The translations under genes and the position numbers were made by a program. This document shows, one piece after another, positions 1 to 64,000 of a DNA stretch of 64,000 bases. Numbering within the stretch: position 1 is the first letter of the stretch; each line of letters begins with the position of its first letter. Below the pieces are notes generated by a model. The model was not told the origin of the DNA and made no database searches. It saw nothing but the letters and a program-made list of their open reading frames with translations. This stretch comes from Verrucomicrobiota bacterium (GTDB lineage Bacteria; Verrucomicrobiota; Verrucomicrobiia; Limisphaerales; UBA9464): NCBI GenBank assembly GCA_016871805.1, contig VHCG01000008.1:1-64000 (forward strand), given 5' to 3'.

Positions 1-454
1 CCCCGCGGTGGACGATGCCGAGCGGGAGGCCGTCGCCGCCGGTCTTCGCGTGCGCATAGGCGAGTCCCCGGGCGATGCGGCTGACGATGAAGACCGCCAG
101 TTCGACGGGAAGGGGCCTGCGGAGCCGGGAGAGCTGCTGGCGGAGCTGGTCGAGGTTGATGCCGTGGATGAGCTCCATGCACATGTAGCAGGAGGAGGGG
201 GTCTCCCCGAGGTGGTAGGTCTGGACGATGTTGGTATGGATCAGGTCGGCGACGAGCCGGGCCTCGCCGATGAAGTTCTCGAGGAACCCGGGCTGTGCGG
301 CGAGCTGCGGGCGGATGACCTTGATCGCGACCCGTTTCTGGAATCCCCGGGCCCCGTGCTGGATCGCCTCGTAGACCACCCCCATGCCACCCTCGTGGAG
401 CTGTCGCACGATCTCGTAGCGGCATTCGCCGGTGATGCTTTTCGATGCGGCCAT
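1..454 (-). CDS. Serine/threonine protein kinase, N-terminal part (runs off the window)
   Basis: The gene reads leftwards from an ATG at 454 and 151 codons are visible. The order of kinase N-lobe elements is clear: a glycine loop EGGMGVVYEA near residues 21-30, the VAIK lysine at 45, the helix-C glutamate in GEARLVADL near 64, a hinge-like CMELIHG near 92-98, and IVHR at 147-150. Proteins of this class phosphorylate Ser/Thr in the cytoplasm or on a membrane-anchored C-terminal half that lies outside the window. The residue after HR is glycine where active kinases carry the catalytic aspartate of HRD; only two more bases follow, so the rest of the catalytic loop cannot be checked. It is divergent from the HU gene. 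The kinase fold is near certain; activity is in doubt. Confidence 0.88.
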   Translation of the reverse strand, partial: MAASKSITGECRYEIVRQLHEGGMGVVYEAIQHGARGFQKRVAIKVIRPQLAAQPGFLENFIGEARLVADLIHTNIVQTYHLGETPSSCYMCMELIHGINLDQLRQQLSRLRRPLPVELAVFIVSRIARGLAYAHAKTGGDGLPLGIVHRG

Positions 455-529
455 CACGTGAGGCTGCAAACGGACACCGGCAGGGTCAAGGAACAGCGCC
501 TGTCGGGTTGTTCTGGTGTTATGATGGAG

Positions 530-544
530 TTTTCCTCAGGAAAA
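530..544. promoter_or_regulatory. Short perfect inverted repeat between divergent kinase and HU genes
   Basis: TTTTCC-TCA-GGAAAA is a perfect 6-bp inverted repeat with a 3-base centre. It sits in the 196-bp divergent spacer, about 75 bp upstream of the kinase start and 105 bp upstream of HU. It could be an operator for either gene, or chance. No second copy was noticed in the window. Confidence 0.25.
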
Positions 545-568
545 CCCCGGTTTTTGTGAGTTTTTCCC

Positions 569-597
569 TTGCCGTCGTTCAGGGCACCGCATACACC
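569..597 (+). promoter_or_regulatory. Possible sigma70-type promoter for HU
   Basis: TTGCCG (569-574) is separated by 17 bases from TACACC (592-597). The match to the consensus is partial (4/6 and 3/6). The position, about 50 bases before the HU start codon, is sensible. Weak evidence. Confidence 0.25.
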
Positions 598-650
598 CAT
601 CTGATTCCGTTTGTTTCGTAGTTCCAACCAACAAATCCAAAAGTCCTAAC

Positions 651-935
651 ATGGCTAAAGCCCTCACGAAGTCCCAAATTGCTGCCGCCCTCGCTGAGAA
701 GGTGGAGATCACCAAAAAGCAGGCTGTGCTCGCCCTCGAGACCCTCGCTGAGCTCGCCTACAAGAATGCGAAGAACAGCTTCACGTTCCCCGGCGTTGGC
801 AAGCTCGTCCTGGTGAACCGCAAGGCCCGCATCGGCCGCAATCCTGCGACCGGCGCCGAGATCAAGATCCCGGCCAAGAAGGTCGTGAAGTTCCGCGTGG
901 CCAAGGCGGCCAAGGACGCGATCCTGGCGAAGTAA
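651..935 (+). CDS. HU-family nucleoid DNA-binding protein
   Basis: This 94-residue protein has the usual HU length. It opens MAKALTKSQIAAALAEK, the helical dimer half, and carries the beta-arm region with GRNPATG near residues 65-71, including the intercalating proline. HU dimers bend and wrap DNA without strong sequence specificity. Lysine and alanine richness, with a basic C-terminus (VAKAAKDAILAK), matches the verrucomicrobial form. It is a single gene with its own hairpin terminator directly downstream, so it is probably monocistronic. No strong Shine-Dalgarno sequence precedes the ATG. Confidence 0.96.
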   Translation: MAKALTKSQIAAALAEKVEITKKQAVLALETLAELAYKNAKNSFTFPGVGKLVLVNRKARIGRNPATGAEIKIPAKKVVKFRVAKAAKDAILAK

Positions 936-953
936 TCCCTTCGCATCCACCAC

Positions 954-987
954 GGCGGCACCCCACCGGGTGCCGCCTTGTTTTTTG
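954..987 (+). terminator. Rho-independent terminator of the HU gene
   Basis: GGCGGCACCC (954-963) pairs perfectly with GGGTGCCGCC (968-977) around a 4-base CACC loop. TTGTTTTTTG follows. It lies 18 bases after the HU stop codon and just before the next gene, whose start must therefore lie beyond it. Confidence 0.92.
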
Positions 988-1013
988 TCGGATCGGGACC
1001 AGGGCAAAGGCCG

Positions 1014-2012
1014 ATGATGAAGATCGCCGTCGTGGGGTGTGGGGCACTGGGCAGCTACTACGGCGCCTGCCTGTGGCGCCAGGGACACGAGACCCATTTC
1101 GTCCTCCGATCGGACCACGACGTCGTGCGGAGCGAGGGGGTCCGGATCCTCAGCCCGCAGGGCGACTTCACGGCAAGGCCCCATGCGGTGCGTCGATCGG
1201 AGGAGGTGGGGCCGGTGGATCTGGTCGTCATCGGGCTCAAGTCCACCGCGAACGACCAGTTCGCCTCCCTACTCCCGCCGCTGGTGGGGCCTGGAACTGC
1301 GGTGCTCACGCTTCAGAACGGCCTCGGCAACGAGGAGGCCCTTGCGGAGCTCTTCCCGGCCGACCAGATCCTGAGTGGACTCTGCTTCGTCTGCCTCAAC
1401 CGGATCCGTCCCGGGGTTGTCACCCATCTCGCCCATGGCCGCATTTCGCTTGGCCAGTTCCGTCGTCCCCCGGACGAACGGACCCATCGGATCGCAGGCC
1501 TCTTCACGGATGCGGGCATCGACTGTGCCGTCTCCGACAACCTCGAACGGGCGCGCTGGGAGAAGCTGGTCTGGAACATTCCGTTCAACGGGCTCGGCGT
1601 GGCCGGGTGCCTGGGTCATCTGCCGTCCCGGACGCTGTCCTGGGCTGGGGCGGCCTCGCTCGGGAAATGCCTGTCGACCGACCAACTACTGGCGCACCCG
1701 GAATGGCGCAGTTGGGTGGGCGGGCTCATGGACGAGGTCCGGTCCGTGGCCATGGCCCTGGGCTTTCCGATCCCGAGGGAATTCGCAGATACCCTGGTCG
1801 AGCGGACCCATGAGATGGGAGCCTATCGACCGTCCACGGTCGTGGACTTCGAGTCGGGCCGATCCCTCGAGCTGGAAAGCCTTTTTGGAGAACCCCTCAG
1901 GCGCGCCCGCCGGGTCGGTGTTCCGACGCCGCATTTGGAGGCGCTGACCGCGGTCCTCTCCCGCCTGGCATCCCGTGAGGGCCGGTCCACCGACCGGGTC
2001 GCGGCTCAGTAG
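1014..2012 (+). CDS. panE: 2-dehydropantoate 2-reductase (ketopantoate reductase) family protein
   Basis: The protein reduces ketopantoate to pantoate with NADPH in pantothenate synthesis, if it is the true PanE; related ApbA-family paralogues act on other 2-keto acids. It begins MMKIAVVGCGALGSYYG, a classic Rossmann dinucleotide motif GxGxxG. The catalytic-lysine region WEKLVWNIPFNGL lies mid-protein, and a helical C-terminal ApbA_C domain follows. Length is 332 residues. The start is at 1014 or 1017; an earlier in-frame TTG lies inside the HU terminator and is rejected. The gene ends overlapping the convergent zinc-ribbon gene by 7 bp. Confidence 0.85.
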   Translation: MMKIAVVGCGALGSYYGACLWRQGHETHFVLRSDHDVVRSEGVRILSPQGDFTARPHAVRRSEEVGPVDLVVIGLKSTANDQFASLLPPLVGPGTAVLTLQNGLGNEEALAELFPADQILSGLCFVCLNRIRPGVVTHLAHGRISLGQFRRPPDERTHRIAGLFTDAGIDCAVSDNLERARWEKLVWNIPFNGLGVAGCLGHLPSRTLSWAGAASLGKCLSTDQLLAHPEWRSWVGGLMDEVRSVAMALGFPIPREFADTLVERTHEMGAYRPSTVVDFESGRSLELESLFGEPLRRARRVGVPTPHLEALTAVLSRLASREGRSTDRVAAQ

Positions 2013-2518
2013 TCGTAGAGACCGGAGTCGCGCGTGTAGGCGCCGCCCCCACCCCCAAGGCCGCCGCCCTCCTCGTCGCCTCCCATGAAGTCGCCGAGGA
2101 CGTCGCCCATGTCCTCCTCGATCTTCTCCGGGTCCTCGCCGGCCTCGAGGCGTTTGATGGCGACATCGAACTCCTTTTGGGTCGTTCCGGCCGGCATCAG
2201 ATCCTTCATCTTCCGGAGCATGTGGGCCATGTGCCTCGGGTTGTTCTCGTCGAGGTGCTCCATGTCCCGCTCCATCTCGGAGAGGGTCCGGGCCACCCGC
2301 GGATCGTCGAGGTCCGGCATCGGCGGCTCCCCTTCGGTGCCCTCCGGCTTGGCGGCCGGCTCCGTGACACCCTTGATCATCGCAAAGCGGCTCATCTCCC
2401 GGGTGAGGTCCTTGCGGCCACACTTCGGACAGCTGGGCGAATGCGAGGGATTGATGCGCTTCGAGAGGAAGCCGTAGATGCGCCGGCACTTGGGGCAGGC
2501 GAACTCGTAGATCGGCAT
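2006..2518 (-). CDS. FmdB-family zinc ribbon protein
   Basis: It opens MPIYEFACPKCRRIYGF and carries CPKC pairs near residues 8-11 and 31-34, which together make the FmdB/regulatory zinc ribbon. The next 110 residues are acidic and probably helical (LSEMERDMEHLDEN). A glycine run precedes the C-terminal YTRDSGLYDY. The molecular role of the family is poorly known. The 170 residues are longer than the usual 60-110 of FmdB proteins because of the acidic tail. The stop overlaps the panE stop, convergent. Confidence 0.8.
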   Translation of the reverse strand: MPIYEFACPKCRRIYGFLSKRINPSHSPSCPKCGRKDLTREMSRFAMIKGVTEPAAKPEGTEGEPPMPDLDDPRVARTLSEMERDMEHLDENNPRHMAHMLRKMKDLMPAGTTQKEFDVAIKRLEAGEDPEKIEEDMGDVLGDFMGGDEEGGGLGGGGGAYTRDSGLYDY

Positions 2519-2586
2519 GAGGAAGCATTTGAACGGGTCCGGCGACCCGTCAAGAGGACAGCCTGTCGGGCAGCAGAGGCCGCAGC

Positions 2587-3807
2587 TCAGCGCCGGCGCG
2601 GACGGAAGGTGCGTCCGTGGCGCTGCAGGGCACCGAGGACCGGACGCTCCTTGCGGATGCCCCCCTCGGCCGTGAACAGGACGCTCTGCTGGTAGTTGAA
2701 ACTCTCCAGCTTGGTCCGCTCGATCTTCTGTCCGATGAAGCGCTCGATGTCGGCCACGTGTCCCTTGTCGCCTACAGCCATCAGGGTGAAGGCGTCCCCG
2801 CGGCTCTGTGCCCGGCCCGTCCGGCCGATCCGGTGCACGTAGTCCTCGGGGTGCTGCGGGACGTCATAGTTGATGACGTGGCTGACATCGGGGATGTCGA
2901 GGCCGCGCGCGGCGATGTCGGTCGCCACCAGGATCTCGAACAGGCCATCCCGGAACCCCTTGAGCGCGTGCTCACGCTCCTTCTGGGTGCGGTCGGAGTG
3001 CAGGACCGCGACGGCGTGGTTGCTCTTCTTGAGGAGGTTGCCGATGCGGTCGGCCCGATGACGGGTCCGGCAGAAGATGATCACCGAATCGAACTTCACC
3101 TCCTTCAGCAGGGCATTGAGGAGCTCGTTCTTCTGCTCGTCGACGACCGGGTAGATGACGTGCTTGACCGTCTCGGCCGGCGATCGGCGGGCCCCGATCT
3201 CGATGACCTCCGGGGTCTTCATCGCCCACTTGATGAGCGCGGCGATGTCGGCCGGGACGGTGGCGGAGAAGAGGCAGGTCTGCCGGGTGTTCGGACACCG
3301 TTCGATGATGCGTCGGACGTCGGGCAGGAATCCCATGTCGAGCATGCGGTCCGCTTCGTCGAGGACGAGGTACTCGACCCGGTTGAGCCGGACGGTGCCT
3401 CTCTGGAGGTGGTCGAGGAGCCGTCCCGGGGTGGCCATGAGCACGTCGACCCCCTGGCGCAGCGCATCGTTCTGGGCGCCGTAGCCGACGCCGCCATAGA
3501 CGAGGCCGAGGCGGATCTTCAGGAAACGCGACAGGGCGCGGAACGAGGTCTCCACCTGGGCGGCGAGCTCACGGGTCGGCTCGAGCACCAGTACACGCGG
3601 TCCGGGACCGGACTCGCCGATCTTCGACAGGATGGGCAGGGCGAACGCGGCGGTCTTGCCGGTGCCGGTCTGGGCGCTGCCGATGACGTCGCGCCCCTGC
3701 AGGATGAGCGGGATGGCCCGCAGCTGAATGGGGGTCGGATCGGTGTACCCCATGGCGTGGACGCCTTCGAGGACGGGCTCCGAGAGCCCGAGGTCTGCAA
3801 ACGACAT
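2587..3807 (-). CDS. DEAD-box ATP-dependent RNA helicase (RhlE-like)
   Basis: All motifs of the family appear in order within 406 residues: Q motif (YTDPTPIQ), I (AQTGTGKT), Ia (PTRELAAQ), Ib (TPGRLLD), II (LDEADRMLDMGF), III (FSAT), IV (VIIFCRT), V (ATDIAARGLDIP) and VI (HRIGRTGRA). It unwinds short RNA duplexes in ribosome assembly or RNA decay. The start ATG at 3807 gives MSFADLGLS, the normal beginning of RhlE-type proteins. The reading frame stays open to 3930, but that extension overlaps the neighbouring gene and looks non-coding. The short basic tail RHGRTFRPRRR may bind RNA. Confidence 0.95.
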   Translation of the reverse strand: MSFADLGLSEPVLEGVHAMGYTDPTPIQLRAIPLILQGRDVIGSAQTGTGKTAAFALPILSKIGESGPGPRVLVLEPTRELAAQVETSFRALSRFLKIRLGLVYGGVGYGAQNDALRQGVDVLMATPGRLLDHLQRGTVRLNRVEYLVLDEADRMLDMGFLPDVRRIIERCPNTRQTCLFSATVPADIAALIKWAMKTPEVIEIGARRSPAETVKHVIYPVVDEQKNELLNALLKEVKFDSVIIFCRTRHRADRIGNLLKKSNHAVAVLHSDRTQKEREHALKGFRDGLFEILVATDIAARGLDIPDVSHVINYDVPQHPEDYVHRIGRTGRAQSRGDAFTLMAVGDKGHVADIERFIGQKIERTKLESFNYQQSVLFTAEGGIRKERPVLGALQRHGRTFRPRRR

Positions 3808-3895
3808 TTCCGACTCTTGCTCGAAATCGACGCCCGAGGAAAGGCTTTGCTTGGAAAGTTCCGGGTCACAACCCGGGATGGATGATGCCGTTTCC

Positions 3896-4414
3896 TCAGC
3901 GGTCCGCGGGGATGAGGGGGGCCACGGCACGGGACAGCTCGTCCTGGGTCAGGGCTCCGAGGTATCTCGCCTCCACCCGACCGTCCTTTCCGATCACCCA
4001 GGTGCTCGGGATGCTGGCGATGCCGAAGGTGGACTGGATCTCGGGGGTGGCCATCAGCTGGCGATAGGTGATGGACCGTCCCTTGAGAAAGCCGAGGACG
4101 GCATTGGTCCCGCCGTCATCGATGCTGGCTCCCAGGACGACGACACCGCGGTCGCGGTGGCGGGTGTGGAAGGCCTCAAGATCGGGAAGCTCACGCCGAC
4201 ACGGCGGACACCAGGTCGCCCAGAAGTTAAGGACGACGATCTTCCCGGCGAGATCGCCGGAGTTCAGGATCCGCCCCTCGATGTCGGTCATGGTCCACGA
4301 CGGCGCCAGGGACCGCCCGGTGGGGATGCGTTGGAATCCCGGGCTGGGCTGTCGCGAGACCAGCCAGCCCGCCACGACCGCCAGAAGGAAGGGATAGACG
4401 AGACGGCCCTTCAT
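3896..4414 (-). CDS. TlpA-like membrane-anchored thioredoxin
   Basis: This 172-residue protein has an N-terminal hydrophobic anchor (LVYPFLLAVVAGWLV) and a periplasmic thioredoxin domain with WATWCPPCRRELPDLE, the CPPC redox site of the TlpA/ResA class. A WVIGKDGRV strand follows before the C-terminal helix. It probably reduces or oxidises extracytoplasmic thiols, for example in cytochrome maturation; the substrate is unknown. The start at 4414 overlaps the stop of the upstream SGNH gene in an ATGA, so translation is probably coupled. Confidence 0.88.
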   Translation of the reverse strand: MKGRLVYPFLLAVVAGWLVSRQPSPGFQRIPTGRSLAPSWTMTDIEGRILNSGDLAGKIVVLNFWATWCPPCRRELPDLEAFHTRHRDRGVVVLGASIDDGGTNAVLGFLKGRSITYRQLMATPEIQSTFGIASIPSTWVIGKDGRVEARYLGALTQDELSRAVAPLIPADR

Positions 4415-5211
4415 GGTCTTTTTGGGACGGAGGTTTCCCGGAGGCGGGCGAGGACCGGACGGAGGCACTCGTCCCATACGGCGTACGCCCCGGCGTTCAG
4501 ATGCAGCTCGTCTGCGAGGAACCACCTGGGATCGGGGCGCCCCGCGGCATCCACAAGCGGCGTGAACGTATCAACATACTCGGTCCGAGGCCGGGACCGG
4601 GCGAGTTCCACGAGACGCCGGTTGAGGTCCAGCTGGAGCCCGAGCTGCTGGATCCGTTTCGGGCTGGCCTTCACGGCCAGCAGGACAATCGGGGTTCCGG
4701 GAAACGCCCGATCCACCCGTCCAAGGAACTCCCGGTAGAGGGACAGCGTCGTCTCTACCGAGAGCCCGGCATCGAGGTCGTTGTCGCCCCCATAGAGCAC
4801 GACCACTCTGGGATGGTACGGAAGGACAAGGCGGTCGAAAAAGTGGAGGAGATCCTCGAGCTTGAAGCTGGAGATCCCACGGTTCAGGACGCGTCGATCC
4901 GGGAAGGCCAACCCCAGGTCCGGCCATTTCTCGATGCTGGAGCTGCCCACGAAGAGGATCGGATCTCGAGGCGCGCCGTGGGTGCGGTCGTGGGCCTCAA
5001 AACCGGCGACCTTCGATTCGAACCGGTGCGGGGTAGCGGGTTTCGGGGCAGTGGGAAAGCATGCGATGAGGACCGTCGCAACGGCCGACAGCAGCAGAAG
5101 GACCGCAATCCCCGGTCTTCGGATCACGGATCGAGTCTGCGAGGGACGCGCGGGGAGGACCAGCCTGGACTCCTGGGTATGGGACCCCTGTGGGCCCCAT
5201 TTTGGCCCCAT
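4411..5211 (-). CDS. SGNH/GDSL-type esterase lipoprotein
   Basis: The SGNH blocks are visible in order: FVGSSS (nucleophile serine), NRGISS (glycine), YGGDNDLD (asparagine), and DELHLN with the catalytic Asp/His pair near the C-terminus. The N-terminus has a hydrophobic stretch ending LIAC, a lipobox, so the enzyme is expected on a membrane facing the periplasm. Likely activity is deacylation or deacetylation of a polysaccharide or lipid; the substrate is unknown. The true start may be GTG 5127, which leaves a compact signal peptide, rather than ATG 5211, which lies in a short direct repeat. It is coupled to the TlpA gene. Confidence 0.82.
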   Translation of the reverse strand: MGPKWGPQGSHTQESRLVLPARPSQTRSVIRRPGIAVLLLLSAVATVLIACFPTAPKPATPHRFESKVAGFEAHDRTHGAPRDPILFVGSSSIEKWPDLGLAFPDRRVLNRGISSFKLEDLLHFFDRLVLPYHPRVVVLYGGDNDLDAGLSVETTLSLYREFLGRVDRAFPGTPIVLLAVKASPKRIQQLGLQLDLNRRLVELARSRPRTEYVDTFTPLVDAAGRPDPRWFLADELHLNAGAYAVWDECLRPVLARLRETSVPKRP

Positions 5212-5218
5212 TTTGGCC
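5193..5218. repeat. Short tandem repeat, 11-bp unit
   Basis: GGCCCCATTTT occurs twice in tandem (5193-5203, 5204-5214), followed by GGCC. It covers the upstream candidate start of the SGNH gene and ends just before the histidine kinase stop codon. It may simply be junction sequence. Confidence 0.6.
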
Positions 5219-5222
5219 GGGC

Positions 5223-5975
5223 TCAGGCAGCTCCGCCCAGCGTGAAGAAAAAGGCGGCGCCGCCCCCCGGCGTGGACTCGGCCCAGATTCGTCCCCCGTG
5301 GCGGTCCACGATCCGGCGCGCGAGGGCCAGTCCGACCCCGTTGCCCGCAAAATCCCCCGCCTGGTGGAGCCGCTGGAAGAGACCGAACAGCCTCTGGGCG
5401 TACTGCATGTCGAAGCCCACCCCATTGTCCTGGATCCGATACACGGCCAATGGGCCGGTTCCCTCGGCATCGATCTTCACCGCAGGCATGGGCTGGCGCG
5501 CCGAAAACTTCAGGGCATTCGAAATTAGATGTCTCCAGAGCTGATGGACCAGTGCCGGGTCGGCCTGTGCGGGGGGAAGCGACCCGATTCGGACCCCTTC
5601 GACCGGATGGGTGGACGAAAGCTCGGCGAGGATCCGTCCCGCCACCGCGGCCATGTCGACCGTCGTGGGCTGGCAGGGTGAGCGGAGGAGCCGTGAATAG
5701 GCCAGGAGGTCGTCGATCAGGCGTCCCATGCGACCGGCCTCTTCCCGGACGATGGCCAGGTGTCGACGGGATTCCTCCGGGAGCTGGGCCCCAACATCCT
5801 CCTCGATCGCCTGGGCGAACCCATCGATGGCGCGCAGCGGGGATCTCAGGTCATGCGAGATGGAATAGCTGAGGGATTCCAGCTCGCGGTTGGTCTCGGC
5901 GAGCTGTGCGGAAAGCCGGACCTCCGGGGAGGGCTTCACCGTTGGTTCGGGGCGGGTGGGCTGTCCGGGGTCCAT
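5223..5975 (-). CDS. Cytoplasmic sensor histidine kinase without a sensor domain
   Basis: The 250 residues hold only the transmitter: H-box SISHDLRSPLRAIDGFA (phospho-accepting His near 41), N-box HLISNALKFS, G1 DNGVGFD, F-box LFGLFQRLH and G2 GNGVGLALARRI. It has the bacteriophytochrome/SAG-type signature (LFQRLH). There is no transmembrane, PAS or GAF segment, so input must come from a partner or an N-terminal interaction. ATG 5975 (MDPGQPT) is chosen; the frame is open to 6263, but the upstream part is proline-rich and overlaps the divergent gene. No response regulator is adjacent. Confidence 0.85.
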   Translation of the reverse strand: MDPGQPTRPEPTVKPSPEVRLSAQLAETNRELESLSYSISHDLRSPLRAIDGFAQAIEEDVGAQLPEESRRHLAIVREEAGRMGRLIDDLLAYSRLLRSPCQPTTVDMAAVAGRILAELSSTHPVEGVRIGSLPPAQADPALVHQLWRHLISNALKFSARQPMPAVKIDAEGTGPLAVYRIQDNGVGFDMQYAQRLFGLFQRLHQAGDFAGNGVGLALARRIVDRHGGRIWAESTPGGGAAFFFTLGGAA

Positions 5976-6192
5976 GGGCCGTGGTGCGCTGAGCCCGGTG
6001 AGCCCGCCACGCGGTGCGGTCTCCGGGAACGGGTTGGAGGCTATGGGGGGCGGGTGGGCAGGCAAGGCTGCTTTCGTGGAGAGGGGACATCCGAAGGGTG
6101 GTGGACGCTCCCGGTCCAACGATCCGGTGGGTCGACCCGATCCCGAGAAGCGGAGGTTCCCGGCGTGGACTGTTTGGACTAGGGTCCCTCCC

Positions 6193-6534
6193 GTGTTTTC
6201 GAAAGGACAGAAGGTTTTCTGCATCAACGATGAGTTCCCGCCGATGGCGAAGCTCCTGTTCACCCATCTCCCGAAGAAGGATTCCGTCTACACGGTCCGG
6301 GGCGTCTACATCGGGCGCGGCAACTACACCCGGGCGGGCAGCGGAAAGAAGGACGGTGAGATCGGCGTGCTGCTGGAGGAGATCGTCAATCAGCGGGACC
6401 CGGCGTTGAAACAGGGAATGGACGGTGAACTGGGCTTCCACTCCGAGCGGTTTGCGCCGGTGGAGTCGGACCAGGACACGGAGGTCTCGGAATACGAGGA
6501 GAAAGCCGAGGATTTCGTGCTGCTGCCGTCCTGA
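6193..6534 (+). CDS. Small conserved protein of unknown function
   Basis: The protein has 113 residues from a GTG start (VFSKGQKVFCINDEF). Its pattern KGQKVFCINDEFPP...LPKKDSVYTVRGVYIGRGNY suggests a small beta-rich fold opening with an SH3-like strand, then an acidic tail (ESDQDTEVSEYEEK). I recognise the pattern as recurrent in bacterial hypothetical proteins but know no function. It is divergent from the histidine kinase and 28 bases upstream of the rRNA methyltransferase, with which it may be co-transcribed. The upstream ORF extension into the kinase is ignored. Confidence 0.65.
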   Translation: MFSKGQKVFCINDEFPPMAKLLFTHLPKKDSVYTVRGVYIGRGNYTRAGSGKKDGEIGVLLEEIVNQRDPALKQGMDGELGFHSERFAPVESDQDTEVSEYEEKAEDFVLLPS

Positions 6535-6562
6535 AGCCGGACCGCGTGTGCCGTGACTGACC

Positions 6563-7783
6563 GTGAACACCCCGCCCCATCCATCCCGTCCACTCCACCT
6601 CCGACTCTCCCCACCCGGAGAATCGGCGGTGCGTCGGGGGCACCCCTGGGTCTACGAGAGCTCGGTGCGCAACCAGAGCGGTCCTGGTGCCGCCGGGGAT
6701 CTGGCCGTCGTCTACGATCGCCACGACCGATTCCTCGCCCTCGGGCTCTGGGATCCCGACTCGCCGCTGCGCCTCCGGGTGCTCCATGTCGGCAGACCGG
6801 TACGGTGCGACGTCGACTGGTGGCGGGGCCGTCTGCGGTTGGCGCTCGAACGGAGGCGTCCGTGGTTCGACGAGGCGACGACCGGGTTCCGGTGGATCCA
6901 TGGGGAGAGTGACGGGTGGCCGGGGCTGGTCCTCGACCGGTACGGCTCGACGCTCGTGCTGAAGATCTATTCGCCGGTCTGGCTTCCCCGGGTTTCGGAC
7001 CTCGTGGTCTGGCTCCGGGAGGAACTGGGTCCGGATCGGATCGTCCTCCGGCTGAGTCGGAACTCACAGTCCGCGGCGGCCGTGGCAGGTTATCGGGACG
7101 GACAGAACCTGCACGGGGAGGACGTCGCCGAGCGGGTGACCTTCCTCGAATCTGGGTTGCGGTTCGAATCCGAGGTGGTGAAGGGGCAGAAGACCGGGTT
7201 CTTCCTCGATCAGCGCGAGAACCGCCGCCGGGTCGAGACCCTGTCGTCGGGACAGGAGGTGCTCAACGTCTTCAGCTTCTCCGGTGGGTTCAGCCTCTAC
7301 GCGGCTCGGGGGGGTGCCGGGCGCGTGGTCGATGTCGACATCTCATCCCATGCGCTGGCACAGGCCCGACGGAACTTCGCCCTCAACACGGAGGTCGCCT
7401 CCGTGAAGCGGGCCGTCCACGAGCAGGTCCAGGCCGATGCGTTCGACTGGTTGTCGGCCCGCCCCTCCCGTCGGTTTGGATTGGTCATCCTGGATCCCCC
7501 GTCCCTCGCGAAGTCGGAGGCGGAGCGGGCCGGGGCCATCGAGGCCTATCGGAGGCTGGTGCGCTGCGGGCTCGACTGGGTGCAGCCCGGCGGCGTGTTG
7601 TTGGCCGCCTCGTGCAGCGCCCATGTGTCCTCGGATGAGTTCTATGGAACCGTCCGGGAGGTCCTCCTTGGGGCGGGTCGTCCGGCAGAGGAATTCCTGA
7701 CCGAGGGACATCCGCAGGACCACGCGGCGACGTTCCGGGAGGCGGAATACCTCAAGGCGATCTACTGGCGCCTGAGGGGTTGA
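6563..7783 (+). CDS. rlmI: RlmI-like SAM-dependent rRNA (cytosine-C5) methyltransferase
   Basis: The 406-residue protein has an N-terminal PUA-like region (RRGHPWVYESSV), a central EEHEE-like domain, and a C-terminal Rossmann methyltransferase. The methyltransferase holds KTGFFLDQRENR, NVFSFSGGFSLYAA (SAM binding), DPPSLAKS (motif IV) and ASCSAHVS (the catalytic-cysteine region). RlmI methylates 23S rRNA at C1962; paralogues share this layout, so the exact site is inferred. The start is GTG 6563 (VNTPPHPSR). It is convergent with fmt, 38 bp apart. Confidence 0.88.
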   Translation: MNTPPHPSRPLHLRLSPPGESAVRRGHPWVYESSVRNQSGPGAAGDLAVVYDRHDRFLALGLWDPDSPLRLRVLHVGRPVRCDVDWWRGRLRLALERRRPWFDEATTGFRWIHGESDGWPGLVLDRYGSTLVLKIYSPVWLPRVSDLVVWLREELGPDRIVLRLSRNSQSAAAVAGYRDGQNLHGEDVAERVTFLESGLRFESEVVKGQKTGFFLDQRENRRRVETLSSGQEVLNVFSFSGGFSLYAARGGAGRVVDVDISSHALAQARRNFALNTEVASVKRAVHEQVQADAFDWLSARPSRRFGLVILDPPSLAKSEAERAGAIEAYRRLVRCGLDWVQPGGVLLAASCSAHVSSDEFYGTVREVLLGAGRPAEEFLTEGHPQDHAATFREAEYLKAIYWRLRG

Positions 7784-7821
7784 GCGGGCAAGGGGTCAGG
7801 TTCCGGTGGCTCGGCCCTGGT

Positions 7822-8769
7822 TCAGGCGAGGCGTTCCAGCGGGTGTCCGGCCAGGAAATCCCGGATGGCCATCCGGCGTCCGCCTTCCGGTTGGACCTCG
7901 GTAAGGACGAGCGCGTCGGTGCCGCAGGCCACGACAAGACCGTTGGGCTCCCGGGTGATCACGGTCCCGGGCTCGGCCCGGGTCGCCGTCTGGACGAGGT
8001 GGGCCGAGTGGACCTTGAGCAGCTTCGGCCTCGGCTCGGCGGGGATCGAGCAATGGGCTCCGGGCCACGGGGTGAAGGCCCTCAGGCGGCGTGCAAGCTC
8101 CCCGGCGGGTCGGGTCCAGTCCAGCCGCCCATCCTCCCGCGTGATCTTCGGCGCGAGGGTGACTCCGTCCACCGGCTGAGGGACCGGAGTCCGCAGGCCG
8201 GCGGCGTAGGGTGGAATCTCTTCCCGGACGAGGTCGACTCCCAGCAGAGCGAGGCGATCGTGCAGGGCGGCCGATGTCTCGGTGTCGCCGATCGGGGTGC
8301 GACGTGTCGCGATCACGGGGCCGGTGTCGAGCCCCTCGTCCATCCTCATGAGACTGACCCCGGTCTCGGCGTCCCCCGAGGCGATGGCCCACTGGATGGG
8401 GGCCGCACCGCGCCATCGGGGCAGGAGCGAGGTGTGGACGTTCAGGCACCCGAGGCGCGGGATCTCCAGGAGGGCTCGCGGGAGAAGTTGGCCATAGGCC
8501 GCGACCAGGATGACGTCCGGCTTCAGCTCCTGGATCCGGCTGATGAACCCCGGGTCGCGCGCCCTGTCGGGACGCAGCAGCGGCAGACCCCGTGCGAGAG
8601 CCGCGGCGGAGACCGCCGATGGGGTCGGGTGGAGATGGCGTCCCGAGGGGCGGTCCGGCTGCGAGACGACCGCGTCGAGCTGGACCCACGGTTCCGATGC
8701 AATGCCGTCAAGGATGACCCGGGCGAGGTCGGGTGTTCCCATGAACACGAGTCGGAGTCTGGAGGACAT
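7822..8769 (-). CDS. fmt: Methionyl-tRNA formyltransferase
   Basis: It transfers a formyl group from 10-formyl-THF to initiator Met-tRNA. The 315 residues match the family length. The active-site set is present: NVHTSLLPRWRG with Asn110 and His112, and the aspartate near 148 in MDEGLDTG. The C-terminal OB-fold domain (TPWPGAHCSI to the end) is complete. ATG 8769 begins MSSRLRLVFMGTPDLA, the typical N-terminus. It stands alone; its usual partner def lies at 44.7 kb. Confidence 0.96.
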   Translation of the reverse strand: MSSRLRLVFMGTPDLARVILDGIASEPWVQLDAVVSQPDRPSGRHLHPTPSAVSAAALARGLPLLRPDRARDPGFISRIQELKPDVILVAAYGQLLPRALLEIPRLGCLNVHTSLLPRWRGAAPIQWAIASGDAETGVSLMRMDEGLDTGPVIATRRTPIGDTETSAALHDRLALLGVDLVREEIPPYAAGLRTPVPQPVDGVTLAPKITREDGRLDWTRPAGELARRLRAFTPWPGAHCSIPAEPRPKLLKVHSAHLVQTATRAEPGTVITREPNGLVVACGTDALVLTEVQPEGGRRMAIRDFLAGHPLERLA

Positions 8770-8853
8770 GGGGGCGGAACGGGTTCGGTCGACGCGGTCG
8801 ACGGTTTGGACTCGATAAATCGAAGCGGTGATGAAGACAGTTCCACGAGAGCG

Positions 8854-8882
8854 TTGACAATCGGGAAACGTCTCAGCAGTTT
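8854..8882 (+). promoter_or_regulatory. Possible promoter of tRNA-Lys
   Basis: A perfect TTGACA (8854-8859) lies 41 bases before the tRNA. The best -10 position at 17-bp spacing is poor (CAGTTT), so only the -35 element is convincing. Confidence 0.35.
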
Positions 8883-8900
8883 TTGCGGCCCACGGAGCGG

Positions 8901-8975
8901 GCCTCGGTAGCTCAATGGCAGAGCAGCTGACTCTTAATCAGTTGGTTCCAGGTTCAAGTCCTGGCCGGGGCACCA
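8901..8975 (+). tRNA. tRNA-Lys (anticodon CTT)
   Basis: The acceptor GCCTCGG pairs with CCGGGGC. The anticodon stem GCTGA/TCAGT encloses loop CTCTTAA with anticodon CTT at 8933-8935. The T arm is CCAGG-TTCAAGT-CCTGG. The CCA end is encoded (8973-8975). It reads lysine codon AAG. Confidence 0.97.
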
Positions 8976-9000
8976 GCTCAAGTTGTCGGGCTTCCTTCGA

Positions 9001-9870
9001 ATGAAGACCAAACCTTGCGGCTGGATCGCCCGATGGGTCTGTTCCCTGTTCCTCCCCCTCCTTCTGTCGACCTTGCCGTTCGCCGGCCTCCGGGCCGCCG
9101 TCGTCTACGACAACACCGCCCTCGCCGGGATGAGCAAGGACAGCGTCTCGCTGCTGGTGGAGCATGGGGATGAAATCGCGCTCGCGGGGACGGAACGGTG
9201 GGTGACGCAATTCGACATCGGGACCTATGGCGAGTTTCCGACCAATGCCGTCGTGAACGCCGTGGTGCGGTTCTATGCCAATGACGGAACCGATGCCTTG
9301 GACGGCCCCCACTTCGCCTACAGGCCGAAGACCCTCCTCTGGGAAAGCGCACCGTTCACGCTCAAGCCGGGAGGCCAGACCTCCAGCCTCACCCCTCTCG
9401 TCCGGGTCCCAGACTCCTTCACCTGGACGATCCGCTTCACCGGCATCCAGCAGGTGCCCGGCAACCTAGTCATGCCTCTGGTGGTCAACCCGATCGAGAT
9501 CGGGGCTCCGCTCGCGAACGGCTACAAGGGCAGCTACGCGGACTATTGGCGTAAGGACGGTGTGACGGATGACTCGTGGATGATCTACATGCTGAGCTCC
9601 GGGACTCCGGCCAATTTCTATGTGAAGGTGACGGCGACGCCCGATCCTGTGACGCTGCCGAACCTGAGGGTGGTCCGCTCCGGCAACTCCCTCATCCTCG
9701 AGATCCTAGGCACCTCGGGTGCACCGGTCGTCGTGGAATCCTCCGCGGATCTCCGGACGTGGTCCGAGGCCTTCCGCGTCACGGGCAAGGGCGTCGGGAC
9801 TCCGGAGCGCGTCTCAATCGTCTCGAACACCGGCGTGTCCCAGCTGTTCTGGCGCGCCAAGGGCAACTGA
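9001..9870 (+). CDS. Secreted protein of unknown function
   Basis: The protein has 289 residues from ATG 9001. A signal peptide is clear (WVCSLFLPLLLSTLPFAGLRA, cleavage probably before AVVYDN). The mature part resembles the beta-sandwich exoproteins of Verrucomicrobia: a strand-rich region with EIALAGTERWVTQFDI near residue 60, then a C-terminal module LRVVRSGNSLILEI...VVVESSADLRTW. That module is of the same kind as the end of the giant protein at 28-38 kb. No catalytic motif is seen. The gene starts 25 bases after tRNA-Lys and is followed after 21 bases by the SpoIIE phosphatase gene. Confidence 0.7.
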   Translation: MKTKPCGWIARWVCSLFLPLLLSTLPFAGLRAAVVYDNTALAGMSKDSVSLLVEHGDEIALAGTERWVTQFDIGTYGEFPTNAVVNAVVRFYANDGTDALDGPHFAYRPKTLLWESAPFTLKPGGQTSSLTPLVRVPDSFTWTIRFTGIQQVPGNLVMPLVVNPIEIGAPLANGYKGSYADYWRKDGVTDDSWMIYMLSSGTPANFYVKVTATPDPVTLPNLRVVRSGNSLILEILGTSGAPVVVESSADLRTWSEAFRVTGKGVGTPERVSIVSNTGVSQLFWRAKGN

Positions 9871-9891
9871 GGCGTCGATCCCAGGACCCGA

Positions 9892-11439
9892 ATGTCGACC
9901 CCCTCCCCGTCCCCGACGTCGCCCCAGCCGGTGACCCGGCTTCGGGTCCTGATCGTGGAGGATTCGGAATTCGATGCCCGCCTTCTGGGGACGCTCCTTC
10001 GGACCGGCGGCTGGGAGGTGGCCTCCCGTCGGGTCTCGACGGCGGTGGACCTTGAACGGGCCTTGGTTGGCGAGGACTGGGACCTGATCCTGTGCGACCA
10101 CACCATGCCCGGGTTCAGCGCCCCGGAGGCGCTCCAGGTGGTCCAGCGGGTCGCACGCGACATCCCGTTCATCATTATTTCCGGGGGCATCGAGGAGGGG
10201 GTGGCGATCGATGCGATGAAGGCTGGGGCCCACGACTTCCTCATGAAGGGGGCCCTGGGTCGGCTGGTGCCGGCGGTGCAGCGCGAGCTCAAGGAGGCCG
10301 ACATCCGCAGGGCCCGTCGCGCCGCGGAGGAAGCCCTTCGCGAGAGCGAGCTCCGCTACCGGTCGGTCTGGGACAACTCCACGGACGCCGTTCTGCTGCT
10401 CGACGCCTTGGGCATCATCCGGTTCGCCAATCCCGCCAACCTGCCGGTCTTCGGCTGGAATCCCGCCGACCTCGTGGGTCTCCGGTTGGACGTCCTCCAG
10501 CCGTCCGAACTGCCTCCTGGACATTGGTGGCAGGCCTTCCGCGCCTCGGGGACCGCCAAGTCGAACGAGACCGTGGCGCGTCGTCGGGACGGGTCGAAGG
10601 TCGACATCGACCTGGCCCTCACCGAGATGCGGATGGGATCGGATCTCTGGGTGGTGATCTTCTCCCGTGATGTGACCGAGCGGCGCCGGGCGGCGGAGGA
10701 GATCCGGAGGAGCCGTGAGGAATTCGCGGCCGCGCGGGAGATCCAGCAGCGCCTGTTTCCGAAGGAGGCCCCCCGTCTGGCGGGCTATGACATCGCCGGG
10801 GCGTCTCACCCCGCCGAAGCCACGGGAGGGGATTATTTCGACTTCTTCCCGATCGACCCGGACTGCCTCGGGATGGTCATCGCGGACGTGAGCGGCCATG
10901 GGCTCGGGCCGTCGCTCCTCATGGCCGAGGCCCGCGCCTACCTGCGTCTGGTCGCCCGCGGCACCGCAGGTCCTGGCGAGGTCCTCACCCGAACGCAGGA
11001 ACTGCTCCGCGACGACCTTGGTCGGGAGCGATTCATCACCCTGCTGTTCCTGCGTCTACTGTCGGCCCAGCGGCGGCTCCAGTTCGCCAATGCAGGGCAC
11101 ACGGCCGGACTGCTGATCGGTCAGGACGGGGCGGTGCGGTCGGTCCTGGGCCGGACGGGACGGCCCCTCGGCCGCCAGGGCGATGTGCCCTATCCGTCGG
11201 GCGGAGAGGTGGCTCTGCAGCCTGGAGACATCCTGCTGCTGCTGACCGATGGGATCGAGGAGGCGATCCGTCCCGATGATGAGATCTTCGGCATGGAACG
11301 GGCGGTCGAGGTGGTCCGTTCCCACCGGGATCGTCCGGCGGCCGAGATCGTGGAGGCCGTCTGCACCGCAGCCCGGACCTTCTCGTCTCCCGAGCCGCAG
11401 ACCGACGACCTCACCGTGGTCGTCCTGAAGGTCCTCTGA
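9892..11439 (+). CDS. Response regulator-PAS-SpoIIE (PP2C) phosphatase
   Basis: The protein has 515 residues. An N-terminal receiver domain (about 17-135) has an acidic pocket VEDSEFD, the phospho-acceptor Asp in LILCDHTMPG, and the switch lysine in FLMKGA. A PAS domain (about 155-270, RSVWDNSTDAVLLLD to SRDVTERR) and a short helical linker (EFAAAREIQQRLFP) follow. The C-terminal PP2C-type phosphatase has GGDYFDF, IADVSGHG, LTDGIEEA and DDLTVVVLK. The layout matches RsbU/RssB-type phosphatases that act on STAS anti-anti-sigma proteins; no such target is nearby. An AGGA sits about 7 bases before ATG 9892. Confidence 0.9.
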   Translation: MSTPSPSPTSPQPVTRLRVLIVEDSEFDARLLGTLLRTGGWEVASRRVSTAVDLERALVGEDWDLILCDHTMPGFSAPEALQVVQRVARDIPFIIISGGIEEGVAIDAMKAGAHDFLMKGALGRLVPAVQRELKEADIRRARRAAEEALRESELRYRSVWDNSTDAVLLLDALGIIRFANPANLPVFGWNPADLVGLRLDVLQPSELPPGHWWQAFRASGTAKSNETVARRRDGSKVDIDLALTEMRMGSDLWVVIFSRDVTERRRAAEEIRRSREEFAAAREIQQRLFPKEAPRLAGYDIAGASHPAEATGGDYFDFFPIDPDCLGMVIADVSGHGLGPSLLMAEARAYLRLVARGTAGPGEVLTRTQELLRDDLGRERFITLLFLRLLSAQRRLQFANAGHTAGLLIGQDGAVRSVLGRTGRPLGRQGDVPYPSGGEVALQPGDILLLLTDGIEEAIRPDDEIFGMERAVEVVRSHRDRPAAEIVEAVCTAARTFSSPEPQTDDLTVVVLKVL

Positions 11440-11480
11440 CGCCGCTGGCCTCCGCCGTGCGGTCCTTGAGCCCCATGGGG

Positions 11481-14324
11481 CTACGCGAGGGACAGCGACC
11501 GCAGCGCCTGGATGCAGCGCGGACACGCGCCCGGGTGGCCGGGCTCCTGGCCGATGGCGGGATCCCAGTGCCAGCACCGGTCGCACTTCTGCCATCCGGC
11601 CTCGCTGGCGGGATGGACCGTGACGGCCCCGGTCTGGGATTCCTGGACCTCGAGGCCCGACACGTTCAGGAGTTCCTGGAGATCCGAACGATGGTCCTTG
11701 GCGACACCAAACTCTACCGACTCCAGTCCCAGCTCGACCCGGGCATCCAGCGCCTTGCCGATGCGCTTGGCCTGGCGGGCCTTCTCGAGTTCGGGCAGCA
11801 CCCGCGTCCGGATCCCGAAGAGTATCTCCCATCGACCGGTCTCCTCCTGCGAGAGCAGCGGTGAACCCGGGACCCAGGTCGACAGGTGCACGGAATGGAC
11901 CGGGGTCTTCTGGATGAAGCTCCAGGCCTCGTCCGAGGTGAACGCCAGCATCGGGGCCAGCATCTGGCTCAGCCGGGTGACCATTCGATGGAGGGCCGTC
12001 TGGGTGCTGCGACGCCGTGGCGAGGTCGCCGCCTCGGTGTAGAGACGGTCCTTCACGAGGTCGTGGTAGGTCGCACTCAGCTGGACCGCTGCGAACTGGG
12101 ACAGCCGCTGGTAGACGACGTGGAACTCGTAGGCCTCGTAGGCCCGCGCCACCTCCACCTCGAGCCGCGAGAATTCGTCGAGAATCCACCGGTCCAGTCC
12201 CGTCAGGGCGTCGTCCGCCACCGCGTGGGTCGAAGGATCGAAGTCGGCCAGGTTGCTCAGCTGGTACCGGAGGGTGTTGCGGAGCAGCCGGTAGGTCTCA
12301 CCCACCTTCTTGAGACGCTCCTCGCTGACGACGATGTCGTTGCGGTAGTCCTGCGACGCGACCCAGAGGCGGACGACGTCGGCCCCGAATTCCTTCACAT
12401 AGCGCTCGGCGGTCTGGGGCTTCTGGTAGCCCCCGGCGCCCTGCTTGGACTTCGAGATCTTCTCGCGGTCCTCGTCGACCATGAAGCCGTGGGTGAGCAC
12501 GGACCGGAACGGCGCCGAGCCGTTCCCGGCAAGAGACAGCAGCAGGGAGGACTGGAACCAGCCGCGGTGCTGGTCGGAGCCCTCGAGGTACATGTCGGCC
12601 TGCCACCGGGTCCCGGAGCGGAGTTCGGAACGCTGCTGGAGGACGGCGCGCGACGAGCTTCCGGAGTCGATCCAGACGTCCAGCGTGTCGGTGCCCTGCC
12701 GCACGGCCTCGGGTCCGGTCCAGCCTTCGGGACGACACCGGGTCCAGAGCGCGTCCGCAGGGGTGGCAAACCACGCATTGCTTCCCTCCTGTTGGATGAG
12801 GTCAGCCGCCTTGCGCACGATGGCCGCGTTGAGAATCGGTTCTCCTGCGGCGTCGTAGAACGCCGGGATCGGCACACCCCAGGAACGCTGCCGGGAGATG
12901 CACCAGTCGGGTCGGGACTCGACGGCGCCCCGGATGCGGCCCTGGCCCCAGTCCGGGATCCAGCGCACATCGCGTTCGACGACCCCGACCGCGAGCTCCC
13001 GGAAGGTCTTGCCGGTGTCGGCGGGTGTGTGGGACATGCTGATGAACCATTGGTCCGTGGCCCGGAAGATGATCGGGGTCTTGGATCGCCAGCAGTTCGG
13101 GTAGCTGTGTTGATAGGCCTCGCGGAACGCGAGGGCCTGATGCTCGGTCAGCAGCTCGATCACCGCCTCGTTGGCGTCGGATTTGTGGTTCTTCTCCAGC
13201 GTCGATTTCCCAATCAGCGCCTCCGGCATCTGCTGCTCCCGGGGCAGGTCGGGCGTCCACGCCAGACGTCCCTCGTCATCCACGGGGCAATAGATCGGCA
13301 GGCCGACCTTCAGGCCGAGCTGGTAGTCGTCCATGCCGTGTCCGGGCGCGATGTGGACGAAGCCCGTGCCGGTGTCGCTTGTGACGAAGCCGGCGGGATG
13401 CAGCCGGCCGGTCCGGTTGCAGAACGGATGCTCGTAGACCAGCTGCTCCAGTTCCTCGGGGCCGACAGTGCGGACGATCTGGTAGCCGTCCCAGCCCAGC
13501 TTGGCAGCCACGGTGGAGAGCAGTGGGTTCGCGACGAGGTAGGCGCCTCCCTCGACCATCACCAGCGAGTAGTGGAACGAGGGGTTGAAGGCGACGGCGA
13601 GATTGGCTGGGAGGGTCCAGGGCGTGGTCGTCCAGATCAGGAGGAACGTGTTCGGTTCGCCCTTGAGTCGGAACTTCACATAGACGCTCTGGCTGACGTG
13701 GTCGGCGTATTCCACCTCGGCCTCGGCGAGGGCCGTCCGGAACGGGATGCTCCAATACACGGGCTTCTTTCCCCGGTAGACGAAGCCCCGGTCCACGAGG
13801 TCGGCGAAGAGCCGGAGCTCCTCGGCCTCGTAGGCACGGTCGAGGGTCAGATAGGGGTTCGACCAGTCGCCCAGCACCCCCAGCCGCTTGAACTGGGTCC
13901 GCTGGAGGTCGATGTACTTCCGGGCATAGGCCTCGCAGGCCGACCGGATGGTGGCGGGCGAGGAGTCGGCCTGTCCCGCGGCCCGGAGCTCCTGCGTGAC
14001 GCGGGACTCGATCGGGAGCCCGTGGCAGTCCCAGCCCGGGACATAGGGCGCGCGTCGGCCGCGGAGGGTCTGTGACTTGAGGACGAGGTCCTTGAGGATC
14101 TTGTTGAGCGCGGTGCCGATGTGCACGTCGCCGTTGGCAAAGGGCGGACCGTCGTGCAGGACGAATGGCTCGGCATCCTTGCGGGCCGACTGGATCTGTC
14201 CGTACAGGTCCTCGGCCTCCCATCGGGCGAGACGTTCGGGCTCCCGCTGGACGAGATTGGCCTGCATCGGGAACCCGGTGGTGGGCAGGTTCAGGGAATT
14301 CTTGTAGTCCGGTTTGTCACTCAT
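11481..14324 (-). CDS. ileS: Isoleucyl-tRNA synthetase
   Basis: The 947-residue class I synthetase starts MSDKPDYKNSLNLPTTGFPM, the standard bacterial IleS N-terminus. The HIGH signature is in PFANGDVHIGTALNK, the large CP1 editing domain follows, KMSKS appears as EKISKSKQ, the anticodon-binding helical domain comes next, and a C-terminal zinc finger has CDRCWHW and CPRC. It charges tRNA-Ile and edits valine. The ORF extends upstream to 14477 but that part is not IleS-like and overlaps ygfZ. No T-box-like leader is evident in the 151-bp divergent spacer. Confidence 0.97.
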   Translation of the reverse strand: MSDKPDYKNSLNLPTTGFPMQANLVQREPERLARWEAEDLYGQIQSARKDAEPFVLHDGPPFANGDVHIGTALNKILKDLVLKSQTLRGRRAPYVPGWDCHGLPIESRVTQELRAAGQADSSPATIRSACEAYARKYIDLQRTQFKRLGVLGDWSNPYLTLDRAYEAEELRLFADLVDRGFVYRGKKPVYWSIPFRTALAEAEVEYADHVSQSVYVKFRLKGEPNTFLLIWTTTPWTLPANLAVAFNPSFHYSLVMVEGGAYLVANPLLSTVAAKLGWDGYQIVRTVGPEELEQLVYEHPFCNRTGRLHPAGFVTSDTGTGFVHIAPGHGMDDYQLGLKVGLPIYCPVDDEGRLAWTPDLPREQQMPEALIGKSTLEKNHKSDANEAVIELLTEHQALAFREAYQHSYPNCWRSKTPIIFRATDQWFISMSHTPADTGKTFRELAVGVVERDVRWIPDWGQGRIRGAVESRPDWCISRQRSWGVPIPAFYDAAGEPILNAAIVRKAADLIQQEGSNAWFATPADALWTRCRPEGWTGPEAVRQGTDTLDVWIDSGSSSRAVLQQRSELRSGTRWQADMYLEGSDQHRGWFQSSLLLSLAGNGSAPFRSVLTHGFMVDEDREKISKSKQGAGGYQKPQTAERYVKEFGADVVRLWVASQDYRNDIVVSEERLKKVGETYRLLRNTLRYQLSNLADFDPSTHAVADDALTGLDRWILDEFSRLEVEVARAYEAYEFHVVYQRLSQFAAVQLSATYHDLVKDRLYTEAATSPRRRSTQTALHRMVTRLSQMLAPMLAFTSDEAWSFIQKTPVHSVHLSTWVPGSPLLSQEETGRWEILFGIRTRVLPELEKARQAKRIGKALDARVELGLESVEFGVAKDHRSDLQELLNVSGLEVQESQTGAVTVHPASEAGWQKCDRCWHWDPAIGQEPGHPGACPRCIQALRSLSLA

Positions 14325-14475
14325 CGGGCGGCCTCGGAAAGGAAGTGCGGACGCTACTGATGCCGCTGGAACCCGGCAAAGGACAAAACGAGATCGCAAC
14401 GGAAACGCGCGGTGCCAGGTGCCGCTGTGGGGCGTGCCTTTCCGTTTCAGGGGTTCGGCGATACGATCCCCCTCC

Positions 14476-15576
14476 ATGACATCATCCGTGTTGCATGAGG
14501 CGCACGAAGCCCTCGGAGGACGGTTCTCCGTCCTGGGTGGCGAGGAGATCGTCTCCGACTACGGGGATCCCGCCGCCGAGTACCGGGCCCTGCGGTCCGC
14601 CGTCGCCGTCCTCGACCTCGGGTTCCGTGGACGACTCTGCCTCACCGGCGCCGATCGGGTCCGCCTCCTCAACGGACAGGTCACCCACGACATCCGGTCG
14701 TTGACGGTCGGATCCGGGTGTCCGGCGGCGTTCTGTTCGCCCAAGGGACGGCTCGTTGCGGACGTCCATGTGTTCGCCCTGGCGGAGGAGTTGCTCCTCG
14801 ACTTCGAACCCGGCCTGGTCGACTCCCTCAAGGCGAGGCTGGAACACCACATCGTGGCCGAGGACGTGCAGGTCGTGGACGTGCGGCCCTATTACGGACT
14901 GCTGTCGGTGCAGGGACCGCTGTCCGATGCGGCGGTGCGCAGCCTCGAGCTGGTCGATGTCCTTCCGGAGGCCCCGTTGGGTGTGGTCCATCGGAACCAC
15001 CCGACCCTGGGTGACCTGTATGTCATCCGGCGCTCGAGGGCGGGGCTGCCGGGGTTCGATCTCTTCATCCCCACGGATGCGCTCGCGGCGGTCCTCGACA
15101 AGGCCGTTGCGGCGGCCCGTCAGCGCGGGGGGTGCCTTGCGGGGTTCGAGGCCCTGGACCGGGTCCGGTTCGAGTCCGGAATCCCGCGGTTCCCGGTCGA
15201 CATGGACGAGACCAACCTGCCTCCGGAGGCGGGATTGGAGGCCACGCACATCAGCTACTCGAAAGGCTGCTACACGGGGCAGGAGACAATCGCACGGCTG
15301 CGGACCTACGGACAGGTGGCCAAGCGGCTGTGTGGACTCCGTCTGCCAGCGGATCTTGGGACCCTTCCGCCGAAGGGGACGAAGCTGTTCCGCGACGGCC
15401 GGGAGGCGGGATACCTCACGAGTGCCCGCCTTTCCGGGGGGGGTGGAACGATCCTCGCCCTCGGCTATGTGCGTCGGGAATCCGTCGCCCCCGGGACCGC
15501 GCTCGTGGTCCGCCTCGCGGAACGGGAATGGCCGGTGGAGGTCGTCCCGTTGCCCTTCGTGCCCCCGACCCTGTAG
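14476..15576 (+). CDS. ygfZ: YgfZ/GcvT-like folate-binding protein
   Basis: The protein has 366 residues from ATG 14476. It carries the diagnostic KGCYTGQE motif (near residue 260), whose cysteine is essential in YgfZ, and a GcvT-type N-terminal fold with LNGQVTHDIR. YgfZ/IbA57 proteins help repair or assemble certain [4Fe-4S] enzymes using folate. It is divergent from ileS. An exonuclease III gene follows 50 bases downstream on the same strand. Confidence 0.9.
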   Translation: MTSSVLHEAHEALGGRFSVLGGEEIVSDYGDPAAEYRALRSAVAVLDLGFRGRLCLTGADRVRLLNGQVTHDIRSLTVGSGCPAAFCSPKGRLVADVHVFALAEELLLDFEPGLVDSLKARLEHHIVAEDVQVVDVRPYYGLLSVQGPLSDAAVRSLELVDVLPEAPLGVVHRNHPTLGDLYVIRRSRAGLPGFDLFIPTDALAAVLDKAVAAARQRGGCLAGFEALDRVRFESGIPRFPVDMDETNLPPEAGLEATHISYSKGCYTGQETIARLRTYGQVAKRLCGLRLPADLGTLPPKGTKLFRDGREAGYLTSARLSGGGGTILALGYVRRESVAPGTALVVRLAEREWPVEVVPLPFVPPTL

Positions 15577-15626
15577 CCCGCCGGAATTCGCTTCGGCCCC
15601 CCGTGGGTCGTCGTCACTCTTGGCCC

Positions 15627-16379
15627 ATGAAGCTCATCTCCTGGAACGTCAACGGCCTCCGCGCGGTCCTGAAGAAGACCCTGCTGACGTACCTCGAGGA
15701 GGAAGGGCCGGACATCCTGTGTCTCCAGGAGACCAAGTGCACGGCGGGTGACGTGGCTCCGGTCTGGCCCTCCTGCTACGAGGCCTTCTGGAACAGTGCC
15801 GAGAAGAAGGGGTATTCAGGAACCGCGATCCTCACCCGCCATCGTCCGCTGCGGGTGACTCCGGGGATCGGCATCGTCCGCCATGACCAGGAGGGTCGGG
15901 TCCTCACGGCGGAGTTCGACGGATTCTTCCTGGTGAACGTGTACACCCCGAACTCCCAGCGGGAGCTGACCCGTCTGCCGTACCGGATGGAGTGGGACCG
16001 CGACTTCAGGGCCTATCTGTCAGGGCTCGAGGCGAGGAAGCCGGTGGTGTTCTGTGGCGACCTCAACGTGGCGCACGCCGAGATCGATCTCGCCAACCCG
16101 AAGGCGAATGTCCGCAACCACGGGTTCACCGCGGAGGAGCGGTTGGGCCTGGATGCGCTGATCGCCGATGGGTTCGTCGACACCTTCCGGGAGTTCGAGA
16201 AGGGTCCGGGACACTATTCCTGGTGGAGTCCAATGGGTGGGGCACGCAGTCGGAACGTAGGGTGGCGGCTGGACTACGTTCTGGTGAGCGCCCGGATGCG
16301 GACCCGGCTCCGGTCCGCCTTCATACGGTCCGCGGTCCTCGGATCGGACCACTGTCCGGTCGGCATCGAGCTCGAGTGA
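15627..16379 (+). CDS. xthA: Exodeoxyribonuclease III (AP endonuclease)
   Basis: The 250 residues have the DNase I-like fold signature of the XthA/ExoA family: [19 protein letters not shown] (metal-binding Glu), YTPNSQREL, the GDLNVAH pair, [10 protein letters not shown] and the terminal SDHCPVG with the catalytic Asp/His. It cleaves DNA at abasic sites and degrades 3' ends in base excision repair. The ATG at 15627 is the only sensible start; the longer open frame upstream lies inside ygfZ. Confidence 0.95.
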
Positions 16380-16453
16380 GTAAGGGACGGTCGGATCCGG
16401 TGTCCCCCGCCTTGTCTCTTGAATTTCCGGGATCGTGCGCGGACGTTACGGAC

Positions 16454-17347
16454 ATGGCTCCTTCGGTTCCATTCTGGAGGGCGCTCCATCGATCCATGCA
16501 CACCGTTTCCAGCCTCGGCCGCCGCGCCTTCACCCTGATCGAGCTGCTCGTCGTCATCGCCATCATCGCGATCCTCGCCGGCATGCTCCTGCCCGCGCTC
16601 GGAAAGGCCAAGACCAAGGCCCAGGGCATCAACTGCATGAACAACCACAAGCAGCTGCTGCTGGGGTGGGCGCTCTACAATTCCGACAACAACGACCAGC
16701 TGCTCTATGCCTACGCGCCCGAGGTCAATCCGAACACCTCGGACGGCGCCTGGGTCCAGGGCGATCTCGACATCGGGAACCTGAGCGCCGATGGGAACTG
16801 GAACACCAACTGGCTGGTTCAGAGTCCGCTGTGGCGCTACACGGGACAGACCCGGGCGATCTGGAAATGCCCGTCGGACATGAGCATGGCCATCGACCGC
16901 AGCAAGAACAAGGTCCCGCGGGTCCGGAGCATGTCGATGAGCATCTGGACCGGTGGCAACAAGGGCACGGATGGCGGGTGGGCGAACGAGCCATGGAACG
17001 TCTTCACCAAGGCCAGCAGCATGAACGATCCGGGTCCGGCCATGACCTACGTGCTGCTCGACGAGCGTGAGGACAGCATCAATGACGGCTTCTTCGTCGT
17101 TTCGATGGAGAACTCGATCTATGCCAAGAAGGTCAACCTCGGCTCGATCCGGATGGTTGATGTCCCGGCCAGCTACCACAACCGTGCGGGGGGCTTCTCC
17201 TTCGCGGACGGCCATTCAGAGATCAAGAAGTGGGCGGATCCCCGCACGATGCCTCCGGTCAAGAAGGGGTCCTGGGTCCAGTCCGGAACCCAAGGCAACA
17301 ACCGCGACGTGATGTGGATGCAGGAGCATTCCACCCGGCTGCGCTAG
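16454..17347 (+). CDS. Type IV pilin-like protein with prepilin leader (verrucomicrobial pseudopilin)
   Basis: The N-terminus has [19 protein letters not shown], a class III prepilin signal cleaved before Phe, with Glu at mature position 5 and a hydrophobic helix. A 200-residue globular part follows with PLWRYTG...WKCPSD and, near the C-terminus, a histidine followed by GGFSFADGH, matching the H-x9-DG tail of planctomycete and verrucomicrobial pseudopilins. Length is 297 residues from ATG 16454; ATG 16496 gives a shorter leader and is equally possible. Such genes are often scattered and multicopy, and another lies at 24.5 kb. No pilus assembly genes are in the window. Confidence 0.88.
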
Positions 17348-17352
17348 AATTC

Positions 17353-17376
17353 CCCAGGGCAGCGCCAGGCCCTGGG
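17353..17376 (+). terminator. Hairpin after the pseudopilin gene
   Basis: CCCAGGGC (17353-17360) pairs perfectly with GCCCTGGG (17369-17376) across an 8-base loop, just after the stop codon. No T-run follows directly; the nearest one is 20 bases on. It may be a weak terminator or an mRNA-stabilising stem. Confidence 0.4.
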
Positions 17377-17465
17377 TGACGGGTGTTCCGCTGGATTTTT
17401 GGGGCGGGATTTCCGAACCGTCCTCTTCACAACGGGTTCTGTCCTGACCACACTGAGGGTCCGAC

Positions 17466-19295
17466 ATGACGAACCCTCCAAGCCCCCCGAGAGGCACCCA
17501 GACCTTCGTCCACTATCTGGAGGAGGGGATGGGGCGGGTCTGGCTCCGTCGCCTGCTGACGGTGGTTCTGGTCGGGATTGCCATCGCGTTGTACCAGAAC
17601 AACGAGGCGAAGAATTTCCGGGCCCCCGAGGCCATGGACCTGGCCCAGCTGGGACGGAACCTGGCCGCCGGCCAGGGCTATACCACGGGCTTCATCCGTC
17701 CCCTCAGCGTCCATCTCCTCGAGGACCAGGCGGTCCGCAAGGGGGTGGATCCCCGGGCGGTCCTCCTGACCCGTCATCCGGATCTCGAGAACCCCCCGCT
17801 CTATCCCGCGATCCTGGCGGTGGTGTTCAAGGCCATGCCGGTGTCCTGGTGGGCCCAGCTTCCCTCCAACGAGTTCTATCGGCGTCCGATGGAGGAGGCG
17901 GTCATCTCCGTGATGAACCTGGGCTTCTTCGCCCTCGTCGTGGCGCTTGCGGGGTGGCTTGGGACGCGGTTGTTCGACGCCACGGCCGGTGCCTTGGCGG
18001 CCGCGCTGATCGTCGGGACCAACCTCTTCTGGCAGTTCGCCAACTCGGGCCTTCCCACCCTGCTGCTGATGGTCTTTCTCCTGCTCCTCCTGCACCTGCT
18101 GCTGGGCTTCGAGCGGGAGGCCGCCTCCGAGGTCCCGCGTCGGGGTCGGCTCCTGCTCCTTGCGGCCGGAGCGGGCGGGATGGTGGGGCTGATGTTCCTG
18201 ACCCAGTATTCCTTCGGCTGGCTCGTGGTGCCGGTCACCGGCTTCCTCGCGTGGCGCGGCATCGGCATCCGTGGCCGCGTGCTCGGACTCGCCCTGGTGG
18301 CCTTCCTCATCCTTGCGGCTCCGTGGATCGCCCGGAATCTCTCGGCCTGTGGACACCCCTTCGGCACCGCGGGGTTCACCGTTCTGGCCGGCACCGACTC
18401 GTTCCCTGGCGACCGCCTGCAGCGTTCCCAGCATCCCGAGCTCGATCGTGACCTCATCTGGGAGGTCATTTTCAAGGTGCGGACCGGTGTCAGCGAAATC
18501 CTCGGCAACGAACTCATCCGCATGGGTGGGACCTGGGTCAGCCTCGTCTTCCTCGTCGGACTCCTTGTGCCCTTCGGCAACCCCAGCCTGAACCGCCTGA
18601 GGGGAGCGCTGGTCGCCATGCTGGTGACGGTCGTCCTCGTCCAGGCCGGGGTCCGGGGCTGGATCACAAAGGAGTTTGGTCCGGTCACCTCGGAGGACCT
18701 TCTCGTGGTCCTGGCACCCGGTGTCATGGTCTGGGGCGCGGGATTCCTCATCACCCTGATCGACCAGATCGAGTGGGAGTATCCATTCCTCCGCACCTGG
18801 TCCCTGTGGGGGTTGGTCACGGTCTTTTCCGCGCCGTTCCTGATCGGCATCCTCCCCCCCAAGGGTCTCTCGCTGAGCGAACCCTACCGCCCAAGCGTCA
18901 TCCGCGAGTTCGCCGACTTCACTCCCAAATCGACCCTCTTCATGAGCGACGTCCCCTGGGCCGTGGCGTGGTATGGACCCCGGGAGTGTGTCTGGACCTC
19001 GCTTCGGGTGGCGGACACCGCGGACGCCAACGTCCGGAACCGCCGGGAGGACTTCTTCGTCTTCACCGAGGCCCGACGTCCGATCGAGGCCGTCTACCTC
19101 TCGCCGTACTGGGCCGACAAACCGCTCCTCTCCAGCTACATCGCGGATCTGGATTTCGAGTGGGGCCGCTTCTACCTCGAGGTCATGCGGGGGTCCAATC
19201 TCCCGTCCGGATTCCCGCTCAAACATGTCCTCGGTGGCCCCTACATGGCTGCCGGACACTTCCTGCTCGCGGCGAAACCCTGGTGGAAGAACTAG
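17466..19295 (+). CDS. Polytopic membrane protein, glycosyltransferase family 39-like
   Basis: The 609-residue protein has about ten hydrophobic segments (for example LLTVVLVGIAIALY, FFALVVALAGWLG, LLLMVFLLLLLHLLLG, LALVAFLILAAPW). Early in the sequence it has the extracytoplasmic-loop features of PMT/ArnT-like lipid-dependent glycosyltransferases (a DLAQLGRNLAAGQGYTTGF segment and PPLYP). The soluble C-terminus has no recognised motif. It probably transfers a sugar from a polyprenyl-phosphate donor across the membrane; donor and acceptor are unknown. No other glycan genes flank it. Confidence 0.65.
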   Translation: MTNPPSPPRGTQTFVHYLEEGMGRVWLRRLLTVVLVGIAIALYQNNEAKNFRAPEAMDLAQLGRNLAAGQGYTTGFIRPLSVHLLEDQAVRKGVDPRAVLLTRHPDLENPPLYPAILAVVFKAMPVSWWAQLPSNEFYRRPMEEAVISVMNLGFFALVVALAGWLGTRLFDATAGALAAALIVGTNLFWQFANSGLPTLLLMVFLLLLLHLLLGFEREAASEVPRRGRLLLLAAGAGGMVGLMFLTQYSFGWLVVPVTGFLAWRGIGIRGRVLGLALVAFLILAAPWIARNLSACGHPFGTAGFTVLAGTDSFPGDRLQRSQHPELDRDLIWEVIFKVRTGVSEILGNELIRMGGTWVSLVFLVGLLVPFGNPSLNRLRGALVAMLVTVVLVQAGVRGWITKEFGPVTSEDLLVVLAPGVMVWGAGFLITLIDQIEWEYPFLRTWSLWGLVTVFSAPFLIGILPPKGLSLSEPYRPSVIREFADFTPKSTLFMSDVPWAVAWYGPRECVWTSLRVADTADANVRNRREDFFVFTEARRPIEAVYLSPYWADKPLLSSYIADLDFEWGRFYLEVMRGSNLPSGFPLKHVLGGPYMAAGHFLLAAKPWWKN

Positions 19296-19425
19296 GACGA
19301 GCCCCCCGCTCGACCGGATCCTGGATCGCGTCTTCCGGTCCGTTGCGATCCGACCGTCACCTCCGGCGCATTTTCCCTAGAAACTAGAACGTTTTGTGGG
19401 CTGACTACCCTCCAGAACCCCCGAC

Positions 19426-19446
19426 TGACAATGAAAGTGACACTGG
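19426..19446. mobile_element. Possible terminal-repeat remnant of an IS21-like element
   Basis: TGACAATGAAAGTGACACTGG, followed by GGGACCCC, looks to me like the ends of IS21-family elements, which often combine a CATTGTCA block with a CACTTTC block. No transposase or second end is visible. It lies about 90 bp past the point where the tex remnant stops. The rest of 19296-19531 holds nothing I can identify. Confidence 0.25.
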
Positions 19447-19531
19447 GGACCCCGGAGCGCCGCTGACGTGACCTCGTAAAACTGATCCAAAGGGATTCGG
19501 CGTCTGATCCCCTTATCGGTTGCCAAGGCTC

Positions 19532-19659
19532 TCACCTCCCGTGGGTCAGGGCTACGAAGGGCACGGTCGGCCCCTCGGCGAGCAACCGGACGAGGCGGCA
19601 ATCTTCGTGACGGGGGCATTGAGTTCGGTGGCGATCTGGTTCAGGAAGCGTTCGTTCAT
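19532..19659 (-). pseudogene. tex: Truncated, frameshifted N-terminal remnant of tex
   Basis: From ATG 19659 the frame reads MNERFLNQIATELNAPVTKIAA. One base out of frame it continues VRLLAEGPTVPFVALTHGR and stops at 19532. Joined, these match the N-terminus of the Tex RNA-binding protein, which typically begins with QIAxEL and continues LLxEGxTVPFIARYRKE. The similarity ends at PFVA, where the real protein would continue for about 700 residues. A single-base deletion near 19591 plus loss of everything downstream explains it. The break is close to a possible IS21-like end. Tex normally acts in transcription and stress; this copy cannot function. Confidence 0.65.
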
Positions 19660-19747
19660 TCGGAGGGGGCGCTCTTTATCCGGTCCGCCACCCGGGCTTC
19701 ACGCTTGTCGGCTCCGGACTGTTTCCGGAGTCTGACCGCACAGTTCC

Positions 19748-20821
19748 ATGTCCACCCTCAACATCGCGATCATCGGCGCCGGCGGCATCACCCTGCAGAA
19801 CCATCTCCCGGGCCTCGCCCTGTGCCCCGACGTCCGGGTCCACGCCCTGTGCGACGCCAATCCGGCGACGCTCGAGGCCGCCCGCACGCAGACCGGCGCC
19901 CCGGTGGCCGAGACCTCCTGGGAAAAGGTGGTCACCCGTGACGATGTCCACGCGGTGATCATTGCGACCCCGAACTTCCTGCATCCCGACATCGCCATCA
20001 CGGCGGCACGCCACGGCAAGCATGTGCTGTGTGAGAAGCCCCTCGCGTTGAATGCCACGGATGCCCAGCGGATGGCGGACGAGGCGGATCGGGCGGGGGT
20101 GCGGCACATGACCGCCTTCACCTACCGGTTCGTGCCCGCGATGCGGTACCTGAGGCACCTGATCGACCAGGGGGAGCTGGGGACGCCGTATCACTACCGG
20201 TGCCTGAGGCTCCAGGACTGGGGCACCCGCAACCTGGGGTGGCGACAGGTTCGGAAGCTCGCGGGCACGGGGGAGATCGGGGACATGCTCAGTCACCGGA
20301 TCAACTTTGCACACCATCTGGTGGGACCGATGACGCGTCTGGTGGCCAATCTCCGCAACCTGACCCCGGTCCGGGATGGGGCGCCGAACGACACCGACGA
20401 CTGGGTGGCGATCCTGGCGGAGTTCTCGACTGGTACGACCGGCGTGCTGGAGAGCTCGAAGCTGGCGAGCGGTCACAACGAATCGTGGCGCAGTCTCGAC
20501 TACGTGGAACTCAACGGCAGTGCGGGGACGTTCCAGTTCACGACCGGAAAGTGGAACGAGCTGCAGTCGGGTAAGCTGGGCGGACCGGGGCTGAAGCCGT
20601 TGATGGTCCCGAAGGAGTTCTGGGTCTGGCCGGGGAGTCCTCGGGATCCGGGCGTTGGGGATCCGCTGGTGTCGTTCCGCTACGACCAGGCGGTCGAGTT
20701 CATCAATGCTATCCGGGAGCAGCGTCCCTCTGCGATCACCTTCCACGACGGCGCCGCCACCCAGCGGGTCATGGATGCTGCGGTTCGCTCGGCCGAATCG
20801 GGTCAGTGGGTGGAGGTCTAA
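19748..20821 (+). CDS. Gfo/Idh/MocA-family oxidoreductase
   Basis: The 357-residue protein has an N-terminal Rossmann domain (IAIIGAGGITLQNHLPGLA), the HVLCEKPLALN motif with the conserved EKP lysine, and a C-terminal alpha/beta substrate domain containing GEIGDMLSHRINFAHHL, which resembles the GG-DxGxHxxD signature with Ser in place of Gly. Members oxidise or reduce sugars or sugar acids with NAD(P). The substrate cannot be told. The gene starts about 90 bp downstream of the divergent tex remnant, so its upstream region may be rearranged. Confidence 0.85.
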   Translation: MSTLNIAIIGAGGITLQNHLPGLALCPDVRVHALCDANPATLEAARTQTGAPVAETSWEKVVTRDDVHAVIIATPNFLHPDIAITAARHGKHVLCEKPLALNATDAQRMADEADRAGVRHMTAFTYRFVPAMRYLRHLIDQGELGTPYHYRCLRLQDWGTRNLGWRQVRKLAGTGEIGDMLSHRINFAHHLVGPMTRLVANLRNLTPVRDGAPNDTDDWVAILAEFSTGTTGVLESSKLASGHNESWRSLDYVELNGSAGTFQFTTGKWNELQSGKLGGPGLKPLMVPKEFWVWPGSPRDPGVGDPLVSFRYDQAVEFINAIREQRPSAITFHDGAATQRVMDAAVRSAESGQWVEV

Positions 20822-20845
20822 GCCGCTGCGTTGGAGGTGCCGCTC

Positions 20846-21403
20846 CTACTGTGGGGGCATCCGGGGGATCGACTTGGCGGCGGGGTGCTCGTCCTTGCGG
20901 CCGTGGGCCATCACGGCGGTCCATTCGGCGAGGCGACGGCCCAGGATCCGGCAGGACTCCAGAGTCTCCGGTTCGCGCGGCTCCTTAGCGGCCACGGCGC
21001 CATAGTGGAGGGTCATCTTCTTCCCGGCGTAGTCGGTGACGCCGAAGGTCAGGAACCCGAAGTTCATCAGCACGGTGAGGATTGACTGGCAGGCCAGCTC
21101 CATCCCGCCGCCCCAGCCCCCGGCGCTGCTGAACGCGCAGGCGATCTTGCCGTCCACCTGCATCCAGGCCGGCCCCATCGTCTCGTCCCAGAACCGCTTC
21201 ATCTTCCACGACAGGATGCCCATGTTGGTCGGACTCCCCACCGCAAGCCCGTCACACCAGCGCACGTCGTCGGCCGTGGCCTCCTCGACCGATCGCAGCC
21301 GCACCTCGGTGTCGGCGATGGTCCGGGCGCCTTCGGCGACGAGTTCGGCCATGCGGCGGACGTTTCCGGTCTGGGAATCGAAGAGGACAAGGACTCGGTT
21401 CAT
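20846..21403 (-). CDS. Flavodoxin-like NAD(P)H:quinone oxidoreductase (WrbA-like)
   Basis: This 185-residue flavodoxin fold starts MNRVLVLFDSQTGNVRRMAELV, with the FMN phosphate loop SQTGNVRRM. GSPTNMGILSWKMKRFWDET and AFSSAGGWGGGMELACQSI are the FMN isoalloxazine-contacting loops typical of WrbA. It likely does two-electron quinone reduction. The GGMELACQS segment departs slightly from E. coli WrbA (GGGQE). It is convergent with the oxidoreductase at 19.7 kb and divergent from the ThuA gene. Confidence 0.8.
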   Translation of the reverse strand: MNRVLVLFDSQTGNVRRMAELVAEGARTIADTEVRLRSVEEATADDVRWCDGLAVGSPTNMGILSWKMKRFWDETMGPAWMQVDGKIACAFSSAGGWGGGMELACQSILTVLMNFGFLTFGVTDYAGKKMTLHYGAVAAKEPREPETLESCRILGRRLAEWTAVMAHGRKDEHPAAKSIPRMPPQ

Positions 21404-21521
21404 GTGCGCTTTGGAATACCGCTTTCGGCCCTCGGGAGGCGAGCCGGTGCTGGCACAGGATTCCGATCGGCCCAAGAATTTTCGATTCAACCCGGCACTC
21501 GGGTCGTCCAGACTCCCCACC

Positions 21522-22493
21522 ATGTCACGTCTCCCCCTCCTCGCCTCCCTCCTCGCGCTCCCGTTCGGTCTCATCGCGCAGCAGTGGGCGACCTATGAGC
21601 CCGCAGGGAAGGGCAACGGCAAGACCGTGGTCCTCCTGAGCGGCGACGAGGAGTACCGGTCCGAGGAGGGACTGCCCCAGCTGGCCAAGATCCTGAGCCA
21701 GCGCCACGGGTTCCGCTGCACGGTGCTGTTCACCCAGGATGCCGACGGGACGATCAATCCGAACAACCAGACGAACATCCCCGGCATGCACCTGATCGGC
21801 TCGGCCGACCTGGTCGTGAACCAGTTCCGGTTCCGCGAGCTGCCGGATGCCGACATGAAGCACCTGGTCGACCACATGGATGCCGGCAAGCCGATGATTG
21901 TGGTCCGCACCGCCACCCACGCCTTCAGTTATACCCGTAACAAGCAGAGCCCCTATGCCCAGTTCGACTGGCAGGCCCCCGGCGGCGGGTTCGGTGGCCT
22001 GACGGTGGGGGAGACCTGGACGTTCCACCACGGCAACCACGGCAGCGAGTCGGCGCGCGGGCTGGTCGACGGCATCCATCGCGCGAACCCGATCCTGAAG
22101 TCGGTCTCCGACGTCTGGGGTCCGACCGATGTCTACGGCGTGAACGCGGATTTCCCGAAGTCGGCGCAGGTTCTGTTGTGGGGGCAGACCCTCAAGGGCA
22201 TGAACCCGACCGATGCGCCGAACCTGTCGAAGCCGATCATGCCGCTGGCCTGGCTGTACGAGTACAAGGCCCCTGCCGGCAAGTCCGCCCGGGTCTTCTG
22301 CTCGACCATTGGCGCGGCGATCGACCTCAAGAGCGAGGACCTGCGACGGATGTTTGTGAACGCCACCTACGACCTCACGGGACTCAAGGTGCCTGAGAAG
22401 GCGGATGTCGCGATCGTGGGCGACTACAACCCGTCGATGTTCGGCTTCGGTACCTTCAAGAAGGGCGTCAAGGTCGCCGACCATCTCCGCTGA
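21522..22493 (+). CDS. Secreted ThuA-like protein
   Basis: The 323-residue protein starts at ATG 21522 with a signal peptide (LLASLLALPFGLIA, cleavage around QQ). It carries a ThuA-type class I glutamine amidotransferase-like fold: VVLLSGDEEYRSEEGLPQLAKIL, ADLVVNQFRF, HLVDHMDAGKPMIVVRTATHAF, and GETWTFHHGNHG. ThuA proteins of Planctomycetes and Verrucomicrobia are linked to trehalose or other sugar utilisation, but their biochemistry is unsettled. No DUF1080 or partner dehydrogenase is adjacent. The long open frame upstream lies over the WrbA gene and is ignored. Confidence 0.82.
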   Translation: MSRLPLLASLLALPFGLIAQQWATYEPAGKGNGKTVVLLSGDEEYRSEEGLPQLAKILSQRHGFRCTVLFTQDADGTINPNNQTNIPGMHLIGSADLVVNQFRFRELPDADMKHLVDHMDAGKPMIVVRTATHAFSYTRNKQSPYAQFDWQAPGGGFGGLTVGETWTFHHGNHGSESARGLVDGIHRANPILKSVSDVWGPTDVYGVNADFPKSAQVLLWGQTLKGMNPTDAPNLSKPIMPLAWLYEYKAPAGKSARVFCSTIGAAIDLKSEDLRRMFVNATYDLTGLKVPEKADVAIVGDYNPSMFGFGTFKKGVKVADHLR

Positions 22494-22548
22494 GCGGGGT
22501 CGGGTTCCTGGCTTTGGTGCCGGTTGATCGAACCGGCTTCCCCGGCGA

Positions 22549-23259
22549 TCACCGTGGCCGGACGATCATCTCTTCCACGACCACGTGGTGGGGGAGTCGG
22601 ATGCAGAACAGGACGCAGTCGGCAATGTCCTCCGGCTTCATCATGCGAGACCGCGCGGCGGCGTCGGGAACCACGGGGCGCCTGTCCAGGAGCGGGGTGT
22701 CGATGTCCCCCGGGAAGATCCCGATGGCCCGGACGCCTCGGCCACGTTCCTCGGCGTTGATGGCCTGGGTGAGGCCGGCGAGTCCGAACTTGCTCATGAC
22801 GTAGCCGGGTCCGGCCTTGGGTGAGGCCTGCTTCCCGGCGTCGGAGATCACATTGACGATGGTGCCGAGGCCGCGGGACCGCATCCCGGGCAGGAATGCC
22901 TGCACGCAGTGGTAGGCGCCGTGGAGGTTCGTGTTGAGCATCAGCTCGTAGTCGGGCTGCGACAACACCTCGAGCGCCCGCTGGGGAACGTTGGTGCCGG
23001 CGGCGTTGACCAGGACCTCAACGTCGCCATGTGCCTTGTCAGTGGATTGGGCCATGCGATGGACCGCCTGGGCCTCGGCGATGTCGGTCGGACACACCAG
23101 TGCCCTCCCTGAGGCGGACCCGGCGAGGGATGCGGTTTCGCGGAGCGCGTCTTCACGGCGTCCCACCAAGGTGACGTTCCAACCTTCCGCAAGGAGTTTG
23201 AGGGCGACGGAACGTCCCACGCCACTGCCGGCGCCGGTCACGACTGCTGTCTTGGTCAT
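22549..23259 (-). CDS. Short-chain dehydrogenase/reductase
   Basis: The 236 residues have the classical SDR set: TGAGSGVG (NAD(P) binding), NAAG, catalytic Ser in VISDAG, YVMSK (Tyr/Lys pair), and IFPGDIDTPLL. The arginine pair after the second strand (VGRRED) hints at NADP(H). The substrate is unknown. Its ATG overlaps the stop of the upstream Rpn-like gene (ATGA at 23256-23259), which implies coupled translation of two seemingly unrelated proteins. Confidence 0.9.
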   Translation of the reverse strand: MTKTAVVTGAGSGVGRSVALKLLAEGWNVTLVGRREDALRETASLAGSASGRALVCPTDIAEAQAVHRMAQSTDKAHGDVEVLVNAAGTNVPQRALEVLSQPDYELMLNTNLHGAYHCVQAFLPGMRSRGLGTIVNVISDAGKQASPKAGPGYVMSKFGLAGLTQAINAEERGRGVRAIGIFPGDIDTPLLDRRPVVPDAAARSRMMKPEDIADCVLFCIRLPHHVVVEEMIVRPR

Positions 23260-24239
23260 ATTGAAGCCTGGGGTTTGCCGATCCTCGCGAGGAATTCCCG
23301 TCCTGTGGAAAGGGTCCCGGCAAGTCGAAGCCATTCCTCGAGGCGCGTCGTGTCCTCAACGGCGTCGAAGTGCTGGTTCCATGCAGGATCCCAGTCCGGA
23401 AACCGGGCTGCCACCAGGGATTTGATAGCCTGGGTCCAGCCAGACTGAAGTCCTTCCTCGCGACCTTTGGAGAGCCCCTGGGAGAGCCCCTTCTCCATGG
23501 CGAATTGTTCGAATGTGGTGATGAAGGTCATGGTTTTCTGTGTTCGATAGTGGTTGAGCTGACGGTGGAATTCAATGTCGAGGTCCCGGCTGAGCGGCAC
23601 CATGCGCTCGAGCATTCGGAACAACCTCGGGGTGTCGCCCTCGGAAAATCCCTGTTCGAGGAGCCGGTCCAGCCAGCGGAGTTTCAACCGAAACTGTTTC
23701 GGGGAGTTTCTTGAGGTTCGTTGGGCGATCCGCTGGGCAAGAATGAGCTTGGCGATGGGGTTCGGGCTCTCGAATAGCTCCTCGTCCGAGAAGTCGAGGA
23801 GCTTGCACGACAGGAACTCGAACCGGGTGCGGCACCCCCACAGTCCGTGCTCGTAGAATGTGGGACGCCAGTTGGGATCGTCATCGGCGATGATCGCGAG
23901 GCTGACCGCTGGTCTGCCGCGGAGTTCGAAGAGCCGGGTGTGGTACCGGAACATCCGGAGGGCCATCTCCGGGATTTGCTGGGATTGGGCTTCCAGGTGG
24001 AGGAGGGCGTCTTCCGCGTTTGCATCGACGCGGGTGACCGAGATGAGCCGATCGGGGTGTTGACGCCCGTGTTCGGCATCGGGCGAGACCTTCCGGAGCT
24101 CGGTGTCGAGGTACACCGGGGGCCTGGACCAATCGATGCCACGATGGACCTCAGGTTTCAGGAGCTGGAAGATCTGCGGGAGGAAGACCTCCGTCGCCTC
24201 CTTCCAGGCGCCGTCGAAATCGGATGTGGGCTCTGACAT
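23256..24239 (-). CDS. Rpn/PD-(D/E)XK nuclease-family protein
   Basis: The 327-residue protein resembles the Rpn (recombination-promoting nuclease, formerly transposase_31) family. It has an N-terminal helical part (FDGAWKEATEVFLPQIFQLL), then YLDTELRKV, a DALLHLEAQSQ block with the catalytic ExQ pattern, RMFRYHTRLFEL, and SLAIIADDDPNW. A C-terminal helical tail contains GLSQGLSKGREEGLQSG, the repeat-like linker often seen in these proteins. Rpn proteins cleave DNA and are linked to mobile or phage-defence roles. It is the first gene of a two-gene unit with the SDR. Confidence 0.75.
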   Translation of the reverse strand: MSEPTSDFDGAWKEATEVFLPQIFQLLKPEVHRGIDWSRPPVYLDTELRKVSPDAEHGRQHPDRLISVTRVDANAEDALLHLEAQSQQIPEMALRMFRYHTRLFELRGRPAVSLAIIADDDPNWRPTFYEHGLWGCRTRFEFLSCKLLDFSDEELFESPNPIAKLILAQRIAQRTSRNSPKQFRLKLRWLDRLLEQGFSEGDTPRLFRMLERMVPLSRDLDIEFHRQLNHYRTQKTMTFITTFEQFAMEKGLSQGLSKGREEGLQSGWTQAIKSLVAARFPDWDPAWNQHFDAVEDTTRLEEWLRLAGTLSTGREFLARIGKPQASI

Positions 24240-24308
24240 CCGTCCATGGCATCAGAGCCCGGTCCTGTCCCACCATCGCCAGATCTAGGGAGCGAATCAG
24301 GCTTGCGG

Positions 24309-24353
24309 ACACGCGGAGAGGGGACTCACACGGAGGCGCGGCGACGCGGAGGA
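24309..24353. repeat. Intergenic ACGCGGAG-type repeat
   Basis: Imperfect copies of ACGCGGAGG/CACGGAGGCGCGG occur in the 250-bp gap before the second pseudopilin. This resembles the dispersed CTCCGCGTCTCCGCG-like intergenic repeat I recall from verrucomicrobial and planctomycete genomes. The remainder of 24240-24489 shows no gene. Confidence 0.4.
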
Positions 24354-24489
24354 AGATCGGAGAGAGGAGAGAGATTTTGGGATTGGGGAAGCGGTAGGAT
24401 TCCCCGGGTGTTTCCATCGGAGGGAACCGAAGTCCCTTCGCAATGGCTCTGGTCTTTACCGGAACGGTGTTTCCTTCCACGCTTTTCAT

Positions 24490-25245
24490 ATGCCCCGGTT
24501 GCCCCGGTTGCCCCTGTCGCGTCCGTCGGCGCGGTTCCGCTCCGCGTTCACTTTGATCGAACTGCTCGTTGTGATCGCCATCATCGCGATCCTCGCCGGC
24601 ATGCTCCTGCCCGGTCTCGCCCGGGCCAAGGCCAAGGCCAACCAGGTCAAATGCGTCAGCAACCTCAAGCAGGTCATCCTGGCGTTCCAGATGTATGCCG
24701 ACGACCACACGGACAACTACCCGCTCTGCCGGGACTGGGCCTCGGCCGGGGGCAAGGACGGCACCTATGACGTCTTTACGGCGATGACGAACAAGCCGCT
24801 CTACCGGTACCAGGGTACCCCGGAGATCTTCCGGTGTCCCGCCGACAAGGGGGATCTCTTCTACGAGCAAAACTTCGGGAAGAAGTGCACCAACGCTTAT
24901 GTCCAGTATGGCACCAGCTACCTGATGGAATGGGCGGCGGACTTTGTTCGCGTGAAACGGGTCACGGGCAACATCGCCGCCCCGCGGACCGCCTATGATG
25001 GGCAGTCCATGAAGTCCCCCGAGATCGCCCTCAGCGCGGCGAACAAGATCGTGATCGCCGACTGGCCCTGGCACCCGAACCGCGGGTTCTCGGACAAGAA
25101 AAGCCAGTGGCACAACGTCAAGGGGCGCAGCCTCTCGATCATCGCCTATGGGGATGGCCACGCGCAGGCGTTCCAGTTTCCGACGCTGTCGATCAATGAC
25201 AAGTTCTGGTCCGAGAAGCCGAACCCGTCGTTCACCTGGTGGTGA
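24490..25245 (+). CDS. Type IV pilin-like protein with prepilin leader
   Basis: The 251-residue protein starts MPRLPRLP with a basic leader, then [20 protein letters not shown], identical in its hydrophobic core to the 16.5-kb pseudopilin. The globular half has [30 protein letters not shown] and a C-terminal [17 protein letters not shown], a variant of the H-x9-DG tail. It is probably a surface or pseudopilus subunit. The two copies diverge strongly after the leader, so they are not recent duplicates. Confidence 0.88.
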
Positions 25246-25302
25246 GGGGAGAACTTCCGCTTGCCATGGCCGACGCCTTCCTCAGGCTCCGCCGCCGTCG
25301 GT

Positions 25303-26472
25303 ATGAACTACAAGATCGCCAAACGCGCCGCCGCCCTCTCGCCATCGCTCACCCTCGCCATCGACTCGAAGGCGAAACAGATGAAGGCCGAGGGCCATGA
25401 TGTCGTGGGATTCGGTGCCGGTGAGCCCGATTTCGACACCCCCCAGCACATCAAGGATGCCGCGGCCAAGGCTCTCGCCGATGGGTTCACGAAGTACACC
25501 CCGAGCTCCGGCATCCCCGAGCTGCGTGAGGCCATCGCCCAGAAGTTCCAGCGCGACAATGGTCTGACCTACAAGGCCTCCCAGATCATCGTCAGCAACG
25601 GCGGCAAGCACTCCTGCTACAACGTCATCCTCGCGACCTGCGAGGAGGGAGATGAGGTCATCATTCCGTCGCCCTACTGGCTGAGCTATCCGGAGATGGT
25701 GACGCTGGCGGGTGCCACCCCGGTCATCCTGAAGACGACCGACCAGACGGAGTTCAAGGTGACCCCAGAGCAGCTCCGGGCGGCCATCACCCCGCGGACC
25801 CGGCTCTTCATCCTCAATTCACCAAGCAACCCGACTGGCAGCGTCTACACGCCCGATGAACTGCGGGTTCTCGCCGATATTTGCGTCGAGCGCGGCGTGC
25901 TCATCATGAGCGACGAGATCTACGAGCACCTGCTGTACGATGGAGCCGTCCATTGTTCAGTAGCGTCGTTCAGCCCGAAGCATCAGGAGCACACGATCAT
26001 CGTCCATGGCTTCGCGAAGGCGTGGTCCATGACCGGGTGGCGGCTTGGGTTCCTGGCGGCTCCGGAGCCAATCGCCAAGGCGATCGACGCGGTGCAGTCC
26101 CATAGCACGAGCAACCCGTGCTCGTTTGCCCAGAAGGGTGGCGTCGCGGCTCTGACCGGCCCCCAGGACCACCTGCCCAAGTGGCTGGCGGAGTATTCCA
26201 AGCGCCGGACGGTCGCATGGCAGCGTCTCAACGCCATGCCCGGGATCACCTGCGTCAACTCCAAGGGTGCCTTCTACCTGTTCCCCAACATCAGCCGCAC
26301 CGGCCTGGGATCCCGGGAGTTCTGCTCCCGTCTCCTCGAGCAGGAAAAGGTGGCGGCCGTGCCGGGTATTGCCTTTGGTGCCGATGACTTCATCCGTCTG
26401 AGCTACGCGACCAGCCTCGCGAACATCGAAAAGGGGCTGGAGCGGATGGATCGGTTCGTGCGCGGCCTCTGA
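25303..26472 (+). CDS. aspC: Aspartate/aromatic aminotransferase (class I, subgroup Ib/gamma)
   Basis: The 389-residue PLP enzyme starts MNYKIAKRAAALSPSLTLAIDSKAKQM. It has GAGEPDFDTP, KYTPSSGIPELREAI, NSPSNPTGSVY (PLP-phenol contact), SDEIYEHLLYDG, GFAKAWSMTGWRLGF (Schiff-base lysine) and the C-terminal RLSYA arginine that binds the substrate carboxylate. It most likely transfers amino groups between aspartate and 2-oxoglutarate; prephenate activity is possible in this subgroup. ATG 25303 is chosen over an upstream in-frame start at 25261. Confidence 0.93.
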   Translation: MNYKIAKRAAALSPSLTLAIDSKAKQMKAEGHDVVGFGAGEPDFDTPQHIKDAAAKALADGFTKYTPSSGIPELREAIAQKFQRDNGLTYKASQIIVSNGGKHSCYNVILATCEEGDEVIIPSPYWLSYPEMVTLAGATPVILKTTDQTEFKVTPEQLRAAITPRTRLFILNSPSNPTGSVYTPDELRVLADICVERGVLIMSDEIYEHLLYDGAVHCSVASFSPKHQEHTIIVHGFAKAWSMTGWRLGFLAAPEPIAKAIDAVQSHSTSNPCSFAQKGGVAALTGPQDHLPKWLAEYSKRRTVAWQRLNAMPGITCVNSKGAFYLFPNISRTGLGSREFCSRLLEQEKVAAVPGIAFGADDFIRLSYATSLANIEKGLERMDRFVRGL

Positions 26473-26481
26473 CCTGGGCGC

Positions 26482-27291
26482 TCACGGCGCCGGCTTGAAC
26501 TGGGCCTCGGCCCGGGGCAGCAGCTCCCTGAGCCGGGCGATCCGGTCGGCATCGGTCGGATGGGTGCGGAGAAACCAGGCGGTTGAGGCGCCATCCCGCT
26601 TCCCGTTGTACGCCGCAAACCGTTCCCAGAACCCGACCGCGGCCTTGGGGTCGTATCCGGCGCGGGCCATGTAGATGAGGCCAATCTCATCGGCCTCCGA
26701 CTCCTGAGCCCGGCTGTGGGGCAGTGCGACGCCCCACTGGGCTCCGACGCCGTAGGCCTGGGTCGCGAGCGGCAGATACCGAGCGTATTGGGTCCGTCCC
26801 ATGTAGGTGCTGCCCACCTGGCCGATGAGGTTGATGCCGGCGGCGGTGGTCATGCGTTCCCCGCCGTGGCGGGCGACGGCGTGGGCCACCTCATGACCGA
26901 TGACCACGGCCAGGCCGACGTCGCCCTGGCAGATCGGGAGAATTCCGCTGTAGACCCCGACTTTCCCGCCTGGCAGGCAGAACGCGTTGGCCTCGGGACT
27001 CTCGAACACCACAAACTCCCATTGCGCGTTGGGCACTGCCGCCACGGCGGCAATGCGCTTGCCCACCCGCTCGACCTGGGCCTTTGCCGCCGCGTTCTTG
27101 GAGAGGGGAACGTCCTTTTTCATGGACTCGAACGCCGTCAACCCGAGCTGCTGTTCCTCCTGTGGGGAGAAGAGGTTGAGCTGCTGTCGCCCGGTTTCGG
27201 GCACGGTGTTGCAGCCCGTGAGGACGAGCAGGAGGGCCAGGATCGATGGGAGCCGCAGGGTGGGATGCTGGACGAGGGATCGGATCGACAT
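26482..27291 (-). CDS. M48-family zinc metalloprotease lipoprotein (BepA/LoiP-like)
   Basis: The 269-residue protein starts at ATG 27291 with a signal peptide ending LTGCNT (lipobox). It then has a peptidase M48 domain with VIGHEVAHAVARHGGERM (HExxH) and ESEADEIGLIYMARAGYDP (third zinc ligand Glu). It resembles periplasmic quality-control proteases acting on outer-membrane proteins. It has no C-terminal TPR, unlike BepA, so it is nearer LoiP/YcaL. It is convergent with the aminotransferase. Confidence 0.9.
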   Translation of the reverse strand: MSIRSLVQHPTLRLPSILALLLVLTGCNTVPETGRQQLNLFSPQEEQQLGLTAFESMKKDVPLSKNAAAKAQVERVGKRIAAVAAVPNAQWEFVVFESPEANAFCLPGGKVGVYSGILPICQGDVGLAVVIGHEVAHAVARHGGERMTTAAGINLIGQVGSTYMGRTQYARYLPLATQAYGVGAQWGVALPHSRAQESEADEIGLIYMARAGYDPKAAVGFWERFAAYNGKRDGASTAWFLRTHPTDADRIARLRELLPRAEAQFKPAP

Positions 27292-27363
27292 GTCGGAAGG
27301 GTGGGATGACAGGGGCGGGTCGACAAGAGGGGGACCTTCGGACGGGGTTTGCCTCCGACTCAT

Positions 27364-27389
27364 GACAGGAACGGACAGGAACGGACAGG
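27364..27389. repeat. Tandem repeat of 10-bp unit GACAGGAACG
   Basis: There are 2.6 perfect copies of GACAGGAACG in the divergent spacer between the M48 protease and the Ate/Bpt-like gene. The function is unknown. It could be a binding array or a slippage product. Confidence 0.75.
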
Positions 27390-27440
27390 TTGAGCGTCCG
27401 GGGCAGTGGACGCATCCTCCCCTTAGTTTTTCTCCCCGTG

Positions 27441-28142
27441 ATGGATGCCCCCTACAAAGCCGAGTCCGACCCATGGCCGGAGGTGGCGGGCTGTTTCGAT
27501 CATGGCCCGCTGGAGCCCGAGATCCTGGATGCCCTGTGGTCCCACGGCTGGCGGCACTTCGGTCGATCGTTCTTCCAGTATTCCCGGACCGAGATGCAGG
27601 GGCAGCCGGTCCATGTCATTCCTCTTCGAGTCGACCTTTCCCGTTGGACCCCGTCCAAGAGCCAGTCCCGCATCCTCCGTCTCAACCGGGACCTGTCGGT
27701 GGTGGCCCAGCGTCCGCTTCTGACGGATAAGCACCGCGACCTGTTCGCCCGCCACGCCGCGAAGTTCCGGGAGAATGTCCCGGACTCCCTCGAGACGTTC
27801 CTCGGACCCGACCCCGGGCGATCAAGGGATCCGGAGGCTTATCCCTGCGACTGCGTCCAGATCGAGGCAAGGGTCGGCCGGCGTCTGGTAGCGGTCAGCT
27901 TCCTCGACCTGGGTCGGGAGGCAGCCTCCTCGGTCTATGCGTTCTTTGATCCGGAGGAGTCCCGTCGCAGTCCGGGATGGCTGACCTTCCTGGCGGAGAT
28001 CGAACACGCCAAGGCCTCGGGATGTCGGTTCCTGTATCCGGGATACGCGTACATTGAGCCCTCGGCCTACGACTACAAGAAGCGGCTGGGGGCCCTCGAG
28101 GCCTACGACTGGTCGTTCTGGCATCCCTGGGAGCCGACGTGA
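27441..28142 (+). CDS. Ate1/Bpt-like acyltransferase (GNAT fold) lacking the N-terminal cysteines
   Basis: The 233-residue protein aligns by eye with bacterial aspartate/glutamate leucyltransferase (Bpt) and arginyltransferase: HGWRHFGRSFFQY, IPLRVDLSRWTPSKSQSRILRLNRDL, VSFLDLGREAASSVYAFFDPEESRRSPG, and LYPGYAYIEPSAYDYKKRLG. These proteins transfer an amino acid from aa-tRNA to protein N-termini for N-degron decay. The usual cysteine cluster between the first two motifs is absent (FQYSRTEMQGQPVHVIPLRV). Function is therefore uncertain. ATG 27441 is chosen. Confidence 0.72.
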   Translation: MDAPYKAESDPWPEVAGCFDHGPLEPEILDALWSHGWRHFGRSFFQYSRTEMQGQPVHVIPLRVDLSRWTPSKSQSRILRLNRDLSVVAQRPLLTDKHRDLFARHAAKFRENVPDSLETFLGPDPGRSRDPEAYPCDCVQIEARVGRRLVAVSFLDLGREAASSVYAFFDPEESRRSPGWLTFLAEIEHAKASGCRFLYPGYAYIEPSAYDYKKRLGALEAYDWSFWHPWEPT

Positions 28143-28214
28143 GCGGTGGGGGGAGTGCCGGCGAAATCCTGTCGGACAGCCCTTCGAACTTGGCCACGCA
28201 TTTGCTATCTTCCC

Positions 28215-31200
28215 ATGGTCACCATGATCACTGGATCCAACGCATTGGGCCGTCGTGCCCGTTCCTTCAAATCGCTGTGGGTAGGGTTTCTCCTGCTGCT
28301 GGGTATGATGGGGCTACCCGCCGTGGCGCAGACGCCCCCCAGCCAGGGGCTGCTGCGGGAAGTCTACGCGGGTATTGGTGGCGTGTCGGTTTCGGATCTC
28401 ACCACCGCTGCGATCTTCCCGAACTCGCCGACTTCCAAAGGCTATGTCACAGAGGCGTTCGAGGCGCCGACGGACGTGCTTGAGAATTATGGCCAACGTC
28501 TTCGTGGCTACGTCATTCCTCCGGTCACGGGCAACTATACCTTCTGGATCGCCTCGGATGACGGCAGTGAACTGTGGCTGAGCACCGACGACACGGTGGC
28601 TCGCCGGACCCGCATCGCATCGGTGTCGGCGTGGACCAGACCCCGGGAGTGGGCCAAGGAGGCGGGTCAGCAGTCCGCACCGGTTCGGCTTGAGGCCGGC
28701 CGGAGCTACTACGTCGAGGCCCTCATGAAGGAAGGGGGCGGTGGGGACAATCTGGCGGTCCGATGGCTGCGTCCAGACGGCGCGGATGAGGGGCCGATAC
28801 CCGGGAAGTACCTGCTGCCCTGGGGAGTGGTCTTCAAGGCTCCCAGCATCGTCCGACAGCCGCAGCCCACCAGCACCGTGGAGGGGCGGCTGGCGCGGTT
28901 CGATATCGTTCTCGATCCGTTGGGTCCGTCCCAATACCAGTGGTTGAGAAATGGCGTGGCCATTCCGGGTGCCACCAATGCCGTCCTCGACTATGGCCCT
29001 GCGCGGATGGCTGATGACCAGACCCGGTATGCGGTCCAGCTGACCAACCCCCAGGGCTCCGTGACCTCTTCGGAGGCGGTTCTGACCGTCACCCCCGACA
29101 TCGTGGCGCCACAGCTGGTCGGGGCCGAGAACCGGTCGGGTCGGCTTGTGCGGGTGCGGTTCAGCGAAGCGGTCGACCCGTCGACCGCCCAAATCCTCCG
29201 GAACTATGCCCTCTCGGAGGGAGTGGTGGTCGAGAGCGCTTCCATCTCGGCGGACGGAACCGCGGTCGACCTCGGGGTGTCGGCTCTCGTGTTCGGCCGA
29301 GCCTACACCCTGTCGGTTTCCGGCATCGTCGACCGCGCGGCGACGCCCAATCTGCTGGTGACGTCCAGTCTCACATTCACGGTGCTCGAATACACACCGA
29401 ACTCGATCGGGGGTGGGCCTTCCGGGACGGTGGTGCGTCTCGGTGATGGTCAGTTCGACGTGAGCGGCGTTGGGACCGACCTGGGTGGGACCCAGGACCA
29501 GTTCGTGATGGGGACCGAGAGCCGGACCGGGGATTTCGATCTCCAGGTGCGTGTTGCGGATGTTTCGATCACGGACCCGTTTGTCCATGCGGGTCTGATC
29601 GCCCGGGACAGCCTGGAACCCAACGCCCGGTTCGGCGGGGTGTTTGCGTCGTCAGCCCAGCTGGGCTGTTTTTTTGAATCACGGTCCACGGTGGGCTCGG
29701 CCTCGGTCCAGGCCTCCATCACGGGGGGATACCCGGTGGCGTATCCGCAGACCTGGCTGCGGCTCCGTCGGGTCGGCAATGTCTTCACCGGCTTTGCCAG
29801 CGTGGACGGGCGGGTCTGGACCCAGCTCGGGACCGCGACCATCGCCGGCATGCCAGCCACGGTCTTCTTCGGTCCTGCCCTGTCGAGTCAGGACGCGTCC
29901 CAGGCTGCGACGGCGCGGTTCCGGGACCTGGGCCCGGTGACGAGCCCCCAGGTGGGTTCGTGGGCGAACGACCGTGAGCCCCTCGGTCCCTTCGTGCGCT
30001 CCACCGGACTCGTGGTGTCCGAGCTGATGTACCATCCCTCGGAGCGCGAGGGGCAGGGGGACATCGAGTTCGTCGAGCTCTACAATGCCGGGTCGATCGC
30101 CGAGGATCTCTCCGGGGCGAGCCTTGAGGGAGAGATCCGGTATGTGTTCCCGGCCGGCACCCGGATTGAAGCGGGCGAGTTCCTCGTCGTGGCGGCGAGT
30201 CCGGCGGACGTGCAGCGTCTCAACCCGTGGGCCCGCGTGCTGGGGCCCTATGCCGGACGGTTCTCCAATGGTGGGGGTTCCCTCGCGCTCAGGGCGTTCC
30301 AGGGGGATACCCTGTTCCGGATCGATTACCGTGCCGAGACGCCGTGGCCGGTCTCGGCGGACGGGGCCGGTCATTCGCTCGTGCTGGGACGTCCAAGCTA
30401 TGGACCCTCCGATGCGAGGGCGTGGATGCCAAGTCGACAGGTGGGAGGGACACCTGGCGGTCCGGAGATCCCCGGAGCGCAGCCTTGGTCAGGACTCCTC
30501 ATCAATGAATTCCTCGCCCACACCGATGATCCCCAGGTGGATTTCGTGGAACTCTTCAACCGCTCCGCGGTGGAGCTCGACCTCACGGGATGTGTCCTCA
30601 CCGACTCGATCGCCACAAACCGGTTCCGGTTCCCTGCCGGTTCCCGGATCTCGGCCTGGGGGCACGTGGTGCTCGACCAGGACCAGCTTGGGTTCCGGCT
30701 CAGCGCGGCAGGGGAGACCCTGTATCTGGTGAATCCGGATGCGACCCGGGTGATCGATGCCGTGCGCTTCGGACCCCAGGAGAACGGGGTCAGCTCGGGT
30801 CGGCAGCCCGACGGGGCCAACACGATCCGCCGGCTCGCCCAGCCCACACCCGGTGCCGCGAACGCCTCGTGGCGTACCGAATCCATCGTCATCAGCGAGC
30901 TCATGTACAATCCGATCAGCGGGGCCGATGAGGAGGAGTATCTGGAGCTCTTCAACCGGACGGCCTCGGCCATCGACCTCGGGGGCTGGGAGTTCACCGC
31001 GGGCATCGGCTACCGGTTCCCGCCAGGAGTCACGCTTCCCGGCGGTGGCCATCTGGTCGTGGCCAAGGACCCGGTCCGGCTCCGGACAAACCATCCGCAC
31101 CTCACCGCCGCCAATGCGGTCGGCGGCTACTCCGGCACGCTGTCGAACTCCGGTGAGCGCGTGGCGTTGGCGCGGCCGGACGAGATCGTGTCGACCAATG

Positions 31201-34200
31201 ACCTCGGCACCGTGACAAGCCAGCGGATCCTCATCGACGTCGCGGAGGTCACCTATCTCGATGGCGGACAGTGGGGACGCTGGGCGGATGGCGGGGGTTC
31301 GAGTCTCGAGCTCATCGACACCAACGCCGATCCCTCCCGGGGTCCCAACTGGGCGGATTCGGACGAGACGACCAAGGGCCTGTGGACGACGGTCTCGGTG
31401 ACGGGTCGTCTGGACAACGGCAACAGCGGGTTTCCCCCAAACCAGCTGCAGGTGACCCTCCAGGGTGAGGGAGAGGCACTGGTCGATTCGGTGGAGGTCA
31501 TCCGCTCGGGGACCACTGCGAATCTTGTGTCGAATCCTGGCTTCGAGACGGGTTCGGGGTCTTCGGCCACCGGCTGGACCTTCCAGGGCAACCATTCCCA
31601 GTCGACCGTCGACAACAGTGGTGCCGACGAGGGGGCCCGCTGTCTGCACATCCGGGCTCCGGCCCGAGGCGACACCGGGTTCAACCGGATCCGGACTCCC
31701 CTTGCGGCGGGTCTTGCGGATGGGTCGACCGCGACGATCCGGGCTCGGGTCCGATGGGTGAGGGGATGGCCCGAGGTGTTGTTCCGGCTGCGGGGCAACT
31801 GGCTCGAGTTGCCGGCCTCCCTGACGGTGCCGGCCAACCTCGGAACACCCGGACTTCCGAACAGCCGGGCCGTCCCCAATGCGGGACCGTCGATCGTGGA
31901 CGTCACCCACACGCCGGCCCTGCCAGCGAACCAGCAGGCTGTCGTGGTCTCCGCCCGGGTTTCGGATCCCGACGGCGTGGCGTCGGTGCGGGCGATCGGG
32001 CGGGTCGATGGCGTTGGCACCGCCGTGAACGTCACGCTCCGAGACGACGGCGCTGGAGGGGATGTGGCTGCCGGGGATGGCGTGTACAGCGGGACGATTC
32101 CCGGTCGGGCGGCCGGCACCCTGGTCGCCTTCCGCATCGAGGCCATCGACGCCGCGGGCCTTGCCGTCACATCCCGTTTCCCGGCGGAGTCGCCCGCCCG
32201 CGAGTGCCTGGTCCGCTGGGGTGACCCCGTCCCGTTCGGCTCCCTCGGCCACTACCACATGTGGAACACAGCCGCGGTGGAAAACGCACGGAACTCCTCG
32301 TCGGCACTCAACAACCTCCTGCGGGACCTCACCTTCGTGTATGGCGACAGTCGGGTCGTCTACGCCGCCGGCTTCAAGGACAAGGGCAGCCCGTTCAAGG
32401 GCGGCGCGGGTGACTGGTACGTCGTGCTTCCCAAGGACCAGCCTGTGCTTGGGACCGATGAGATGGCCATCACCTCCACCGGCAACAATGGCGGGGACTC
32501 GACCAACCTCCGGGAGCAGCTCTGTTTCTCGATCGCCCGAGGCATCGGGGCGGGTTACCTCCATCGGCGTTATGTGAAGCTCTATCGGAACGGGGGTCTG
32601 TTCCGGGATGTCATGGAGGACTCCGAGGAACCGAACTCGGAGTACTCCGAACGCTTCTTCTCCCAGGGCGAGAATCCGGATCTCTACAAGATCGAGGACT
32701 GGTTCGAGTTCCAGGATAACGGCACCAGTTTCGGTAATGTCGATGCGACCCTGCGGCGGTTCACCACCCCGCCTGGATCGGCCAGCGCTCCCCTCAAGCC
32801 GGCCCGGTACCGCTGGAGCTGGCGCAAGCGCGCGGTCCAGGGCTCCGCCAACGACATGACCAACCTCCTCCAGTTGGTCCAGGCCGTGAACACGACCGGT
32901 GCCACCTATGTGGATCGCGTGTTCAGCACGGTCGATGTCGACCAATGGATGCGGACCTTCGCGTTCCAGCGGATCGTCGGGAACTGGGACTCCTACGGCA
33001 TGGGCCGCGGCAAGAACATGTACGCGTACAAGCGGGATGGGATGACCTGGAAGCTGTTCCCGTGGGATGTCGACTTCGCCCTCGACAGTGGTGGCAATGG
33101 AACCGGGGACGCCCTCTGGGGCGCCGGGGATCCGGTGATCAATGTGATGTTCGACAATCCCGCGATGCGCCGTCGGCTCTGGCAGGCCTACGTCGATGCG
33201 GTGAACGGACCGATGCTCCCGGAGCGTGTGACGGACGAGGCGGATTCACGGGCCCGGGTGCTTCTCCAGAACGGTGTGCCCTCCACCTCCAATTCCGGCG
33301 CGAAGAACTACGTGGCCGCCCGTCGTCAGACCATTCTCAACGCTCTGAAGGCCGCCGATGTGTCCGCCCTCGAGATCACCTCGAACGGGGGGGCGGATCA
33401 GACCGTCGGTACACCGTCCATCACCCTTGTCGGCAATGCTCCCCTGGCGCTGACCTCCCTTACGGTCAATGGGACCCTCTATCCGGTCACCTGGACCACG
33501 TTCACCAAGTGGCAGATGACCATTCCCCTCACCGAGCGGACCAATCGCCTGGTTCTCGGGGGTGTGGATCGCCTGGGACGCCCCATCCCAGGCTATTCGG
33601 ATTCCATCACGGTGGTGGCGACCGGAGACCTTCTCCGGGCTGAGGACTTCGTGGTGATCAACGAGATCCAATACAATCCCAGCCGCCCGGGGTCCTCCTT
33701 CATCGAACTGCACAACACGGCCCCGACCACACCCTTCGATCTGTCCGGCTGCCGGATCGAGGGGGTCGGCTATACGTTTCCGGTCGGCTCGGTGATTCCC
33801 GCGAATGGCTTCCTGGTGCTCGCCGCCGATGCCGCCGGCTTCGCGGCTGCCTATGGCAGCGCGATTCCTGTGTTCGGGACCTTCCCAGGCACCCTCAGCA
33901 ACGAGGGGGAATACCTGGCGCTGGTCCGACCTGACCCCTCGGGTGTCTCGGCTCCGGTGGTGCTGTCCGACGTCGCCTACAGTCCGCGCCCCCCCTGGCC
34001 GACCAACGCCGCGGGATGGGGTCCCTCGCTCCAGCTGATCGATCCCGCGCAGGACGGCTGGCGGGTGGCCAATTGGGTGGCCTCGGAGACCAACGCCTCC
34101 GTCGTGGCGACCCCCGGCAAGGTGAATGTCTTCCGATCCAGCCTCGCCACGTTCCCCGATCTCTGGATCAACGAGGTCCTCCCCAACAACGTCGCGGGAC

Positions 34201-37200
34201 CCACCGACGACGTGGGACGACGCGGACCGTTCATCGAGATCCACAATCGTGGGGCCGATCGGGTCGACCTGGCGGGATGCTTCCTCACCGACTCCGTCGC
34301 CGATCTTGGACGCTGGGCGTTCCCCGAGGGGACGGGCATCCCGGCGGGCGGATTCCTGGTGGTCTGGGCCGATGGCCAGACAGCGGGGGTGGGGTCGGCA
34401 GCGTTGCATGCCAACTTCAGCCTCGCGGCCACCAATGGATTCGTTGCCCTCACCCGACGTCCGAACGTGATCGAGAGTCCGGTGGTGCTCGACTACCTCG
34501 ACTACGGACTTGTGGCTGCGGACCGTAGCTTCGGTTCGTTCCCGGATGGTGAGCCGCGGGCGCGTCGGGTCTTCCAGACGGTCACCCCAGGTGCCCCCAA
34601 CAACCCCGCGGTCCCGGCCGTTGCAGTCACGATCAACGAGCTTCTCGCCGGCAATACAAAGACACTACCCGACCCGGTAGATGGTGATTTTGACGACTGG
34701 TTCGAGCTCTTCAATGCCAGTCCGCTCGCGGTGGACCTTTCGGGGTATTTCCTGACCGACTCCACCAACAACCCGACCCAGTTCCGGATCCCGGTCGGCA
34801 CGATCCTCCCGCCGGGTGGCTTTCTCCTCGTCTGGGCCGATGGCGAGCCGGGTCAGAACGCGCCGGGTCGGCCGGACCTGCATGCCAGCTTCCGGCTCAG
34901 CCTCGCCGGTGAGCAGATCATCCTGTCGGATCCGAATGGCCAGCAGGTCGATGCGGTGACATTCGGGGCCCAGACCAATGACGTCTCCGTGGGACGCTTC
35001 CCGGACGGTTCGCCATTGCCGCTGGTCGATCTCGAGATCCCCACCCCCAAGGCGCCCAATGTCGTTCCCGGGGGTAATCTGCCGCCGGTGCTGCGTCCGA
35101 TCGGTCCCCAGACCGTCCAAGAGGGAGCCGTCCTCACCTTCACGGCGTCGGCCCAGGACCCGGATGCGGGACAGGTCCTGGAGTTCAGCCTCGGCCCCGA
35201 TGCCCCCGCCGGGGCCGTCATCGACAAGGTCTCGGGCGTGTTCACATGGATCCCAGGTGAATCCGACGGTCCCGGCCAGTTCGCCTTCGCGGTGCGGGTC
35301 ACCGATTCGGGTGTTCCACGGCGCACCGCCTCGGAGCGCATTGTGGTCACCGTTCGTGAATCGAACGAGGCCCCTATGCTGGAGCCATTGGCCAACCAGA
35401 CCGTGTCGGAGGGACAGGTCCTGAACTTCACGGTGGTGGCGTCGGATCCGGATCGACCCCGGCAGGCTCTTCGGTTCCAGATGCTGGAGGGTCCCGCGGG
35501 TGCCGAGCTGGATTCCCAGACCGGAGTGTTCACCTGGATGCCTGGAGAGGAACACGGGCCCGGAGTCTTCCCCGTCCGGGTTCGTGTTGGTGACCGGCAG
35601 GATCCCGAGAAGACCGCCGAGGGCACCTTCCAGGTCACCGTCCTGGAGGTCGACAACCCGCCCCGCATCCTTCCGCTGGCCCCGGTGGTCGTCACCGAGG
35701 GGGACCTGCTGTCGGTCCAGGTCCAGGTGCAGGACCTCGACAGTCCCGCTTCAGGACTCCGCTATGAACTCACCGCAGGCGCTCGTCAGGGGATGTCGAT
35801 CGATCCGAGGACCGGTCTTGTGACCTGGCAGACAGCCGAGGCGGACGGGCCGTCGGGTTTCGAAGTGGTGATCCGGGTGACCCAGACCGAGGGGATGGTC
35901 CAGAGCGACCAGTTCTCCCTGGGCATCACGGTGCTGGAGAAGAACCAGGCACCCGTGCTGGTTCTCATCCCGGATCAGAAAGCTGTCGAAGGGGATGTCG
36001 TCTCGTTCGCGGTGGTGGCCTCGGATCCCGATCTACCGAAGCAGTCGCTGGTCTATTCCCTCGCTGAGGGTGCTCCGGAGGGCGCGGAGATCGATCCCGT
36101 GCTGGGGATCTTCCGATGGAAGGTTCCTGCGGATTTTGGCGCCGGTCGGATCCCGGTCACCGTCTCGGTGGCCGACGACGGCCCAGGCGCCCTGACCGCA
36201 TCCCGTTCGTTCGAGATCGTTGTGGAGCCCCGGTTTCGGGTCGTGATCAACGAAATCCACTACCGGCCCGCCATCCCCAACTCCGGCTATGTCGAGCTGT
36301 TCAATCCGTCGACGAAGATGGCCTGGGATCTTGGCGGCCTCCGGCTTCTGGGTGTGGGGATGTCCTTCACGTTTCCGGAGGGCACGGTGATCGGTCCCGG
36401 GGCCCTTCTGTGCGTCGTAGCCGATCTGGGCGTGTTCCGGTCGACCCATGGCACCCAGCCCGTGGTGGCTGGGGCCTGGACCGGATCGATCGGGGATTCC
36501 GGGGATCGGATCCGACTGGTGCGGACCCTGCCGGGAGGTGCCGGCGACCAGACCCTCGCGGAGGTGGCCTTCGAGTCCCAAGCACCGTGGCCGGTGGCTG
36601 TCGCAGGAGGTGGGGCGGCGCTGCAGCGGATCGACGCGCGTCGTGATGGGACCCGGGTCGGCAACTGGTCTGCCTCGGCCGCCTACACCGGACCCCGCGA
36701 CCTGGTCGGTTACACCTCCACCTGGAGCTATTTCCAGACCGGGCCGGTGCCGGCCGACTGGAAGGATCTTGTCTTCAAGGATGGGGCGTGGCCCACAGGG
36801 AAGGGGCTACTCTACGTGGAGAGTGCCGCACTGCCCGAGCCCAAAAACACGGCTCTGACACTGGGGCAGACCACCTACTATTTCAGGACACGGTTCACGC
36901 TTCCCTCGGTTCCAACCGGGGCGAGCCTCGTCCTCAACACGATCCTCGATGACGGCGCAGTGGTGTATCTCAATGGGGTCGAGGTCTTTCGTCAGAACAT
37001 CGATGCCGCAGTAGCGGTGGACTTCAACACGTTTGCCAATGGGGTCGTCGACAATGCAGTCGTGACCGGTCCCTTCACGCTCCCGGCCGCTGCCCTCCGG
37101 GCCGGCGAGAACGTGCTCGCGGTCGAGGTCCATCAGGTCAACGCCGGCAGTTCCGACGTCGTCTTCGGATGCGCGTTGAAGCTCGAGGGGGGCAACGTGC

Positions 37201-38198
37201 CGGCCCTTACTCCGGGACTGCCGAACAACGTGCTCCAGGACCTGCCCGAATTCCCGCCTGTCTATGTGAGCGAGATTGTTCCGAGAAACATCACCGGACT
37301 GAAGGACGGGGCCGGCGAGCGCGAATCCTGGATCGAGATCGTCAACCGTGCCGACGAGCCGGTCAGCCTCGAGGGCTGGACCCTCAGCAATGCGACCGGC
37401 GACCTCGGGCGTTGGACCTTCCCGGTCGGAGCCGTGCTCAAGCCCCGCAGTGCGACGGTGATCTTCGCCGACGGACAGACGATCCAGGGGCTCGGCTCCG
37501 AGTGGCACACCCCGTTCGTGCTGGATGCCGTCCAGGGCGTGGTGCTGCTCAGTCGCCCCCAGCCCGGTGGGCTGGCCGTGGTCGACTACCTGCGGTACCG
37601 CGACGTCCCGGAGGATCGTGCCGTCGTGGCCGATGCCTCGGGCCTGCCTGGGATTGGACGGATCTCGGATCCGACCCCAGGTGTTGACGACGCGGGTGTG
37701 GCCCCGAACCGGGCCCCGCAGTTCGGGGCGCTCGGCGACCAGGCCGTGATCTTTGGCGGGACCCTCGCCCTGCAGTTGGTCGGGAGCGATCCGGATCCTG
37801 GACAAGGGCTTCGGTTCGAACTCATCTCCGGTCCTACGGGGCTGACGGTCTCGCCCCAGGGTTGGGTGGCCTGGACACCGGGTCCCGCACAGATCGGGGC
37901 GTTCGAGGTCCAGGTCCGCATTGTGGATGACGGCACGCCACCCCTGGCCACCACAGCAGGCTTCGTGTGTCGGGTCCGGTCGGCCAGTGCTCCCGCGGTG
38001 TCCGCCGTCCTCGACGGAGAAACCCTCGTGCTGGGCGTGCCAACGACTCCCGGGATGGTCTACCGGGTCGAGGTCCAGTCGGGTCTCGAGTCCCCCACCT
38101 GGACCCTCCTGCGGGAGTTCAATGGCACCGGTGCGGTCGAGCCGGTCCGTGACCCCGTGACCGGCGAGCGCCGCTTCTATCGGGTGACTCTGCCCTGA
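28215..38198 (+). CDS. Giant secreted multidomain protein: PA14, lamin-tail, CotH-like, Ig/cadherin-like repeats
   Basis: The protein has 3327 residues with a signal peptide (SLWVGFLLLLGMMGLPAVA). In order I see: a PA14-like domain (about 44-200); Ig-like and SbsA-like domains (200-400); a concanavalin-like region (to about 590); lamin-tail domains near 598, 758 and 890; a NPGFETG carbohydrate-binding-like segment near 1107; a CotH kinase-like region (about 1380-1630, GFKDKGSPF to FPWDVDF); lamin-tail domains near 1811, 1982 and 2137; four He_PIG/cadherin-like repeats (about 2288-2670); lamin-tail near 2675; a jelly-roll-like segment near 2834; lamin-tail near 3015; one more Ig-like repeat; and a C-terminal module. 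It is probably a cell-surface or exported matrix protein. Starts at 28215 or 28224. Confidence 0.88.
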   Translation: MVTMITGSNALGRRARSFKSLWVGFLLLLGMMGLPAVAQTPPSQGLLREVYAGIGGVSVSDLTTAAIFPNSPTSKGYVTEAFEAPTDVLENYGQRLRGYVIPPVTGNYTFWIASDDGSELWLSTDDTVARRTRIASVSAWTRPREWAKEAGQQSAPVRLEAGRSYYVEALMKEGGGGDNLAVRWLRPDGADEGPIPGKYLLPWGVVFKAPSIVRQPQPTSTVEGRLARFDIVLDPLGPSQYQWLRNGVAIPGATNAVLDYGPARMADDQTRYAVQLTNPQGSVTSSEAVLTVTPDIVAPQLVGAENRSGRLVRVRFSEAVDPSTAQILRNYALSEGVVVESASISADGTAVDLGVSALVFGRAYTLSVSGIVDRAATPNLLVTSSLTFTVLEYTPNSIGGGPSGTVVRLGDGQFDVSGVGTDLGGTQDQFVMGTESRTGDFDLQVRVADVSITDPFVHAGLIARDSLEPNARFGGVFASSAQLGCFFESRSTVGSASVQASITGGYPVAYPQTWLRLRRVGNVFTGFASVDGRVWTQLGTATIAGMPATVFFGPALSSQDASQAATARFRDLGPVTSPQVGSWANDREPLGPFVRSTGLVVSELMYHPSEREGQGDIEFVELYNAGSIAEDLSGASLEGEIRYVFPAGTRIEAGEFLVVAASPADVQRLNPWARVLGPYAGRFSNGGGSLALRAFQGDTLFRIDYRAETPWPVSADGAGHSLVLGRPSYGPSDARAWMPSRQVGGTPGGPEIPGAQPWSGLLINEFLAHTDDPQVDFVELFNRSAVELDLTGCVLTDSIATNRFRFPAGSRISAWGHVVLDQDQLGFRLSAAGETLYLVNPDATRVIDAVRFGPQENGVSSGRQPDGANTIRRLAQPTPGAANASWRTESIVISELMYNPISGADEEEYLELFNRTASAIDLGGWEFTAGIGYRFPPGVTLPGGGHLVVAKDPVRLRTNHPHLTAANAVGGYSGTLSNSGERVALARPDEIVSTNDLGTVTSQRILIDVAEVTYLDGGQWGRWADGGGSSLELIDTNADPSRGPNWADSDETTKGLWTTVSVTGRLDNGNSGFPPNQLQVTLQGEGEALVDSVEVIRSGTTANLVSNPGFETGSGSSATGWTFQGNHSQSTVDNSGADEGARCLHIRAPARGDTGFNRIRTPLAAGLADGSTATIRARVRWVRGWPEVLFRLRGNWLELPASLTVPANLGTPGLPNSRAVPNAGPSIVDVTHTPALPANQQAVVVSARVSDPDGVASVRAIGRVDGVGTAVNVTLRDDGAGGDVAAGDGVYSGTIPGRAAGTLVAFRIEAIDAAGLAVTSRFPAESPARECLVRWGDPVPFGSLGHYHMWNTAAVENARNSSSALNNLLRDLTFVYGDSRVVYAAGFKDKGSPFKGGAGDWYVVLPKDQPVLGTDEMAITSTGNNGGDSTNLREQLCFSIARGIGAGYLHRRYVKLYRNGGLFRDVMEDSEEPNSEYSERFFSQGENPDLYKIEDWFEFQDNGTSFGNVDATLRRFTTPPGSASAPLKPARYRWSWRKRAVQGSANDMTNLLQLVQAVNTTGATYVDRVFSTVDVDQWMRTFAFQRIVGNWDSYGMGRGKNMYAYKRDGMTWKLFPWDVDFALDSGGNGTGDALWGAGDPVINVMFDNPAMRRRLWQAYVDAVNGPMLPERVTDEADSRARVLLQNGVPSTSNSGAKNYVAARRQTILNALKAADVSALEITSNGGADQTVGTPSITLVGNAPLALTSLTVNGTLYPVTWTTFTKWQMTIPLTERTNRLVLGGVDRLGRPIPGYSDSITVVATGDLLRAEDFVVINEIQYNPSRPGSSFIELHNTAPTTPFDLSGCRIEGVGYTFPVGSVIPANGFLVLAADAAGFAAAYGSAIPVFGTFPGTLSNEGEYLALVRPDPSGVSAPVVLSDVAYSPRPPWPTNAAGWGPSLQLIDPAQDGWRVANWVASETNASVVATPGKVNVFRSSLATFPDLWINEVLPNNVAGPTDDVGRRGPFIEIHNRGADRVDLAGCFLTDSVADLGRWAFPEGTGIPAGGFLVVWADGQTAGVGSAALHANFSLAATNGFVALTRRPNVIESPVVLDYLDYGLVAADRSFGSFPDGEPRARRVFQTVTPGAPNNPAVPAVAVTINELLAGNTKTLPDPVDGDFDDWFELFNASPLAVDLSGYFLTDSTNNPTQFRIPVGTILPPGGFLLVWADGEPGQNAPGRPDLHASFRLSLAGEQIILSDPNGQQVDAVTFGAQTNDVSVGRFPDGSPLPLVDLEIPTPKAPNVVPGGNLPPVLRPIGPQTVQEGAVLTFTASAQDPDAGQVLEFSLGPDAPAGAVIDKVSGVFTWIPGESDGPGQFAFAVRVTDSGVPRRTASERIVVTVRESNEAPMLEPLANQTVSEGQVLNFTVVASDPDRPRQALRFQMLEGPAGAELDSQTGVFTWMPGEEHGPGVFPVRVRVGDRQDPEKTAEGTFQVTVLEVDNPPRILPLAPVVVTEGDLLSVQVQVQDLDSPASGLRYELTAGARQGMSIDPRTGLVTWQTAEADGPSGFEVVIRVTQTEGMVQSDQFSLGITVLEKNQAPVLVLIPDQKAVEGDVVSFAVVASDPDLPKQSLVYSLAEGAPEGAEIDPVLGIFRWKVPADFGAGRIPVTVSVADDGPGALTASRSFEIVVEPRFRVVINEIHYRPAIPNSGYVELFNPSTKMAWDLGGLRLLGVGMSFTFPEGTVIGPGALLCVVADLGVFRSTHGTQPVVAGAWTGSIGDSGDRIRLVRTLPGGAGDQTLAEVAFESQAPWPVAVAGGGAALQRIDARRDGTRVGNWSASAAYTGPRDLVGYTSTWSYFQTGPVPADWKDLVFKDGAWPTGKGLLYVESAALPEPKNTALTLGQTTYYFRTRFTLPSVPTGASLVLNTILDDGAVVYLNGVEVFRQNIDAAVAVDFNTFANGVVDNAVVTGPFTLPAAALRAGENVLAVEVHQVNAGSSDVVFGCALKLEGGNVPALTPGLPNNVLQDLPEFPPVYVSEIVPRNITGLKDGAGERESWIEIVNRADEPVSLEGWTLSNATGDLGRWTFPVGAVLKPRSATVIFADGQTIQGLGSEWHTPFVLDAVQGVVLLSRPQPGGLAVVDYLRYRDVPEDRAVVADASGLPGIGRISDPTPGVDDAGVAPNRAPQFGALGDQAVIFGGTLALQLVGSDPDPGQGLRFELISGPTGLTVSPQGWVAWTPGPAQIGAFEVQVRIVDDGTPPLATTAGFVCRVRSASAPAVSAVLDGETLVLGVPTTPGMVYRVEVQSGLESPTWTLLREFNGTGAVEPVRDPVTGERRFYRVTLP

Positions 38199-38352
38199 TC
38201 GGGATTCAGTGGATGGTACACCCGGCTCCGTACCAAATAGGTGTTCTGGCATGGATCCTTCCTGGAGCGTTCCCCGGTTGGGCCCGGTTGGCGGGTCGAA
38301 CTGGAGAGCGGAAAGGTGATCGAGCGCCGTCCCTGTTCCGCACGGGAGCCCT

Positions 38353-39966
38353 GTGAACAAGGCGAACAACCCGGGGGTTGGCGATGATGGAGCTCCCGGG
38401 ACAAGGTCGGGGGTGTCCGAACCGACCGACTCCGTCTTTGATTCCCTGGCTGCCGAGGTCCCGAACGATCCGAATCCGTTGGGGGGTGTCTCGACCTCTG
38501 CATCCGAGGGCGTGGCGGTGTCGACCTCTCCGGTTCCGGATCTGAAGCGGTCCAGGCGGATCCGCTCCCAGGCTCCCACCCCGGGGTCCCTTGACCGGCT
38601 TCCTCCGCACTCCGTCCCGGCCGAGCAGGGTGTGTTGGGATGCCTTCTCCTGTCGCCGACCGATTGCATCGGGTTGTGTGTCGAGAAGCTCAAGGGCGGT
38701 TCCGAACCCTTCTATGACCTGCGGCACCGCACCCTCTACGAGCATCTGGTGTCGATGTACGACACCAAGCAGCCGATCGACCTGATCACGGTCCAGCAAC
38801 GCCTCAGGGATGCATCCCAGCTCGAGGCGGTGGGCGGGCTGCCCTACATCGCGGGGCTGATGGATGCGGTGCCGAGTGCGGCCAACCTCGAGTACTACCT
38901 CGGGATCGTCCGGGAGAAGCATCTGCTGCGTCGGATGCTCCAGGCCTGCACGGGGGTGATCACCCGGGTGCACGAGAACGAGGGTGAGGTCGACCAGCTC
39001 CTCGACGAGGTGGAGCGGGATATCCTGAGGATCAGCGAGGAGCGGGAGGAGGGGGCTTCGAAGAACATCAAGGACCTGGTCAACCATGCGATCAACATCA
39101 TCCAGGACTACCACAGCAAGCAGGGCCAGCTGAGCGGTGTACCGACGGGTTTTGCGGATCTCGACAAGATGACCCACGGGTTGCACGGCGGGGAAATGGT
39201 TGTCATCGCGGGACGTCCCAGCATGGGCAAGACCTCCCTGGCGATGAACATCGCCGAGCATGTGGCGGTGAACGAGCGGCTGCCGGTCGGGGTGTTCAGC
39301 CTGGAAATGACCGCGGATTCGCTGGTGGTTCGTATGCTCTGCTCCCTGGCCCGGGTGAACAGCAGGGCGGTGCGCGAAGGCTTCCTGAGGGAGCGGGATT
39401 TCCCGCGGATCACTGCGGCCGCATCCAAGATGGCGAAGGCACCGCTGGTGATCGATGACACTCCGGGTCTCTCGATCCTTCAGCTTCGCGCGCGCGCGCG
39501 TCGGATGTGGCAGCAGCATGGGATCAAGCTGTTCGTGATCGACTACCTCCAGCTCCTACATTCCAGCTCCCGCAAGGCCCAGGACAACCGCCAGCAGGAG
39601 ATCGCCGACATCTCCAGCGGCGTGAAGGCCCTCGCGAAGGAGCTCAGCGTCCCGGTCATCGTCCTCTCCCAGCTCAACCGCGAGCTGGAGAAGGACAAGA
39701 ATCGGAAGCCCCGCCTCTCGGACCTCCGCGAATCCGGATCCATCGAGCAGGATGCTGATCTGGTGGGGCTGCTGTATCGCCCTCAGGAGGATGAGGACGA
39801 CCGTGAAAAGGACCGGGCCGACCCCCCTGACGACGGACTGAACGCCATCTCGGTCAATCTGTTGATCGCCAAGCAACGCAATGGTCCCACGGGAGATGTC
39901 GAGCTGACCTTCCTCAAGGGGATCACCCGCTACGAGTCGAAGTCGAAGATCGGGGACGAGGAGTAG
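38353..39966 (+). CDS. dnaB: Replicative DNA helicase
   Basis: The 537-residue protein starts at GTG 38353. After about 75 low-complexity residues it has the DnaB N-terminal domain (PHSVPAEQGVLGCLLLSPTDC), then the RecA-like motor: GRPSMGKTSLAMNIAEH (Walker A), GVFSLEMTADSLV, LFVIDYLQLL (Walker B), VIVLSQLNRELEK, LRESGSIEQDAD and the C-terminal KQRNGPTG arginine-finger region. It unwinds DNA ahead of the fork as a hexamer. The extended N-terminus is unusual; a later start cannot be excluded, but none is obviously better. No rplI or ssb adjoins it. Confidence 0.95.
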   Translation: MNKANNPGVGDDGAPGTRSGVSEPTDSVFDSLAAEVPNDPNPLGGVSTSASEGVAVSTSPVPDLKRSRRIRSQAPTPGSLDRLPPHSVPAEQGVLGCLLLSPTDCIGLCVEKLKGGSEPFYDLRHRTLYEHLVSMYDTKQPIDLITVQQRLRDASQLEAVGGLPYIAGLMDAVPSAANLEYYLGIVREKHLLRRMLQACTGVITRVHENEGEVDQLLDEVERDILRISEEREEGASKNIKDLVNHAINIIQDYHSKQGQLSGVPTGFADLDKMTHGLHGGEMVVIAGRPSMGKTSLAMNIAEHVAVNERLPVGVFSLEMTADSLVVRMLCSLARVNSRAVREGFLRERDFPRITAAASKMAKAPLVIDDTPGLSILQLRARARRMWQQHGIKLFVIDYLQLLHSSSRKAQDNRQQEIADISSGVKALAKELSVPVIVLSQLNRELEKDKNRKPRLSDLRESGSIEQDADLVGLLYRPQEDEDDREKDRADPPDDGLNAISVNLLIAKQRNGPTGDVELTFLKGITRYESKSKIGDEE

Positions 39967-40056
39967 TCCAGCGCTGCAAAGTGGGGTGCCTGCGGACGGA
40001 TCGATCCGGTTTTACGCCTTGTTTTTGGGGTGGAGGACCGAGAATCCTCGGGCGTT

Positions 40057-40794
40057 ATGAGTTCGACGACAGCGCAGCCGCAGGGGACACCAGCACCGGA
40101 TTCGGGCCCAGGATTCGACCTTCTGACCTGGTTGGAGATCAACCGCCGCCTGGTGGTGGGAGTGGTCCTGGTGGTGAGCGTGGTCCTCGCCGTTCTGGCG
40201 GTGGTGCGTTCCCAGCAGAGGGCAACCCGAGCCGCGGCGGCGAAGGAGCTGTTGCAGATCATCCCGCCGGTGGGTCCCGGCGAGGCCCAGAAGGCGCCGG
40301 ATGTGGCCAAGCTGCTGGCATTGAGCGGCCAGTTCCCCGCCACTGCGGCGGGTCAGCAGGCCCGACTCCTCGCGGCGGGGCAGTTGTTCGTCTCCGGGAA
40401 GTATGCGGAGGCGCAATCGGAGTTCTCGCGGTTCGAGGAGCAGAACCCGAACAGCGAGTTCGTGGGGGTCGCCCTCATCGGAATCGCCGCCGCCCTCGAG
40501 GCCCAGGGCAAGGATGCCGACGCGGTCAAGGCCTACGACCGGGCCATCCTCGGCGGAGGTGATGGATTCGCGGTTCAGGCCCGTCTGGCAAAGGCCCGCC
40601 TGCTGGAGTCGACCTCCCCGGCGGTCGCCCTCGGGTTGATCGACGAAGGTCTCAAAAACGCCGCGGCCTCGGTCGTGGGCGAGCAGGCGGCGACGGCCCG
40701 GACCCGTCTGGTCCAGAAGCATCCGGAGCTGGCCACATCGGCCTCCACCAATGCCCCCAGCCTGGCGCCCGCGGGTGCCTCCGGTTCCCGATAG
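40057..40794 (+). CDS. Membrane-anchored TPR-like protein (YfgM-type)
   Basis: The 245-residue protein starts at ATG 40057. It has a cytoplasmic proline-rich start, one transmembrane helix (VVGVVLVVSVVLAVLAVV), then helical repeats of TPR_21/TPR type (AAGQLFVSGKYAEAQSEFSRFEEQNP, IAAALEAQGKDADAVKAYDRAI). The Ala/Pro/Ser-rich tail is disordered. The arrangement matches YfgM-like ancillary proteins of the Sec/periplasmic chaperone network; the role is inferred. It lies between dnaB and ugd on the same strand. Confidence 0.7.
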   Translation: MSSTTAQPQGTPAPDSGPGFDLLTWLEINRRLVVGVVLVVSVVLAVLAVVRSQQRATRAAAAKELLQIIPPVGPGEAQKAPDVAKLLALSGQFPATAAGQQARLLAAGQLFVSGKYAEAQSEFSRFEEQNPNSEFVGVALIGIAAALEAQGKDADAVKAYDRAILGGGDGFAVQARLAKARLLESTSPAVALGLIDEGLKNAAASVVGEQAATARTRLVQKHPELATSASTNAPSLAPAGASGSR

Positions 40795-40857
40795 TCCCGA
40801 TGGAGGCCCCGCCCGGAGCGGTGGCCTCCGGGTTGCCTCCACCAGGATCGTCTTCGG

Positions 40858-42156
40858 ATGAGAATCACCATCATCGGAACCGGGTATGTCGGCCTGGTCA
40901 CCGGAGCCTGCCTCGCCGAGGTCGGTCACACGGTCCTGTGTGTCGACAACGACCCCAGGAAAGTCGAACTCCTCAGGGCGGGTGGGATTCCCATCTATGA
41001 GCCCGGTCTCGAGGAACTGGTCCAACGCAACGTCGGGATCGGGCGGCTCGGCTTCACCCAGTCGACGGCAGAGGGGGTGGAGAAGTCCGACATCATCTTC
41101 ATCGCGGTTCCCACACCGCCCCAGGCCGACGGTTCGGTCGACCTCAGCTACATCGAGGGAGTCGCCCGGGAGATCGCGATCAGCCTCACCCGGTATCGGA
41201 TCATCGTCGACAAGAGCACGGTGCCGGTGAAGACCGCCGAGAAGGTGGCCGAGACGATCCGCCGGTATTGCAAGACGAAGGTCGAGTTCGATGTCGTCAG
41301 CAACCCGGAGTTCCTGCGCGAGGGGTTCGCCGTGCAGGACCTGATGAAGCCCGACCGGATCGTGCTGGGGGTCAACAGCCCCCGGCCGGAGACCGCCATG
41401 CGGGAGGTCTACGCTCCGTTCAAGGCGCCGATCATCGTCACGGACACCAACTCGGCCGAGCTGATCAAGCACGCGGCCAACTCGTTCCTCGCCCTCAAGA
41501 TCAGCTACGCCAACGCCCTGTCGGTGGTCTGCGAGTCCGCGGGGGCGAACGTCCTCGAGGTGGTCCGGGGCATGGGGCTCGATGAACGCATCGGCACCCG
41601 GTTCCTGAATGCCGGCCTCGGCTTCGGGGGATCCTGCTTCCCGAAGGATATCAGCGCCTTCATCCACATCTCCTCCCAGTTGGGCTACGATTTCCGGCTC
41701 CTCAAGGAGGTCCAGAACATCAACTCGGAGCAGATGGAGCGCTTCGTGAAGAAGATCGCCGACACCCTCTGGGTGATCCGGGATAAGCGCATCGGGGTGC
41801 TGGGACTCGCGTTCAAGCAGAACACCGACGATGTCCGGCTCTCACCGGCCATCGACCTCTGCCAGCGTCTCCTCAGAGAAGGGGCCCGGCTCCGCGTCCA
41901 CGATCCCAAGGCGATGGAGAAGGCCAAGGCTGTCCTCCCTCCGGGCGACCAGGTCGAGTACGTCGGGGACCGGGACGAGGTTCCGGAGGGATGCGATGCG
42001 CTGGTGATCGCCACGGAGTGGCCGGAATTCGCGGCTCTCGACCTCGCGAGGGCCCGCAGGTCGATGACGACTCCCATCGTGGTCGACGGCCGGAATCTCC
42101 TGGATCCTGCGCAGATGGAGCGTCACGGATTCATCTACAAGAGCATCGGCCGGTGA
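40858..42156 (+). CDS. ugd: UDP-glucose 6-dehydrogenase
   Basis: The 432-residue protein oxidises UDP-glucose to UDP-glucuronate with two NAD+. It has a Rossmann N-terminus (MRITIIGTGYVGLVTGACLAEVGH), VPTPP, STVPVKTAE, SNPEFLREG, the catalytic cysteine in GFGGSCFPKD, and GLAFKQNTDDVRLSPA, followed by the C-terminal UDP-binding domain with VDGRNLLD. Its product feeds capsule or exopolysaccharide precursors, but no other glycan genes adjoin it. Confidence 0.96.
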   Translation: MRITIIGTGYVGLVTGACLAEVGHTVLCVDNDPRKVELLRAGGIPIYEPGLEELVQRNVGIGRLGFTQSTAEGVEKSDIIFIAVPTPPQADGSVDLSYIEGVAREIAISLTRYRIIVDKSTVPVKTAEKVAETIRRYCKTKVEFDVVSNPEFLREGFAVQDLMKPDRIVLGVNSPRPETAMREVYAPFKAPIIVTDTNSAELIKHAANSFLALKISYANALSVVCESAGANVLEVVRGMGLDERIGTRFLNAGLGFGGSCFPKDISAFIHISSQLGYDFRLLKEVQNINSEQMERFVKKIADTLWVIRDKRIGVLGLAFKQNTDDVRLSPAIDLCQRLLREGARLRVHDPKAMEKAKAVLPPGDQVEYVGDRDEVPEGCDALVIATEWPEFAALDLARARRSMTTPIVVDGRNLLDPAQMERHGFIYKSIGR

Positions 42157-42187
42157 CGACCGGTCTGGGTCGCCTCCCGGGTTCGTC

Positions 42188-42595
42188 ATGAGCGTCATCG
42201 ATGTGGCCGCCGGGCTCGTCTTCGAGGGGGGGCGACTCCTGATCACCCAACGCCCGCCCGGAGGGCACCTGGCGGGACTCTGGGAATTCCCGGGAGGCAA
42301 GCTGGAGCCCGGGGAATCATGGGAGGGGGCTCTGGTCCGGGAACTCCGGGAGGAGCTGGGCATCGATGTCGTGGTGGGACGGGAGTTCTGTCGGGTCCAG
42401 CATGCCTATCCCCAGCGCGAGGTCCGGTTGCGCTTCTATGTCTGTCACGTCGTCTCCGGCATCCCGAGCCCGATCGCCTGCTCGGCGGTGGCCTGGGTCG
42501 GACCCGATGAGCTGGACCGGTTTGAGTTTCCCGAGGCGGACCGCCGGCTGCTCGAACAGCTCCCGGTGGCGCCGGAATTCGGCTCCGGTCGCTAG
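42188..42595 (+). CDS. mutT: MutT-like Nudix hydrolase
   Basis: The 135-residue Nudix domain has the box GGKLEPGESWEGALVRELREE, fully matching GX5EX7REUXEEXGU when GI is included, preceded by LWEFPG as in MutT/8-oxo-dGTPases. It probably cleans oxidised dGTP from the nucleotide pool. It ends in a CTAG shared with the rtcB stop codon (4-bp convergent overlap). Confidence 0.92.
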   Translation: MSVIDVAAGLVFEGGRLLITQRPPGGHLAGLWEFPGGKLEPGESWEGALVRELREELGIDVVVGREFCRVQHAYPQREVRLRFYVCHVVSGIPSPIACSAVAWVGPDELDRFEFPEADRRLLEQLPVAPEFGSGR

Positions 42596-43986
42596 TCCTC
42601 GGCGCGTTCGCCGGATGGGGCCATCTTGACGATCCGCGGGTCGAACCGGCCGAGGACCTCCACGAGATCCGACTGGGCGGCCATCACGGCATCGATGTCC
42701 TTGTAGACGCCCGGGGCCTCGTCGAGCCCTGCGGAGAGCAGATGGACCCGACGTTCCCGGAGCTGGCGTCGGATGCGGTCCCAGTCCATGCACTCGAGGG
42801 CCCGTCGACGGCTCATGATGCGTCCCGCGCCGTGCGAGGCCGACCGGAGGGATTCGGGGTTCCCCTTTCCCCGCACGAGGAACCCCGGGGTGGCCATCGA
42901 TCCCGGGATGATGCCCAGCACGCCCTCTCCCGCCGGGGTGGCACCCTTGCGGTGCACGACGACCTCCCGGTCTTCGCCCCTGATCCAATGGGTCTCCTTC
43001 CACGCGAAATTGTGGTGGTTCTCGACATCGAGCAGGACCGCCGCTCCGAGATGGGTCGCGATGTGATGATGGATCAGCTCGTGGTTCGCGGCGGCGTACC
43101 GGCCCATGAGTTCCATGGCGGCCCAGTACTCCCGGCCCTCCTCCGAATCGAGATCCAGCCAGGCGAGGTGGGCGAGTTCCTTCGGAAGCTCCGGATGCCG
43201 CTCCATCGCGAGACGGCTGTAGTGGTCGCAGACGGCCGCCCCGGTGCCTCGGCTCCCACTGTGGCTCAGCAGGGCCAGGTGGATTCCGGGCTGGAGGTTC
43301 CCGATCGGGGCGTCATGGGTGAAGGCCCCAAACTCGACGAAATGGTTCCCCGAACCGCTGGTGCCGAGCTGGGCCACGGCACGATCCCGGTTTCGTGCCG
43401 TGATGGGGCTGACGCTCCAGTCGGCATCGAGCACGGCATGGCTGCGCGGCCCGTCGAAGGAAGCCCCGATGCCGAAGCGGGTCTCGGACTCGATCGCCTC
43501 CGCGAGCCGGTCCCTCCGCCGATCGAGGTCCCGGACCGGCAGGTCGAGAACCGTCAGCTTTATCCGGCAGGCGATGTCGACCCCGACGCCGTAGGGGATG
43601 ACGGTGTTGTGGGTGGCGAGGACACCTCCGATGGGGAGACCGTATCCGACATGCGCATCCGGCATGAGGGCCCCGGCTTCCGCGATCGGCAGCTGACACG
43701 CCCGCGCAAGCTGGTTCATGGCCTCGGGCTCGAGCCCCTGGCCCCACGAGCGCCATGGTGCCCTTGCAGGGGTGATCCCCCGAGGAGATCTCAGCAACGC
43801 CTCCGCGAACGCACGCGCCAACGGATCATCCACGTGGGCCGTGGGGTTGGCCACGATCCCGCCTAGGGATTCTCCCAGACGGGAACGGTCGAGCCCCTTG
43901 AGGATGTAGCGCGTGATGTAATCCAAACCACGACGTGAACACTCACCCGGAGGGACTCCGAGGCGGATTAGGTCCTGGGTGTTCAT
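42592..43986 (-). CDS. rtcB: RNA-splicing ligase RtcB
   Basis: The 464-residue RtcB joins 2',3'-cyclic phosphate (or 3'-phosphate) and 5'-OH RNA ends with GTP and Mn2+. Key blocks are present: MPDAHVGYGLPIGGV, GVGVDIACRI (metal-binding Asp/Cys), GTSGSGNHFVE (Asn/His), LSHSGSRG, HHNFAWKE and the guanylated histidine in SASHGAGRIMSRR. No archease or RtcA neighbour is seen. It is divergent from tRNA-Ala, whose promoter lies in the shared 79-bp spacer, and converges on mutT. Confidence 0.95.
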   Translation of the reverse strand: MNTQDLIRLGVPPGECSRRGLDYITRYILKGLDRSRLGESLGGIVANPTAHVDDPLARAFAEALLRSPRGITPARAPWRSWGQGLEPEAMNQLARACQLPIAEAGALMPDAHVGYGLPIGGVLATHNTVIPYGVGVDIACRIKLTVLDLPVRDLDRRRDRLAEAIESETRFGIGASFDGPRSHAVLDADWSVSPITARNRDRAVAQLGTSGSGNHFVEFGAFTHDAPIGNLQPGIHLALLSHSGSRGTGAAVCDHYSRLAMERHPELPKELAHLAWLDLDSEEGREYWAAMELMGRYAAANHELIHHHIATHLGAAVLLDVENHHNFAWKETHWIRGEDREVVVHRKGATPAGEGVLGIIPGSMATPGFLVRGKGNPESLRSASHGAGRIMSRRRALECMDWDRIRRQLRERRVHLLSAGLDEAPGVYKDIDAVMAAQSDLVEVLGRFDPRIVKMAPSGERAED

Positions 43987-44019
43987 GCGGTGGCGGTGCA
44001 GTTTTTGAGACGAAACCCT

Positions 44020-44047
44020 TTGACACTGGGCACGGGATTTTTATCGT
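44020..44047 (+). promoter_or_regulatory. Promoter of tRNA-Ala
   Basis: TTGACA (44020-44025, perfect -35) and TATCGT (44042-44047, four of six) are 16 bases apart. The expected start is near 44054, twelve bases before the mature tRNA. It lies in the rtcB divergent spacer. Confidence 0.65.
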
Positions 44048-44065
44048 CTCCGCGCTTTCGGAAGC

Positions 44066-44141
44066 GGGGTCGTAGCTCAGTTGGTAGAGCACCACAATGG
44101 CATTGTGGGGGTCAGGAGTTCGAATCTCCTCGGCTCCACCA
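44066..44141 (+). tRNA. tRNA-Ala (anticodon GGC)
   Basis: The acceptor GGGGTCG pairs with CGGCTCC. The anticodon stem CCACA/TGTGG encloses loop ATGGCAT with anticodon GGC at 44099-44101. The T arm is GGAG-TTCGAAT-CTCC. CCA is encoded at 44139-44141. It reads alanine codon GCC, the favoured one in such a GC-rich genome. Confidence 0.97.
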
Positions 44142-44150
44142 TCCGAAACG

Positions 44151-44183
44151 AAAAAAGCCCGCAACTCTGCTGCGGGCTTTTTT
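44151..44183. terminator. Bidirectional rho-independent terminator after tRNA-Ala
   Basis: AAAAAAGCCCGCA (44151-44163) pairs perfectly with TGCGGGCTTTTTT (44171-44183) across loop ACTCTGC. The A-run on the left and T-run on the right let it terminate both tRNA-Ala and the minus-strand MOSC transcript, whose stop codon is at 44211. Confidence 0.95.
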
Positions 44184-44210
44184 GTGTCCTGCACCGATGC
44201 GTCGGGAGCC

Positions 44211-44687
44211 TCACGGCGAAGGAACTGGCGAGGAGGTCCGCAGGGCTCCGCTGGACAGGATCCGGGCTCTCAGTCCTCCACGGCCCTTCAGCAGATCCTC
44301 GGCACCCGGACCGAACGCGGTGTTCATCCAGTAGCAGGGACTGGCCTCTTCCGTTCCCTCGAACCGGATCCCCTGGATCTCGAACTCCGTCTTGATCCAC
44401 TGGTTGAGGTCGATCCCGCGGGTGATGATGTTCCGACGGTAGACCGAGGGAGGATGCCGGAGGCGGAGGCAGTTGCAGAGATCCTCGTGGGTCTCCCAGG
44501 CGAAGAAGGTGACCTGTCCCTTGAAGCGGTCCCGGAAATCGAAATAGCGGTCCCCCTGTATGCCCCGGCCGGCCTCGCAGCCCAGCTCCTGCTCCTCGAC
44601 CATGGGGTGCTCCCGAGGGGCCTTGCCGTGGCGGCCCACGAAGTTGTGTCCCGGAGAGCGATAGAGGTGGACAATTTCTACGGCCAT
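44211..44687 (-). CDS. MOSC-domain protein
   Basis: The 158 residues have the MOSC pattern: VHLYRSPGHNFVGRHGK at the start, LGCEAGRGIQGDRYFD, YRRNIITRGIDLNQWI, FEGTEEASPCYWMNTAFGPG (the conserved cysteine) and GRGGLRARIL. MOSC domains carry sulfur from a cysteine to the molybdenum cofactor or detoxify hydroxylated bases (YiiM/YcbX). This is a free-standing short form. It is the last gene of the xylA-parB-pfkB-def run; no molybdenum enzyme is nearby. Confidence 0.82.
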   Translation of the reverse strand: MAVEIVHLYRSPGHNFVGRHGKAPREHPMVEEQELGCEAGRGIQGDRYFDFRDRFKGQVTFFAWETHEDLCNCLRLRHPPSVYRRNIITRGIDLNQWIKTEFEIQGIRFEGTEEASPCYWMNTAFGPGAEDLLKGRGGLRARILSSGALRTSSPVPSP

Positions 44688-44714
44688 GGGAGGTGGGGCC
44701 AGGTGCTAGCGCGG

Positions 44715-45284
44715 TTAGCGACCGTTGCGCTTCGCCTTCGTTGCCGACTGGAGCGCGTCGACCTCCGGCTGCCAGTCCCTGCGGGCGGTTGAATCCATAC
44801 GGTCGATGAAAAGGATCCCGTTGAGATGGTCGACCTCGTGCTGGACGGCCCGTCCAAGGAGCCCGCCGGCGCGGAATGAGAAGGATTCGCCGCGGAGGTT
44901 CTGTGCGGTCACCTCCACCTCGCCCGGCCGCTGGATGTCGGCGTAGATCTCCGGGAAGCTGAGGCATCCTTCGGGCTCCTTGAGCTGGGGGCCGACCGGC
45001 TTGATGACCGGGTTGATCAGGACGAGGGGCATGAACGACTCCGGGTTAGCCGGCTGGTTGTCGATCCAGAGAGTCGAGGGCCGTTCCTTGGAGCCCCGCA
45101 CGTCGATGACCGTCAGCTGAAGCGCACGGCCGATCTGCTGTGCCGCCAGGCCGACCCCGTTGGCGGACTCCATCGTCTCGAACATGTCGGCGACCAGCTG
45201 CCGGATCTCCGGAGTCACCTCCGCGATCCGATCCCCGCGCCTGCGAAGAATCGGATCCCCGAATTTCACGACGGGCAGCACCAT
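44715..45284 (-). CDS. def: Peptide deformylase
   Basis: The 189-residue metalloenzyme removes the N-formyl group from nascent proteins. All three motifs are present: GVGLAAQQIG (GxGxAAxQ), EGCLS (zinc-binding Cys) and QHEVDHLNG (HExxH). Length and order are normal for type 1 PDF. It starts one base after the pfkB-like stop codon, so it is in an operon with it rather than with fmt. Confidence 0.97.
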   Translation of the reverse strand: MVLPVVKFGDPILRRRGDRIAEVTPEIRQLVADMFETMESANGVGLAAQQIGRALQLTVIDVRGSKERPSTLWIDNQPANPESFMPLVLINPVIKPVGPQLKEPEGCLSFPEIYADIQRPGEVEVTAQNLRGESFSFRAGGLLGRAVQHEVDHLNGILFIDRMDSTARRDWQPEVDALQSATKAKRNGR

Positions 45285-45285
45285 A

Positions 45286-46410
45286 TCAGGCGGTGGGCCA
45301 AGCCCGCATCAGGTTCACAAGATCATCCACTCGCGGACTCTCGGCCGTCCGGACGTAATGCCCACTGGTGCTCACCCCGCAGAGCAGGCTGGCGGCGTTG
45401 TCCAGACCGAGCAGCTTGCCCAGGCAGAACCCGCTGTTGAAGTGGTCGCCAGCGCCGGTCGTGATCTTCGGACGTCGGCAGATCGGTCCGGCGACCACAT
45501 CGGTCTTGCCGCCTGACACAGCCAGCGCGAAGGCCGTTGGATGGACCACCAGGGTGGACACCGGAACCTTCTGCTGGATCTCGATCGAGAGATCCGCGAG
45601 TCCCTGCCAATCCCGCGGGGCGTCGCTGAGCCCCACGACCCGGGCGATTTCGTAGGCCTCCTTCTCGTTCAGGCCGAGCACGACGTTGAACTTCGACTGG
45701 AACCTGGCGATCAGCTCGAGGGCGCTGGCGATGTCGGAGGCGAGTCGTTTCTCCGGGTCCGCGAGGTCGACGAACAGCGTGCGCGGGGATCCCGTGACCG
45801 AGGGCATCATCTCCGTCTGGATCGACGACCAGATGTCGGACATGTAGGGCAGCATCGTCCAGTTCACGAACGCCACGAGCGACGCCGTCTGGAACTGCCA
45901 TGCAAATTTCTCCCGGCCATAGCGCGCCATCAGGTTCTCCCAGGTGACATGCTTGAGCATGTAGTGCTTGCCGAGCATCAACTTGCCGTCCTCGAACTCG
46001 AGCGCGTCGGTGAGGCCGGGTTCGGAGATCGAGTTGACGTCGGCATGCTGGGCGAAGTTCTCGAAGACCGGATGGAGGGCAGGCCAGCCAAGGGAACCGA
46101 CATAGGTGACCTTGAGCCCGAAGCTCGACAGGGCGTTGCCCATGATTGGGCCGTTACCGCCAAGCTTGGTCATCACGTTCACCAGCTCGATGTTGGTGCT
46201 CTTCCCGGCCGCCGCCGCGAGACGGGCGGCGTAGGCGGCAATGGTGGGAACGCGGTCGAACCGGCTCGCATCAAACCGCTTGTCGACCACCTGCAGGATC
46301 TCGTCGACGAATCCGTCGAGGCCGACGAAGGCGGTGAGGCTGGGGACACGGGCGGCGGCCGCCTCGAGCTGCTGGGCGATCTGGTTGCGGAATTCAGGGG
46401 TGTCGATCAT
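45286..46410 (-). CDS. PfkB/ribokinase-family carbohydrate kinase
   Basis: The 374-residue sugar kinase has an N-terminal substrate part (FVGLDGFVDEILQVVD, KLGGNGPIMGNALSSFG) and the C-terminal ATP/anion-hole motif ITTGAGDHFNSGF with the catalytic aspartate. The long mid-section (KFAWQFQTASLVAFVNWTMLPYMSD) is specific to this subfamily. The sugar is unknown. It sits downstream of parB and an XylA homologue and upstream of def, so a xylulose- or related-sugar role is conceivable but unproven. Confidence 0.85.
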   Translation of the reverse strand: MIDTPEFRNQIAQQLEAAAARVPSLTAFVGLDGFVDEILQVVDKRFDASRFDRVPTIAAYAARLAAAAGKSTNIELVNVMTKLGGNGPIMGNALSSFGLKVTYVGSLGWPALHPVFENFAQHADVNSISEPGLTDALEFEDGKLMLGKHYMLKHVTWENLMARYGREKFAWQFQTASLVAFVNWTMLPYMSDIWSSIQTEMMPSVTGSPRTLFVDLADPEKRLASDIASALELIARFQSKFNVVLGLNEKEAYEIARVVGLSDAPRDWQGLADLSIEIQQKVPVSTLVVHPTAFALAVSGGKTDVVAGPICRRPKITTGAGDHFNSGFCLGKLLGLDNAASLLCGVSTSGHYVRTAESPRVDDLVNLMRAWPTA

Positions 46411-46455
46411 TCGGGAAAGGGGGCTTCAGAGGCTGGCGGGGTGAGTGGGATGGCC

Positions 46456-47382
46456 TCAATCCAGCGAGACGCCGAGGAGGTCGAGGATCCGGTTCAGCTC
46501 GGCATCGGAAAAATACCGGATCTCCAGGGCTCCCTTTCCGTCCCGATGCCGGAGATGCACCTGGGTTCCCAGGCGTTCGCGAAGCTTCTCCTCGATGCTG
46601 CCGACGAGCGGGTCGCGTACCGGCTGTTTCTTGTCGGGGGTCGTCTTCGGGTCCGCAACAACACCCGTGGCCTCGGCCACGATGCGTTCCGTCTCCCGCA
46701 CGCTCAGGCCGTGGTCGACAATCCGTTGCGCGAGGCGTTGCTGCTGGTGGATGTCGGGCAGGGTCAGAAGGACCTTGGCGTGGCCGACGCTCAGGCGGTT
46801 GTGACGGACGAGGTCGCGGACCGGTTCAGGGAGACGGAGAAGCCGGATGGCGTTGGCCACGACGACCCGGGACTTCCCCACACGGCGGGCGATCTCCTCC
46901 TGGGTGAGCTGGAACTGGGTGTTGAGCTGGACGTAGCCGAGCGCTTCCTCGATCGGGTTCAGGTTCTCCCGCTGGAGGTTCTCGATCAGCGCCAGTTCAA
47001 CCACCTCCCGGTCGGTCGCCTCACGCACCACGACGGGAACCTCGGTGAGACCGGCAACCTGCGAGGCGCGCCAGCGTCGCTCGCCAGCGATCAGTTCGAA
47101 TCCGGTGCCAACGGCACGGACGACGAGGGGTTGGATGAGTCCCTGCTCGCGGATCGAATCGGCCAGCTCCTGGAGGGATTCAGGAGGAAAGTCCTTCCGA
47201 GGCTGCAACGGGCTCGGATGGATCTGGGACAGTGTCAGCCGACGAAGCCCGGGTGCGGCAACCGGCTCGGGGGCCTTGGTCTGGAAGGGTTTCGTCGTCG
47301 CAGTCGGGGCTGGGGAAGGGGCAGCCGATGGGGCGCCGCCGAGCAATGCACCCAATCCACGTCCCAAGCCTGTTTTTGCCAT
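46456..47382 (-). CDS. parB: Chromosome-partitioning protein ParB
   Basis: The 308-residue protein begins MAKTGLGRGLGALLGG, the ParA-activating N-terminal peptide. It has the ParB/Srx domain (PLQPRKDFPPESLQELADSIREQGLIQPLVVR, ELIAGERRWRAS box II, ENLQRENLNPIEEALGY), a helix-turn-helix (TQEEIARRVGKSRVVVANAIRLLRLP), and a C-terminal dimerisation part. It spreads from parS sites in chromosome segregation. The usual parA is not adjacent; upstream is xylA instead. I saw no consensus parS palindrome in the window. Confidence 0.95.
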   Translation of the reverse strand: MAKTGLGRGLGALLGGAPSAAPSPAPTATTKPFQTKAPEPVAAPGLRRLTLSQIHPSPLQPRKDFPPESLQELADSIREQGLIQPLVVRAVGTGFELIAGERRWRASQVAGLTEVPVVVREATDREVVELALIENLQRENLNPIEEALGYVQLNTQFQLTQEEIARRVGKSRVVVANAIRLLRLPEPVRDLVRHNRLSVGHAKVLLTLPDIHQQQRLAQRIVDHGLSVRETERIVAEATGVVADPKTTPDKKQPVRDPLVGSIEEKLRERLGTQVHLRHRDGKGALEIRYFSDAELNRILDLLGVSLD

Positions 47383-47447
47383 GCGGTCGAGAGTAGGAAC
47401 CCCCCTGTCGCCTTGGCAAAAGGGTTTTTGGCCCGCCACCCTCGCTC

Positions 47448-48488
47448 TCAGCGCCCCATCAGGTGGTTCAGCACCAGTTGGTCGAGGTCCTGGTAGTTGA
47501 GGTCGTCGATCAGCGCCTGGGGGTTGGCCTCCGGGAAGGATCGGGCTTTGTCGACCAGACGCAGGAACGTGTCCCGTGAATTGCCCAGGTGCTTGAGCCA
47601 GTGCTCGGGACGGGTCGTCCGGAACGGGTGGACATCGAAGCACACGTACTCGCCGCGCCGACCATAGCCGGTGCGCTCGAGGGCGCGGACCTGGTTGAAC
47701 GCCACCCGGAGGTTGTTCGAGCCGAAGGGCTTGTCCTGGTCGAACTTCAGTCCGTTCTGGTCGTTGAGGTGGAGCGACCACAGCTTCTTGAACGCCATGG
47801 CGAAGTCGATCTCGTCGGCCGGATCCAACCCGGCAAGGATCGCATGGGCGGACTCGATCAGCGCCCCGACCCGCTTCGGATCCCGGGTCAGCTGGGCAAT
47901 CGCAAGGGCGTGGCCGGTGGTGGGAACGTAGGCGACGTCGGCCGGTTCGTTCGGCTTGGGCTCGATGGCGAGTCGGATCTTCGGATCGTGTCCCAGCATC
48001 GCGTCGAACGCCTGGACCAGATACTCGACCGAACGCGTGCCGGACTTCGCCTCGCGGAGGTAGGTGCCCTCGCGGGCAAGCCACAGCACCAGGATGTCCG
48101 TACCGAGCACGTTTGCGATGTCGATCGACCGCCTGGAGCGGTCGATGGCGTACTGGCGATGCTTCTTGTTGTTCGACGTGTAGGCCCCGTCGACGGTCTG
48201 GGGCGCAAACCAAAGCCGGGGGGCCACCATTTCGGCGACGACGCCCTCACCAGAGAGGCGCTTTCGCAGCTCCTTGGCCTCCTTCAGGATCTGGGCCGAC
48301 GACTTGGAGTCGATTTCGGGCACGGCGTCGTCGTCGTGGAACATCATCGCCTCGAACCCAAGCTCCTTGAGGGCGGAGAGTTTCCAGTCGAAGGACTGCG
48401 GGGAGCGGGTGGGAGGACCGTAGGGATCCTGTCCCTCGCTGAAGTTCCAGGGTCCGGCGCAGAAACGATAGACGGTGGGCTTGGCCAT
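47448..48488 (-). CDS. xylA: Class I xylose isomerase homologue with altered metal site
   Basis: The 346-residue TIM barrel closely follows Streptomyces-type XylA. FHDDD provides His54/Asp57, AIEPKPNEP gives Glu181/Lys183, IESAHAILAGL preserves Glu217 and His220, NDQNGLKFDQD gives Asp255/Asp257, and FDVHPFRT gives Asp287. The residue matching metal ligand Asp245 (HIDLN in Streptomyces) is histidine here (SLHLN), so metal binding and perhaps substrate differ. It converts an aldose to a ketose, probably xylose or a similar sugar. ATG 48488 is chosen; the longer frame overlaps the pseudogene. Confidence 0.8.
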   Translation of the reverse strand: MAKPTVYRFCAGPWNFSEGQDPYGPPTRSPQSFDWKLSALKELGFEAMMFHDDDAVPEIDSKSSAQILKEAKELRKRLSGEGVVAEMVAPRLWFAPQTVDGAYTSNNKKHRQYAIDRSRRSIDIANVLGTDILVLWLAREGTYLREAKSGTRSVEYLVQAFDAMLGHDPKIRLAIEPKPNEPADVAYVPTTGHALAIAQLTRDPKRVGALIESAHAILAGLDPADEIDFAMAFKKLWSLHLNDQNGLKFDQDKPFGSNNLRVAFNQVRALERTGYGRRGEYVCFDVHPFRTTRPEHWLKHLGNSRDTFLRLVDKARSFPEANPQALIDDLNYQDLDQLVLNHLMGR

Positions 48489-48595
48489 AAGTGGTTCCAG
48501 AAACCTAAACCGCCTGTTGAACCGAGGGGGACAGAAAAAGACGGGGCCGACCCGGGTCCGGTCGAGCGGACTGGTGCGGGCCAACGTCCTCCGCT

Positions 48596-49212
48596 GCGCC
48601 GCCGCGCGATCCACAGCCCACCCAGGCCCAATCCAAGGGGAGCGATCGTCGACGGCTTCGGGACTGCCGTATCCGTCACCGTGAAGGCCTGGTCCATAGG
48701 GGGCGCTGGTCTTGAAGGTGGACGCCAGGGATTGACCGGGTCGATGGTGCCGTCGCCGTGGTTGTTGGCGTAAAACTCCCCGTCCGGGGTGACGCCGTGG
48801 CCGAATGAGACCGAGGCTCCACGGTACCAGACGGGATCGGTGCTGCTGGAAAGGTCAAAATTGTAGAGCGTCAGGAATTCTGTGCTCGAAGGAAGGCCCT
48901 TAGTCTGGGCGATGGAAACGGTTGATGTCGCAAGCGGGGATCCGGCACCTGGACCTATCGTGGAGGTCAGATAGGCAGTCACGGTCGAATCGGACCGGGC
49001 TTCCCCGAGGAATGCCGAGATCCGGACATCGGTGTAGGCAACGGTCTGGGTCCAGCCCATGACCTCGGCCTGTTGCTTGGAGGTGCCCACCGCGAAGGAA
49101 CGGTCGGTGGGCCCGGCAGCATGCTGCCGAGGTCGGAGACATCAATGAGGGTCGCTGCGGCTGCCGGGAAGGCCCAGAAGGCCAAGGTGGTGATCCAATC
49201 CAGGGGCTTCAC
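48596..49212 (-). pseudogene. Decayed PEP-CTERM-type exoprotein gene
   Basis: From GTG 49212 the frame reads a signal peptide (VKPLDWITTLAFWAFPAAAATL) and DVSDLGSMLPGPPT. It then shifts by one base near 49100-49112 and continues DRSFAVGTSKQQAEVMGWTQTVAYTDVRISA, a pattern typical of choice-of-anchor exoproteins. The PEP-CTERM-like end (VPKPSTIAPLGLGLGGLWIARRR, ending at 48596) has Lys for the Glu of VPEPS, and no stop codon follows; the frame runs on into xylA. One shift and a missing stop indicate decay, unless they are sequencing errors. Confidence 0.72.
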
Positions 49213-49327
49213 GGGTGATATGGGAACAGCGCTGGGGTTGATGTTGAACGAATCGGAAGCGGTTTCGGGCTGCGCATGGGGAACTCCAGAGTGAAGTCCC
49301 GGGGGCTTCCGATGCCGATCCAACGCG

Positions 49328-49993
49328 CTACTGCTGGACGAAGTAGCTGAGGTGCTCGAGTTCGATAGCGAGGTTGACGTTCTTCACCATGACGGTGTCG
49401 GGCACGGACAGGATGGATGGAGAGAAGTTGAGGATTCCGGAGATGCCGGCGTCGACGAGCTGGTTGGCCACGGCCTGGGCTGCTGCTGCGGGGACCGTGA
49501 GCACGGCCATCTTCACGCCGTGGTCCCGGATCACTCGGGTTAGCCGTTCCATCCCCTGCACGGGGGTCTTGAGCGGCCGATCCCGCTCCCGGTGGGGTTC
49601 CGTATCGAAGGCCGCGATGAGCTCGAACCCTTCCTGCTCGAATCCCCGGTAGCTGAGGAGTGCGGTACCGAGATGTCCTGCCCCGATCAGGACCACTGGC
49701 TGGAGGCGGTTGGTGCCGAGGAGGTCGCCGATCATCGTCGACAGCTGGTCGACATCATATCCGAGCCCACGGGTGCCGAACTGGCCGAAGTACGTGAGGT
49801 CCTTTCGGAGCTGGGTCGATTTCACGCCTGCCGCGCTGGCGAGGGCCTCGCTGCTCACCGTCTGGATCTGGTTCTGCTTCAGCCGCTGGAGGCAGCGCAT
49901 GTAGATCGACATACGATAGATGGTCTTCGGTGGGATGACGGGACGGGTGCTCCTTGCGGCGGACTCGGTTCGATCGTTCTTCCTGGGGGCCAT
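49328..49993 (-). CDS. rex: Redox-sensing transcriptional repressor Rex
   Basis: The 221-residue Rex has an N-terminal winged helix (YRMSIYMRCLQRLKQNQIQTVSSEALASAAGVKSTQLRKDL...FGQFGTRGLGYDV) and a C-terminal NAD(H)-binding Rossmann domain (VVLIGAGHLGTALLSY, AAFDTEPH). It senses the NADH/NAD+ ratio and represses respiratory and fermentative genes when NAD+ is high. The 49994-50013 gap to the PSD1 gene is only 20 bp, so rex could be co-transcribed with it. No clear Rex operator was found. Confidence 0.95.
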   Translation of the reverse strand: MAPRKNDRTESAARSTRPVIPPKTIYRMSIYMRCLQRLKQNQIQTVSSEALASAAGVKSTQLRKDLTYFGQFGTRGLGYDVDQLSTMIGDLLGTNRLQPVVLIGAGHLGTALLSYRGFEQEGFELIAAFDTEPHRERDRPLKTPVQGMERLTRVIRDHGVKMAVLTVPAAAAQAVANQLVDAGISGILNFSPSILSVPDTVMVKNVNLAIELEHLSYFVQQ

Positions 49994-50013
49994 CGGTGGG
50001 GAGGCTCTGGGTT

Positions 50014-53000
50014 CTAGTCCACAAACACGAACTCATTGGCGCTCAGCAGGACCTGCGCGTAGCGCTGCCATGGATCCAGCGGAGGGTGGGAGTTGAGAGG
50101 TCCACCAAAATCTCGGGCAGCCCGCCACGCCGTCTCGGCACCTCCGGGTGGGTCGAGTCGCTGGATCGTGGGCGCCCAGCGGAACGAGTCCGAGTTCTCG
50201 CTGCTCCTCGGTTCCACCATGAAATCGAGGGTCTCGCCAGCCTCCACGGTCACCCAGCCAAGCCCGGCGGGGGCCTTGCCGTGGGCGACGGCCCATTGGG
50301 CCAGTTGCCCGCGGCGGCTGGAGATGATCCGGCCCATGACACCATCACCCTCCTGTGCGGGATGCTCCAAATCGCCCTCGATCCGGACCACACCCTTGAA
50401 CGGGGACGTCCATCGACGGATCGCGGCGTCCCGGGTCCCGGGCCCTGGATGCCCACCCCTGGCGTCCAACATCGTCCAGAGTCCCGTCTTGGAAGGCAGC
50501 TTCGGATCCCACTGCCACGCCTTGCCAGTGAAATGGGGCAGCGGACGCCATCCTTCCAAGCGACCGGTCGACGGGTTGAACCCACCGGTCCCATAGGACC
50601 AGGCCGCTGCCGGAGGCGGTTCCGGCAGCGGGGCTTTCGGGCGGGACAGGAAGTCGAGGCCCAGCTGGATCTCCGGGCCCGAAGGATCCCGCTGGTAGGC
50701 GAGCCGGTACAGCCTGCGGATCCTGTCGGTCGGCCTGACCACCGTGACGACGTCGGGCCGCCCCGTGAAGTCGCGGGCCCGATCCGCCAGGAATGGACTG
50801 TTCATCAGAAACAGCGCCTGCTGGGGCGTCGTGGTCTGGAACCTCAGCGGCGATGTCGTGTCGGGGCTCGCGAAATCGAAGGCCCGGAGCAGTCCCGGCA
50901 GGTTCTGTCGGTCGATGAAACCATACAGCGTCCGTCGCAGCGTCGAGGTTTCCTCGAACATCGGGACGGGCTGGCCTCCGATGTCGCCATCCAGCCTTCC
51001 GGACACCCACAGAAGGCTGTCCCGCAGTGCCTCGAAATCCAGGCGCTGTCGGTTCATGCGCCACAGCAGGGAGTTGTTCGGATCGACCGATTCCCCGCGC
51101 TCGAACCGGGCGCGGTCCGAGGAGTCCTCGGGATCGCTGCGCTGCTGGTAGGTGTCCGAAGACAGGATGTAGCGGTGCAGGGCCTTCAGGGACCAACCGT
51201 GGTCCATGAACCAGACCGCCAGATGGTCGAGCAGATCAGGGTGGGTTGGTTTTTCGCCACGCACACCAAAGTCGCTTGGGGTTCGGACCAGAGGCGCACC
51301 GAAGTGCCACATCCAGACACGGTTCACGAGCACCCGGGCGGTGATTGGGTTGTCCCGGCTGGCGATGGCCTGGGCGAGCTCGAGCCGACCGCTGCCCCGG
51401 GTGAATGCGGTGCGTTGGGTTCCGCTGAGAACGCCGAGAAACTGGCGCGGCACCTTGGCCCCGGGGTTGCCCGGATTGCCGCGCTTGAACACGACGGGCT
51501 CGATGGGCTGGGAACGGTCCAGATAGGCCATGGCGCGGAGTGGGGCCCCGGCGTGTGTTGCCTCGAGTTCGTCGACCTTCCGCTTCAACGCCCGGATCTT
51601 CTGTCCTGTGGGGGTGTCGAAGAACCGGTCGATGTCCTTCATCGCCGCCATCACGGGCGAGTCGGCTGCACCCAAGACCCGTCGAAGTTGTTCCTGCCCG
51701 GGATCGGCGAGGGACTCCGGCGCCGGACGTCCCTGGACCTTCGCCAGCTCGAGGGTCTCCGACCAGGCTCGATCCGCGTCGACGAGCAGGTCGCCGTAGC
51801 GTTTGGCGACTTCGGCAAAGGAATTGGGTGGCGGGTTCCGCAGGGCCACGACGACCCGGGCGTTCCAAGTGGTGTTGGCGGCGCTGGTGTTGGTGCTGCC
51901 GGACGCCGCGGGGGATTCGAGGAGGGACTGGGCACGGGTCGGGAAGTCGTTGGTCCCCAGCCGGGCGAGCGCAAACCAAGGGCCGAAGACGGAATCCCCG
52001 TTGCCCTGCCACTGTTCCAGGCGACCCTTCCAGGAGCCGACCAGGCCTGGGTCCAGGCTGCGGACCCGCGCCAGTCCCTCGAGGTTGGTCCAGTCGAGGG
52101 CCATCGAGTCCTGGGCTGCCACAAGGTAGTCCCCAACCCGTTCCCTCAACTTCTTAGCGATGTCCTGGGTCCTCTCCGCCCGGAATGCGTCCAGTTCCTT
52201 CTGCTGCTCGGCCTTCTCCTTCGCATAGGCTTCGGCCTGCGTGAGGTTGGGATTCGGCCCTAGCAGGGGTTTCTCGTCAGGCTCCTGGCTTGAGTTGAAG
52301 ACGCCGTAGAGCGAGTAGTAGTCGGCGGACGGGATGGGATCGTGCTTGTGGTCGTGACACCGCGCACAGGCCACGGTGAGCCCGAGCGTCCCACGGGTGA
52401 CGACATCGATCTGGTCGTCGATGATGTCGTGCGGGTTGTCGAGGAACCGACGTCCGAGCGTCAGGAATCCCTGCGCCGCCATCGGCCAAGGGTCCTCGGG
52501 CGTGGCGACCTGGTCCCCGGCGATCTGCTGGATCAGGAACGCATCGTAGGGCAGGTCCCGGTTGAGTGCCTGAACGACCCAGTCCCGGTAGGTGAAGCTG
52601 TGGCTGAAGCGCCGTTCCTGTTCGAAGACGTATCCCTTCGAGTCGGCGTAGCGGGCGACGTCGAGCCAGTGACGTCCCCAGCGTTCGCCGTACCGGGGCG
52701 ATGCGAGGAGCCGATCGACGGCGGACTCGTAGGCCGTCGGCGAGGGGTCCTCGAGAAACGCCTGCATCTCCTCGGGGCTCGGGGGAAGTCCGGTGAGATC
52801 GAAGGCGACGCGGCGGAGCAGGGTGTGCCGATCCGCCCTCGGTGAGGGACTCAGCCCCTTCGGCACCAGCTGGGCGACGATGAAGCGGTCGATCGGGTGG
52901 GAGAGATGTTCGAATCCGGCAACGGGGGGTGGAGGAAGGGATCGGGGTGTCTGGAAGGCCCAGTGTCCGTCGACGGGTCCCGGTGTCGTCTCCACGCTTC

Positions 53001-53418
53001 GGGGATCCGGGGCGCCTGCTCGGATCCAGTCGGCGACGGCGGCGATCTGCTCCGGTCGGAGGGGTCCACCGGCTTTCCTCGGGGGCATGGCTCCGATGTC
53101 CGGCGCTGTGCCGTGGAGAACCTTCAGCAACAGGCTCTCATCGGGTTTGCCCGGGACCAGCAGCGGTCCGGAGGCACCGCCCTTGAGGACGCCATCCCGG
53201 GTGTCGAGGCGGAGGGCCCCCTTGACCTCCTTCGCCTGGGCGCTGTGGCAGGGGTAGCAGTGCTCGATCAGCACGGGGCGGATCGAGGTCTCGAACGCCT
53301 CGAACCGCTCGGCATCGGTCGCGGCGACGGGCCCCCCTCCAACGACAATAACCCCGCCACCGAGGGCCAAGGCGAGCAGGCGGCCACGGAGTCCGGGACT
53401 GGGCTTGGAGAATTTCAT
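50014..53418 (-). CDS. PSD1-type cytochrome-domain protein (DUF1549/DUF1553)
   Basis: The 1134-residue secreted protein has a signal peptide (RGRLLALALGGGVIVVGGG). It carries a planctomycete-type cytochrome domain with CYPCH at 54-58 and KGALRLDTRDGVLKGG; DUF1549 (HPIDRFIVAQLVPKGLSPSPRADRHTLLRRVAFDLTGLPP, WLDVARYADSKGY); a second CxxCH (CARCH, near 352); DUF1553 (RVLVNRVWMWHFGAPLVRTPSDFG, DTTSPLRFQTTTPQQALFLMN); and a C-terminal beta-rich extension (GDGVMGRIISSR). Such proteins usually pair with DUF1501 proteins and are thought to act on polysaccharides; no DUF1501 gene is adjacent. ATG 53418 is chosen because the earlier open frame is antisense to the WPFF gene. Confidence 0.92.
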   Translation of the reverse strand: MKFSKPSPGLRGRLLALALGGGVIVVGGGPVAATDAERFEAFETSIRPVLIEHCYPCHSAQAKEVKGALRLDTRDGVLKGGASGPLLVPGKPDESLLLKVLHGTAPDIGAMPPRKAGGPLRPEQIAAVADWIRAGAPDPRSVETTPGPVDGHWAFQTPRSLPPPPVAGFEHLSHPIDRFIVAQLVPKGLSPSPRADRHTLLRRVAFDLTGLPPSPEEMQAFLEDPSPTAYESAVDRLLASPRYGERWGRHWLDVARYADSKGYVFEQERRFSHSFTYRDWVVQALNRDLPYDAFLIQQIAGDQVATPEDPWPMAAQGFLTLGRRFLDNPHDIIDDQIDVVTRGTLGLTVACARCHDHKHDPIPSADYYSLYGVFNSSQEPDEKPLLGPNPNLTQAEAYAKEKAEQQKELDAFRAERTQDIAKKLRERVGDYLVAAQDSMALDWTNLEGLARVRSLDPGLVGSWKGRLEQWQGNGDSVFGPWFALARLGTNDFPTRAQSLLESPAASGSTNTSAANTTWNARVVVALRNPPPNSFAEVAKRYGDLLVDADRAWSETLELAKVQGRPAPESLADPGQEQLRRVLGAADSPVMAAMKDIDRFFDTPTGQKIRALKRKVDELEATHAGAPLRAMAYLDRSQPIEPVVFKRGNPGNPGAKVPRQFLGVLSGTQRTAFTRGSGRLELAQAIASRDNPITARVLVNRVWMWHFGAPLVRTPSDFGVRGEKPTHPDLLDHLAVWFMDHGWSLKALHRYILSSDTYQQRSDPEDSSDRARFERGESVDPNNSLLWRMNRQRLDFEALRDSLLWVSGRLDGDIGGQPVPMFEETSTLRRTLYGFIDRQNLPGLLRAFDFASPDTTSPLRFQTTTPQQALFLMNSPFLADRARDFTGRPDVVTVVRPTDRIRRLYRLAYQRDPSGPEIQLGLDFLSRPKAPLPEPPPAAAWSYGTGGFNPSTGRLEGWRPLPHFTGKAWQWDPKLPSKTGLWTMLDARGGHPGPGTRDAAIRRWTSPFKGVVRIEGDLEHPAQEGDGVMGRIISSRRGQLAQWAVAHGKAPAGLGWVTVEAGETLDFMVEPRSSENSDSFRWAPTIQRLDPPGGAETAWRAARDFGGPLNSHPPLDPWQRYAQVLLSANEFVFVD

Positions 53419-53589
53419 GTCGGGTGCACCGTTCGGGACAACGGGACCATTATGTTCAACGGGGATGCGGTTGACCATATTCGAGGCGTTGCGGGATGTG
53501 TGGAGATCCGAGGGGCCGGCCCGACGTGGATCCCTCCGGTCCGTGGCTTGCCTCCGGGGACCTGTTTCCGCGAGGATCCCCGGTGACGC

Positions 53590-55134
53590 ATGGGTCACTG
53601 GTTCCGAATCGCGCTGTGGGTGGTGCTCGCCGGATGGGGGGCACACGCCGCCACCCCGCCGGAGGTCGTCTCGGAGGCGCCGCTCCAGGCTGGTCCCCTC
53701 TTCACGGAGTTTCCGACGGTCTGGGAGTCCGGCCGGAAGACCGAGATCCTTGGGCCTTTGGCAATGTGGGAGCGGACCGAGGATGAGCGGAACTGGGGTC
53801 TTTACCCGCTCATGAGCTACCAGTCGGCCCCGATCCTGGAGGTCGAGGAGCTGGACGTGTTGTATCCGCTCTTCACCTGGCGAAAGCAGGGGACCGAGTC
53901 GAGGTTGCAGTTCCTGCAGTTCCTGAACTTCGCCGGTGCCTCCTACCAGTCCGAGGATCCCGTGGTCCGGCGCACTGTTTTCCCGTTCTATTTCGAGCAG
54001 GAGTCCCGCAGCGGGACCAACGACTACATCGCGGTCCTGCCCTTCTACGGACACGCCCGAAACCGGATGTTTCGCGACGAGTTCAACTTCTACATGTTCC
54101 CGCTCTACCTCGAGAGCCGGAAGGGGGAGCTGGTCACGCGCAACTATGTGATGCCGTTCGTCCATACCCGACATGGTCCGGGCTGGGACGGCTGGCAGGT
54201 CTGGCCCTTGTTCGGCTGGGAGAGGAAGGAGATCGGATGGACGACCAACCACCTGGGTGACCGGGTGGTTTCCCCGGGTGGCGGGAAGGTATTTGCTCTC
54301 TGGCCCTTCTTCTTCGATGAGAAGCTCCGACTCGGCACTCCACAGGCCACGACCAACTTCGCCATCCTGCCGTTCTACTCGCGGCAACGCGGAACGAACC
54401 TCCACCAGACCTCGGTGCTCTGGCCCTTCTTCAGCCGGACGGAGGACCGCTCCAAGGGCTTCGTGGAATGGGGTGCGCCCTGGCCGTTCATCGGATGGGC
54501 GGACAGCACCAACAAGATCGCGCGGCGCTTCTTCCCGTTCTACGGGGTGGCGAAGGCGCCCGGGGTCGAATCGCGCCTGGTCATGTGGCCCTTCTATACG
54601 CATCGGAAGGCCGAGAACGGCGCGATGCGACGCGACCGCTGGCGCACGGCGTTCTTCCTCTATGACGACGTCCGGCTGCTGAGCAAGGAGGACGGTCGCT
54701 ATCGCCGGGAACAGGCTTTGTGGCCCTTCTTTGTCTGGAAAAGGGATCTGGATGGACGGGAACGGCTCCAGGTGTTGGAGCTGTTCGAGACCTTCTTCCG
54801 GAACCGGGAGTCGGTTCAGCGAAACTATTCGCCCCTCTGGGCCCTGTACCGCTCCGAGAATAACCCCAACACGGGCCGATCGAGCCAGTCCCTGCTCTGG
54901 AATCTCCACCGGCGTGACGTGTCACCGTCGCAGGTCCGGACCTCCACCCTCTTCGGTCTGATCCAGACCCTCCGCGGAGAGGACGATCGCCTTCATTGGA
55001 GGTGGCTCTGGATTCCGAGCGCCCAGTTCCGCGAGACGTCGTCCCAGGCAGCGGCTTCCGTCGGCCCCAGGGGCGACTCCCGCCCCTTCCAAGGGTTCCA
55101 GGGCGTCGACTCGGCGCGGGGGGCGACGCCTTGA
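53590..55134 (+). CDS. Secreted WPFF-repeat protein of unknown function
   Basis: The 514-residue protein starts at ATG 53590 with a signal peptide (WFRIALWVVLAGWGAHA). The mature part is built of about 14 copies of a hydrophobic-x-P-[FL]-[FYIV] motif: YPLM, YPLF, FPFY, LPFY, FPLY, MPFV, WPLF, WPFF and so on. Prolines lie near 73, 93, 132, 151, 171, 189, 206, 239, 261, 279, 299, 316, 334 and 379, commonly 17-22 residues apart. This is a strand-rich repeat and might form a barrel or propeller. I know of no described family function. It is divergent from the PSD1 gene and lies upstream of the mlaE/F/D-type genes on the same strand. Confidence 0.75.
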   Translation: MGHWFRIALWVVLAGWGAHAATPPEVVSEAPLQAGPLFTEFPTVWESGRKTEILGPLAMWERTEDERNWGLYPLMSYQSAPILEVEELDVLYPLFTWRKQGTESRLQFLQFLNFAGASYQSEDPVVRRTVFPFYFEQESRSGTNDYIAVLPFYGHARNRMFRDEFNFYMFPLYLESRKGELVTRNYVMPFVHTRHGPGWDGWQVWPLFGWERKEIGWTTNHLGDRVVSPGGGKVFALWPFFFDEKLRLGTPQATTNFAILPFYSRQRGTNLHQTSVLWPFFSRTEDRSKGFVEWGAPWPFIGWADSTNKIARRFFPFYGVAKAPGVESRLVMWPFYTHRKAENGAMRRDRWRTAFFLYDDVRLLSKEDGRYRREQALWPFFVWKRDLDGRERLQVLELFETFFRNRESVQRNYSPLWALYRSENNPNTGRSSQSLLWNLHRRDVSPSQVRTSTLFGLIQTLRGEDDRLHWRWLWIPSAQFRETSSQAAASVGPRGDSRPFQGFQGVDSARGATP

Positions 55135-55388
55135 ATCGGCGCACTCTGGCCGCATTGGCCCTGATGGGTCTGGTTCCAATGCCTGCCCTGCCTGCCTTCG
55201 TTGATGAGATGGGGGTGGGTCTGTTGGCCCTGACGTTGCCGACCGGAGAGGCGGTGGTACACGTCCTGAAGCCTCATAATGTCATGACCGCCTCCGCCGA
55301 AACGGGGCACGGCTCGCGTCCCGACCAAACCCCGCTTCCTCTCCGAAACAAATCCTGCTCTCCTCACAGCCCGATCTGGGAGTTCTGA
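55131..55388 (+). CDS. Possible small secreted protein (doubtful)
   Basis: An 85-residue frame starts at TTG 55131, overlapping the stop of the WPFF gene (TTGA), and ends just before mlaE. It starts NRRTLAALALMGLVPMPALPAFV, signal-like, but the rest (KPHNVMTASAETGHGSRPDQ) looks like non-coding composition. Equally, this 257-bp gap may only hold the mlaE promoter. Listed because the overlap and signal peptide are suggestive. Confidence 0.25.
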   Translation: MNRRTLAALALMGLVPMPALPAFVDEMGVGLLALTLPTGEAVVHVLKPHNVMTASAETGHGSRPDQTPLPLRNKSCSPHSPIWEF

Positions 55389-55391
55389 CGC

Positions 55392-56150
55392 ATGTTCCGA
55401 AACATTGGAGAAATGGTGTTGCTGTTCGTCGCCACAGTGAAGGCCCTCCCGTGGGCGTGCCGCGAGCGTCGGAAGATCGCCGAACAGCTCTTCGACATCG
55501 GGAACGCCAGCCTCTTCATGGCCTGTGTCCTGTCCCTCTTCATCGGAGGTGTCCTGTCGCTCCAGAGTGGTCCGGTCCTGGTGGAAAACGGGATCGGCTC
55601 CGCGCTCGGTAACCTCGTCGCCATCGCCATGTGCAAGGAACTGGCCCCGGTCATGATGTCGATCCTCGTGGCCGGGCGCGTCGGCTCGGCCATGGCGGCG
55701 GAACTGGGCTCGATGAGCGTCTACCAGGAGATCGATGCCCTCCGGACCCTCGCCATCAATCCGATCCGCTTCCTGGTCCTGCCACGCGTCATCGCCATCA
55801 GCATCGCGGTGCCGTGCCTTGTTGTGTTCTCGAACCTGGTCGGCTGGCTGGGAGGGGCGTTCGTCGCCGCCCACAATGACCGTATTGCCGTGCCGGCCGA
55901 GACCTTCTTCACCAGCCTCCGTGAGGGCGTCGATCCCGGGGACGTCGTGAACGGACTGATCAAGTCCTTCTTCTTCGCGCTGTGTGCCGGGGTGATCTGC
56001 TGCCACCAGGGACTCACCACACAGGGCGGTCCCCGCGGGATCGGTAGAAGTGTGACCAAGGCCGTGGTCAACTCGCTCGCCCTGATTTTGATTCTCGACT
56101 ACATCCTGACCCGGGTCCTCCTGCCGTTTGACAACGGGTTCTTCGCGTGA
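55392..56150 (+). CDS. mlaE: MlaE-family ABC permease (MCE/Mla lipid transport)
   Basis: The 252-residue membrane protein has FIGGVLSLQSGPVL, RVGSAMAAELGSMSVYQEIDALRTLAINPIRFLVLPRV (the conserved MlaE coupling-helix region) and several transmembrane spans. MlaE with MlaF and MlaD forms the inner-membrane complex that moves phospholipids between membranes. It overlaps mlaF by 4 bases (GTGA), indicating one operon. Neither MlaC nor MlaB is adjacent. Confidence 0.92.
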   Translation: MFRNIGEMVLLFVATVKALPWACRERRKIAEQLFDIGNASLFMACVLSLFIGGVLSLQSGPVLVENGIGSALGNLVAIAMCKELAPVMMSILVAGRVGSAMAAELGSMSVYQEIDALRTLAINPIRFLVLPRVIAISIAVPCLVVFSNLVGWLGGAFVAAHNDRIAVPAETFFTSLREGVDPGDVVNGLIKSFFFALCAGVICCHQGLTTQGGPRGIGRSVTKAVVNSLALILILDYILTRVLLPFDNGFFA

Positions 56151-56905
56151 CCATGTCCGACTCCCGCTCCACAGGCATCCCGCTCAAGGTCCGGAACCTC
56201 CGGAAGTCCTACGACGGACGTGTCGTGCTGCAGTCGATGGACCTCGACATTGCCGCGGGGGAGATCTTCGTGTTGATGGGGCCGAGTGGCTCCGGAAAGT
56301 CAGTGTTCCTGCGCCACCTCATCGGGCTGGAAGCCCCGGATTCCGGGGAGATCCTGGTCGGTGGCGAACGGGTCGGTCCGGATATCGACCAGACGCGCCA
56401 TCGACTCGCCATGGTGTTCCAGGGCGGAGGCCTGCTGAATTCCCTGACAGTCGAGGAGAACGTGGGATTGTATCTCCGCGAACATCGCCTCAAGGCCTCC
56501 GAAGAGATCAACCGGATCGTCCTCGAGAAGCTGGCGCTGGTCCGCTTGGGCTCCGACGACGCCGGCAAATACCCGTCCGAACTCTCTGGCGGCATGCGCA
56601 AGCGGGTGGCGATCGCTCGGGCGCTGGTCATCGAGCCCCAGCTGATCCTCTACGATGAGCCGACCAGCGAGCTGGATCCCTTGGTGTCGCTCACCATCGG
56701 TCGCGAGATCGTGAACCTCAACCGCCGTATCGGCGCCACCAGCGTGGTGGTCACGCACCACGTCGATCTCGCTATGGGCATCGCCGATCGCATCGCCTTC
56801 CTGTCCGAAGGGGCCATCGTGGCCCTCGGAACGCCGGAGCAGATCCGCTCCAGCCCAGTACCGCTCGTCCACCAGTTCCTGAACGCGGAGTTCAAGGAGG
56901 CCTAA
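56147..56905 (+). CDS. mlaF: MlaF-family ABC ATPase (lipid transport)
   Basis: The 252-residue ATPase has Walker A GPSGSGKSVFLRHLIGLE, Q-loop MVFQGGGL, signature ELSGGMRKRVAIARAL, Walker B LILYDEPTSELDP and switch VVVTHHVDLA. GGMRKR and FQGGGL are hallmarks of the Mla/MCE subfamily. The annotated start is GTG 56147, overlapping mlaE; ATG 56153 would remove two residues. It powers MlaE/MlaD. Confidence 0.93.
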   Translation: MTMSDSRSTGIPLKVRNLRKSYDGRVVLQSMDLDIAAGEIFVLMGPSGSGKSVFLRHLIGLEAPDSGEILVGGERVGPDIDQTRHRLAMVFQGGGLLNSLTVEENVGLYLREHRLKASEEINRIVLEKLALVRLGSDDAGKYPSELSGGMRKRVAIARALVIEPQLILYDEPTSELDPLVSLTIGREIVNLNRRIGATSVVVTHHVDLAMGIADRIAFLSEGAIVALGTPEQIRSSPVPLVHQFLNAEFKEA

Positions 56906-56942
56906 AACCATTTCACATCGCATCCATCCCCCATCCCAATCC

Positions 56943-57935
56943 ATGAAATCCTCGCTCGAGACCCGTCTGGGCACGTTCTTCGCCGTGGTCACCATCGCCG
57001 GCTTCATCCTGTTCGAGATGCTGGGCGGGGCGAACGTCTTCAACCGGGGCACCGTCTACCGGGCCCGATTCAGTTCCGCCCGTGACCTGAAGGTGGGCGA
57101 CCCGGTCAAGCTCTCCGGCGTCCCGGTGGGACGGGTGAAGTCGGTCGCCGTGGTGGGCAACCGCGTCGAGGTGGGGCTTCAGGCCGATCCCAAGGCGCCG
57201 GTGCGGACCGACAGTGTCGCGGCCATCCAGTTCACGGGCCTGATGGGACAGAACTTCGTCGCCCTGACCTTCGGGGGTGAGAACTCCCCCCTCGCCGTCG
57301 CCGACACCCTGCTGCAGTCCCGGGAGCAGGCCGATCTGTCGGATCTCATGACCCGGTTGGACAACGTGGCCAGCGGCGTCGAGGGCCTCACCAAGAGCTT
57401 CAGCGGCGAGGAGGTCAGCAAGCTGTTCGGGCCGCTGACCGACTTCATGAAGCAGAACCAGTCCAACATCACGACCATCGTCGCCAACATGCGGGACGTC
57501 ACCTCCGAGATGGCCCAGGGTCGGGGATCGATTGGACGGCTTCTGAAGGATCCAGCGCTCTTCACGGCTGCGGTCGGCACCATGAACCATCTCAACGAGG
57601 CGGTCTCCGACGTGAAGCCGCTGACCCAGGAGGCACGGGGGATGATGACCGATCTCCGCAGCGTGGTTGGGAAAATCGAGAAGGGCGAAGGAACGATCGG
57701 GAAGTTCCTCTCCGATCCCTCCCTCTTCAACCAGGCCAATGGGGCCGTGGGCAACCTCCGGGAGATCCTCGAGAAGATCAACCGGGGCACTGGATCGATC
57801 GGCGAACTGGTCAACGACAACGCCTTCCTCAAGAACGTGAAGCTGACCCTCCAGAAGGTCGACAAGGCCACCGAGACCCTCGAGGACACCGGTCCGATCA
57901 GTGTAATTGGCACCGCCGTGGGCGTCCTGTTCTAG
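56943..57935 (+). CDS. mlaD: MlaD-like MCE-domain protein
   Basis: The 330-residue protein has one N-terminal transmembrane helix (LGTFFAVVTIAGFILFEML). An MCE domain (about 40-115) has FSSARDLKVGDPVKLSGVPVGRV and FTGLMGQNFVALTF. A long helical tail with three related blocks follows: GRGSIGRLLKDPALF, GEGTIGKFLSDPSLF and GTGSIGELVNDNAFL. MCE proteins bind lipids and form hexameric rings or tubes spanning the periplasm. The helical tail is long compared with E. coli MlaD (183 residues) and may extend the tube towards the outer membrane. Confidence 0.9.
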   Translation: MKSSLETRLGTFFAVVTIAGFILFEMLGGANVFNRGTVYRARFSSARDLKVGDPVKLSGVPVGRVKSVAVVGNRVEVGLQADPKAPVRTDSVAAIQFTGLMGQNFVALTFGGENSPLAVADTLLQSREQADLSDLMTRLDNVASGVEGLTKSFSGEEVSKLFGPLTDFMKQNQSNITTIVANMRDVTSEMAQGRGSIGRLLKDPALFTAAVGTMNHLNEAVSDVKPLTQEARGMMTDLRSVVGKIEKGEGTIGKFLSDPSLFNQANGAVGNLREILEKINRGTGSIGELVNDNAFLKNVKLTLQKVDKATETLEDTGPISVIGTAVGVLF

Positions 57936-57971
57936 CGCGGAGATTGTTGGAGCACACCGCCACTTGGGGCG

Positions 57972-58229
57972 TCAAATCCTGACCTGTCCCTCTGTCGGGT
58001 CGGGCCTCGACACCACCGTGACCTTGGCCATGAAAATCCGAGAGGCGTAGCCGTCACTCCCGACCTTGTTTCGTCCGGGCTGCAAGTTGAAGGGGGCAAC
58101 AACGACGGACACAGGGTGACGGTCGTTTCGATCGACATGGAGTTGAAGCCACCGGCCTCCGTTGTGGAAGGCCGTCAGATCTGACGCATCAACGGAACGT
58201 TGAGTTGCAATTCGCTGTGACGGGACCCA
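57972..58229 (-). pseudogene. Start-less C-terminal fragment of an unidentified protein
   Basis: An 85-codon frame reads WVPSQRIATQRSVDASDL, then FHNGGRWLQLHVDRNDRHP, then VVVAPFNLQPGRNK and ends PDPTEGQVRI at 57972. The composition and codon use (mostly G/C third bases) look like real protein. It lacks any ATG, GTG or TTG near its beginning and is preceded by an in-frame stop. It is probably the 3' remnant of a lost gene. I do not recognise the family. The rest of the 57936-58328 gap shows nothing else. Confidence 0.45.
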
Positions 58230-58328
58230 TCAGCGGGATCCACATCGTGGCGGGGAGCCATTCCGGGATGGGATGCGATCGCGGGAAGGGAATTTCCGGT
58301 TCTAGGGCTTGCCATGGTTTAACATCGG

Positions 58329-58979
58329 GTGGCATTTTCAGCAGGGGTGGGCAGGTTCACTCTACGAGCTTTGGTGTCCTCAGCGGAGCATCAGCTGGTT
58401 GTGGGGCCCAATCCCGTCGGTCGGGACCCAGTCAACCGGATCCTGATCGAGCACCCGAGTGTGTCCGGATTCCATGCCGAGGTCTCGGTGCTCGATGGGG
58501 GAAACCGGGTCTGGGTGAGGGATCTCGGGTCGACGAATGGGACCCTGATCTCCGGGCGGGCCATCACCGAAGGTGAGCTGCGGCCGGGGGAGGCTCTGAG
58601 GATCGGCGATGTGGAGATGACGCTGGTGGTCGAAACGATGGAGGTGCGGATTCCGTCGATGACACCGGCTGCGGCCTCCGCAGCGTTCGGAGTCGATCAC
58701 GTTCTGGCGGATGGGACGCCCGCCTGTTGTCGGAATCCGGAACTCCCCGCGACTCATCAGCCCATTGACGGATGTCAGGCGGTCCTCCAGTGCCCGGCGA
58801 GATTCCACGTCTCGAGCCTGCGTGCGACCCGGCTGACGGGAAAACACTCGAGGGCGCTGCTCTTCTGCCCCCAGTGCAACGCCAAGTGCGAACCCATCCC
58901 GGGCCTGGCCGTGAAACCGAAGAAAAAGGGACTCTTCAGCCGGATTGCCGATACGGTCCGACTGGGATTCCGACGCTGA
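58329..58979 (+). CDS. FHA-domain protein with a cysteine-rich, RING-like C-terminus
   Basis: The 216-residue protein has an FHA phosphothreonine-binding domain at about 22-100 (VGRDPVNR, HPSVSGFHAEV, VRDLGSTNGTLISG). A C-terminal zinc-ligand-rich stretch has Cys133, 134, 149, 155, 180, 183, 187 and His143, 160, 173, with FCPQCNAKCEPI at its end, reminiscent of prokaryotic RING-like fingers. A basic tail (KPKKKGLFSRIADTVRLGFRR) may bind membrane or nucleic acid. The start is GTG 58329, or GTG 58347. It may read the phosphorylation state set by a Ser/Thr kinase; no kinase is adjacent. Confidence 0.75.
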   Translation: MAFSAGVGRFTLRALVSSAEHQLVVGPNPVGRDPVNRILIEHPSVSGFHAEVSVLDGGNRVWVRDLGSTNGTLISGRAITEGELRPGEALRIGDVEMTLVVETMEVRIPSMTPAAASAAFGVDHVLADGTPACCRNPELPATHQPIDGCQAVLQCPARFHVSSLRATRLTGKHSRALLFCPQCNAKCEPIPGLAVKPKKKGLFSRIADTVRLGFRR

Positions 58980-58991
58980 GGTCGATGACGG

Positions 58992-60296
58992 TCACTGGAC
59001 CGGGATGATCTTCCAGACGCGTCCCTTGCCCGGGGTCAATCCGTTGCTGGCGTTGGTCAGCACATAGAGTTCCCCGTCGCGGTCCTGTCCAAAGCCTGTG
59101 ATGTAGGCCCCGAAGTTCTGGGGTTGTTCGACCTGTACCGGGGTGACGGTCCATCGGGCGCCAGTCTCCGTGGGACGTTGGGCGGCCAGGACCACACCCA
59201 GGGGCATCCCCCAGTTCCGGCTCCAATCCCCGAAGATGTATTGGCCGATGAGTTCCGGAAGGGCCTTGCCGCGGTAGACGTAGCCGCCCGTGATGCTGAT
59301 GCCGAAGGCTTCGGGATCCTTCTTCGCTCCGGGGTGCCGGTATTGGAGGATCGGATCGATCAGGGATTCACCCCGGGCCCCGGTCGTCGGGACGGTTCCG
59401 GGGGGCTTGTTCGGCGTCTTCGCGTCAAACGCCACCGAGGCCTCCTTGAGCGACCACCCGTAGTTGCCGCCCTTCGTGATGATGTCGACCTCCTCCAAAA
59501 GATTCTGTCCCACATCCGCGGCGAACAGCTCGTGGGTGCCGCCGCGGTCGAACGACAGACCCCAGACGTTCCTGAGTCCATAGGCATAGATCTCCGGCAG
59601 GCCGGCACCACCGGTGACGAACGGATTGTCGGCGGGGATCGAGTATGCGGTTCCTGCACCGGGCTTGTTCACGTCGATGCGGACGATCTTGCCCAGGAGC
59701 GTCCGGAGGTTTTGTCCGTTCCCGGACTCGGGGCGCTTGCCCTGGTCGTTGGCGTTTCCGCCATCCCCGACGCTCAGATGGAGCAACCCGTCGGGGCCGA
59801 AGGCCATGCGGCCGCTGTTGTGGTTGGAGAAGGGCTGGTCGATCTCCAGGAGGATCCGCTCGGAGGTCGGGTCGATGACCAGCGGCTGCCGGGCCGGGAG
59901 ACGGAACTCGGACAGTCGCAGGGTGCAGTCCCAGTCCTCCGGCGCCGAGGCGCGTCGCGGTGCGGTGTAGGTGATGTAGACCCGGCGGTTCGACTCGAAG
60001 TCCGGATGGAGGGCCAGATCCAGGACGCCCCGTTCATCAAAAGCCCCGTGGTTGATCGGGGACAGCCGGTCGGTGAGGTTGAGAATGGGCTCGGTCGGAC
60101 GTGTCCCGTCCGGATCGATCCGCCACACATATCCGGGCTGGTCGACCACCAGGCCGGTTCCGCCGGGAAGCTGGGTGTAGGTGAGGGGCTGGGTGAGGCC
60201 CTCGGCGACGGGTTTGAGGGCGATCTTCAGTTCCGCAGCCGGCAGGAGGGTGGCTCCGGCGATCATGGCGGCGCAGACGGTGGACAGCGAGTTCAC
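58992..60296 (-). CDS. PQQ-type soluble sugar dehydrogenase
   Basis: The 434-residue secreted protein starts with a signal peptide (MNSLSTVCAAMIAGATLLPA). It follows the GSDH/YliI beta-propeller pattern: PLTYTQLPGGTGLVVDQPG, ERGVLDLALHPDF (catalytic-histidine region), SNHNSGRMAFGPDGLLHLSVGDGG, GKIVRIDVN, IYAYGLRNVWGLSFD, LFAADVGQNLLEEVDII and ITGGYVYRG. Members oxidise aldoses with PQQ and Ca2+. No PQQ biosynthesis genes are in view. It is the last gene of a minus-strand run with the lipoprotein and DHS-like gene (56 and 44 bases apart). Confidence 0.88.
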   Translation of the reverse strand: MNSLSTVCAAMIAGATLLPAAELKIALKPVAEGLTQPLTYTQLPGGTGLVVDQPGYVWRIDPDGTRPTEPILNLTDRLSPINHGAFDERGVLDLALHPDFESNRRVYITYTAPRRASAPEDWDCTLRLSEFRLPARQPLVIDPTSERILLEIDQPFSNHNSGRMAFGPDGLLHLSVGDGGNANDQGKRPESGNGQNLRTLLGKIVRIDVNKPGAGTAYSIPADNPFVTGGAGLPEIYAYGLRNVWGLSFDRGGTHELFAADVGQNLLEEVDIITKGGNYGWSLKEASVAFDAKTPNKPPGTVPTTGARGESLIDPILQYRHPGAKKDPEAFGISITGGYVYRGKALPELIGQYIFGDWSRNWGMPLGVVLAAQRPTETGARWTVTPVQVEQPQNFGAYITGFGQDRDGELYVLTNASNGLTPGKGRVWKIIPVQ

Positions 60297-60352
60297 GGTT
60301 CGGGAGAGGGTGGGATGGGACCCGATGCTGCATCAGCGGGTCCACGGGGGGA

Positions 60353-60850
60353 TCATTTCTGCGGGGTCTTGGCTTTCGACTCGGGCAGCGGCTCAAGGAG
60401 AGTCTTCACCTTCTCGAGGAGCTTCTGGTACTTCGCCTGGACCGCAAACCCCATCTTCCGCTCCTCCTCCATCACGGCGTCGTCCTTGCTGATGACGCGG
60501 TAGGCGTCGGCGGACAGGAGGAAGTCGTCCCCTTCGCCGCGGCGTGCGAGCTTGGTCTGAATCCGGTCCCAAAGGCCGGTCTGCCACCCGCCCCAGACCA
60601 GGTTCTGGGACGAGGTTGCCTGCTTGTCAAAGATCATCCCGTCCGGGGTCCGTCGATCGAGCTTGTACCCCGCCTCCTCCATGACCTGTTCGGTGGCGAG
60701 ATCGATCGAGGCACGGGAGAAGCCATGGAGCTCGACGGCCGCGTACTTGCCCGCCCCAGCACCCTTCGGCGGGGTGCTGCAGCCGGACAGGAGCGCGGTG
60801 GCGAGGGCCAGAGCGGTCACGGTTCGAGAGAGAGGGACGATTGGAATCAT
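60353..60850 (-). CDS. Lipoprotein of unknown function
   Basis: The 165-residue protein starts at ATG 60850 (MIPIVPLSRTVTALALATALLSGCS), with an ALLSGC lipobox. The mature part is a charged alpha/beta domain (FSRASIDLATEQVMEEAGYKLDRRTPDGMIFDKQ) ending in a helical KYQKLLEKVKTLLEPLPESK tail. No family is recognised. It lies between the DHS-like gene and the PQQ-type dehydrogenase gene, probably in one transcript. Confidence 0.75.
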   Translation of the reverse strand: MIPIVPLSRTVTALALATALLSGCSTPPKGAGAGKYAAVELHGFSRASIDLATEQVMEEAGYKLDRRTPDGMIFDKQATSSQNLVWGGWQTGLWDRIQTKLARRGEGDDFLLSADAYRVISKDDAVMEEERKMGFAVQAKYQKLLEKVKTLLEPLPESKAKTPQK

Positions 60851-60894
60851 GCGACGGGTTTCGAGGTTCTGGGGAAGGGCAGGGGTGTGGGGAG

Positions 60895-62073
60895 TCAGGT
60901 GTTCTTCAAACCCACGCTGCTGGAGCGCTTCGCGACTTTCCGGCTGGTGAGGACCTTGGTCACGGTTCCGGTGGACAGATATTTGTTCCGCACGGTGTCG
61001 AGGATGGCGTCGCGGCGATCGTAGAGCCGCTTGAGCTTCCGGGGCTTCACCCGGGCGGTGACGTAGGCGGTGAGGAGCGGCAGGGCGATGGTGCTGTCGG
61101 TGTAGCAGACCACGGAGTCGGGAAGCTTGTCGGGGTCGACCTTGCCCCAGCTGACCGCTTCGGCCGGGGTCGCGCCGCTCAGTCCGCCGGTGTCGGGCCG
61201 GGCGTCGGTGCACTGGAGGAAGTAGTCGTGGCCCTTCTCCTGGATGCCCATGACCTCCTGGATCTGGGGTTCAGTCTGCAGCATGAAGTTCTTGGGACTG
61301 CCACCGCCGAGAATCCACACGCTCGAGGTCAGGCCACCGGACTTCGCCGCGTAGACGATCCCGGCCGTCTGGTTCACGTCCCGGTTCACATCGAACATCA
61401 GGTCCGATCCGCGCAGCGCCATGGCGGCCACGTTCATGCCGATGCTCGAATCGCCGGGGCTGCTGGTGAAGATCGGCACACCGCAGTCGTAGGCGGCCGC
61501 GAGGACCGAGCTGTCCTTCAGGCCGAGGCGACGTCCGCGCTCGCTGACGTACTTGCCCAGCAGGTAGTGGAACTCGTCGGTGCCCATCGGACGCTGGAAC
61601 TCCGGACCCTGGATGACCTCCCGGATGAAGGCATCGGTGTCGAGCAGCACGTTGTAGTCGAACAGCACGTCATAGATCCGGATGACACCGTCCTTGTGGA
61701 GCTCGACGTCGTTCAGGAACGGCGACCCGCTGTGGAGGTGCATGTCGAGGCCGAAATGGAGATCGTGGTAGAGGTTCGCACCGGTCGAGATGATCCAGTC
61801 GACATAGCCTCCGCGGATCAGCGGGATCAGGCAGCTTTTGCCGAGTCCGGCCGGGGTGAGGGCGCCGGTGAGGGACAGGCCGATGGTGCCGTTCTTCGGG
61901 AGCATTTTCCGCGCAAGCAGCTGGGCGGCCTCGCGCAGGCGTCCGCCGTTGTAGGCGAGCATCGACTGGTCGATCAGGTCGGCGGCGGAGATGTCCCTGC
62001 CGATGCCGAAGGGGTTGAGGCGTGGGTAGGCGGCGAATTTCCTCGAGAACGTGTGGGCGTTTTTCCGGCTCAT
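60895..62073 (-). CDS. Deoxyhypusine synthase-like protein (possible homospermidine synthase)
   Basis: The 392-residue protein starts at ATG 62073. The fold signature is clear: [89 protein letters not shown] and [14 protein letters not shown], whose lysine matches the active-site lysine of eukaryotic DHS. Bacteria lack eIF5A, and several bacterial homologues instead make sym-homospermidine from spermidine or putrescine; that use is inferred here. It is the first gene of the run leading to the lipoprotein and sugar dehydrogenase. It is divergent from the fabD remnant. Confidence 0.85.
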
Positions 62074-62220
62074 GTCGACAGAAGTGTGGAGAGGCCCGCC
62101 TGCTGAGGGAAGACGGCAATCTTCCGACCCTGGCTGGCCGGGGGGTGTGTCGCATTGGGACCGCCGGTGTCGACAACACTCCATGGGACATGATTGGGTT
62201 TGCCGCAGGAGACGACGCGC

Positions 62221-62490
62221 GTGTCTTTGGACCGCGGCCAAGGGTCCCAGAGGGTCGGCATGGGAGACGGCTTGTTCTCGCGTTTCCCGGACCAGGCGGC
62301 GGTCGCGGATGGGGAGCTGGGGTATTCGATCGAGGCCCTCTGTCTCCGAGACCCTGACGGGTGGCTCAACAACACCCGGTACACCCAGCCCGCCCTGTTT
62401 GTGGTCAACGCGTTGAGGTTTCTGGACCGGTTGCTCTCGACTGACGAGCTGCCGGCGGTAGTGGCCGGGCACAGCCTTGAGGATCCATGA
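62221..62490 (+). pseudogene. fabD: N-terminal remnant of a FabD-like malonyl transacylase
   Basis: The 89-codon frame reads [19 protein letters not shown] (GQGSQ), [29 protein letters not shown] and [10 protein letters not shown], then stops at 62490. This matches the first third of ACP malonyltransferases, particularly those of polyketide clusters, up to the catalytic serine motif GHSLGE. The frame ends immediately after GHSL, so all downstream catalytic parts are missing. It is a truncated stub, with the true hpf gene starting 91 bases on. A full fabD must be elsewhere. Confidence 0.75.
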
Positions 62491-62581
62491 TTTCGCCGAC
62501 CTCGCGTCCCGGATTCATCGGTTCCCGCCTCGGGCGAACGGGGTTGAAAGTTGCCGCATCCGGATCGAGGATCGTCTGGTC

Positions 62582-62938
62582 ATGAAGTTCATCCTCACGA
62601 CGCACAACGTCACTCTCACCGAGGCCATCGAACAGCATGTCCTCATGCGGATCGATAAGCTCGAGCACATCGACCGCTGGCTGGTCGACGCCCGCGTGGG
62701 CCTTGAGAAGGACCACACCGGCAAGTCGCCGGCCAAGGCCTACAAGTGCTCGATCCGTCTTGGGATCCGCGGCAAGGACCTCTACGCGGAGGACCGCGAA
62801 GCCGATCTCTATGCGGCCATCGACCTCGCCGTGAAGAAGGTCGAGCAGCAGCTCCGCCAGAAGCACAGCCGTGCGAAGGCCAAGAAGAAATCGGTCGCCG
62901 CCCGGCTCAAGGAGAAGGCCCGGAGTTCCGAGGACTGA
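62582..62938 (+). CDS. hpf: Ribosome hibernation-promoting factor (short HPF/RaiA type)
   Basis: The 118-residue protein starts at ATG 62582 (MKFILTTHNVTLTEAIEQHVLMRIDKLEHI). It has the S30AE beta-alpha-beta fold (RLGIRGKDLYAEDREADLYAAIDLAVKKVEQQLRQ) and a very basic tail (KHSRAKAKKKSVAARLKEKARSS). It binds the 30S decoding region and inactivates or dimerises ribosomes in stationary phase. The long-form C-terminal dimerisation domain is absent. Three bases separate it from the next gene, so they are co-transcribed. Confidence 0.93.
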   Translation: MKFILTTHNVTLTEAIEQHVLMRIDKLEHIDRWLVDARVGLEKDHTGKSPAKAYKCSIRLGIRGKDLYAEDREADLYAAIDLAVKKVEQQLRQKHSRAKAKKKSVAARLKEKARSSED

Positions 62939-62941
62939 TCC

Positions 62942-64000
62942 ATGTTGATCCGTTCCCGGATCGTCCTGCCGATGACCGCGCCGCCCCTCGAGGACGGCGC
63001 GGTTCTGGTTTCGCGGGATCGTATCCAGGCCGTCGGTCGGTTCTCCGACCTGCGAAGACTTGACGCCGAGGTGGTCGATCTTGGGGATGTGGTTGTCCTG
63101 CCGGGACTCATCAACAGCCACTGCCACCTCGACTACACCCGCCTTATGGGACGGTTGGTGCCGCCGAAGACCTTTCCGGACTGGATCAAGTCGATCCTGG
63201 CCGCGAAGTCCGAGTGGCAGGAGTCCGATTACGCGGCCTCCTGGCTCGATGGGGCGCGGCAGTTGCTCGAATCCGGGACCACCTCGGTCGTCAACATCGA
63301 GTCCGTCCCCACGATCGTCGCCGGATGCCGCCAGGCCACGCCCTTGAGGGTCTTCTCCCATCTGGAGATGACCGGCGTCCGGAGCGGATTGGATCCGGCA
63401 TCGATCCTCGACCGCGCCCTGGCCGCCCTGCGGAACCTTGAGCCGGGGAGGGCAGGGTTGGGGCTGTCGCCCCATGCGCCCTATTCCACGCTCCCGGCGC
63501 TGATCGAGGGGACGGCCCGTCAGGCCAGGGCTGCGGGAATCCGGACGACCACCCACGTCGCGGAATCCCACGCGGAGTCCGAGATGTTTCTCTATCGGCG
63601 GGGGCCGATGTTCTCGTGGCTGGAACCGCAGCGGCCGATGGACGACTGCGGCATCGGATCCCCGGTCCAGCACCTGGAACGCCACGGCCTGCTGGGTCCG
63701 GATCACATCGCGGTCCATGCCAACTACCTCTGGGATGGGGATGTGGAACGCCTGGCCCGATCGGGCACGCACGTCGTGCATTGCCCGACGAGTCACGACT
63801 ACTTTGGACATCAGCGATTCCCGCTGGAACCCCTCAGGTCGGCAGGGGTAAATCTCACCCTGGGCACCGACAGCCTTGCCTCCACCCGGGTGATTCCGGG
63901 ACGTCGGGTCACTCTCTCCCTGCTGGCCGAGGTGCGTGAGTTCTTGTCGAAGAACTCCCTGGTGTCGCCGCTGGAGGCCCTCGCTTGGATCACAGTCCAT
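62942..64000 (+). CDS. Amidohydrolase, SAH/aminofutalosine deaminase-like (runs off the window)
   Basis: 353 codons are visible. The metal-dependent hydrolase motifs are in order: LPGLINSHCHLDYT (HxH, residues 60 and 62), TTHVAESHAES (third His), HIAVHANYL (fourth His) and TLGTDSLAS (catalytic Asp). VVHCPTSHDYFGHQRFPLEPLRSAGV matches the SsnA/MtaD/aminofutalosine deaminase group. It likely removes an amino group from a purine or futalosine derivative; the futalosine route to menaquinone is a guess, as no mqn gene is in view. ATG 62942 follows the hpf stop closely. Confidence 0.82.
   Translation, partial: MLIRSRIVLPMTAPPLEDGAVLVSRDRIQAVGRFSDLRRLDAEVVDLGDVVVLPGLINSHCHLDYTRLMGRLVPPKTFPDWIKSILAAKSEWQESDYAASWLDGARQLLESGTTSVVNIESVPTIVAGCRQATPLRVFSHLEMTGVRSGLDPASILDRALAALRNLEPGRAGLGLSPHAPYSTLPALIEGTARQARAAGIRTTTHVAESHAESEMFLYRRGPMFSWLEPQRPMDDCGIGSPVQHLERHGLLGPDHIAVHANYLWDGDVERLARSGTHVVHCPTSHDYFGHQRFPLEPLRSAGVNLTLGTDSLASTRVIPGRRVTLSLLAEVREFLSKNSLVSPLEALAWITVH

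Follow-up and report, generated by a model that had tools for sequence, protein, structure and literature searches.

MlaEFD is the core of the Mla lipid transport systems and is widespread among bacteria with two membranes, and MlaA and MlaC (of MlaABC) are mostly proteobacterial; MlaD is usually long, and in the PVC group it is without the outer-membrane barrel that certain other phyla have (PMC10665443). How the MlaEFD of the PVC group reaches the outer membrane without MlaA, MlaC or a barrel is the question raised by one locus of the window, by which is meant the whole 64,000-nucleotide stretch of a Verrucomicrobiota contig that was analysed. Upstream of an mlaE-mlaF-mlaD operon lies a gene for a protein of 514 amino acids (53590..55134, + strand), recognized from its open reading frame and translation and from homologues across the phylum. 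This hairpin-repeat protein, hereafter called by its working name WPFF, offers a concrete and testable answer.

The first 20 or so residues of WPFF (53590..53649, +) have the composition of a signal peptide, in keeping with the original prediction, and a hydrophobic N-terminal core was found in 209 of 215 family members; this export signal was judged from simple hydropathy rather than with SignalP, and the cleavage site was placed without a dedicated predictor. By the same simple hydropathy measure, no member of the 215 has a helical transmembrane segment in its body. The conserved part of the protein is a repeat region spanning residues 33-478 (53686..55023, +). Within it the motif [WFYLVM]-P-[FL]-[hydrophobic/aromatic] occurs in exactly 14 clear copies between residues 72 and 382, spaced 17-22 residues apart in 10 of the 13 intervals; the other three intervals (39, 33 and 45 residues) amount to about two units apiece. 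When the mature sequence was shuffled 20,000 times and scored with a slightly wider pattern, which likewise occurs 14 times in the real protein, the mean number of matches was 1.06 and the maximum 7. The motif count and spacing first noted in this protein are upheld. The repeat continues past the 14 clear copies in degenerate form, giving about 22 units of about 19 residues. Each unit is centred on [LIV]-[WF]-P-[LF]-[YF] with polar, arginine-rich flanks, and in an alignment of 64 sequences, with members down to 22-28% identity, the prolines of the motif vary hardly or not at all. The C-terminal tail, residues 479-514 (55024..55131, +), is variable, with low occupancy and no conservation in the alignment.

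The window protein (P0001) matched nothing in Pfam, NCBIfam or PHROGs at E values up to 10, and neither its sequence nor the 64-member profile found a match in the PDB. Scanning the 64 members against Pfam gave chance-level matches alone. In NCBIfam two of the 64 weakly matched the C-terminal domain of the Leptospira family LA_1737 (NF047486), the best being residues 186-284 of L058:6229-7770 (E=2.7e-6, 27.4 bits, far below the curated cut-off of 60), while the window protein had no match to it. This similarity may reflect a shared aromatic composition; the L058 match is also a lead toward relatives of the repeat beyond the phylum. Literature searches brought up nothing on WPFF or on LA_1737. 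The description of the protein as undescribed stands, with the sub-threshold match of two relatives as its one exception. The gene was present in 28/28 good-quality genomes of the taxonomic family, normally once. A single WPFF protein query matched 114 of 385 genomes in the class sample, including most of the order, and in the phylum sample a profile query found matches at E<=0.01 in 199 of 387 genomes, with strong ones in 172. The family spans the phylum and is usually single copy. Its closest public record is L031, from a Verrucomicrobiales metagenome bin; one scan of genome contigs recovered this close copy alone, and no homologues were found in viral contigs or plasmids.

The three genes downstream were all identified by Pfam: mlaE, the permease (55392..56150, +; PF02405, E=3.5e-71), mlaF, the ABC ATPase (56147..56905, +; PF00005, E=1.7e-33), and mlaD, an MCE-domain protein of 330 amino acids with a long C-terminal part (56943..57935, +; PF02470, E=2.6e-18). 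Permease, ATPase and MCE-domain protein are thus encoded together, at 55392-57935, as an MlaEFD (MCE) operon. The WPFF gene ends 257 bp upstream of the mlaE ATG at 55392 on the same strand, as first noted, a gap larger than usual for the family. Among 215 distinct WPFF genes recovered, 202 had enough flanking sequence for their neighbours to be counted, and in 185 of these mlaE lies directly downstream on the same strand, with a median distance from WPFF stop to mlaE start of 15 bp (<=60 bp in 131/185). Wide loci continue with mlaF and then mlaD in the same order. The expectation that homologues would sit beside mlaE/F/D in other Verrucomicrobia was therefore confirmed. Genes that share an operon need not encode proteins that touch, and the evidence linking WPFF to MlaEFD is genomic; these points, together with the rather large gap in the window, speak for an alternative in which WPFF does unrelated work in the envelope and shares no more than a transcript with mlaEFD.

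Three sets of observations bear on that alternative, the first of which concerns the type of transporter. Two or three MlaE paralogues per genome are usual where WPFF is present. In a tree of 209 MlaE sequences all 149 of the WPFF-linked proteins fell on one side, joined by a single unlinked one (L196, whose genome has its WPFF gene elsewhere), although support for this split was weak. When MlaE and MlaF were concatenated, the tree placed the linked form in two pure clades with support of 1.0 each; one has 41 tips from the class, L196 among them, and the other has 15 from elsewhere in the phylum. A single clade for all linked MlaE was weakly supported in MlaE-only trees (0.68, 0.30) and absent from the concatenated tree; two clades are accordingly claimed and no more. 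The WPFF-negative genomes examined keep the other mla paralogues alone. The genome of the window itself contains another two mlaEFD loci, which belong to other types (L190 and L191; G000:C18:10472-11107 and G000:C1:8502-9125), with neither a WPFF gene nor a hydrophobic MlaD tail of the kind described below. In 17 of 17 genomes where mlaE was not seen beside WPFF, an MlaE of the linked type was found elsewhere in the genome, an assignment that rests on 59-71% identity in 11 genomes of the same order and on the weakly supported split (0.30) in six more distant ones. In one genome consisting of a single contig (G282), the WPFF gene (L070) and its matching mlaEFD (L196) lie about 0.58 Mb apart and both have been kept, which makes this genome a natural control for simple hitch-hiking.

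The second set concerns MlaD. Its C-terminus in the window is a short hydrophobic tail, TEDTGPISVIGTAVGVLF (57879..57932, +), characteristic of MlaD from WPFF-type operons. A final F or L is present in 55/55 WPFF-linked MlaD proteins versus 1/58 of the others, and that one is L196, from the WPFF-positive genome G282, where the tail has been retained despite the separation of the two loci. At the exact C-terminus of linked MlaD, most members from the class have a tail that reads roughly ED.GP[LI]S.[LVI]G....LF; elsewhere in the phylum, most have roughly RE..P[VI]..F....GAF. Judged by its sequence, the tail has the appearance expected of an element that docks on a WPFF-specific partner, and direct contact between the two proteins may be its purpose.

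The third set concerns MlaA (VacJ, PF04333), the lipoprotein that serves the E. coli Mla system at the outer membrane. Within the class sample, a stand-alone MlaA (an open frame under 600 amino acids) was found in 2/114 WPFF-positive versus 73/271 WPFF-negative genomes (Fisher 1.2e-10), and in the phylum sample any MlaA was found in 18/172 versus 134/215 (3e-27), P-values which overstate the case because the genomes are not independent. Both states occur within single families (f43, f59), which implies that the switch took place more than once. In WPFF-negative genomes, G057, G082, G090 and G116 among them, about 2 kb separate MlaA from an mlaE, and in one of the two exceptions with both proteins (G419) MlaA adjoins a second MlaEFD, away from the WPFF gene. 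The rest of the overlap in the class consists mostly of long MlaA proteins of 640-770 amino acids, whose extra part gave a weak alpha/beta-hydrolase profile match in two of the three proteins read. A shared promoter does not explain the retention of WPFF together with its MlaE type after separation, an MlaD tail that tracks WPFF, and the avoidance of MlaA, and we regard mere co-transcription as very improbable. The partnership with mlaE/F/D first proposed from this one locus is strongly supported by genomics: WPFF is real, conserved and undescribed, and would be a component of a kind of system that is already known.

The regular spacing of the motif had suggested hairpins, arranged in a beta-barrel or propeller. 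In a mean-field covariation analysis of 215 WPFF sequences (effective number 186), antiparallel pairing between residues after one motif and residues before the next had a mean z of 0.78 over 22 consecutive unit pairs, against a background of 0.008 (SD 0.24) for 231 other unit pairs. It follows that each motif-to-motif interval forms an antiparallel beta-hairpin, with strands of about 6+6 residues on either side of a short turn, which bears out the hairpin-sized spacing; WPFF is a beta-hairpin repeat family absent from Pfam. Covariation beyond the hairpins was weak, as was that between strand halves distant from the turn. Strands 70-76 and 412-417 couple in antiparallel fashion (S76-N412 and L74-Y413), the S76-N412 coupling being found in both halves of the alignment, and these two pairs by themselves hint that the chain closes on itself. 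No signal of parallel, solenoid-like stacking is claimed, as the couplings between invariant motif columns were as strong at two and three units as at one. Both faces of the strands are hydrophobic at positions -3 to +2 around the motif proline, and both are polar at the strand ends. AlphaFold predictions of the full protein with one relative (shallow input) and of residues 129-345 alone, with mean pLDDT of 30 and 40, were uninformative on the fold. The hairpins of the original proposal thus stand, and its barrel or propeller is a possible arrangement of them; a simple porin-type barrel with a polar lumen is not supported, since the strand faces lack the inside/outside alternation of polar and hydrophobic residues; membrane insertion of WPFF is for the same reason unsupported by sequence.

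These features bear on where in the envelope the protein may work. Chloroplast TGD4 and LptD (PF04453) are beta-strand-rich outer-membrane proteins of lipid pathways, which is the kind of role proposed for WPFF. A transmembrane barrel of 20-24 strands with a lipid-filled lumen, inserted by BAM and playing a TGD4- or LptD-like part, would agree with an exported protein, with the meander-like chain of about 22 hairpin units and with ring closure through S76-N412 and L74-Y413. Such a barrel is nevertheless improbable: polar and hydrophobic faces do not alternate, strand halves distant from the turn pair weakly, a proline sits midway in each would-be strand, and there is no profile similarity to LptD. 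WPFF was rejected as an LptD in its own right, with an hhalign probability of 0.1 percent against 24-25 LptD proteins of the same phylum, and a separate LptD is encoded in 24 of 30 WPFF-positive genomes.

The same absence of alternation, with both strand faces hydrophobic near the motif, would suit a soluble periplasmic protein. It might carry lipid as MlaC does, or surround the MlaD tube as a scaffold, its aromatic hairpins arranged as a ring or solenoid that is hydrophobic inside. Export without transmembrane helices and the hints of a chain closing on itself fit this possibility too. It is at odds with the avoidance of MlaA, an outer-membrane component (the count covers MlaA, and WPFF may instead replace MlaC), and MlaD is in principle long enough to bridge the periplasm itself; we consider a soluble carrier or scaffold rather unlikely, if more plausible than the transmembrane barrel.

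The reading to which we incline, with modest confidence, is that WPFF is the exported partner of one MlaEFD type, probably at the outer membrane, in the place of MlaA. The case is that of a phylum-wide, exported protein inherited with one MlaEFD type, matched by an MlaD tail and avoiding MlaA; because it is inherited with one transporter type, and mostly in genomes without MlaA, WPFF makes a good candidate for the part that the transporter lacks at the outer membrane. From these genomic patterns we infer its outer-membrane location, its contact with MlaD and its handling of lipid. The ATPase MlaF, the permease MlaE and MlaD, by analogy a hexamer, would be seated in the inner membrane, with the long C-terminal part of MlaD spanning the periplasm and its hydrophobic tail docking on WPFF. 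WPFF, whose most likely place is in the outer membrane or on its surface, would then provide the route for phospholipids between that membrane and the MlaD channel, in one direction or the other, and so do the job of E. coli MlaA. A more specific form, in which about 22 beta-hairpins of a new fold make up a ring or tube that caps MlaD at the outer membrane via the hydrophobic tail, is put forward tentatively and is itself less probable than the general reading. Were it true, WPFF and MlaEFD would in much of the phylum bridge the whole envelope for lipids and have no need of MlaA.

Although WPFF and MlaA share this proposed role at the outer-membrane end of MlaEFD, they rarely occur in the same genome and differ in kind. 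WPFF is about twice as long, is built of beta-hairpin repeats and has no general lipobox. An identity with MlaA was rejected, as PF04333 matched neither the window protein (at E up to 10) nor any of the 64 members, and so was an MlaA-like lipoprotein: a simple pattern found a possible lipobox in just 13 of 215 members, and the window protein has no cysteine near its signal peptide. In Veillonella parvula and other diderm Terrabacteria, a long MlaD with a C-terminal beta-barrel lets MlaEFD work without MlaA and MlaC, a different module making contact with the outer membrane (PMC10665443). The MlaD described here, unlike that of V. parvula, has a short hydrophobic tail and no barrel, and the module proposed for the outer membrane is a protein of its own.

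Neither WPFF nor MlaA was found in 187 of the 385 class genomes, and MlaE was present in nearly all of those tested; a dedicated partner of either kind is thus not universal, and there may be a third outer-membrane arrangement in such genomes. The long MlaA proteins, unlike stand-alone MlaA, show no avoidance of WPFF genomes. Examples are L430:1909-3945 (G008), L431:1087-2973 (G170) and L434:1434-3572 (G477), and about 100 further MlaA matches with open frames of 600-850 amino acids were seen in the class and phylum samples. In their layout an N-terminal MlaA domain is followed by 350-400 amino acids that weakly match alpha/beta-hydrolase/esterase profiles and carry a GxSxG-like GFSMG or GYSMG; by sequence they look like MlaA fused to a lipase-like domain. 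In the window, mlaD is followed by a gene for an FHA-domain protein (58329-58979, +; PF00498, E=4e-15). Upstream of the WPFF gene a large divergent gene (~50014-53500, - strand) has a translation holding a CxxCH-type stretch, and its product presumably resembles the planctomycete-type cytochrome (DUF1549/DUF1553) proteins.
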